Source: Paralichthys olivaceus (taxonomy: Eukaryota; Chordata; Actinopteri; Pleuronectiformes; Paralichthyidae). Taken from it: DNA of 64,000 bases. The notes below the pieces were generated by a model. That model searched no databases. It was not told the DNA's origin and saw nothing but the letters and a program-made list of their open reading frames with translations. Both the position numbers and the translations under genes were made by a program. This document shows positions 1-64,000 of this stretch, one piece after another (the stretch's first letter is position 1; every line of letters starts with the position of its first letter). The DNA is taken from positions 4,922,463-4,986,462 of the forward strand of contig NC_091116.1 in NCBI RefSeq assembly GCF_024713975.1. Reading direction: 5' to 3'.

Positions 1-8
1 CCGGGTTC

Positions 9-30
9 ACACACACACACACACACACAC
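9..30. repeat. (CA)n microsatellite
   Basis: Eleven CA dinucleotides at the left edge. The rest of 1-800 shows no exon or element I can support; it is probably intron of the nudt15-like gene. Confidence 0.9.
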
Positions 31-801
31 TGAAAAATGTAAAGAAAGTGCAGGTTAGCTAACACATGCCACACTAGCCATTTTATAAACAAAGAAAACA
101 AAACAAGGATGTGCTCAACTGTTTAGGAAGTATATGTTTATGCAGTGCAACTTAAACCATGTTTAAGTATGAAGTTATTAATATCAAACATTAGCGGAGC
201 TCATACTCGTGCACCTACCAGAGAGACAAGGTCCGACTGCTGCTGTCTACAGGGGCGCACGCCCCTAATCTCCAGGGGTGCTGCATTTCAGTACCCCAGG
301 ATATTTAAGTGTCAGTGTTGTGAGATGAGTTTGTATGGCAAGTGGAATCATACTACACCTTAACTCCGTTACACATGCACATGTTGTAATGTTTCCTGTG
401 ATGCTGTCACTAATCTGTCTGAACCCCCTCAGGGAGACGAAGACAATCTGAAGGCTGACGATTATTTGCATGGATTTATTTTGAATGTAACTAGTAATGA
501 CTAACTATGGTTTAAATAGAATACTAACAATTGTTTTTAATAAATGCAGTTTGTCTTTAATGCGTCTCACTGCACATATTCTGTTTACACTGTAAATATT
601 ATCATGCTTTGCACCATTTCACTGCATTTAAAACCCTTTGTGAGCAGGAGCTCTTACCAATGCACAATCTAAACTCTTGCTGCTACCTCGAGGAGAATTC
701 GACTTAATAACAAATGACTAAAAACACTTATTTCTTAGTCACAAGAGAAGATGATGTCAGACTCTGAATGATCTGAATCTCTAGATGAACTTCTTACACA
801 C

Positions 802-950
802 CCGAACTCGAGGTGACCACCGGGGAGCTGATGCTTCCCTGCGCCCATCGGACTCCTCCGTTTCCCCAGGAGAACACAGCCAGGGTGGGCCGGGTCTGTG
901 ACCAGCACCCCGACCCCCACCCCGGGACGTTTAACACTTCTATCTGACAT
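802..950 (-). CDS. nudt15: NUDT15-like Nudix hydrolase, first coding exon (partial gene)
   Basis: NUDT15 (MTH2) is a small cytosolic/nuclear Nudix hydrolase that removes oxidised and thiolated purine nucleoside triphosphates. The exon starts at the ATG at 950 and reads [19 protein letters not shown], followed by the family's PGCVLLGKR and [10 protein letters not shown] stretches, the latter being the first part of the Nudix box. It ends at 802 before a GTGTGTAAG donor, after 49 codons plus two bases. An in-frame upstream start at 977 exists, but 950 matches the length of the human N-terminus. The exon with the rest of the Nudix box (REXXEEXG) was not found between 1 and 800, so the remainder probably lies beyond the left edge. 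The family call comes from remembered NUDT15 sequence. Confidence 0.85.
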
Positions 951-1334
951 CTGAACAAATTCAAAAAACCTCCACAATCAACACAGGTTAGCAAAAACAA
1001 AGCTAAAGCTAAGGTAGCACAACAACCCGCACCTACAAGATGATTCCCCTCTGTGTACTTCCGCCCTCCCCTCAGTCGTTTCTGATTGCTCCATTAACTT
1101 CCTGGTTGATTTTATGTTTTTATTCATAGTTTTGTTTTTAGCGAAACAACAATTTAACACTAAACGTGTCATTAATAGTTTTTAATTTACGGTTTTATTT
1201 GGTCGGAGACTTGTACTCTGAGCTGTAACCACAGCGCGCCCTGTCACAGAAGGTCCTTGTTAATATGTTAATGAGCTCACTGTGTCTTCACCGAGTCCCA
1301 GCCTCAAGTTCAGCGTCTCATTTAATGAGACCCT

Positions 1335-1834
1335 GCAGTAAACCAAACCTACCACGAGAGGGCGACAAAGGACCAAATCTGATTGCAGTAAACCAAACCT
1401 ACCACCAGACGGCGACAAAGGACCAAATCTGATTGCAGTAAATCAAACCTACCACGAGAGGGCGACAAAGAACCAAATCTGATTGCAGTAAATCAAACCT
1501 ACCACGAGAGGGCGACAAAGAACCAAATCTGATTGCAGTAAATCAAACCTACCACGAGAGGGCGACAAAGGACCAAATCTGTTTGCAGTAAACCAAACCT
1601 ACCACCAGACGGCGACAAAGGACCAAATCTGATTGCAGTAAACCAAACCTACCACCAGACGGCGACAAAGGACCAAATCTGGATGCAGTAAATCAAACCT
1701 ACCACGAGAGGGCGACAAAGGACCAAATCTGATTGCAGTAAATCAAACCTACCACGAGAGGGCGACAAAGGACCAAATCTGATTGCAGTAAACTAAACCT
1801 ACCACGAGAGGGCGACAAAGGACCAAATCTGATT
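1335..1834. repeat. 50-bp minisatellite, ten head-to-tail copies
   Basis: Ten units start every 50 bases from 1335 (GCAGTAAAYCAAACC...). Each contains CCACGAGAGGGCGAC (copies 1, 3, 4, 5, 8, 9, 10) or CCACCAGACGGCGAC (copies 2, 6, 7). Other variation is a few single bases (AAACC/AAATC, AAGGACC/AAGAACC). The core resembles the CTCF motif CCASYAGRKGGCRS with one or two mismatches. There are no spacers, so it is not a CRISPR. It lies between the divergent 5' ends of the nudt15-like and TRIM genes. Confidence 0.95.
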
Positions 1835-1980
1835 CTGATCATTGTGCCGAATAACTCAATATTATTATCATAATTACTAATACCAATACTACTTGTAATA
1901 ATAATAATAATATTGAATAATAGTTATTATAATTATTCATATATTATAAGGCTATTTCCTCTGCACCGTTTTCCGGGCTG

Positions 1981-2412
1981 AAGTTAAGCGTTTCATTTAA
2001 GAGCACTTGCAGTAAATCAAATCAACCGCCAGATGGAGACAAAGGAACATGTCTGATTCTGCACACAGAAGTGCAGAATAACTCAATATTATTTCCAATT
2101 ATAATAATGATAATAATGATTTATCACCTTGTTTGATTCGTCAACTCGGGAAGCATCAATTATTTAATAAATATACATGTATAATATATATGTGATAAGT
2201 AGGAGTTTATTAACAATTCAAATTGTATTAATGTTTTTTTGTTGGATACTCTGGTTTCTTCCCACATCCACAACACATCCATTCAATTGGAAATTCGACA
2301 TTGCCCACAAATCTAAATTACTTCACATGCAATAAAAATTAAATGAATGAATGCCAATGGTTTATATAATTTGCAGTAAACCCAATCAACCCATGATGAT
2401 TGATTCTGCACA
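1981..2412. repeat. Diverged single-copy relatives of the 50-bp unit
   Basis: A single diverged unit at about 2010-2060 is embedded in flanks (1981-2009 and 2060-2100) that match those of the ten-copy array: the left flank AAGTT(A/C)AGCGT(T/C)TCATTTAA and the right flank GAATAACTCAATATTATT. A further relic, GCAGTAAACCCAATCAACCC, is at about 2373. Together they look like an older segmental duplication in which only one copy expanded. Confidence 0.8.
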
Positions 2413-2567
2413 GTGTTCTTCTACAGGAGCAACTTTCAGTGAGAAGATTCACTGTTTACTACTGACACACTATCTGACCTCAGCTTCACTGTGCCAGTTA
2501 ATTGCTTTTTAATCCATCTGAGAGCCATAGTAACTATGTTTTAGATTGTGACTTTACATAAAATAAT

Positions 2568-2583
2568 AGATGGATAGATAGAT

Positions 2584-2671
<88 letters not shown>

Positions 2672-2706
2672 GGACAGATAGATAGATAGATAGATGGACA
2701 GATAGA
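2568..2706. repeat. (GATA)n/(GAAA)n microsatellite
   Basis: About 140 bases of GATA repeat with an internal GAAA block at about 2585-2609 and GGACA interruptions. It lies about 250 bases upstream of the TRIM start codon. Confidence 0.95.
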
Positions 2707-2962
2707 TACTCCCCTGCATTTAACAGTTTACCACCGACACCCGTTCTCCCCGCTCGACCTGCCTGGTGACTCTGGCCCCACCCAGCTCACCTCTTCCTGC
2801 TCTCACATGAGAGTCAGCATTATCTCCCAGACGTCCAAGCTGAACTCTTTATCCTCTGGATCTTTCTCCTCCACTGTTGTGCTTTAGACATTACTCTACT
2901 CTACGAACTAAAACTTTGCATTCTCTCAGTTTCTTCCTTTTATTTTGCTTGACATCATCACC

Positions 2963-5900
2963 ATGAGTGGTAAACTGTGGACAGAGGAGCAGTTCAACTG
3001 CCCTGTGTGTCTGGACCTCCCCAACGATCCAGTCACCATCCCCTGTGGGCACAGCTACTGCATGGCCTGCATCAAGGATTACTGGAGCAAGGACGACCCC
3101 AAGGGGATCTACAGCTGCCCCCAGTGTCGCAAGACCTTCAGCCCCAAGCCCACCCTGTCCAGGAACACCATGCTGGCAGAAGCTGTAGAGCAGCTTCGGA
3201 AGGGGGCCAACAAATCTGATGTGCGTGATTCTATTCGTAGCGGCCGCAGGGCTTCCTCCTCCTCATCCAAACCCAAAGCGAAGCTCTCCGCAGCAGCAGT
3301 GACCTGTGACATGTGCAAGGGTGACCGACGAGCAGCTGTCAAGAGCTGCCTGGTGTGCATGAGCTCCTACTGCGAATCCCACCTGAAGCCCCACCAGACC
3401 AAGAAGGCCCTGAAGCAGCATGAGCTCATCGCACCCACGGGTAATCTGGCCGAGAAGATCTGCACGCAGCACAAGTACCTGCAGGAGTTCTTCTGTCGCC
3501 AGTGCAAGATCTTCATCTGCTGGCTCTGCACCAGCGACATACACAAGGGCCACGAGTGTGTGTCCACCAAGGCCGAGCGATTGGAGAAACAGGTAATAGA
3601 GTGTGGAGGCTGCAGGGGCCTCAGGATGAAGGGCCCTCAGCCAGTCACCAGGGTGTAATGTGATCTAGTATTGAATTTAAGTGTTGTGTGATGATATTAT
3701 GTATACGACTGTAATTACACACAAGATTCAGTCTGCATACATATACCAGACTCATGTGAGGTCTCCGTGACCTTTGACCTATGGCCACCAAATTGTAATC
3801 ATTATCATTATCTTAAAATTTAGCACAAACTGAATGTTTGTGCTAAATTTTAAGTCGGTCCCTGAAGTCATTCTTGAGATATCATGTTTGGATGGATGGA
3901 CAAACTGTTTCATGGCTCTGACCAGTTGCTGTTAACATACAACAGCATGAAGCTTTCTGTTGGAGCTCAACATGACACCAGCAGACTGAACATTAGTGCT
4001 TGGTTCACTTTAACGACATTAATATGGATCTTAAATGGAAAAAGGTTTCATTTATTTCCGTAAATCCTGTCAGTGGAAAGATGGCAGCTGCAGTAAACAG
4101 CTCCTTACTCCTCCTGCTAACTGTGCATTGTTGTGGTGGATTTCTGTTGATGGTGTCATCCTCTCTGCTTTTGTGGGACAGAGTCTCCAGCAAGCCGAGG
4201 ACATTCCTAACTACATTCCTGTCTATTCATAAAGCTCCACCCTCCCCTGCTGCCTGCTGCGTCATACATGAAGTCGTTTTCCTCCTGCTTGTGTTTTATC
4301 TGTGCGACAGTGATGGGGACGGTTTTGGGTGACGTGTCTTTACTGTGTGTCCATGTGTAGAAACTGATCTCCGAGCTGCAGGTGGGGAATCAGCAGAGAC
4401 TAAAAGACAGAGAGCAGGAGCTCAAAGACATGAAGAAGATGATGGAGGGGATGAAGGTTGGTCTTTCTCATTCAAGGTTCAAGACTTTGTTGTCATGTGC
4501 AGAACAATAACATTTAGCAGTCACTGGCAATGAAATGCTTGGACAAATAAAAAAACACATCAAACATAAGACACAACAGCAAATAATAAAGCACAGAGGA
4601 ATATGAGATGTGTTTTGAGATATGCTGTTGTGTTTTCCCATTGTCATTGTGATTTGCACTTCACGACCACTGTAACCACTTCCTGGAATCACTTCATATT
4701 CTCGTCCCGTCTGCACAGCACTCCTCAAACAGGGTACATGACGACACGGAGCAGATGCTGTCAGAGCTGCAACGCTCCGTGGAGCGTCTGCAGGAGCTCC
4801 TGGACGAGGTGCTGGACCAGGCCAGTGTGGAGAAGATGGGACAGGCCCAGGAGGTGGCGGACAGTCTGGAGGTTGAGATCAGGGAGCTGAAGAGGAGGGA
4901 CGTGGAGATGAAGGACCTGGGGCGCTGCGAAGACCACATTCACTACCTGCAGGTAGAGAGGACTGTGAATCTCTAAGCGGGGTGGGGGGTTAAATCCAGA
5001 AATCTCACACTGACCCTTTAATCACAGCTCATCATCATCACACATTATTTCCACATTAAAGGGGGAGGCCACCTTTTTTACTGACCCCTTTTGTTTTATA
5101 TTTACTCTCCCCCATACTTTCCTTCCAGATGTACGAGTCTATGATCAGTCCCTTGGAGTCGGGGGACCTTCCCACTGTGGTGGTCAATCCAGACGCTACC
5201 TTTGAGCCTGTACGAGATGCCATCCTGGACCTCAGGGAGCGAGTGGAGGACCTGTGCAACCAGGAGCTGAGCAAGATCACCAAACAAGGTGACTCACACA
5301 AGTCTTTTCTCCAGTTTGTTCTGTTTCTTATCACTAATTTACTTCTCTTTTCACACTTAATCATCTTACAATCTAATCATCTGTTTGTTTACAGTTAATG
5401 ACACAACACTGTTCACTTTGAGAGACGGTGAGTTCGAAACGTTTTTCTAAGAATAAAAAAAGTTCAATTTGTGTAAAGAGGACATCTTTCTGAAGAATGA
5501 CTTCCTCTTGCCTTCCACAGCCAATCAGAGCACAGGAGCCAAAGCCGGGATATTAAAATGTGAGTTTTGTATTTTCCTATTAAATACAAATATATAATTT
5601 AATTTTTTCATGATTCAAAATACAAATTTCTCTTTGTGTATAGTGTTTTCTGGTTTGGGATCCCGCAACACAAACAGCCGTTCGCCAGGTATAGTCAGAT
5701 TCTTTTCTCTCGAACGTGGCATCACTTCGTCTTCTCACGCTGTCATCTTAAAAATGAAATAAAAACATTATTATACAATCTTACAGCTTCCTCATCCAGC
5801 ATCTCAGTTGGAGGTCGGAGTACAGACAGAAGAGGACTTGGTACTGACATTTTATTACACTACCACACATAACAACATCAGAAGTCAGTCAATATGCTTT

Positions 5901-8133
5901 TAATGTTAAACATGACATGTAATCGCTCAGGTTTAGGCTTCCAGAGTCAGGATGTGAGGAGCAGAAATACACCACGAGGTGAGACTTTTCTGTTGTCACA
6001 TTCAAAAGAAACTCCTGAAATTACACTAAACCAAGCAGTGAAATGTGTGTGTTTTAAAATGTGCTTCTTCGTTCTTGCAGACATAGGAAACACAAACTCC
6101 CCCAGACAGAGGAGAGAGGAACAAGAGACAGGTCAGTTTGTTTCTTATCACACTAATATATATTCAAGTGTTTATGATAAGTTTCATGATTGGTCATGAG
6201 AGGGACCTTGATACCTCGGCTCCATCTCCGATCGCTTTTGTTCAGACTCTGGCTCCAAATGTGCAAGATGGCATTGTTCATATCGGTTCTTTTAAGAGTT
6301 ATATTGAGGGCTTTCTCCTGATCTTGTCTTTCAAACAGTGAGGGAGACCAACACCAGACCCAGCCCGGCTCCCAGCCGCAGAGAGTCCCAGTCCCTCGGG
6401 AGCAGGTTCAGTCAGAACCAGGCACCCAGTCCGACTCCCAGCCGCAGAGAGTCCCAGTCCCTCTGGAGCAGGTCCAGTCAGAACCAGGTTGCTCCTGCTG
6501 CGTCTCCGACCCCGACTCCAGCTCCAGCTCCTGCATCAACTGGAGGTATAAATTAAACAAACCTCCAGACACTCCTCAGGATTATAACTTTGTTTTTGTG
6601 GCAAATCTTGTACAAAGCAGCTCTCAATTCCTCACTTTTTGTTTGCAAACCCTCTGCTCGGCCAGGGTTCAGTCGAATGGCGTCGATCAGCAGCCTCTTC
6701 CGCTCCCATCGGCGGGGCATCAACCAGGCCACCCCGGCTACCTCAGCAATGCCTGCCAACAACCCAGGAGGAAACCCATGTAAGGCCTTTCGACAGCTCA
6801 TATCCTCTCATCTCTAGTCATAGTATCAAAACCACTACAGTGACTCTACCGGTTGTCTAGGTGCCTCTTATGATAATATGACTTCAATTTGCTATGACTA
6901 TTGAATTTTATACTGTCAAAGTGTGTGACTCTGTTCATCATCGACAGGGGGGATGGATGCTTTGTCCGAAACACCAACAGAAAGTAAGATGGCAGCCTTT
7001 GATTATGGGGAATAGAATATCTGATATGCACGTTCAGTCCTATTCCAAGTTGATTAATACTTATGGGTCTGATGTGTTTTTTTGTTTTTTGACAGTTAAC
7101 CCTGGTCTCTTCTTGGACACACCCACCCCTGACACCATGAATCACGCTCCTGTTTTCCCTGCATGTGAGTTAATGCATCTTTATTTTCACAGTATCTCCA
7201 TTTTTAGACAAGAAACAAGAAAGAAAACTAAGATAAAAGAATGCAAAATAAAGAAAATCAATATGCGTTCTTAAGATTTGTGCCTGGACTGACTGATTGC
7301 TTCATTTTCCAGTGAGAGAAATCAGCCTCGAAAGCATCCAGGCCCCAGAGCCAAGATCCAGAGAGGAGTTCTTGCAGTGTAAGTCTCAGTGTTCAATTAC
7401 AATATTAATTTGATTCTTGCATATTAGATGAGTTTTTTTTTTTTTAGATGAGAGAGTATTATTGATGTCAAGCATCCACTTTTATGCTTCATGAATATTC
7501 TAAATGTTCAAACTGAAGATTTTGTGGATACTTGCTCATTTATCCCTCTCTCTCCCAGTCTCTGTGAACTTGACCCTTGACCCCAACACAGCCCACCGAC
7601 GACTGGCTCTCTCCGAGGGCAACACCAAAGCCATCCTGCAGAGTGCGACTCAGCCCTACCCCGATACACCACAGCGTTTTGACGGCTGGACCCAGGTGAT
7701 GTGCCAGAGCCCACTGAACGCCCAGCACTGTTACTGGGAGGTGGAGTGGAGAGGCCGCGGCTCCTCTGTGGGCGTGGCTTACGGATCCTTGAACAGGAAG
7801 GGCTCAGATGCCAGATCTGGCCTTGGGTACAATGCACAGTCCTGGACCCTGGAGCTCTCAGACACCTGCTGCTCAGCCATGCACGACAATGAGAAGAGGG
7901 ACATACCGGTCACCTACTCCCCCCGTCTTGGCATCTACCTGGACCTGTCCATGGGTACGTTGGCTTTTTACAGTGTGGCAGAGAGCATGACACACCTTCA
8001 CACCTTCCGCACCAACTTCACGCAGCCACTGTATGCTGTCTTCGGGGTGGGGAGCGGAGTCGGGGTGGGTCTGGACTTTGCCCTCGGCAAGTTTACCTCA
8101 AGCAGTGACAGCATTAAGATCTGTCCCATGTGA
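2963..8133 (+). CDS. TRIM-family E3 ubiquitin ligase (RING, two B-boxes, coiled coil, long hinge, PRY-SPRY)
   Basis: Sixteen coding exons join in frame to 818 residues: 2963-3592, 4361-4456, 4719-4952, 5129-5288, 5395-5427, 5521-5559, 5644-5688, 5787-5840, 5931-5978, 6081-6131, 6339-6545, 6666-6779, 6948-6983, 7096-7164, 7313-7378, 7559-8133. RING is at about 13-55 (C13, C16, C28, H30, C33, C36, C52, C55); B-box 1 at 115-144; B-box 2 at 167-197; coiled coil at 211-373, using the family's usual 96- and 234-base exons; hinge at 374-627; PRY-SPRY at 628-818 (LDPNTAH, CYWEVEW). Such proteins ubiquitinate targets recognised by SPRY, often in innate immunity. The start ATG sits in CACCATGAG. The layout resembles TRIM25, TRIM47 and fish finTRIMs; I cannot assign an orthologue. 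The hinge, built from eleven small phase-1 exons, is unusual. Confidence 0.88.
3745..3965. repeat. Copy of a dispersed repeat with hormone-receptor half-sites
   Basis: Intron 1 of the TRIM gene contains GAGGTCTCCGTGACCTTTG, then GGCCACCAAATTGTAATCA and TTCTTGAGATATCATGTTTG. This is the same family as the copy at 61885-62205. TGACCTTTGACCT (3768-3780) is a perfect DR1 element in reverse. A perfect 19-bp hairpin lies within it at 3812-3854. Confidence 0.75.
3812..3854. repeat. Perfect 19-bp inverted repeat, 5-base loop
   Basis: CTTAAAATTTAGCACAAAC, the loop TGAAT, then the exact reverse complement of the first arm. It is intronic in the TRIM gene. Confidence 0.9.
4472..4600. mobile_element. 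3' tail fragment of a non-LTR retroelement or derived SINE
   Basis: Contains AGGTTCAAGACTTTGTTGTC, then ATGTGCA and GGCAATGAAATGCTTGG in TRIM intron 2. It resembles the 3' end of the LINE fragment at 34245-34350 (AGGTTCAAAGG..TTGTCATCTGCA..GGCAATGAAAATCTT). Confidence 0.6.
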
Positions 8134-8174
8134 AAATGCAATCTTTTTGCATATTTGAAATGCACTTAGTCAAC

Positions 8175-8255
8175 AAAGTGTGGAGGTAGCTGGGAGAGCA
8201 CCTTCACCTGGACCTGGAGGATCAATCAGCGCAGATGAGTCTCTGACTGATCCTC
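8175..8255. repeat. Short dispersed element in the TRIM 3' UTR
   Basis: Carries GTGTGGAGGTAGC and GAGAGCACCTTCACCTGGAC, then GAGGATCAATCAGCGCAG. The same blocks recur inverted in stradb intron 6 at about 27287-27350, which marks a small dispersed (MITE-like) repeat. Confidence 0.65.
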
Positions 8256-8517
8256 CAAAGATTATGTTTTGCACAAAAAAACAAACCATGATTGGTGATC
8301 CCAGTCTGTCAACCCATGAAATATCTAACTATTCAATGGATATTTTTTAATGTATTATTTTTTCTTTTTTATGTTGGAATTATTGTTATTATTTGAATAA
8401 TATTAGGTACTTTGAAAATCCTGTATAACCATGATCCAAACCCTGGGGTATTTAAGTTTGGCAAAGGGCTGTGTGGGCCTGTGTCGCAGTATGGAGGAAA
8501 GCATTTCATTCATTTAT

Positions 8518-8523
8518 AATAAA
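8518..8523 (+). promoter_or_regulatory. Poly(A) signal of the TRIM gene
   Basis: AATAAA about 385 bases after the TRIM stop codon. The trak2 3' UTR probably starts from the other strand about 130 bases further on. Confidence 0.6.
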
Positions 8524-8644
8524 AGTATCTATTATAAATGTATTTAAAAATCGGTTGATTAATCCAAGTGCTTTTGCTTTTTAGGTCTTTCATCAAATCA
8601 GAGTCATATTAAACAAATAAGTGAGTCAGTGAGTGCTTTGTTTC

Positions 8645-10589
8645 CATTGCTTTATTTAAAAAAAAGGGGCAGCCGAATAATAGCCATCAGTACTTTACAG
8701 AGGATCATGAGCATAGAGCCAAAGAAAGACACAAACCTGAACTTCCTGCTTTACTGAATGGAGGGGATATGACTAAGACTAATCTTAAGATATGAACAGT
8801 CTGAATGTGCCTTCTTCCCTCTTGTCTCCGAAATCACAAACATACAAAAACATTAAACCAAAGCTCTTCTTCCACTGTTAAATATGTTACAGCTAATAAG
8901 CACAATACCTGTAACAAGTACACACTTGTAAGTCAGAGCATTCCATTTCTTAAGAAATTAAAATAACACTTTGGGATGGAGATGGTTTCCCTTCTGTGGG
9001 CCTCTACATACAAAAGCAGAAACATGAAAAAAATGCTACATATATTAAAATCTTGAAATTGTTAGCCGACATTGTTACAGGCACCCGTTATGCTAAATTT
9101 TCTCATTAACATGTTAAAATCTATATAAATTTCAAATATTAATGTCAGTAAAACAAATCTTAAATAAGAAGATAAAAGTGCAGTTAAGTGGGGGGGATCG
9201 GCAGCACTGAAGGCTGAAGGGTCACAGGGGTCAAGCACAATGCTCAAAGCTTCCTTTTACCTAAACATGACATTATGTGGTATTTTAGAGTACGTACCTG
9301 CAGAAATGTGAACCACATATGATACAACCTCCAATTTTAAACAGGAAAAAAAAGACTCATAATAAACCTGGATATGACGTACAAATAAAATCAATTGTCT
9401 GTGTTTTTTCCCTCGAAATAAACTGAACCTGAAAGCCTCACAGGCCTGAAAGAAAAAACATGGCTGAAATTACTTTTCTTTTAAAGCCCAAGGTTGTAGT
9501 GAAATGTTTATAACCGCGCAGTGATCATTTAAATGAACCCAACCTCCACATCCCACTGAGTGCAACCAATACTCTACATACAAACATGGTTTTTACAGAA
9601 AAACAAGTCAGAACAGTGCTAGCTTCTACTTAAGGCCTCATACCATTAAAAACACACACAACACAAGGTCCTGAAGGAAAAGGCAGATCTTTTTTTACCT
9701 GATGCCGGATTTGGTTCAGCCTGGGCCCTCCCATCTGCCAACAGGTGCATGCTGGGACCTGAAGGCAAGGTCACTTCACGTGTCATGCAGACGCCTGACG
9801 CAGGGCAAATGGAAAGTCACCAGACATCTGTGCAACAATGGTCTATTATAAAATCATTATTATAACATTAATACTGGCATGTTGGATGCATGGTCTGACC
9901 ACGGGATGAGCCTGGCAGTATGTTGTTCAAGCCAGCACTTGAAGTACTCCAGTCCCAAGTTGAATCCCTTCTCTCTTGACTGTATGTTTTTATTCGCTGA
10001 GGCGCGAGATTTAAACCATCGAACATGATGCTGTGTTATTACAGACTGAAGCTTTTCCAGCCCACAAAAAGAACAAGCCCTTAAAAAAGCAAGACTCTGG
10101 ATGCCCAGTCCTTCTTTCTCCACCTTCTTTTACTTTCTCTTCTTACATGAATAAACCTGCAGCAACCACTCTCCACTCTGCTACATAACATCTTCTTTTC
10201 TAATCCACTTCCGCAAACCCTCTTCCATGTACAGTTTCCTTCTGTGCTCTACCTGAGCCTGAACATCCAGAGCCTCACAGGAAAACTACGGAGCCTAATT
10301 CATACACGATTGAGAAGGAACAAAGAGCTGAATAACCTGTTCAGAGGCAGGCTAAGGCCTTAACATCTAGCATCATAGCAAACATCTACACACAGACACT
10401 GTGGTGTCGCTAAAAACAGTCAATTTAGTTGAATTGTGCTTTTAAATGAAGTCATAAGAAGGAGGGATTGTTCTGACCACTGATGTATTGACTCATCTCT
10501 CCAAAGGCAGAAAGGAGGAGAGATGAGGGGATGAGCAAAGGAAGGAGGTGTAGGAGATGCGATAAATATTCTGGAGTCCAACCTCCTGT
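8645..10589 (-). other. trak2: Probable trak2 3' UTR
   Basis: About 1.9 kb follow the trak2 stop codon with no supportable ORF. On the minus strand an AATAAA signal is read at about 8650-8656 (TTTATT on the plus strand). The 3' end is inferred; no transcript was seen. Confidence 0.55.
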
Positions 10590-20950
<10,361 letters not shown>

Positions 20951-20983
20951 GTCCTGTCCTTGGAGCGAGAGGGTCCTCGCCTC

Positions 20984-23640
20984 TTGCAAAAAACAAAGCT
21001 GGATAGAAAGACGGGCGGGGCTATGGGCGTGATATCACATCCTGATCCTGCACTGATGGGTGGTGCCCACACACACACAACCACACCTTTACCTGTAACA
21101 GACGATTAAAGATATTAGACAGATAATGCAATTTTGTCATTGAAAAAAGATAATAAGACAAATTATACACACGGCATGTCAACTTGGTTTAATTTGTTTG
21201 TTCATCATTAGTATATGTTTGTGCATGGAGGATGTCTGACATCCGTCTCTTTCCTCTGATGCTCTGCCTCTTTTCTACCTCCCACTCGGTTGCTGACATT
21301 TAAAACCAGATTCAATAGCAGTTACTGTTACACTAACCGTCTGATGTCTTCTTTAGGAATTCCCAAAGAAAATCCCCTTTTTTAAACATTTGACAAGGTC
21401 ACAAAAGCAAGCCAGCTGCTATACTGTAATTCTCATGCATTTTCATTTCATTCTGAAGTGCCCGATACTGTTCTATGAGAGGACAAGGGGTGACACTGAG
21501 CCCTCCCACATTTCCTGTTGCTTATCTCCGTGGGGACTGGTCTAGGCATATAGGGATGAGTGAAGGAATGAGACAGGATGTGCTCATAAAGGGATCAATT
21601 CCTGTTGGAGAACTGGGAAAATTACCATTGATCAGCATGTGCTGGCCTTAACTGTACTGCACTAAGCAGAATGTTTCATTTTTTGTCTCTTTCCTAAGTG
21701 CTCAATCCCCTGCACACACATGCTGTGTGGGTGTGTGTGTATCAGTGAGCATGCCTGTGGAAAGACAGAGTCCTTGGGCAACATTCATCCTCTGCTTACA
21801 TAACAGTGAAGCTAAAACTGCTTGCTCTATAAAGGAGATTACTGGGATGCACGCATGCTGCAGCCTCAATGTGCTGTTTACCACAAAAGCCTGGCAGATC
21901 TACTGGACTGACCCATTAATGACACTTGTATTGACTGCATGATGTTGGATTAGTGGTATCATTCACACAAGGCCTTGGATCAAGTGTATACACATCATTC
22001 TACATGTATTAATCATTAGTATGAGGCAAGAGAAAATATTCTACATCCACTGATATTCACCACACAAACATATTCCAGATTTATGCTGCTTCTTTTCCTT
22101 TTGTTGAAATACAAGAGCTAATCTTGTCCTCTTGTCCAAATGCTGGTGACTGATACCATGAGTAACACTGTCTAAGCCAGACACCTACCTTTATGATATA
22201 GCTGTCTTCTCATAATGGAAGTAAACATTTTGGAAATTGGTATCTTAGGAAAGCAAAATAGAGATACACCTCATTAACTTCATAAACACTCAAATTATAA
22301 ACTACATTTAAAATAGTATTAAATTGATTTGTGTTCAACATTGATGACTGTGAAGACACAACTTCCGTTGGTTTAGAGAAACAGGAGAAACTTCTGGCCA
22401 AGATCTCAAAAATGTTCACTTAGTTCTTGAAAAAACCAAGTGAAGCTCTGCAAGGTTATTGTGAAATACAGACAGCAGCAGGATTACACACAACACTAGT
22501 CTCTCCCAGTTGTCCCAGAGGGCCCGTCTCCTTACTTCAGCTTTTTGCAGACTTCATGTCTTATCTAAACATCCAGCTGATGCTCTTATCCAGAGTGACC
22601 AACAACCAGTGCGGCTGTGTAAATGTCAGTATCTGAGGTACAAGCTGAGGTCAAAACAAATAATTTAAAGCCAAAAAATACAAGATATGCTTCCATCCAC
22701 ACCTGAAACAAAGGAAAGATATCTTTCTTTGTTTTTGTGTGTGTTTTATCCCTGTTATTTACTTGCTTCAGTGTCTCCATTTGTGCTTCATCCCAGCATC
22801 TGTACTAAGCCCATCTTAGATGTGACAAGCTAGACAATGCCTGCAGGCTTCTTGCTCCAAGGGAAAAAAACATGACAGGCAGCATGTGACTGACTGGACC
22901 GCGTTATTTTAAAAGCACAATCACAGACCTCTGACTGTCACATCAGCAGGAGATTATAAGTCATGTCTTCACAACAGAACAGACAACATACAACATCTGA
23001 TCAAACTGGAAGCTAACACCTAAAACAACTAACCCCTTTGTGCCTGAGTGAAGGACTTGTGGTTTTCAACTCTTCTTTGTGGACAGAGAATGAAAAACAG
23101 CAAAACATTTAATAAATCTGAGGATTAAGTATATATGTTGTGTTCTTGCACAATGCCTAAGTATTACATGATATACTATGGAATTGCGTTATATTGCTAT
23201 CACGATCATTACTGTCATCGTGGTATACAGGAAACATAAACTTCACATATTTATCTCTCATATATAGATATAATGGTTGTCATATGGATGCTATCATGCA
23301 CCACTGATGTTTAAATGTGTTATGTGAGCTAACCCTAAACAATGTTTTCATGAACCAGCTAACATTTGCAATGTGGCGTAAACTCACAGCTCAGTAGCCG
23401 AGTTAGCTCGATGCCTGTCCACTAACAAGTACATTTAATATAATGATATAATTATTCATTAAGTTTTGAGGGTCGGCTGCGGGTTGTCGTGTTTTCCTGT
23501 GGGTGAGGATGACAGCTTCCCCGTTTGTTAGCAACGCGGAGGCTAACACAACACAACACCATAGGGCGAGCTCATGTCGGCAGCATCCCTCGCGCGCTGA
23601 ATATTGGTGGAAATCAATTAATATTATCGATTATCATGAA
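20984..23640 (-). other. trak2 5' intron, no gene seen
   Basis: Stretch between the first coding exon and the putative non-coding first exon. No supportable coding exon was seen. I looked for the conserved N-terminal block of TRAK proteins (LPEVELVSLLEEQLP) and did not find it. Confidence 0.5.
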
Positions 23641-23645
23641 TCTTA

Positions 23646-24043
23646 CCCTATGTCGATAATAATCCACAGCATGAGGACGACATGAGACGCCAACCTGAGT
23701 CCCTCGCCTCAGAACAGCCTCAAACAATGGAGGGTTAGGGTGGGAGACGGGAAACAGCTCCTGCGAATCACCAAAGCGCGACGCTTGGTCTGATGACGTA
23801 TGTATTAATCGCCAGTAGTCTGTGTCAAATTAAAAGTCCTCTCTAAAAAGCTTCTATCTTCGATTTTGAACAATCTGCTGTTCGTTGCTGACAACAACAA
23901 CCCGACGCGTTTGATCCCACTCGGTTTGATTTTGACACCAAAGACAGACGATGAACTTTGTAAACGAAGAGTTGTTTTGGTTTTCAGGCTCTTCGTTGTA
24001 TTTTTAACTTGTTTACGTCGGGGCGCCCGTCGAACTGGAGACT
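23646..24043. promoter_or_regulatory. Putative bidirectional promoter and non-coding first exons of trak2 (-) and stradb (+)
   Basis: On the minus strand a donor AGG|GTAAGAT lies at about 23646, suggesting a non-coding trak2 exon above it. On the plus strand GAGACTG|GTGAGC at 24043 suggests a non-coding stradb exon. Between them are TGATGACGTATG (23793), which holds a CRE-like TGACGTA, and CpG-rich stretches. The layout is head-to-head over less than 400 bases. Start sites are inferred. Confidence 0.5.
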
Positions 24044-24680
24044 GGTGAGCAGCCTCTTCTTGTGTCGGCTAATTTTAAATTAGCACAACAAACGTAAAAC
24101 CCTGTTTGGTGCTGAGCTAACGTTAGCTTAATGTTTGGACCAGGCATATGCAGATAGCTACGTCAGTGAGTTTAGCTTGTGAATAGAAACCTACGAGTGT
24201 TTAGCGTGCCCTGTCTTTTAAGTTAAAATATAATATACTAATGCAAAATGAAATGTTTGTCCTCTTTGTGGTTTTCTAGCAGTGTCCTAAACCGATATTA
24301 AGGATTAATAGTTGTGCTCTGGTTACATTAAAAAGGGCTGCAGGTAACCTTGAAGTGGAATTGAATTTCAATATTGTGTTGCGAAATCTTTGCTATTGTT
24401 TTAGACAGTGATCAACCTGAGCTTTTTTCAGTCCATAAAGATTCGATTGGATACAGTGAAATATGACTGTAGCTCCGGTAGTAGTGTAAGTAAACATGTT
24501 TTCCAGACTTCACGACTGTTTTCCTCCCAATGTTAAAACCTGCACTGACTCGTCTGGACCTAGATCTCTGTGGGTTCCTGTCTGATGCAGCTAGGTGAGT
24601 TTCAGACGGACGGATGAATGGCTGTGTTTGGGTGGATGCTGGCTGCTTTCTAGTCCAGCTATTTATGTGCGTCCATGTGT

Positions 24681-24711
<31 letters not shown>

Positions 24712-24807
24712 GTGTCTCATGTTACTCTACTGCGCCTCATCCTCCTGCCTCCCCCCATCTCCTTGCAGCCTGAGATTGGATGAATGCCAAACCCTTCACC
24801 GGACTCC

Positions 24808-27800
24808 ATGTCTTTCTTGGTAAGGACTCCAGCACCACGCTTATCAGGCCTCTCGCTTCTTTGTGTCTCTGTGCTTGTCGCTTCACTTGGACCCAGTAGA
24901 TATCTAGTCACGAAGCAGATGGCTCATGCTGATGATGACACCCCCTTTGTGGGACATAATAAAGTCAGAATACTACTGAAATGTAGTGAAAATTAGGAGC
25001 TTTCCGATAGAGATGCCGATATACCAATATTTTTTCTTGATATCAAAGCAATCAGTCTCACATTATGATTCACATTTATATTTTAAATTACTGAGCTGTA
25101 TGAGCTGTATCTATCTATTGATCTGTTGTTTTCTGCTGGGACACATCGGTCTCTCAGATGTCTCTTTGTTGCCTGTTATCATCACTCAAATCCTCCCTCA
25201 CTCACCACTTTTGATAAAGTGCCATGTGAGTTCTTTCACAGCCCTGATGCTTGCTTCACCTGTCTCCCAGGCTCCACATTTTCCTCACCACTCCCCCCTC
25301 ATCCTGCAGAGCAAGTCTCACTTGTGTTCCTCCCTCCCCTCCACCAGGACTGTTCCTGCATCTCCCACGCTCAGGTCCAGCCTATAGACATAGAGGAGCA
25401 GTATGAGGACACCAACCACCAGTTCCTGGTCAGTACCCAAGACACTGTCAGCATGGAGACAGGGGTCACACTGATGCTCTTCCATCATATCATCCCTTTT
25501 CATTGGTCATTTATCAGCTCTCAACATCGTTTGAGACAGTTACCTCTGGAAGAGCACCCATAGGGATACTCTAGCAAGTTAGCATTGCACTCCCATAAAG
25601 TCTGGGGACTCACAAGAGACATATTAAAATAAGAGTGATCAAATTTGGTGCAGCACAGGCCTAGGTACCCTGATTTCAATGTCTAGTATTTTTTAAACTC
25701 TGCATCCCTACAATTCCAGCAATGCTATTTGATACTTTATTTTATTAGAGTATTCCCAGTTAATGACTGGACTTTTTTGTAATGAAATAAAGTGTCAACC
25801 CCTCACATCATCATGGATTATCTTTTCAGTCAAGCACCACTGGCTGGGTAGCACTTAACATGATCACTAAGCTGATCTTCATAAACATGCCCCCTTAAAA
25901 TATGAGTCTGCATGAAAAACATTTTCAGTTTTGCCTCTCATATCATCCCTCATTAAATGTAACCATTAATACTGAAGTCTATAATATTTAGTAATTATTA
26001 TTCTTAGGAATAATTAATGTACTGCTATCGTGTGACAAAATGCAGAAACAATTAAAGGCCACACAACTCAGTGTTGGTGTACATGTGTGCATGTCAGTCA
26101 GACACAAAGAGAACTAGACTCCTGTCTGTAGCACTAAAACTGCTTTGATCTGTCTGAATCCATCAATACTCGGTATTAACATCAGTCCTGAGCGATCTAA
26201 TCACAGGTGGTAAGTGCTAACTTCTGAACGCACTCAAATGCATCTTTATTGCGTTCTGAGATTCTTTCAGTTAGTTTAAGTTACTAACACAAATTTGTTG
26301 GAATTTCATATAGAACTGGAAAGTGAGATCTGATCACAGTCAGGGCGCATTTTAATGTCAGGTGTGAACAGACACACACTTGATTACTTGTGATCAGATC
26401 TCTTAATGCCAAGTCGGCCTAATCCACCCCTGCCCTGCCTGTTTACAATCTAAATTGCAAATTGATGGTGGTCTGAAACAGCCCCATGCAGATTAAGCGT
26501 GTTTGGCAACATAGATGGACTTCCTACCTGTCATTAACAGAGCCTGACATAAATCACCTAATCAGTTGAAATGTGTACATATTTGATTCACTTCCATACC
26601 ACACAATTGTGTTACTTTATTTTTCATTACCTTTGAGATACATGCATCATGGAGGTATGTGGGTGTGTATGTCCCTGCAGAGCTGTGACGGGTCTGAATA
26701 CACTCTGCAAGGACCAGCAGGTGGCGATGACATCACAGTACTGTCGACTGAGCCAACCCACTACCAGCTACTGTCTGAGCTTGGTGAGAGCACCACACAC
26801 TTGGGTCAGACATTTACATCAGCCAAGGAAACTGCAAAGAGATCAACTTGCACCATCTCCCTAAATTTTCTTGACAAGAGTGAGATTTCACCTCAGTCCC
26901 ATTCACCGTGTTGCAGGTAGGGGCTTCAATAACCTGAGCCAGGTGAGCATGGCACGGCACATCCCGACTGGCCAGCTGGTGGCTGTCAAACAAACCAACC
27001 TGGATGAGTGCACCGAAGAGGAGCTGCTGCAGCTTATGGTGAGCTGCTCTCCACAAACTGACATATCTTTTCTGAGCACATATGGTTCTAAAAGCTACAC
27101 TTTGCTCTGGTGTGTGTTTTGTCTAATTTCCTTTTCATCCCCAGAACGAGGTTCTGCTGTCCAGGTTTTTACGCCACCAAAACCTGCTGACCTCTCGGCT
27201 GGTTTTCAGCTCTTGCTGCCAACTGTGGGTCCTAACACCGCTCATGGCCTATGGTCAGCAACTGCTAGTACCTTTTATATAGTTAGTGTGGAGGTAGCAC
27301 CTGCGCTGATTGATCCTCTGGTCCAGGTGAAGGTGCTCTCCCTGTTTCCTCCACAGTTAATTATCTTTTGTCCTTAAAATATCCATGGGATTTACAAGAA
27401 CTGCACCATTAAGAATTAGTCAGCAAATAATTTTATAATGGTGAGAGGCATACAACCACAGGGCAGTAATTCTATTTGTACTCAAGTCATTAAAAGGTTT
27501 TTTAAATGCTGGTGCTGCACAGTCAAGTGATCATGAAACATTGTACTGTTTAGATTAAAGGTACAGTAGCACCACTTCTTCATAAGAAGGATCACTGCAT
27601 ATTCTCTTTGAAAACTCTCCTTGCTCAGCTCTATCTTTTTCGGTCTCCTCTTGCCTGCAGGCTCTGCTGACACCTTACTGAGGACATATTTCCCTGATGG
27701 AATGAGTGAATCCCTGATAGCTTACTTGCTGTATGGTGTACTGAAAGCGTTGGAATACCTGCATCGGATGGGCTATGTTCACCGGTCAGTAAGAGATTGG

Positions 27801-29578
27801 AGAGAAAGAGAAGCTCTAAAAAAGTATTTGTTATTTAGCACCTGTATTTTTTTTTCAGGGGCGTGAAGGCCAGTCATATCCTGCTGTCAGGGAAGGGGCG
27901 TGTATACCTCTCAGGGCTCCACAGTGTTTACAGTATGATGCGTGAGGGAAAGAGGATGAGGGCGGTGTTTGATATGCCCCATCACAGCCCTGCCCTTCTG
28001 CCCTGGCTCAGCCCTGAACTACTGCGACAGGTCAGGACTCCCTGAATTCAAATTCCAAAGTGTATCTAGAAGTTCCATGTATCTGTAATGAAATAACAGT
28101 TGTGCAGTTACACAGGAACAATATTGTAGTGTCTGTTTTTTCAGCCTTATTTTTTTTTGTTCTGTTGCTCCTCTCACCATTTTCCTCAGTAGGACCTGCA
28201 TGGTTACGGAGTCAAGTCAGATATCTACAGTTTAGGTATCGTTGCCTGTGAACTGGTCAGTGGCAGGGTGCCTTTTCAGGACATGCCACCCACTCAGGTA
28301 ATGAAAAAAACTGTCCTACAAAAATTCAGCATGTGCATAATTAATTGTCAGTTCACTCTAAAATGGACACTTGTTCTCTGTTCAGATGCTGCTTCAGAAG
28401 CTACGCGGCTCCCACTGCTGCTTGCTTGATGTGGCCCCCTTCCCACTGGGTGAGCTGGGGGGCCTGAAGGTGTCACGGTCTGGGGTGGACTCTGGCATTG
28501 GGGAGAGTGTGGCCACGGGAAGCCTGACACACAGCGCCACTGCTCCTCCCTCTGACCGACCTCAGAGCCCTGGACCCAAAAACCACTCGGCCACCCTGCA
28601 CAATCTGGTCCAGCTGTGTCTGCAGCAGCAGCCTGAGCGCAGGTCGTTATTTTAAAGGAAGTCAACTTAATTTGACAATGGATCTTCTATGAACACATAG
28701 ATATACATCTGACAGCATTCACCATGTCTTTCTCTTCTATAGACCATCAGCTTCTGCACTGTTGACCCACGCCTTCTTCAAGCAGGTGGGTTTCCTAGCT
28801 GTCTTGTCTTTGGAATTTTATTTGGAATGATCCTTGTTTGACTGACAACAAGTCAATCAGTCATCGTGCTCCAGAGTGAAATATTTGACAAAACCATATA
28901 TGCATTCTAATGCATTTCATTACAAACATTCATGGTGACCAACGACATAGGGTTTCTTATAAGTATTGTGGCTATCCATTGACCCCTAGTGACACCTACA
29001 GGCCAGAAAGATGTACTGGTCCAACATATAAACTAAGTAGGGTCTCAATCAGAAGGGTAAGTCTATTTCCAAGATAACAATTTGTATCACAGGTCGATCT
29101 AATCACAGGTGGTAAGTGCTAACTTCTGAACGCACTCAAATGCATCTTTATTGCGTCCTGAGATTCTTTCAGTTAGTTTAAGTTACTAACACAAATTTGT
29201 TGGAATTTCATATAGAACTGGAAAGTGAGATCTGATCACAGTCAGGGTGCATTTTAATGTCAGGTGTGAACAGACACACACTTGATTACACAAAAGGTTG
29301 GTCAGAATATATACAAAATAATGTCAGTGATGAGGGCTGACGTCACATTAACATCGGCAACAGCATTACATTGTGTCCTGCCAGTGTTTAAGCAGTGTTT
29401 TGTTGTTCTACGACAGGTGAAGAGGCACAGAAGAGACTCCTTCCTCAGCCTCATGTACCCAGCGGTGCCACTCACCAGCCCCGAGGAGCCTCCAGTATCC
29501 TGCCCCCCCGGTCCGTCCTGCCACGCTCTGACAATGCCCACCGCCGACACTCCTGAGGCTGTGTGGGACTTCTCCTAA
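24808..29578 (+). CDS. stradb: STRADB, STE20-related pseudokinase beta
   Basis: STRAD proteins bind and activate the LKB1 kinase with MO25 and help keep it in the cytoplasm. Eleven coding exons give 429 residues (human 418): 24808-24819, 25348-25428, 26681-26783, 26917-27038, 27145-27253, 27661-27784, 27859-28030, 28193-28297, 28386-28642, 28743-28785, 29417-29578. Seen motifs: MSFLDCSC start (human MSLLDCFC), glycine-loop GRGFNN, VAVK lysine kept, HRG in place of the catalytic HRD, LSGL in place of [47 protein letters not shown]. Loss of HRD and DFG marks a pseudokinase. An in-frame ATG at 24784 could add eight residues. The C-terminus is AVWDFS rather than ending in WEF. Trak2 is the divergent neighbour, as in mammals. 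Confidence 0.93.
24820..25347 (+). other. stradb intron 1
   Basis: No other feature seen. An out-of-frame ATG at 24780 precedes the coding exon and may act as a short upstream ORF. Confidence 0.5.
26194..26400. mobile_element. MITE-like element, copy A (stradb intron 3)
   Basis: 207 bases bounded by imperfect inverted termini: GATCTAATCACAGGT at the left, ACTTGTGATCAGATC at the right (13 of 15 match). A second nearly identical copy is at 29096-29289. Confidence 0.75.
27287..27352. repeat. Inverted copy of the short element seen at 8175-8255
   Basis: GTGTGGAGGTAGC is followed by CTGCGCTGATTGATCCTCTG, then CAGGTGAAGGTGCTCTCCCT, in stradb intron 6; these are reverse complements of blocks at 8190-8235. 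Confidence 0.65.
29096..29289. mobile_element. MITE-like element, copy B (last stradb intron)
   Basis: Matches 26193-26387 with only a few base changes (for example GCGTCCTGAG for GCGTTCTGAG). It lacks the right-hand terminus. Confidence 0.8.
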
Positions 29579-30767
29579 CCCCCTCCCTCATTTTCCAATA
29601 CCTGCCCCAAGATTGCTGAAAGCCATGACTAGTAAACCAAACTCAAGACAATCAAAACAAAGTGGCCACACTCTACTGTGCTTTTATTTTTTTCTTATTA
29701 TTAACCTAACTCTCTGAGCCTTTTGAAGTAGTCTTGTAGGTTTATTTTTGTATGTGTTCATCTAATGCATATGTGGACTTGGTTGTTGGTGAGGTGACAG
29801 TGACAGTGCTGATCTAAGAAGCTGCTCTGGTAATGATCCATAATAATGATCAGGGATTATCGACGAGTCACAGGATAACAGATTATTAGTTGACTACTAA
29901 TCACACTCTTCCTATGAGGCAAAAGGCAACTACGAGTTAAAGAAGTCCAGCCAGATATACTTCATTGTTAAACACAGATATCTGTGTTTAACAGTTTACG
30001 TTTGGAACACAGTGTTATGTTGTTTTTGACTAAGTCGTTTCTCCGTTAAGGTGTTATGTGACTGTGAATGGTGAATACTGTGGTACAGAAAAAGAGGTTT
30101 ACAGCTGATATGTGCAAATATGTTCACCTATATCAGAGCTTTTCAAACTGAGATTTGAAAAAGTCCCCGCTTATCACTCCAGAACCTGCCTGAGAATCAT
30201 TACGTTTGTTTTTTTGAGACTGACAGTATGACAGTGACAGTTGTCTGTACATTCATTGTCATCCACTGCACCTAGGAAGTGGCAAAAGCTAATTCAGCAA
30301 ACAATATATAAGACTCCATGGCAACATTACACATCAGCTATCAATCATGACGCTACATCCTGTTTTTACAGCATCAAAAAACTAATTAAAACCAAACTTA
30401 GCAGAACAATTTGCAGTTGAACATAGAACATAACATAAGAACTTAAAAAGACAGAAACCAACTTGAAGAAAACATTTTTCACCTATACTTTGTATTTTAA
30501 GTTGGTCCACGTCCCATCCTCTCTACATTATATACAGTCTATAGTCTTGAACAGTAATTAGACATTTTGACCACAATTTACCAGGTTTTACTTCAGTTTA
30601 CAAAACAGACCTTGATCACTAATGTAAATATATTTTGCTGTATGTATATGCCCATGTATTCTTGTATATTCATTTGAAATGTTTGCCTATGAGCTAATAG
30701 GATAAGGTGCAACCTGGCTTCTTAAAAAAGAAGCACTTGAGCAATAGAATCTCTCTCTCTCAATATA

Positions 30768-30818
<51 letters not shown>

Positions 30819-31110
30819 TAGTATTTCATGTAGGAGTTAGGTTAGAAACCGTCAGTAGATGAAGGTAATCACCTTCCCTGTCCTGATCATTATTGATATG
30901 GCAAAAGACAAATATCTACTCTGTGATCACTTACACAACAATGCCTTTATGTTTTACTGAAACCTGCAATCTGAATATGGTGACTGATCTCTTAACTGTG
31001 ATGTGTACTGTGTATAGAAACTGTGATTTGCGGTACAAAATCAAACCTGATAGCTGTATGAGCCTGATATATACACACATAAATGATATGTATCGATTAA
31101 TAAAAAAAAA
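29579..31110 (+). other. stradb: Probable stradb 3' UTR
   Basis: No supportable ORF after the stop codon. An AATAAA followed by an A-run lies at about 31098-31112. An (AT)n tract runs from about 30760 to 30815. Confidence 0.5.
30760..30815. repeat. (AT)n microsatellite
   Basis: About 55 bases of AT with a GTGT interruption, in the presumed stradb 3' UTR. Confidence 0.95.
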
Positions 31111-31206
31111 AAGGTTTCTTAACTTCCCTGTCTGCCTCAATTGATTTCTTTATGGTTGTGGATTTATCTGTGTGGCGACTTAAGGACAGAAACTAAAAGG
31201 TCACTG

Positions 31207-31262
31207 GCATAATAAGATAAGATAATCCTTCATTAGTCCCACTATAGGGGAAATGTACCAGT
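31207..31262. mobile_element. LINE 3'-end fragment
   Basis: AAGATAAGATAATCCTTCAT, then TAGTCCCACTATAGGGGAAA, is a form often seen at 3' ends of fish L2-type LINEs. Only this tail is present. The remaining sequence to about 33450 (stradb-arhgap20 intergenic) shows no gene I can support. Confidence 0.5.
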
Positions 31263-33181
31263 AATATTCACATAATGTTGCTCAGATCAAACTCCTACTT
31301 TGAATGGGGGTTACTTTAAAGCCACACTGAAATGTGTCATATATTTCAAAAACTACATCAAAATATTTTCTGCTGCAGGTCACACAGTTTTTGCTCAAAA
31401 GACAATTACTATCCTGTTTGTGTGTGTTGGCTGCAGCTGTCAAACATCTGTGCATATTTCTAAAAAAAAAAAACATCTGGATTCCGGATCTGGGAAATGT
31501 GATAAATGAAATGTCACCTTTAGTTGTGTGCTCAGTGTTAGAGAACACGTTTTAAATGTTCTTCATTCTTATCTCTTTCAGGTCCTGTTTGTGCACTGCC
31601 TCCAGTGACGCGGCCAAGGAATAGGTAACACACACACACACACTCAAAACACACACTGCAATTTTGAGTTTCATCAATGTGTGAATTCACAGGTACGTTT
31701 TTAATGAATGTTTTGGTCTCTACATTAAATAAAGATGATTTGTTAAACCACAGTTCAGTGATGTCTCTGATTTCTTTACCTATTTTCTGTTGTAATGAAT
31801 TGATTCACTCACACTTCTTTCTACAATCAGAGTGATATTGATACTTTCAGCTTGGAAAAGTGTGTTTGTAGCAGGAAGGTTGGGAGCCGGCGAGACGTGT
31901 TGCTTTTCTTTGCCATGCCCAAGGCTGTTCATTATCAACATGAGGGAAGGTAATCATTGAAGTGATCCAGTTTTTAACAGGGCTGATTGTGGCCAAATTG
32001 GGGAATGAATAACCTGGTTTCCTCACTTTGTTGCCTCGTTTTCCTTTAGCCCACTTTATGGCCCACTTTTGTTTCTATAAGGACAATTGATTTTGGGGCA
32101 ACAGTTATTATATAAGAATAATATTTATCATGTTAACTTTTATTACATCACAACATTGTGACTTTGATGACAGTCTCATATACTCATACTGTAAATACTG
32201 CTCATGACTGATTCCCAGGGACTGGAAGCCAAAAGTTATGTAGGTGTAGGTGTCACTCCTTATTTTTGCTGACTGGACATTTTCCCCTTTTAAACTGCTC
32301 CCAATTCATGACCTCAAACTGTGAAGAGGGGTCACAAGTACAATTTGATTAATTTTAAGCAGCCTCAAGCCAAAAAGGTTGGAAACCACATTCACATCCA
32401 AATGAGAAAAAGTATTTTAAAGGATCCTCGAGAGGCCGAACTCCACATTTAACTTCTCAATGACAGAAATCCAGAAAGACTCATTTGGAACAGACAAAGC
32501 TGGTGGCAAGTAAGATGTTGCCTCGCATGTCGTGTCATGCATCTTCCAGCTGAGGGTAGCAATTGATGTGTTTCTTTAAAATAGTGACGGTTGACCTCTG
32601 CAGCAGCTTCCTGCAGGGACAAGATACATGTTTTAATCAGAATATCATTAATGCACAATAGGCACAAAAGCAAAGGAGCTGTGACAGGTTTTGGATGCAG
32701 AAGGTTCTTGTTTTTTTTTTAATGGAACATTCACTGGAACATAAAGGATGCAAGTTAGTTCCAGCTGTAGTGTTGAGAACTGCCACAGGTTTTAGACGGA
32801 GAAGGTTCTTGAAACAAACGTGAAACATCTTTGCTTTGTTTGGTATGTCGTCTAAAATATGAAAAAAAGTCGTAGGTTAGTATGTCGTCTTATCTGTGTG
32901 ATTTTCAAAGTTTCATAGTTTCTCCAGAAACAAGGAGATTCAAGATTTTGGATCCAGAGGAAGTGAAACTTTTCTTCCCTTCATTTTCATAAAAATGGCA
33001 GATTTATATAATTTTATGATTTATAGGATTTTTAAATTACAGCTATATTTTCGTTATATAATGACATTATTCTTATAACCCCAAGAGTTTTTTCAATATG
33101 ACCCAAAATACTCTGGAATACAAATTTTATCAAAAGACCATTTAATGCGCGGAGGGCTGGTGGTATATGATGAATCTTTAA

Positions 33182-33194
33182 TGCCCTCTTGTGG
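33182..33194. promoter_or_regulatory. CTCF-like motif
   Basis: TGCCCTCTTGTGG, the reverse complement of CCACAAGAGGGCA, fits the CTCF core, about 630 bases upstream of the arhgap20 start codon. Binding is untested. Confidence 0.4.
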
Positions 33195-33826
33195 TGCAAT
33201 TCTGTATTACAGCGAAGTAAGGAAGGGAATGTTGAAGCACGATTTAAACTAAATTTCCTCAGAGTACTCAAGCACACAGGTGAAGGTGTACAAATACCTG
33301 TTTCTGTGTACTTTTTCTTCAATTGTTGAAGGTATTTTGTAGTTGTTTCGTTACTTTATCCCCAAAGTGAACTCGTGTCTTATCATTTGTTAAAAAAAAA
33401 AGATTTACTGCGAAATGAATTATGTTAAAAATAGGTGGACCTTTTTTTTTTGCAGCGTGTTGGTGCCGCCTCCTTTCTGTGCGTAAAGACGCATTAAGAA
33501 GTGGCACAGATAATCCAGACAGGAGGTGCTTTGGCCACAGCTCAGCCTTCATTGATGGTGAGCAGGGAGGCAGAAGTCTCATCTGAGCTGCTTGTATTAC
33601 TCACTTTTCTATGTTTTTCTAGTTTTTTTAAACTCGTCTGAACTTTTCACTCTTCTCTCACAATTTTCCGTTTGCGTCTCCAGCTGCAAACTTTCAGTGA
33701 CTTCCTACAAGCTTGTGTTGAGATGGTCTCCATCTTCCGGAGACGGAGGTTATCAATGGGATTTCGGTGTCCCCTGCATCACCTGAGGACAGTTGGACAG
33801 TGAGCCGGAGCACGTCTGGAGGCTGA

Positions 33827-36800
33827 ATGGACAACATGTCTCCACAGCAGCAGCAGCAGCAGCAGCAGGACAGCCTCAGGCGAGGGGGTGCAGGGCAGCA
33901 GGAAAACAAACGGGTATGTTTTTAAAATCCAGATTCTGGTAACACGTGTCTAATTTAAAATGTTAAGGAGAACCCTGAATAGACTCATTTACGCGCATCA
34001 GATTGTCTCCATCCATAGTTATTTCACCATCATGTGCCTGACATGGGGTCACACCCCCCACCCCCCATCACCAATTAGTTTAATAACTAATTAATCATCC
34101 GATGTCATTTTCAAAGCAAATAACGTAAATTCATTATAAGATTTTTTCAATCATGAAAAGAACAATTACCTGGTTTGTTGTAGATCTATAGTTATAGTTG
34201 ACTTGACTGTTGTGTGACTGACATTTGGCAAAATTATTGTGCAGTTTAGGTTCAAAAGGTTCAAAGGTTTTATTTGTCATCTGCAAACAGATACAGCGTA
34301 AATGTTGGCAATGAAAATCTTAAATCCCAGGCACCTCAAGCAGCTCAACATGTAATAGTGTCAGAAAAAATTATAAAATGAGAGTAACTAAAAATACAAA
34401 AATACCAATACACTAGTGCAAATAAACAAGAAAGTACAAATGTCATTAACTAGTGCAAAAAATAAAATAAACATTAAAAGGTGCCAATAAACATTATAAT
34501 AAAACATTATAAGGTGCTAAGGTGAAATATAAACATGTGCAGTCATGATTTAGCAGCAGTTATGGGGAGGTATGAACAGATATGAATTATTGCACTCATT
34601 TATTTTTATGTAGCTTAGAAATATGATGAATAGGAAGATGTAGCAGAATGAGAATTATTATAGACTAAATAAATATAGTTCTTTGTGTGTATGAATATTA
34701 TAATGTGTAAATGAATATGTTGCTATAAACAGATGTAGTGACTTTCACAGAGCTCAGGAGTTCAACAGTCTTATAGCCTGTGGGATAAAACTGTCCCTGA
34801 GTCTGGTGGTCCTGGTCCGGATGCTGCGGTACCGTCTGCCAGATGGCAGCAGACAGGAGAGTTTGTTGCTGGGGTGATGGGGGTCTTTTAATATCCTGTG
34901 AGCCCCCTTCCTACAACGCTGGGTGTAGAGGTCCTCCATGGATGATAGCTCCGTCCTGGTGATGTGCTGAGCAGTTTTCACCACCCTCTGTAGAGTCTTA
35001 CGGTTGAGGGCGGTGCAACTGCCGTACCAGGCCGTGATGCAGCCGGTCAGGATACTCTCGATGGTGCACCTGTAGAAGTTGCAGAGTATCCTGGAGTCCA
35101 TGTTGAACCTCCGCAGCCTGCGGAGGAAGAAGAGCCGCTGACGAGCTGTCTTTGTGATAACTCTGGTGTGATGGGTCCATGTCAGGTCCTCAGTGATGTG
35201 AACCCCGAGGAACCTGAAGCTGCTGACTCTCTCCACAGGAGTCCCATTGATGGTGATGGGGGCGTGTCCATCTCTCTGCTTCTTCCTGTAATCCATCTGA
35301 TATTCAACCTAATATCTATATGTGCAGCTTTTGCCTGTTATTGATTGATTGCTTAGTTCATCAGTGAGTCTGTGGCTGCAAGACGTCATGGTGATGTAAG
35401 AAAAGAGTCCTGCGGCTCTGTCCTTGATGATTGTTTATGTATGTTCTGAGTGTCCCTGCAGGGTTCTGACAATATGAGCAAACGCAGTGATCACTGGGGA
35501 TTTGCATATCCATATGAGAGTAAACCAAACAGCCTAGAAACCTTTAAAACAGCCCAGCTTCCTCTTAGCTGCTGTGTTGGGTCGCTAATATCAGAGCTGA
35601 TCTGGTGTTAGTCAACAGACCAGGAAAGTCATATTTCCACATTAGCTTATTATGTCGCAGTGTATTTTTAGGGCTGAAAGGTAACATTGTAATGTTGTGG
35701 CTGGAGTGTGAGGAATGTTTCACCACTGTGTGACACGACTAAATCAACGATAATAGTTGTGAAATGTCAGAAATGTGTGGACGTGCATGTCGGTGGTTCG
35801 GTGGAGGGGGTTTGATCTATTCTCACTGTGGACTCTTTTAGGTCTGTTTGCACTGAGCATGTTTTAAACTCCGCAGACAAACTGGTGACTGTGGTCGACC
35901 TACTGACGGAGAATGTGACAGAAAAACACACGTTTTCCAAGATATCTCTGCAAAGAGAGGGTCTGCAGGGACGACCTAATGTTTATACTTGTCAGAAAAT
36001 TATTGTTATATAAGAAGAAGTGTCAATGAATCAGAAAAAGTGTTAAAAGTGCTTTTTTCTGCATCTTTGCATCCTGACGCACAACAAACTGAAAATCTTA
36101 AAGCTCAGGTGGAGTAAATAATGGAATAAATGAACTACAGTGTGACCATACCACAGGATGAAATGAATGGTCAGTGATCCATGTGGGGAAATGAGAATCC
36201 AGCAAAGAAAAAGAGGATCTCTATTTGTCTCTAATACAAAATAAATATGCAGCAAAGATATTTTACTGGGTATCTGTGTGAGAGCAGTCAGAGAGAGATC
36301 GAACACTAATCTTCATGTTCCAACATTCCTGTGTTTAATGTCTCCTCTTTCAACCTGCTGCTGTGCTTGTCGTTTTTTGGTCGAGGCCACAGTCAGTCCC
36401 AGTGCTGTGATAAATGGATGGAACATTAAGGTGCCTATATGTAACAAGTGAGAAGAGTAAACATGATGTAAACATGGTGGGATTTGAGCCTTTACAGTTC
36501 TACAGAGCAGCGTGGCTGGAATGAAGCATGAATATTGATGATAGGAATCAAAAAAGCAAATTGTAAGTTGTTCCCATCAAGAAAAGATGAGTGTAATGAG
36601 TTTAGGTTGCCTTCAGTGTATATGCTCAGATTTTGATGAACTATGTTTTGTCTCTTTTAGCGGATGAAGTCTCAAAGTTACCGGCGTCAGTCAGCTCCGT
36701 CTCTGGTCCTCACCAAAGCTCTCACCAGGTCCAAGACCCTCTCCAGGTAACAGCTTTGGTTCAGTTTGTTGATTCAACCACTTTGCTTTTCTACGGGCTG

Positions 36801-39800
36801 GAGCCACCATGGAACCACGTCATTATGTCACAAACAACAGTCTCCTTATGAAACCACATTTAAATTCAATAGATCCAGATGTTTATTTGGGTCTGCACCA
36901 AATTGCACAGTCATGAGTATCAGGTTTCTAAATAAAGCTGGTATTTTTCATCAAGATCCATGAGTCATTCTCTAAGAAATATGTGAAAATGTTAAAAATC
37001 GCCCTATGTTGCATAATTGATAATTATCAATAATTATTATTAATCAAAGCTAATTAAAAGTGCAAGGTTCATAAAGCAGGATACAGTGTGTTTATGTAAA
37101 GCCGTTGTGTTAATGTTTATGACCAGTACGTGTATTAGTGTCACCACACAACTCGACAGGGTGAGTAGTTCAATTAAAAGATCCGCAGAAAAAGCCAGAC
37201 CTCATCCTGTTCTCTAACAAAGAGGTCACTGTGGTCAGGCCACACACACACACACCAACACAAACACGTTCACACGCCCCTGGCACAACCCTGACTGAGG
37301 TGTTGAATCCACTCGGATAGATAATCCACCTGTAACCAGACTTAACAGAGGATCAGCAGCTATTAATAGTATCTGTCGTAGAACATATGGAGAAGAAATA
37401 ACCTCGTTAAAAAGCTCCTGCGCAACGTGGAGCCCCCGAGTGAATATCACAAAGAAACAATGAGATTGGTTCAAGGTTTTGAATCCAGGAGAGGAATTCT
37501 GTCGAGCACAGATTCTCCTTGCTGCTTATTTCCTTTCTTTTCTCTAGAAATATTCAGACTTTTTTCTCATTAAATTGCGACCCCATTCTCGTAATATTAC
37601 ATTATTTTTGGAATGTCAGATTAGTTTTCCTTCAATATGACCCTAATAATCGTAAAATCAGCCTTGATGCACGTGAGAAGTCAAATGAAAAATAACATCT
37701 TTATGCCTTCTCTTTCAACATTTTAATAATTAAACACATTTATATTATCGATTCAGCTTCATGGGTAAAAAATACACCGATCAGCCACAACATTCAAACC
37801 CATGTACCTGTTTTAATGTTATGACCAAATGGTGTAAAGATTCAGTCGTAATGTTGCTGTGACTCTAACGTTCTGTAACTGACCTCACGCTGCCCTCTGC
37901 TCTCGATCTGACGGCCTCTGGCTCAACACAGTTTACATAACGAAGAGAAAATGAGAGGCTTTGATGTCTCATTCATCTCTATTGAATCCAATGTGGATCA
38001 TGCAAACTTAATGAACGTGCACAGCGTGTCAACATCAGGCCAGATCTTCAGAGACAGATAAAAGAGGCACATGTCATCCATCTAAGCAGCAGGGGATGAC
38101 CTATCTCACATCACCACGGAACATGTCTTCAGATAAACTGACACTGTCCGCCTCAAAACAACTTGCACCAATGAGTTAGCTGCTGCCCAGCATTACCACT
38201 CAGTCACGCTGTCAGTGTATTACACAAGAAGATGTCAGAGACATGAGCAGCAGTTTAAAGTGTTTAGATATTGAGGCATGTTTGCGTAACGCTGCAGGGC
38301 TTTGGAAGTTGGTTAATAGAAGTTAAGTCCACACTGAGAATGTCACTGTTCTGCTTGTTCCCCCTCTGCAGCGAATACTTTCTCCCTAACTCACCATCCT
38401 TCCTGGATAAAAAAAAACAAAAACAAGGTGTGGCAGTAAAACTTGGACATTTACAAAGTGGAGCGATCAATTCAGATTTTCTTGCTGTACTTAAAAATTA
38501 CATGTTGTGATTTTTCTTGCTGATGTGCTCCGTGTGTTGTGTTTCAGAGAGAGCTTCCTGCTTCCACTGTGTCCAGAGACGTGTCAATTGGTCCAGTTCT
38601 TCCTCGCAGCCTCTGATAGGTCCTTTCTTCTCCACGCACACGCTCAGTTGAAGACGGGGATGCAGACTCAGGACAGACACCTCTTCCTCTTTAATGACAT
38701 CCTGGTTATCGCCAAAGCAAAGTAAGCACAGGTTTAGGACATTTCTGGCTGCTTCTCGCTCCCATCACGGTCCAAGGTTAAAATGTGTGTTTATATGTCT
38801 CCACACCTTTTTGTCTCTTTACATTCCTAGGTCAGCCAACCACTTCAAGCAAAAGGCCCAGGTGCATGTGTGTGACATGTGGACGGCAGGCTGCATGGAC
38901 GAGGTGTGCGAGGGCAGCACGAACTCTGAGAGGAGCTTCGTCATTGGCTGGCCCACCTGCAACTGTGTCGCTACGTTTAGGTAACACACTCACACCAGAC
39001 ACACACGCGCACATAGCAAGGAAGCTGGAATGTGTTGATTATATAAAAACATGTTCATGTAAACATACCCAGCCTCTCTGATCAGTGTCATTCTTTGTAT
39101 ACTGTAACGCTGGTGTGTTTGTTTGATAGGACTGTGTTTAGAAGGTCTGAGACATTTTAATGCAACTCCAAGTGACACGTCAAAACCCAATCATCGTGTT
39201 TCTGTAAACTTTGATCCCGTTCACGCCGCGGAACGTCAGAGGCTGTAAAATGTGTTTATGTTTCAACAGTAAATATGTTGGTGACGCTGTACACCCGACC
39301 GTTAATGCCAAGAACAGAAAACAAACAGGATGAGGTAGACTGGGGCCAGAATCCAACATTTCTACAGGAATGAAATCAAAACTTCTCTTCAGATTTATTT
39401 TCTTAAAAATTGCAGAAGGCAGAACTAGCTTTAAGAACCTGTGACATTAAGTTCAAAGGCAGTGCAGTTGAATGTGGATTTGAAGAAGTAAAAGAAGATT
39501 ACATTTTTTTATATCACATAAAGAGTCTTTATCGTTATCAGATCGGTATCAATATAGAAAAATGGTTTTGGAACATTACCTCCTATGTAAAAGAAAAAAA
39601 AAGAAATCATGTCAAAGTTCAGCTGCAGAATCTTAGTGTAACATTACTTCTTTGTTTCACTATTTCTCCACTGCACTTCCACAAGAAAACACAAAGGGAT
39701 TTTTGCACCAAATCAACTAAATTAGCGAGACGTCCTATTTATTCTAGTTTACTTAGACCAACAAATCCTGTGGACTTTGCCCTCTATTACTTCCATCGCA

Positions 39801-42800
39801 ACTGTTTCAGGCCGAGATTTCACAATTACAGAAATGTGAGCCACCTTTCATGTCAGTGTTTAATAATAATAAATATGATGTGTCATCATGTATCATATGT
39901 ACACTGCTGTCAAAGCATGTGGAGAATTAATGAAAACCCATCAGAAACCACTAATAACTGAAAAATCAGGACACACACACGCACACACTATAATAATGTG
40001 ATATGTTTCAACTGTGTCCCTCAGCTCAGCAGAACAGAAGGACAGATGGCTCTCCCTCCTCAAAAGGTAAACTTTACCTTCACACAACATAAAGTGTGTG
40101 TTTGTGTGTATCTACGTATGTGTGTTAGATGGATGTCTCACAGTTGACTTTTCCTCTTTGCTTCCTCTGTAGTCGGATAAAAGAAGAGAAAGAGAAGGAG
40201 GAGCCTAAAACCATTCCAATGAGAGTGTACGGGAAGGGAATCAACTCCTTCGCTGTTGTAAGTTTACTCCGGTGTCTGTATCTGTCAGTAAATAGTCAGT
40301 GTGTGTTTGTTGTGCTACTCTCTCCACCTGATGATGTACGTCAGTAACTGCCGTGTGTGTCTCCTGCTTCCGTCACTAGACCAAGACGCTTCCTGTTAGC
40401 AACTCAGACTCAACCAATGAGGTGATCCGACTGGCTCTGCAGCAGTTCAGCATCATCGTGAGTGATAAAGACAAAATGAGAGAGTTTATAGTGGACCCTA
40501 CTGGTCTGGCTCAAAAATATAGATCTAGGAAAATTTGATCATTATTCCATTTAATTGATAGAAAATGAATCACATAAAAAAAAAAAAAAAATCCCAGCAC
40601 AAATATTTCAAATTTATTTAAAGTGAAAATGTGTTTATTTTATGTCATTGTAAACTGAAAAAAACTCACACTGGTATTTTATAGACTGAACAATTTTTTG
40701 AGTAACGATAAAATTGCTGCAAATAATTACACCAGCTGCACAATTTACATGTGATGCAAACCAGCAGCATGTGAACACTTTTTCTTTCATCCTGCATCTT
40801 GTGTCTTGTCTCTGACTCTGCGTCTTCTGCTTAGGGGAATGTGAAAGACTATCAGCTGTGGGTCATCTCTAAGAGGGACAACTCTCCCTATCCTCTAATA
40901 GGTGAGCAACACTTAAAAAACACACCCTGTTGTGAATGTATTGTTTCCTGGACGATCGGTGATTCTGTTTTTCCTCATCAGCACAGAGGCAAGATGTGTC
41001 TTTTAAACACACTGGTACCATTCACTCTCAGAAACCACAGTTAGCTGGCAACGAGGGCTCACTTGTGTGCCCTGATTAACGGTGCAATGTTTTGGCGCTG
41101 TGGTAGTTGTTATATGGCAACTATATCAAGCCTCCAGGGATCGATACAGTTCAATCCTGTGTCCCAGGTCATGAGTTTCCATTCAGCGTTCAGATGAGTC
41201 ACGTGAGACACACGACATCTCAAGGAGGCAGGGACACTGCGACACCAACTGCGGACAGACAGAGGGCGCTGCAGGTGAGCAAGCAGTGCCAGTTCATCCT
41301 GAGGCCCCGACCCACGGAAATGCTGCAGCAAGTATCTGCAGGTGAGACCATCAACTGGGAATTTACTCTGTTACACATAACAGGGCTTTACTCTGTTGAG
41401 TGTATATGATGGTTGTTGTAATTTAAAAAGAAATTTGAAAGATGTTTACTCATGCCTTCTGGGAAACTGCGTTGTCTTTCCAGACTTAATTCAGAAGCCG
41501 TTTAAAAGGAGGCGGTCCTTCATCACCTGGGCGTTCTGGCGAGGCTCCTCCTCACACCTGAATGAGCTGTCACTTGCAGGAGCGCCCCGTGGCTTCCTGT
41601 TCGGACAGCCTCTCAGCTCAGTTTGTATAGAGGACGCTCTGCCAAAGCCGGTCATGGTGAGTGAGTACACTGAGAATTCAGACAAAGTAACAATATGCAA
41701 CTTTAACTGAGCAACTACATGAAAACCACTTCATCGCTCGGAGCCCAGAATTAACCATCACATGACACTGCAGAGGGCGCTGTTGCTCAGTAAAAGTTAC
41801 ATAATGTTATTTTAATTTGTCTTCCCTTTAATGATGGATAACTTAACACTGAGTTAGAAAATGTTTTAGACAAATACAAGCATCAGCGATGCAGTGGTGG
41901 AGATATGGAGGAAGATGACCCCTCACTTTCTCTGTCCTCTCTCATCAGGACATGTTGGTGTTCCTGTACCACGAGGGTTCGTGGACGCGGGGAATCTTCC
42001 GGCGGCCGGCGGGGGCTCGGGCCGTCAGGGAGCTGCGGGACTCTCTGGACGCCGGAGAGTTTCAACTTCCTCTGACACGCGACCATGTCTTCATCATAGC
42101 CGGAGTCTTTAAGGTCGAGGACTGTTGTTTAGTTTGAAAACTGTGTGTGTGACTTTGTGCATGCATCACCGTTTGCCACCTTATTAACCCACATCTATAA
42201 GCACAAAATTAATCTGCTCTATCCTGCTCAGCCTCAGAGTGACATGATATACAGTTAAATTAGCAGGACAAGCTGTCCACAGCAGAGCAGCCTACATGTT
42301 GTTAGTGTAATCTGGATTATAATCTCTTATTATCTGGAGGGATAACACAGAGATGTTGTGTACAAGCGCTTAAACTATGTTACGCCTGTACGCAGCAATT
42401 ATTCACATTTGTCTGATTCCATTTTAATGGCCAAAAATGCAAGTTGACTGAAGATCTCTAATGGAGGAATCCACAATAATTTGCAGGATAGTTTTTATTC
42501 TGTATTTCATTTATTTTAATGATGCTCTGCTGCGTGGATGCTTTCAGGATTTCCTGCGCAGCATCCCGGGCAGCATGCTGTGTTCTGAACTACATGAAGA
42601 ATGGCTGGATGTTCTGGAGGAAGAGGAGGAGGAGGAAGAACAGGTGCAGGACATACAGAGGTAACATCTACACGCTCTGTCCTGTTACTCTACTCGACTC
42701 CTCACGTTACTCTAACTACTTAATCCATCATCCTGCAGGATGATTTTTCGCCTGCCCAAAGGAAACGCCCTGCTGCTACGCCACCTGTTGGCCATGCTGC

Positions 42801-45800
42801 ATGGCATCCAGGGGAACGCACACGAGAACCAAATGACAAGTTTCAACTTATCGGTGTGCATTGCTCCCAGCATGCTTTGGCCTCCCGGAGCACCTTGCAG
42901 CCCTGAGGTGGAAGGAGAGGGAGCTAAGAAGGTGAGATATTATGGCTGGTGCAGTTTTGAAAGATGATTTTGTTTTAATAGATCTAAATTGTGAAAAACA
43001 CAAATCTTCTCAAATTATTTATCAGCTCTTAAGCTCATTCATCAAAACAGAAACCTCACCACAGCTTCAGGCTCATGTTTCAGTCGACTAGAATTTGCTG
43101 ATTGGATATTAAGCTCTAATGTACTGAGTTTACAGATGAGGAGCAAACATTTTTCACAAACTGCAAAAATATTTGAGTCAAGTCAAGTTTTTTAAGGGTG
43201 GAATATCACAAATACACTGTGGAATTTGACCCAGACCTCAATAGATTTGGCCACTTCTCCTGATGCCCGGGATTATTATGTTGAAACACGGCAAAATAAA
43301 TCTGTCTAAGCGTCTCACAGCTCAGCAACAAAGAGGCATTTGTTACTTTGGTTGCCAAAGTTGCCATCCCGAGAAACGAGTTACACAAGATAACCAAAAT
43401 TGTGAAGCAAAATTGTTTTCCTCCTCCTCCATGTTTGTTCCAGAATGAAGGAAGCATTGTAACAAAGCTGCTCAGAAATGAAGGGCAGGAGATTCCTACC
43501 AGCCTTGAAAAAATGCTAAAACAACCTTTTCACATTTTACACAGTTTCACCAGGCTTCTCCTCTTATCCTCTTCTCGTATGCTGCAGGTTTGTGAACTGG
43601 TGAAGTTCATGATCGAACACTGTCAGCAGATCCTAGGAGAGGACCCCAGCTCTCTGTTTGGAGGGCTGCCACAAAAGCTCAACACTGACGAGCTGGGATC
43701 AGGTACAGAAATGATGGAGATACAGAGATGTAAAGTCACAGTGAAATTAGTCCATACAAATGAGTCCAACATTCTTCTTGCCAGATAAATAAAAAATAAA
43801 GATTTTTTTTTTCCGTCTCAATATAAATAAATAATAGAATGAGAATAGTGTCTTTATTATTTCATGGTTTCTTGAAATGTTTAAAATTCCACACAAATCT
43901 AAAGAGAGCAGAAAGCTGTTTCCCTCTGTCTCATTCATGTCCTCTTGCTTGATTCTTCCTTCGTTCTCTGGACTATCAGAGTCCTGGAAGTACCCTCTGA
44001 CTGACTCGTCCTACGACAGTCTCGAGAACGAGTTGGACAACAGCAGCGGAGGGTCGCCTGGTCTCTGCAGCCGACGGCAGCTTCGATCCAAACCTCTTCA
44101 AGGCAGCCTGGACTCCATCCTCACGTTTAGCGACTACGACCAAGACACAGACCCAGATACACACCACACACAAACAGACAGTCCACTTGGTCTGAAGCTA
44201 AACCCACTGCGGAGATCCAGAGGACGGACACAGGACCCAGACCTGTCCAGCCCCAGCCAGGACTCACCGACCCTGGACACCTCCTCCACCCTGGACTCCC
44301 TGTCCCTGGATGGACGGCACAGACAGAGGCGGCGCTCTGAACCGGCAATCGCATACATGACCAAGTTCAGACCGTGTCTCACAGGGAGTACAGACGGTCT
44401 CACTGGTGAGGATGAGGAAGATGAAGAAAAGCCTTTACAGAAGCCAAGCATTCACACACTCACTCACACACACTCTGGAGGTCAGAGCAGGAGAGCTGGA
44501 GGCGAGCTAAACCTTCATGGTGGAGCTCTGGGAGCCAGCTCCTCCAGCCTCTCCTCTACCGCCACCTCCCCTGCACCCACACGCTCCTCCCTGGATTCCC
44601 TTGACTCCCTAAGCAGTGACCACATCTGCACAGCCATACGGGGGCTTCACCTGTCCAAAACACGCCTGCCCTCCATTGATACCTCTGCATCAATTTCCAC
44701 CGCTGTGACGTCTACAACTAGCATCGGCTCCGTTCTGACCTCAAATGGATCTCCAGAGCTGGAAACAATTCCCAAAGGCTCCCCACCCAGAGAACCACTC
44801 AACTGGGGGACTTTAAGAGGTTGCAGGGGCCTCCATCCAAATTCCTGGCTGAGGAAAGATCGGAGAATGTCACTGACCCAACAAGACAACTTAGAGAAAG
44901 ACGACGAGGACAAGACTGGGGTAAGTTAAATCTTATTATGACTTGAGTCGTGATAGCTCCAGCTCAATTTAAAGGCCATGAGATGCAGCTTAGATTATTT
45001 TATACCACATAATGTCCTATATTTATTGTATGTGCTTATACAAACAGGAAGGATCCATCGATATGTCGCTCACACTTGGCAAACTCGTCCCAGAAAAAGG
45101 AAAAGCATGTGAGAAGGCAGGAGGAAAAGTCGTCTCCAGCAGTCAACAGAAGCCAAAAGTGTCCTGCAAAGATACCAGAGGAGGGGGCCATGTTAAACAG
45201 GACACATCCAGCCCCCCAAGTCACCACCGCTCAACAGGGAGCCTCTACTTCCCTAAATCTCCCTTATGCCATAGCTCAGACTCCAGGCAGCTCAGCACCA
45301 GCCATGCCTCTACAGCAGGTGACATCTCCATCCAGAGGTGTGCAGCTGAACATGACGTGAGCGAGCTGAAGCAGCCGTCACCATCTTTATTTTACAAGCA
45401 CGGCCCTGCATCTCTGTCCCTGTTTAAGCGACACAAGACTCACTCTGTAAAGGGTGAGTGTAACACCAGGCTCCATCACCGCCGGGGGTCAGAGCCTGGA
45501 CGGCAGGTGGTGGAGCAAGCCTCCACCCTCGGCCGGGCGAGGCTGCCCAGCGACCCAGGACTGAAGGTGTCTGAGGTGGATTCGCAGGGTGAGACGTCTG
45601 AGGCCCGTTTCTGTCTCTCGCCCTGTGCCACCAAAACGGTGAGGGAGTACTTCTCCTCGCACCGGCGCAGCAACCCCCAGAGCAGCCAGCAGGTGGCGCT
45701 CGCACTGGTCGAGAGTCGCAGGGAGTGGCTGAAGAGATGCAACGACCCCACAGCAGAGCCAGATTTCGACCAGCTACTCTTTGCCGAAGAATCCTACGTC

Positions 45801-45803
45801 TGA
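33827..45803 (+). CDS. arhgap20: ARHGAP20-type Rho GTPase-activating protein (PH, RA, RhoGAP)
   Basis: Sixteen coding exons join in frame to 1132 residues (human ARHGAP20 about 1190): 33827-33913, 36661-36746, 38548-38721, 38831-38980, 40025-40066, 40173-40257, 40380-40457, 40835-40901, 41168-41341, 41484-41656, 41949-42113, 42548-42660, 42739-42931, 43588-43702, 43980-44920, 45048-45803. The N-terminus has eight glutamines (CAG run). PH is at about 62-178 (HLFLFNDILVIAK, DRWLSLL), Ras-association at about 190-310, RhoGAP at about 352-560 with the catalytic arginine finger in TRGIFRR (R390) and KDFLRSIPGSML. The C-terminal half is serine-rich and disordered. The enzyme switches Rho-family GTPases off, with the RA domain linking it to Rap1 in mammals. 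Convergent fdx1 next door repeats the human FDX1-ARHGAP20 arrangement. Confidence 0.9.
33845..33870 (+). repeat. CAG run coding for polyglutamine
   Basis: About eight CAG codons in exon 1 of arhgap20, after MDNMSP. Replication slippage would change protein length here. Confidence 0.9.
34245..35296 (-). mobile_element. Non-LTR retrotransposon, 3' part (reverse-transcriptase C-terminal region and 3' tail)
   Basis: Reading from 35296 to 34754 on the minus strand, a 180-residue ORF contains VSSFRFLGVHITEDLTW, FFLRRLRRF, FYRCTIESILTGCITAWYGS and LLPSGRRYR. This is the typical end of the RT polyprotein of fish CR1/L2/Rex1-type LINEs. It is followed by about 500 bases of 3' UTR ending with AATAAA and tandem CCTTTGAA near 34250. 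It is truncated at the 5' end, so it is a dead copy, antisense in arhgap20 intron 1. Confidence 0.85.
36747..38547 (+). other. arhgap20 intron 2
   Basis: No exon, RNA gene or clear mobile element seen; only a short CA tract near 37240-37260. Confidence 0.5.
38981..40024 (+). other. arhgap20 intron 4
   Basis: Holds a 183-codon open frame (39410-39961) with no recognisable domain and AT-rich composition; treated as chance. Confidence 0.5.
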
Positions 45804-47554
45804 TTTAATCCTAGACCGTATTTAAAGATGGACGACAATACTGCTCCATTAAAGTGAAGCCGAAGCGTCTTGATTGGCTGACTGCAGTATATGTCATAAT
45901 CCCCGCATCCTTCATGTTAGAAAAAGTAGTTCTTATCATATTGGCGTTTTGCTCTTTTTTATGTTAAGTTTGGTTCTGATTAATTATTCAATGGTGTAAA
46001 ATCGGGGTGAAACGTCCTGATTGACAGCTGAGACTGACTCACGATTGGTCATGTGCATGTATTGATGGGACCTCGCTACCACGACTCCACCCCCCCATAC
46101 AGGATAGCAGGGTTCGTATCCAGACTATATAGGCTTCACTTCTGGATAGTGGAGGAAAGTTGAGACATGTCGTCCATCTTTATAAACAGTCTGTGGATTA
46201 AACCTGGAGTGAAATTGGATCAAGTAAAAATACAACATAAGATGCTTTACTGCAGTATAATGATGACGTCTTTGCTATTTTCAAATACAGAATCATACAG
46301 CTGCTTTTAAAACACTCATACTCAACCCTTTCTAGTTTCAGTACAATCCAGAGTTAATAAGCTTTTCAGTTAACTATGGTTCAACTCGCAAGCTTAAAGA
46401 CAACAACTTCATTAGAGGCTAAAACACAGGTTTTTAAGGCCCTTAGGCTTGAACAACATAATGAGGTGGTTGCCCATACTTTAAATTTGAATATGTCAAT
46501 ATGTTTTACCTAAGTCTATAACAGTAACTCTCTCCCTGTTTGCTGAGGAAAAACAAAAAGGTACATCTATAACTTTATTTTATCTTAAAAAGTAAAGGAT
46601 TTTGCTCAGTGCAGACTTTAGGCTTTCAAACGCTGACAATGGAATTAAATGTTGTAGCACAACAGTTGCATGTGTACTATACAGTATTAGGGCCACTAAA
46701 AGGGAAAAGTAATGGGAATAATAATGAGAATTCAATGGAAATATTATATAAATTAAGTTAAGATATTAAAGTGACTGTTTTCTCATCATATTAGGATCAT
46801 ATTCTTTATTTTTGTAATATGACCTTAGTCTCAAAATCTCTGAATATTTCCTTCGATATGGCCCTAATCCTCTGTTGTACATTTGAACATAACTGAAGTT
46901 ATGGTATATAATTATACATCTTTTAATATCACTTGTAGAATAAATGTAGCCTGGGTAAGGCGGATGTGCACAGAACTTTTTCAGAGTATATTTATTCATT
47001 TCATAATAAAAGAACAACTAGGATAACAGCTTCAAGGATCTATACATGTATGTTTCACTTTCACACAAGTGGAGTTTTAGGTTAAGTTTGAGAGATTATT
47101 CACCATTTAAACTTTTTATAAGAATTCTTAGAAATCTACTTTATTACTATTCGTGTTGCTATTTGCCAAATGTTGCATCATCAGCAGTAAGCGGACTCGT
47201 CTAGAAGCCGCCGAAGTTTGCTATATGTGCTTGCTCATCAGGTGTGAGGTTTTTAAACTCTGAGTCTTTTCTACTCAAACGTTTCAGATGCTTCTCATTA
47301 TTATCACTAATACATACAGGCTTGTTGCAGATATTTTTTGTATCTTTTTCTGTCTGTTGCCAACAATGTTGTTTTCACATTTTCAAGTTGTTTTATCAAA
47401 GCTATATATTTTAAGCAGCTTAAATGTTCATTTCAATATGCCTAAAGGTCTTTGCTTTATGTTGTTGAAGCCTCTGTACAGTAATTGTTTTCCTATGTTT
47501 GTACTCAGACTTGCGTACGTTTAAATGCCTATAAACTCTGCTTTTGCAAATAAA
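45804..47554 (+). other. arhgap20: Probable arhgap20 3' UTR
   Basis: No coding frame. An AATAAA signal at 47549-47554 is a plausible end. The first 400 bases are occupied by the inverted-terminal element at 45812-46197. Confidence 0.55.
45812..46197. mobile_element. MITE-like element with inverted ends, copy 1
   Basis: Left end CTAGACCGTATTTAAAGATG, then GACGACA; right end TGTCGTCCATCTTTATAAAC, then AGTCTGTGG, the near reverse complement. It shares GGCTTCAyTTCTGGATAGTG with copy 2 at 48446-48641. Confidence 0.7.
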
Positions 47555-47869
47555 GTTTGCTTGTTTCTGAGCAGGATTGATTAATCTCTGGTGTTTATCA
47601 GGACTGGTAGACTGATACAATAATGTTTTTTCACATTCTTTAACATTGAAAGAATTCAGAGAATAATTCATGGATCTTGATAAAAAAAAAAAATTGAAAA
47701 AATGAAATTAAGTGTGGGGACTGTAGGGCCTTGGCATGTGCCATTCTAGTTCTTCTAACTGGAAGCAGAAAACAGACAATTTAAAAAGACAATGAGATGA
47801 TTTACTAAGATAATTTTCTCTTCAAACTCCATATTTGACATATACAAAGTGACAGCTCAACATGCCTTC

Positions 47870-48919
47870 AGAAAGGTGATTTTTTATTACATGATTTTTC
47901 ACCCTATGCACAAATGTGTTTGTGTTCTAGTTATGTACAATCACATGATGAAGTTATACGGTTACATGACAGATTCAATCAAACCAACAATGGCAGGAGT
48001 ATATCTATATATATATATATATAATAAAATATGTTTTTGTGGAGAGGGGTGGGGCAAGTGGGTGTCAGTATCAGCACAATCTGTAAGGCATCGAGAACTG
48101 TTATTGGCTCACACGCACACGTGCCACTCAGCTTGTTCAGTGGATACGACTGGATTCACACCTGAACTTCAAACGTTTGGATGTTGCGTCGAGAGAAGAA
48201 ACTGCGACTGGACGTGTAAACTTAGTGGCGTTAATGAGAAAAAGACACTTTCCTAGATAACAGAGAAGAACAGCGGTGGACGACAGCGAGAGTCCAGCAT
48301 CAAACACTGCCCTCCACTACATCCATAGCGACAAGATGATTCATAGGTAGAGTTTACAATTTGGTGATATGATTGGTTTATCTAAGTTTAGAACTTAAAC
48401 CTTAAATATTGTTGTTATTCACCACAATACAGCAGCAATGTTCTAACCACGGACTGTATATAAAGATGGACAACATGACTGCTCCCCTAAAGTGATAAAT
48501 CCATCCTCTGAGCGTTACTGCACAGACTCTGTCCCCAAATGTAAAAAAGGCAGCGCTCGTATTCAAGATTTTCTGGCTTCATTTCTGGATAGTGGAAAGA
48601 AGTGGAGAAGCATCATCCATCTTTATAAACAGTTTATGTCCGAGCAGACACTGTGCAGAAAGGGGGCACTTTTACGTTCTATAAAAATAATTTTGTTGAG
48701 TCCTGTACTCATACTTGGTTATTAAAAGTTGTCTGTAGATTTCCTGTGAGTTGGGAGGTTTAAAAATGAATGCAGTGCCATGGCATTCGTCCAAGTACAG
48801 CAGTAGCAGTACTGGCAGATTTTCACGTACCATCATCTATGCGTGCATGTTGTTCACTCAGTTGTGACCGGACACAACCACACTGTCTACACCCATGATC
48901 CACAGCAGCGGCTCCACGG
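47870..48919 (-). other. fdx1: Probable fdx1 3' UTR
   Basis: No ORF supported. A minus-strand AATAAA is read from TTTATT at about 47883-47888, roughly 330 bases from the arhgap20 poly(A) signal. Confidence 0.45.
48446..48641. mobile_element. MITE-like element with inverted ends, copy 2
   Basis: Left end ACCACGGACTGTATATAAAG, then ATGGACAACATG; right end CATCCATCTTTATAAACAGT. It lies in the presumed fdx1 3' UTR and is shorter than copy 1. A solo end (TATATACAGTCTATAG) is at about 30526-30542. Confidence 0.7.
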
Positions 48920-51903
48920 TTAACCAGATCCATCTTTGCTTTGTCGGATGTCGGCTACGCTCTCTGGAACCCTGGCCACCATTCCCTCCAGAGACTTCGT
49001 CAGGCAGATCTGACAGCCCAGACGAGATCTGATGAGGAAATGGGGAGTTACTCTACATCCAAGTGTTGAAACTAGATGCCAGTCACTTTTCCTGTTTCGT
49101 CTAAAATTAATATGCTAGTTTGGAAATGATAAGATTGGTTTTGTCTGCAGCATTTTGACTCTTATGTATTAACACCCGTCCTTAGTGATGTGGTCACAGA
49201 AGGACCACCTGTTCAGCTGACAACCTTTGACTCGCTTCAGTTTAATAATAAATCAAATGAAGTGCTACGCTTCTCAGTGACCTAACATTGACACAAATTA
49301 CATACTTGATTATATGCATATGCAGCGGGGCAGTGATATCCGATCATAAAGTGAGCACATTCAGGATATATTTTAAAAGCACAAACAGAGGAGAAGTTTA
49401 GTGACAACTGCTTTCTGAGTTGTCTGTCAGTGCTTATAGTATTTTTAATACTGAAATACAGTTATTAAATGCAGCTGAGCAACGTTTTTTAATTTAAAGA
49501 ACATGTTTATAGTTTTTAGCAGGTCTGAAAACATCTGAGTTAAAACCTTAGGTGAGCCCTTATCCCACAAATCCTGCTGTTCCTCCAGTCCTCAGATTGT
49601 GCAGGCCCCGGAAACACTTTGTTGCAGTTGTATGCAAACAATACTGATGAAGCCCTAAGTTAAAGGGATGAACAAGCATTGACTCTCAATAAAAAATCCC
49701 AATTGTGTAAAAACACCAATTCGTATGTGTGCGCCTGTGTCTATGTGTGTGTGTTTCCTTACGTGTCAGACAGGCCATATGCTAAGTCCAGCATGTCTAG
49801 CTCCTCATCTGTGACCGGCCCCAGATTCTTGTAAACATCCTCGTCAAAGATTAGATGGCACGTGGAGCACGCCAGCGTCCCCTCACACGCTCCTACAGCA
49901 CACAAATACACATTTTTAACACTAGATGATGGATGAGATCAAGCTCATCTACACACATCTTGTCCTGCGAAAGAGAAGCTTTGACCTCACAAATGCAATG
50001 TTTAAATGTGCATATACACATGTATGTGAGTGTGCCTACATACCAAAGCCATCAAAATCAAGGTCTTCATTAATAACGACATCAAGCAGTGAGTCTCCAG
50101 GGGAACCCTTCACTGTGACCTTCTCCCCGTCTCTGTTGATGAAGTGAACTGTCACCTTGTTGTCTGACCTGAGCAACATGCATGAGAGAAAACATAACAG
50201 GTTATTCATTTACTTTTTTTTTTTTTAAAGAAATATGATTCACATTTTAAAACAATAATATGTTATGAGATATTTGTAGTAAATTTTCACACAGCACTGT
50301 TTCGCAACAATCCACTGCCCTCTAGTGGTCAGAGCTGATCATTACACTTCAAAATTTCTGGGGGAAGACTTATCTTATTATTTATTAACATAAATATAGT
50401 GACTCACAGATTCCACCAGATTTGTATAAAGCTGCATTTTTAGACAGTGGGTAATTTCTGCAGTGTAAATGAATTGAATGCAGCACAATACTATGAATAA
50501 AATCTCAAGTCATCCAGCTCTCATAAAATAAAACACCCCAAAACACTGAAAATCTGCCCGATTTTTGTCATTACTGAAAAAATTTATAAAATTATAATCT
50601 AAAGCCACTTGACTTCTTTAATTCCATGACTTTCCATAAACTAATTACAAAATTAATTTCAGTTCATACTGTTCCTGTTGTGTCCCCTGAAATTCCCCGG
50701 CCATAAACAGTGAACTCAGTGACCTTCTGGAAAACTCAAAGATCAGTGGAAACCATACATAATCTGCTTTAAAAGAAAAACACCAAAAAAATGCAATGTC
50801 TAAGGCTATTACTGCCTTAAACTGCATCGGACGCCAAGTGGATTTCTGAAAATGATTGCTATTAAAGGGTCAGGGTCAGTGTCGCTCATCTGACGTGAGC
50901 ACATGGGGACGGTGTCAGCCGGTTTAGGGGCGGCATGCCAAACCAAACCTTCAACCTGAGCAGCAAGTCAAGAGGCATTGCTCAATTTGACAGGCTGTTT
51001 GGCCCTGGGAAACCCCGGCCTTGGTCCAAAGCCTTGTACCTGCACACATGGATGGATCACTTCAGCCTGACGGATACAGCTGCAGCAACTTATTCTGATG
51101 TTTGTGATAATGTGGCAAAAACACAAACCAAGCTGTCCCGATCACCGCCCCAAAGACAGACCTGACTGAAGTGTGTCATCTCACCAATATTCTTTTATCT
51201 TATTCTATTTTCATTTCCTTTACCTCTTGATCTCTTTGCCTCTTTTATTCTACTCCTTTTAATTTAGCTACCTCTACCTCTGTGTATTAAAAGTACTTTA
51301 TAAATAAAACTGCCTTGCTTTATGACCACTGGCCAAACAATGTATTTGCATTAGAGAATCAACTGTCAGAAAGTACAAGCAGTTGATATTTAAATAAAGT
51401 AAATTCTGGTGCTTCCATTACATCTGTTCTGTGTACTTTATATAAAGTTAAGCAAATAAAATGATAATGTTTGGTGGAATCGGTTTACCCGATCTACTTG
51501 ATCTTCAGCCTGATGTGTACTCATAGCAAGGGTCAGGTAGAATTGCCTGTTTTCTGAATGGAGTTCCACACACTTTTCCATAATGGTCAAAACTTTCTAC
51601 GTTCTTTCCCGTTAATAAACATTTTTGGTCGTTTTGCTCTTGTTGAGGCTTAAGAACAGATGATGTGACACCTTGTAAAGTCCTATGAGACTAATTGTGA
51701 TTTATGAATATGGGCTATACTAATAAAATGAGGTGGTTGAGTTCCTCCGCGGTGAAAGCGACTAACCTGAGCGGCCGCGTGCCGCTGGTGAACCCCCTCA
51801 GCCCCGTCAGCCAGGAGCCCGAAGCCACCGCCGCCGTCGTCCGCGAGTAATCCCGTAACCGGACCGGAGCCAGCAGCCTCCTCAGTCCTGTCACCAAAGC
51901 CAT
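48920..51903 (-). CDS. fdx1: FDX1, mitochondrial [2Fe-2S] ferredoxin (adrenodoxin type)
   Basis: Carries electrons from ferredoxin reductase to mitochondrial P450s for steroid synthesis and has roles in protein lipoylation. Four exons, 5' to 3' on the minus strand: 51903-51767, 50168-50044, 49892-49763, 49028-48920; these join to 166 residues. Residues 1 to about 45 are an arginine-rich mitochondrial targeting sequence ([20 protein letters not shown]). The mature part starts [15 protein letters not shown]. The cluster cysteines are in [11 protein letters not shown] and LGCQIC, with the acidic partner-binding helix [14 protein letters not shown] between. The end is KDGSG. The start at 51903 gives the usual presequence length. 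FDX1 rather than FDX2 is supported by the motifs and by the convergent arhgap20 neighbour. Confidence 0.93.
50169..51766 (-). other. fdx1 intron 1
   Basis: Contains a CTCF-like site at 50315-50328 and a chance 76-codon frame at 50935-51165; nothing else supported. Confidence 0.5.
50315..50328. promoter_or_regulatory. CTCF-consensus motif
   Basis: CTGCCCTCTAGTGG is the reverse complement of CCACTAGAGGGCAG, a full match to the core CTCF consensus. It lies in fdx1 intron 1. Occupancy is not known. Confidence 0.5.
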
Positions 51904-53383
51904 TTCTCGGACACACGGGAGGATGGAGCAACGCGACACGCGGGCGGGTTCAGTTGACAGCGAGGAAGCGGCACTTTTCTCGAGCTTTTCAGCGGAGAGA
52001 CTCCCCGGAGCTGGCTTCAACGACCGAGTTAGCTTAGCTTTGGCTAGGCTAGATGTTTTAGCTGCAGGACGTCACTGTGTCACCGACATTACGTAACGTG
52101 TCACCGGCGGCAGCTGCTCGTTGTTTGTCCCGCAGGCGATTCGCTCATTGTGCTGCGGTCGTGAAACTAAAGCTGCAGCTTCACTGCTAAAAATTAATGA
52201 GATCAAATTTGAAGGCAAACGTCCCCGAGGAGTTTCCTGACAACAAGAGGAAGTGCTTTCACCGTTAGCGTAACAGCACGACTTTCTGTCAGGGCTCAAA
52301 AAATAAAAGCTTTACCCAACAAAGTACTGCAATTTAACGCAGGTAAATCACTCAGAAGTTAAACCGTGTTAATCGTAAGTTTATATTAATCCTATTTCCT
52401 ATATAGGGACACATTTATCGCTATTCAAATCAGCAGTTTTTTTTAATTTAGACTTTTATTTTCAAGTTGTTCCCCCCAGCTTCCTGCTGTCGCTAACTGA
52501 GGCACGTGTTTACGTAACTTTGCCAAAGAGTTTGTGTTTTTTTTATTTTTTTTTGTTATCAGAGAAGTTTTTCTGATGTTTTTTCGTTTTTGGCAGATCA
52601 TACATTTTTTGGACCTTTACTCTCTTCTCTCCTGCCAAGATTATCACAAAGAAAATAAAGACTTTAGACTTTAAAATAAAGTTTCAAAACAGGCAGCCCC
52701 TCGACACATGATGAGTTAATCAAGGTAGAAACAGCTTTTATCAACAGTGAGGATTTCACACAGGCTATTGACATTCTATATTATCTATATTTCCTTTATG
52801 GAGCTGATTTCATTTTGATACATCCATCAGCACTGAGACTGGGTTATTTTTATTTTCAAATTACTGATCAGTGAATTCTGCCACTGCTTATATATTCCCA
52901 ACAACATCAAAACCCATCATTCACTGTCACATATACACACATGTTGTAATCTCCCCTGTTCACAAGTATTGATTGAGCTGCCTTCGATTAAACCAAGTGC
53001 CGTTCACCATCGATATACTTGCAAGACCCAGAAAACAGGATGTGTACACCATAGCTTGACGTCACAGGACAACTACTGACAGCCTGCTCTTTATTAGCTG
53101 TTATATCAGCGTTGTGTTCAAGACTTTATCAGGCAACACTGATAAGTGCATCAAATATGAGTGATCATCTGTGGGAGATAAAGATTAATGAATGATCACA
53201 TTCAAAGTGAAGGGTTGACATATTAATGAGAAACCTTTTCTGTCTGACTTGCTCAGTGTGTCACACCTGTCTCAGGTAAGCAACACACAATTCACTTAAC
53301 CTACGGAGCTGAAAGAGAACACTACAAACTTAATGTGATAGGTTGCATTTGTCCAGTGTTGCTCTGTGTCTTCTGTTGACAGG
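51904..53383. other. fdx1-lectin divergent intergenic region
   Basis: CpG-containing stretch upstream of fdx1 (51904-52320), a plausible promoter. Towards the lectin gene a donor CTCAG|GTAAGC at 53275 suggests a non-coding first exon, with an acceptor GTTGACAG|G directly before the ATG at 53384. Confidence 0.45.
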
Positions 53384-56300
53384 ATGTTCAGGTTCGTGCT
53401 GCTACTCCTGACAGTGTCAGGTAAGATGACTAAGTCTCTCAGTGTTCATTTGATACACTAAGTGTAGAGGTAAAACGTCTTGATAGTTCCTATCTTATTT
53501 TGTTACTGGATTTATTGGATGCTTTAATTTGCTCACTGAAATATGAGAATTGTTACCAACTGAAACAAATTACTAAAATGATAACCCATGAAAGAATTAA
53601 GTAGGTTATAACAAGTTATTAACACAATTGCTGACTTAAATTTGAAAAATCCTAATGTATTACCAATCGGAATAAAATGTTTTAGTCTTTCCAAAAATGT
53701 TCTTTTTTTGATATAGATTAAGTCATTCTCTTGTTTGTTTGATCCTGAACACTCTTCACATTGATATTTTCATTACAGATCTTGATTCTTCAATTTGTCC
53801 TGTGGAAATTACAATAGCAAGATAATCTTTTCCCATTTCTACAAAGAAGTAATTGTTTGATATTTCCACATCATAATTAATTGTGGCTTTATGGGTTGTT
53901 TCCAAAGCAGAAACATTATGGCAAACAATAGTTTTATCATAACAGCTGACCTCCAGTGTCTGTGCAGAAATTAAACTTTGACCATCAGTGATTTATTACA
54001 TAGTAAAAGAAAAGCTATATAAATTCATCTGGAACAAAAGTTAATAATTGATATGTAAGGCTAGACCGTTATTTGTCATCTTCAAAGGGTTTTTGTTAAA
54101 TCTGCAAGGAGGTCTTAGATTCCTTCAACCAATATCACAGGTCTTCCTTTCTGCCTGTACGTCAACATCTCTAACAGTGAATTAGCAGGACGAGTTGTTT
54201 GCATGATCCTCAGTGTGAATGGGTTTTTAACGATGAACCTAACCTTTCGCAGGCCTCCAAGCCATCCCAATTGCAGTCCTTCGAGGTCTGCAGAAGACAT
54301 CTTCAACCTACCAGCTCCCCGATGGCTTTCAAAAGGGCATCGAACATGCTGACATCCATCGACCCATTCCAGACAGCTTCAGACAAGGTACAGAGCTCTC
54401 CGGAAGGCTCCTTGTTGACCTCAACACTGGCCTGGTGCAAGACAACATCGGTGAGTTTAATTATGGAAACACTGATTAGCCCCAAATCTAAAAAAAACAA
54501 ACAATGGGTGCAATTAGGTCATTTCTGCATTTTGTCCTCTAGCTGTCATCAGCCCCTTTCTTGGGAATGGGTTTGGAGAGATGGAGAGAAGACACTGGCC
54601 GACAGATGAGAGTGAGGAAGCTTTGAAGTTACATTTATTTATAAGATTTTATTTCTAGGAAGATAAATGTAATTTATTCTCCAAAATCTTCAGCTTTTAC
54701 AAATGAACAATATCAATAAACTGTACTTAAAAATTAATTTAGAGGCCCTCTGTCTTCCAGTCCCTGTTGATGTTCCAGCACAGAAGAATGGTGATGGTTG
54801 GGTGCGGGTGGAGGTACCCACTGAAAATCATCTCCCAGATGGTTTCAGACAGGGAACTGAGCCAGAGATGTTGATCCAAGATGGTTTCAGACAGGGAACC
54901 AAACATGCTCATAAGATCCCAGCAGGCTTTAGGCAAGGAACTGAACCCTTCAAGTCTATCCCAGATGGTTTCAGACAGGGAACCGAACCCTTCAAGTCTA
55001 TCCCAGATGGTTTCAGACAGGGAACCGAACCCTTCAAGTCTATCCCAGATGGTTTCAGACAGGGAACCGAACCCTTCAAGTCTATCCCAGATGGTTTCAG
55101 ACAGGGAACCGAACCCTTCAAGTCTATCCCAGATGGTTTCAGACAGGGAACCGAACCCTTCAAGTCTATCCCAGATGGTTTCAGACAGGGAACCGAACCC
55201 TTCAAGTCTATCCCAGATGGTTTCAGACAGGGAACCGAACCCTTCAAGTCTATCCCAGATGGTTTCAGACAGGGAACTGAACCCTTCAAGTCTATCCCAG
55301 ATGGTTTCAGACAGGGAACCGAACCCTTCAAGTCTATCCCAGATGGTTTCAGACAGGGAACTGAACCCTTCAAGTCTATCCCAGATGGTTTCAGACAGGG
55401 AACTGAACCCTTCAAGTCTATCCCAGATGGTTCCAGACAGGGAACAGAACCCTCTGCCTCTAGAATCCAAACACATACAGTATCTTGTAAGGGGGAGGTC
55501 ATCAATGGAAACTGCTATGAGTTCAACCCCACACAAATGGCCTTCCAGGATGCACAGGTTAGACAATCTACAGCAAGACTACTTTGTGACTCTTCAAATT
55601 GAATCTCACAATTTTTTTCTGTGTCCTTTTATTCCAGGTCATCTGCAGAGCTCTTGCCCCAAATGCTGAGCTTGCATCTGTAACCAGCAGCGATTTGCAT
55701 TCTCGCCTAGTTTCCCTGGTGACCAAGGGTGGTGAGAAAAACCCAGTGTTGACCTGGCTGGGAGGCACCATCAAGGCAAGATCATTTTCACTGACAGTTA
55801 CAGTAATTACACATATTCTGAAGTGTTAAATATTAATAGCATGATATTTTAGTTAACTTTCCGTATATCACCATTTTTATACAATGGCTCTCTGAGTATG
55901 ACACCAGCAGTCTGGTCCTGTGGCACTGAATGGAGGCCAAGGAGAGTGTCATCAGATATGTTATCAACAAGACAGATAGTGTTATTCTTACCTTGGTAAA
56001 ACATTGACCTGTGAACTTTTATTTAGAAACCATCCATATGTTTATGTCCTGTTGCTAAGTGAGACCAGAATGCAAAAAAAGTGAAATGGGAAAAAGGTCT
56101 ATTATTTGGAGTCAAATAGATTTTTGTAAATTTGACAAATTATAAGGGACTGAATTTTATGCCTTTTTATTTCTAATCTATAAAATGATGAAGGGATATA
56201 TATATTTTTTTCATGCACTATATTATTTACTATCAGTTACAAGTTACAAGAGACACTGATTTCAATCTTGACTACCAAAATTATTAAAATACAACTAATT

Positions 56301-57139
56301 TACAATATTAACTGCCTACATTGAGTACTTTTACTTTTGATAATTTGAACACAAAGCTTTTTGAAGGTAAGGGCAATAATGTTGGAAATATCAAAGAGTA
56401 TAGTGAGGCTTTGCTACTTTTACTGATGTGAAGGATCGGAGTGCTTCCTGTAAATTGTGTGAAACAAGCTTATATGTCTACATATTTTTGACATACCATA
56501 TGCGTGTTGCCCACCTCAGAACCAGAAGGCATCATGGGTGGACGGCTCAGAATGGAGTTACAGTGACTGGAAGCCGGGCCACCCCAACATTCGCAGTGAC
56601 AAACCTGTTTGTTTGGAGATGTTCCAGATAGGTGGGACCACACTCTAACTCACACACAACACAAACACACACGGCCAATGTGCAAAGGCAGCATTTCTCT
56701 GTATCGGACAAAGAGGCCACTGAAGTGCAACTATAAGTTGAGGTCTTAGTAATAAAAAGGAGCCTTGTTCAATTCAATACAATCAGGGGTTGTGTTAATG
56801 TGGTTGTTACAAGTTCTGGTATGTGCTTGTGTTATAAAACCACTCTTTTAGCTGACTATTAATTAAAGGGTTAAGCTCAGATAACTGCAGGGATAAAAGT
56901 ATTACATGCATTATGAAAGACTGTAAACTGAGTTTATTAGGGTCCTGACCATTTTCTTCGCTTTAAATACCAATTTCTTAAAAACTTGATCTAAGGAATA
57001 TCCTTAAGAACATGTGTTTTGTCTGGCAAGCCAACCATTCAATCTGTCCCTACCCTGTTCTGCAGATGAGAGCTGGTGGACGGCTGCTGACTGTGACCTG
57101 AGGAGAGCATCCATCTGCTCGTACCCAATCATTCTGTGA
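53384..57139 (+). CDS. Secreted C-type-lectin-domain protein with 14-residue tandem repeats
   Basis: Seven coding exons join in frame to 474 residues: 53384-53420, 54253-54450, 54543-54611, 54761-55557, 55638-55775, 56520-56631, 57066-57139. A signal peptide (MFRFVLLLLTVSGLQA) precedes a region with 17 copies of a PDGFRQGTEP-type motif: two loose copies in exon 2, three loose and twelve near-identical in exon 4. The C-terminal 130 residues (from about 344) are a long-form C-type lectin domain with six cysteines, WLGG, WVDGSEWSYSDW and ASICSY. The Ca2+/sugar motifs (EPN or QPD, WND) are absent. The domain resembles eosinophil major basic protein/PRG2 and fish ladderlectin-like proteins. The repeat region matches no family I know. 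Intron 5 uses a GC donor (AAG|GCAAGA). AATAAA is at 57220. Function is unknown. Confidence 0.85.
54949..55452 (+). repeat. 42-bp coding tandem repeat, twelve exact-length copies
   Basis: Twelve units of 42 bases, each coding FKSIPDGFRQGTEP (the last has S for F after DG and is followed by SAS). Apart from that, the differences seen are synonymous, at the threonine codon (ACC, ACT or ACA). Three looser units lie at about 54829-54948. Confidence 0.97.
55776..56519 (+). other. Lectin gene intron 5 (GC-AG)
   Basis: Starts GCAAGA and ends CACCTCAG. No other feature seen. Confidence 0.6.
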
Positions 57140-57339
57140 AGACCACAAAGAAACAAATACAAGAGAGTTAACATCTTGATCTCTCTTGCAGACAACATAG
57201 TCTCTTGTTTGTCTCCTTGAATAAAACTTTAAGATTTTATCTGCGTGCGTTTGTTTCCTCACCTTAGCCGAAGCAGTCACTCTTCATTCTTCTTTATACT
57301 GTAAATATCTAAGCCACCCATTTATATTAAATTTAGACA

Positions 57340-58151
57340 AGACTTTAATTTTTAATAATCATTTCCACTTGTGTATACAAAGCAGTTTGTACAGATTAGG
57401 GAGCCAAGTTAAAACAATTTGTTACAATTTAGTACCTGGAAAGTGCAAAAGTACATTTCAAATAAGACGAAATAAAAATCATGCTGTACAATATATATAC
57501 CGTATTCATAAATAATCACAGATATACACACATCCATTTGGTGACAATCACAGAGAAGAGTTGCGAAGACACAAAATAGTACTTTTTTGAATTCGCTTTT
57601 AAGTCCTATTGTTTTGGTTCCCCATGAAAAATGGTGGAGGTTTAACTTGTGGAATGCTGCTTTGATTTTTGATTTACAGGGACGATACGCTTCAGGCTTC
57701 AGTAATGAAAGAAACAACAACCTCTAATCTAACATCACACAGGGATAAAGGCACTCCGTTTGTTGCAGTCGTGGAACAACTCAAACAGTGGTCTTTTGTC
57801 TGAATGACAAACGTGGACGAATGAAAGACATAAATCTCATAAAGATGGACACAGATTGGTCTTTGCACGATGCTTTGCTGTGACATTTAAATAAGGACTA
57901 AATACAAAATCACATAAAAAAAAGAGAGAGAGAAGAAGAGAGAACCATTAGAGCAACCCTGTGTCCAATGCCAAACCCACAAGAGAGCCAAAAGCAACCA
58001 GGGGGCTGCTGACGCTCACAAAATCAGAGACACCATATCAACATGTATGATGAAATCAAGAATTTGAATATAAAAAAATAAACACGCCTCAGTAGCATGT
58101 CCTCTCTCACACACACTCTCTCACACACACTCTCTCTCACACACACACACA

Positions 58152-58242
<91 letters not shown>

Positions 58243-59853
58243 TTATGGTGCAAAAATAGGAATCATCACAATCTCACCCACAGACAAGTCATGCTGTGGT
58301 TTGTGTGTGATTCAGACGTGACAAGAGTAAAGACACAAGAGCAACACGTCCCACCTGAACAACTTCTTGATGCCCCGGATATAAAAAAAAAAAAATCCTC
58401 TGAAAACATTCTCTGCACAATGAGCAGGTAGGAGAATAAGATGTTAAAAAAAATAAATGTTGGAACAGGCAAAAGCAGTTTGAAGGAAAGGAGAGAGAGT
58501 AAGGGTGCATTTACTCTCCCAGCTAATCTACAGGAGGACGGAGATACAGCAGAGGGCTGATTGAGCAACATTTAACACAAAAAACAGGAAGAAATCATCA
58601 ACAGGCACCCGGCGATGGATCTATATTGCTGTTTACACTGACATTTCATAGAGCCCTTGAGGATTTCTTATTTCTCCTTCTTTTCCAGGTGTCTGAATAG
58701 TCAGAAGAGTTTTTAAAATGTGCCTGTCTGTATATTCAGGAGATGAAAGTGAGATTTAAAAAATAAATGCTACTTTTACTTATAAATAAACATGGATTCA
58801 AGTAATTTAAAAAACATTCTATGAAGTACGGAGGGATATGTGTGACACGACAACTGCTTTGATAAAACTTCACATGGAAACTTTAGAATGTAGTGTTTCA
58901 CCTTTTTTTAATCTTACAAAACTATATCTTAAGAGACGTGCTAGCACAAAAGACAAATGCTATCTCGTGCAGGTTTGTTTCTTGAACAAAACAAGTCACA
59001 GATGTCATAACATTTCAAAAAAGACCATCTCCATCACTGTGTCTCCTACCTAACCTCAAAATGGGCCGAGACCACCATGTGTACAAACAGATACCAAGTT
59101 GCACATGTATAAATTTGTCAAAATAAAAAAATCCACCAAAAAAATGAAGATATGAAAATCACATATAAAAGCCCATGGGAAAGGCAGAGAGTTTGGTCTT
59201 ATGAGTGATGGAGCTGTCTTACTGCATAAGGCTGCTGTGTGCCAGCTTTGAGGCAATGAAAAGTCTCGGCCTAAAGAGCATAGACCCGCCTGTCTGCATC
59301 CATGGCAAACTAAGGGGGGGCAACAAGGCCACTTGAAACTATATCTTTATCTAGAGCATGGTAACACACTGCGGACACAAACTCTCAAACACACACACAC
59401 ACTCTCTTGCAGTTAGCTGACAGATCCTATCCGATTTAGAGAATTTGCAGTGCCTATGTCAACAGGCTCCTGCAGCAGAAACAATATTGTGTAGTGTGAT
59501 GTAAATGAATCAATGAGAAGCTGAGGGATGAAGAGAGAAGTCATGGGGTAGTGGTGAGGTGGTGCTCAGGCTGGTGCTACTGTTAAATTTGAACGACAAC
59601 GCCAGCGCTGTACGGTCAATCCAACGCAAGAACACATGCACAGACACATGTATGTGCACACTCTGTGATAATTGATGCTCAGGCACCTCAAAGCATCTTT
59701 CCACTGCCCATTAAAACTGTGGAAAGGTGCTGGAGGAACAGAGGGGGAGTTCCTAAGGATAGAATGAGGCAACGTGTTTGGTGACAAACCGGGTGAGGAA
59801 TGCAGGATGTGCGTGGAGTAGGAGGGTTTAGGGATATTGGGGACTGGGATGGG
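57340..59853 (-). other. nbeal1: Probable nbeal1 3' UTR
   Basis: No coding frame after the nbeal1 stop. On the minus strand an ATTAAA variant signal is read at about 57344-57349. It contains the (CT)n/(CA)n tract at 58100-58240. Confidence 0.4.
58100..58240. repeat. (CT)n/(CA)n compound microsatellite
   Basis: Mixed CT and CA runs, ending with about 58 bases of CA. Confidence 0.95.
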
Positions 59854-63942
<4,089 letters not shown>

Positions 63943-64000
63943 TCATCAAACAAGAGCAGCATGACAGTGTTTTGCTGCACTGAGCTGTTAAGTGTAAATA

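What the first reader, a model, noticed from the sequence alone, without database searches (positions are those of the whole stretch)
54829..55452. Lectin-domain protein with a 42-bp coding repeat array of no known family
A secreted C-type-lectin-domain protein carries fifteen repeats in one exon, twelve at exactly 42 bases coding FKSIPDGFRQGTEP. I know of no C-type lectin with this module. It has no dibasic cleavage sites, no cysteines and near-neutral charge (K, D, R, E), so it does not look like a mucin stalk, a propeptide of major basic protein or a neuropeptide precursor. It could be a multivalent binding surface, an elastic spacer or an ice- or mineral-associated repeat. Function is speculation.
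Basis: partly seen in the sequence, partly recalled or inferred. Interest (0 to 1): 0.82.

Follow-up and report, generated by a model that had tools for sequence, protein, structure and literature searches.

The report
Fish lectin-domain gene carrying repeated hexapeptide
This looks like an unstudied fish gene for a secreted protein whose floppy middle carries a short peptide word (RQGTE) many times over; relatives keep the word but change the spacing, the copy number and sometimes even lack the lectin domain, which suggests that the repeated word is a working part.

Summary
The array is real: 15 units of exactly 42 bp in one exon (54829-55452) of a gene for a C-type-lectin-domain (CTLD) protein with a signal peptide. 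Eleven units, not twelve, read FKSIPDGFRQGTEP; the twelfth has F>S. The gene matches Paralichthys olivaceus LOC109639758 and belongs to a fish family often named wu:fa56d06; our searches found no paper on it. Relatives share a core, [F/R]RQGT[E/Q], repeated every 14 residues in most acanthomorphs, 23 in one goby, about 36-43 or more elsewhere, with different linkers. In the window, diverged units change core codons mostly silently and linker codons only by replacement. AlphaFold leaves the array unfolded and folds the CTLD. The CTLD lacks EPN/QPD and WND motifs and is absent from all 21 cyprinoid models among 218 records, which keep the repeats. Best reading: a secreted, disordered, multivalent short-motif array with an unknown partner, joined to a non-canonical CTLD. 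Partner, tissue and role are not shown.

The parts
53226..53275 (+). 5' leader exon (3' part; its 5' end was not determined); the deposited P. olivaceus model starts translation here (MRNLFCLTCSVCHTCLR)
   Evidence: P0024 N-terminus read in the window, donor ctcag|gtaagc
53383..53420 (+). exon with ATG 53384 and signal-peptide-like start MFRFVLLLLTVSG
   Evidence: first residues modelled as a helix
54253..54450 (+). exon carrying two diverged motif units and a single ancestral-type stretch LLVDLNTGLVQDNI
54315..54347 (+). diverged unit LPDGFQKGIEH
54366..54398 (+). diverged unit IPDSFRQGTEL
54543..54611 (+).
   Evidence: in frame, AG and GT flanks; present in P0024 and P0051
54761..55557 (+). 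array exon, continuing into the start of the CTLD
54829..55452 (+). tandem array, 15 units of 42 bp; core GFRQGTEP, variable linker
55486..57136 (+). CTLD coding part, interrupted by three introns
   Evidence: Lectin_C residues 337-446, E=4.1e-10; coordinates read
55638..55775 (+). CTLD exon with GC splice donor
56520..56631 (+). CTLD exon with HPN in place of EPN/QPD
57066..57139 (+). last coding exon, stop codon; WWTAADC in place of a WND-type site
57220..57225 (+). AATAAA polyadenylation signal
   Evidence: read by eye

Best explanation
The gene encodes a secreted protein with an intrinsically disordered array that displays a short linear motif ([F/R]RQGT[E/Q][P/N]) many times, followed by a CTLD that lacks the canonical calcium and sugar motifs. 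Replication slippage or unequal exchange changes the copy number and homogenises the units; selection preserves the core in each copy. The array most likely binds one or a few partners (soluble, cell-surface or mucosal) by avidity, and the CTLD may add a second, probably calcium-independent contact. SHOWN: the open gene structure in DNA, the array, conservation of the core against linkers, different periods in different lineages, no CTLD in the cyprinoid models retrieved. INFERRED: secretion, disorder (from AF2 confidence), slippage, function of the motif, the role of the CTLD. UNKNOWN: partner, tissue and physiological role.
For: Period detection without reference to the motif finds arrays in 178 of 219 sequences (218 homologs + window); 177 of 178 consensus units contain RQGT although the best period is 14 in 88, 41 in 16, 28 in 15, 23 in 2 and other values from 15 to 127 in the remaining 57. 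In 109 proteins with at least four 14-aa units the per-protein consensus has Q, G, T in 109/109 and F, R, E in 108/109, while at linker positions 1-3 the commonest residue reaches only 28, 50 and 66 of 109. A search by CTLD words alone gave 89 proteins, 83 with [RK]QGT[EQ] or RQGTK; the six without are two with degenerate repeats (P0193, P0195), an apparently frame-shifted model (P0205) and three fragmentary models (P0216-P0218). In the window, diverged units against the consensus unit: core codons 9 silent/3 replacing, linker 0/10, Fisher p=0.00046. Array pLDDT 31-42; CTLD blocks mostly 82-97, with 57 and 74 in two; longer ancestral-type units also mostly below 50. All 21 cyprinoid models in the 218 records (17 species, by names; assignment to cyprinoids recalled) keep the repeats without a CTLD, and no named full-CTLD record is a cyprinoid.
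Against: No partner, expression, mass-spectrometry or mutant evidence was available. The core was defined partly from these same relatives; favour proteins that share the motif's words (one search does not), one search kept only units with five of seven core residues, and the core was chosen after seeing relatives. That test rests on 22 codons of four related units, and 3 core changes are replacements. 41 of 219 sequences gave no blind array, many with few or diverged units. Low pLDDT is not proof of disorder; the alignments were shallow (61 and 31 rows). The core could be kept for glycosylation, cross-linking or processing rather than binding. Takifugu flavidus P0053 has FSQGTEP as array consensus. 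The cyprinoid CTLD absence rests on gene models, and 73 and 68 hits were not listed.
Confidence: 0.45

Rival explanations
1. Mucin-like or gel-forming spacer: the array is an extended, perhaps O-glycosylated or transglutaminase cross-linked stalk that holds the CTLD away from a surface or builds a mucous gel; the conserved T (GTEP), S and Q are modification sites.
For: Low AF2 confidence, Pro/Gly-rich and Cys-free; an almost invariant Q and T per unit. Copy number varies.
Against: A spacer should conserve composition and length, not a hexapeptide; here linker sequence and period change (14, 23, about 36-43 aa and more) while RQGT stays. No CTLD in the cyprinoid models removes the thing to be spaced. 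The array Lys is not conserved (K at position 2 in 4 of 109), against a Q-K cross-link within the unit.
Confidence: 0.2
2. Polyprotein precursor: furin or prohormone convertases cut at RR sites and release small peptides such as QGTEPS and FLVDLNTGLVKEHISEMD; the acanthomorph array is a modified descendant.
For: In many non-acanthomorph relatives the unit reads like ERRQGTEPSRRFLVDLNTGLVKEHISEMDRR; R33, R34, Q35, G36, T37, P39, S40, R41 of P0171 are at least 90% conserved among 31 rows.
Against: The window's array has single R only (FRQGTEP), and the holostean Amia unit has SQA where SRR stands elsewhere; a precursor with a C-terminal folded CTLD is unusual (general knowledge).
Confidence: 0.12
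3. Neutral minisatellite inside a gene: slippage created and homogenises the array and the repeat has no function of its own.
For: Units 4-14 are identical or differ by one silent C/T change; deposited models differ by whole units.
Against: Homogenisation within a species does not explain the same core across ray-finned fishes with different periods, nor silent-only change in the core of units 1 and 3.
Confidence: 0.12
4. Ice-binding or biomineral protein (type II antifreeze- or struthiocalcin-like).
Confidence: 0.03

Closest known systems
wu:fa56d06 family (Danio rerio LOC795664; P. olivaceus LOC109639758)
   Same: Same family: signal-peptide-like start, [F/R]RQGT[E/Q] repeats and usually the same CTLD; window equal to P. 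olivaceus P0024 in the parts compared outside the array
   Different: Period, linker and copy number; the zebrafish models have long units and no CTLD. No paper found in the searches named under Tried and rejected
Rlecs of Macrobrachium nipponense (PMC7536079; abstract and sections 2.1 and 2.6 read)
   Same: Secreted C-type lectin with a variable tandem repeat (30 or 33 bp, 1-9 copies) between signal peptide and lectin domain; more repeats gave stronger LPS/PGN binding and bacterial clearance in that paper
   Different: Crustacean multigene family, EPN motif present; here apparently one gene, 15 units in one exon, no EPN. Homology of the repeats was not tested
Type II antifreeze proteins / struthiocalcin / lithostathine
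   Different: From general knowledge they lack the array; fold ranks are tied with ordinary lectins
Eosinophil major basic protein (PRG2/PRG3)
   Same: Small secreted CTLD with an N-terminal extension, weak PDB match (E=1e-4; E=3.2e-8); one relative is named proteoglycan 3-like
   Different: Here the last 155 residues have pI 5.9 and the array 6.98, against a basic domain with an acidic pro-part in MBP (recalled)

Membership tests
wu:fa56d06 fish family | RQGT[E/Q] repeats after a signal-peptide-like start, usually before a CTLD | tested here: met
wu:fa56d06 fish family | CTLD groups with acanthomorph members | tested here: met
   38-row CTLD tree: P0024 (same CTLD as the window) within the 17-row acanthomorph branch 100/100 and with Pleuronectes and Limanda 96/98
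C-type lectin domain superfamily (PF00059) | Lectin_C match above the gathering score and CTLD fold | tested here: met
Canonical calcium-dependent sugar-binding C-type lectin | EPN or QPD motif and WND motif (motifs recalled) | tested here: not met
   HPN here; EPN or QPD in 0 of 61 rows, HPN in 44; WTAADC here (per-column counts)
Canonical calcium-dependent sugar-binding C-type lectin | measured sugar binding | not testable with these tools
   needs a glycan array
Rlec-like repeat lectins | tandem repeat of variable copy number between signal peptide and CTLD | tested here: met
   repeat position; copy number differs between deposited models:
Rlec-like repeat lectins | EPN motif in the lectin domain (as described in PMC7536079 section 2.1) | tested here: not met
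Type II antifreeze protein | 10 cysteines in the CTLD (number recalled) | tested here: not met
   6 Cys in the 131-residue CTLD
Eosinophil major basic protein | acidic pro-part followed by a strongly basic CTLD (recalled) | tested here: not met
   array pI 6.98, last 155 residues pI 5.9
Collectin / SP-D (name given to some relatives) | collagen-like Gly-X-Y region | tested here: not met
   none seen in the translated protein; only Lectin_C is above its Pfam cut-off
Neuropeptide precursor | dibasic sites flanking each repeat | tested here: not met
   none in the window array; present in non-acanthomorph relatives

The most novel reading that the evidence does not exclude
A ray-finned-fish secreted protein family is built around a conserved short linear motif (RQGT[E/Q]) that evolution has re-amplified with different linkers and periods, the lectin domain being an accessory that cyprinoids discarded; the motif would be a dedicated extracellular ligand for a partner not yet known.
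Probability: 0.3. Interest if true: 0.75.

Novelty: new variant of a known kind. Interest (0 to 1): 0.5.

Why it matters
A widespread fish gene family with no paper found, present in zebrafish, offers a natural experiment in which a peptide word is kept while linker, period, copy number and even the attached domain change. If the motif binds something, repeat number would tune avidity, and copy-number variation in farmed fishes such as flounder could be tested against traits. It also warns annotators: relatives carry misleading names (pan1-like, RNA-binding protein 12B-like, SP-D, ladderlectin) and two relatives give above-cut-off Pfam hits that look false.

Tried and rejected
Literature: the gene symbol, FRQGTEP, 12 locus ids and LOC795664 gave 0 papers in the held open-access library. 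Six peptide strings gave 36 papers, 20 listed, all 20 matching only 'sipdgfr', taken from their subjects to be siRNA names for PDGFR; none was opened and the other 16 were not seen. Broader searches showed no paper on this family in the listings seen. Supplementary files were not searched. [quoted passage not shown] one relative here (P0001, Sander) bears that name, but identity with this family could not be shown, so it is not used.

Known repeat family: in five relatives no NCBIfam family meets its cut-off. PF27023.1, listed for several relatives, does not appear in the Pfam scans here, so what it models is unknown. Chordopox_A33R (below cut-off), CotJA, SelB-wing_3 and similar hits are read as noise from the CTLD start or from repeats.

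Canonical splicing between array units as the source of isoforms that differ by whole units: the consensus unit of the window has no AG|GT or AG|GC junction in register, so exact removal of whole identical units cannot use canonical sites; the cause (polymorphism, template switching, assembly) is unresolved, and DNA of the other species was not seen.

PRG2/EMBP orthology: charge does not fit. Of 10 window ORFs scanned, four had Pfam hits (RING/B-box, PRY-SPRY, Milton, ALKBH8_N), none of which supplied a PRG2 context; synteny was not tested in other fish genomes. RNA families: none at gathering score in the window.

Full report
Observation. The array is present as described. The gene model has exons 53383-53420, 54253-54450, 54543-54611 (possibly alternative), 54761-55557, 55638-55775, 56520-56631 and 57066-57139, with a 5' leader exon ending at 53275; the coding junctions are in frame and the introns are GT-AG but one GC-AG. 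Without the 69-nt exon the protein has 451 residues, with it 474. Fifteen units lie exactly 42 bp apart in one exon; eleven encode the exact unit and a twelfth has F>S. Two diverged units lie in exon 54253-54450. A 23-base core occurs 12 times in the 588-Mb assembly, only here, and 0 times reversed. No transcript was examined.

Identity. The window protein equals P. olivaceus LOC109639758 (P0024) over the N-terminal 78 residues and all of the sequence after the last unit. By length P0024 has 9 fewer units and P0051 11 fewer. The three protein searches gave 193, 188 and 89 hits (120, 120 and 89 listed), 218 distinct records held. The named sources seen are ray-finned fishes, including the holostean Amia (P0141; classification recalled). 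In the own genome the only other matches at E<=0.001 are two weak ones to the CTLD part (C20 E=1e-5, C13 E=6e-4), so this looks like a single gene.

What is conserved. Period detection that did not use the motif found an array in 178 of 219 sequences and RQGT in the consensus of 177; the exception, Takifugu flavidus P0053, has FSQGTEP. Best periods were 14 (88 sequences), 41 (16), 28 (15), 23 (2, both Knipowitschia) and other values from 15 to 127 in 57. In 109 proteins with at least four 14-aa units, Q, G and T are the consensus in 109 of 109, while the first three linker positions vary; that count kept units with at least five of seven core residues, so it is partly circular. The CTLD-only search avoids that bias: 83 of 89 hits carry the motif, and the six misses are degenerate, apparently frame-shifted or fragmentary. 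In a CTLD tree of 38 rows all 15 rows with 14-aa arrays, the single 23-aa row and Centroberyx (few units) lie on one side of a 100/100 branch, the acanthomorphs (root drawn at the midpoint). The 14-aa label needs 3 changes on that tree (starred branches force 2), for example one gain plus departures in Knipowitschia and Centroberyx, so a single origin is likely but not shown.

Selection in this window. Units 1, 2, 3 and 15 against the consensus unit: 9 silent and 3 replacing codon changes in the core (GFRQGTEP), 0 and 10 in the linker, Fisher p=0.00046 (core chosen beforehand from relatives, units not independent). Units 4-14 differ only by one silent C/T site, the mark of recent homogenisation.

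CTLD absence. Of 218 records, 176 have a full CTLD, 13 a partial one and 29 none. Of the 29, 21 are cyprinoid models (17 species by the names, including zebrafish; grouping recalled), three are catfishes or a knifefish ending early in the CTLD, and five are probably incomplete models (Solea, Dallia, Salvelinus alpinus, Oncorhynchus gorbuscha, Paramisgurnus). Loaches, a sucker and characins keep it, as does one catfish, Trichomycterus. All 21 cyprinoid models contain RQGT four or more times. This argues that the array does not exist only to serve the CTLD. It rests on gene models, and unlisted hits could differ.

Mechanism. The pattern - near-invariant short core, free linker and period, many copies, predicted disorder, likely secretion - is that of a multivalent short linear motif (general knowledge). 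A precedent for repeat number tuning a lectin's activity exists in prawn Rlecs, where more repeats gave stronger LPS and PGN binding and bacterial clearance (PMC7536079, abstract and sections 2.1 and 2.6). I found nothing on partner, tissue or function of the fish family. Rivals are a modified (glycosylated or cross-linked) spacer, a precursor of small peptides (dibasic sites flank QGTEPS in many non-acanthomorph units), and a neutral minisatellite.

Verdict.

Noticed in passing
window 1334-1834: Ten-copy tandem repeat of a 50-bp unit, 95% matches.
   Followed up: no
window 2912-8130: TRIM-type parts: RING and B-box ORF (2912-3655) and PRY-SPRY ORF (7504-8130), with a two-copy 66-bp repeat at 6358-6488 inside another ORF.
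   Followed up: partly
window 12348-12743 (-): ORF with a Milton (TRAK/HAP1-type kinesin-associated) match, E=1.7e-28.
   Followed up: no
window 34757-35308 (-): ORF matching ALKBH8_N (E=1.8e-13), which from memory is often a piece of a non-LTR retrotransposon reverse transcriptase.
   Followed up: no
P0040, P0036, P0044, P0046, P0059, P0060, P0068; P0027/P0066; P0012/P0070; P0024/P0051: Deposited isoforms of one gene differ by whole 14-aa units in four species; canonical splice sites in register are lacking in the window's consensus unit, so the source is unexplained.
   Followed up: partly
P0019, P0111 (relatives): Above-cut-off Pfam hits that look false: CotJA (26.8 against 25 bits) and SelB-wing_3 (32.1 against 23.2 bits), each with 0 single stretches passing on their own.
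   Followed up: no
P0001, P0011, P0037, P0085, P0095: Database names for relatives are misleading: pan1-like, RNA-binding protein 12B-like, surfactant protein D-like, ladderlectin.
   Followed up: no
several percomorph relatives, e.g. P0001, P0090: Pfam accession PF27023.1 is precomputed for them, also where the CTLD is cut (P0090), but did not appear in the Pfam scan of P0001 here; it may model the repeat or the N-terminal part.
   Followed up: partly
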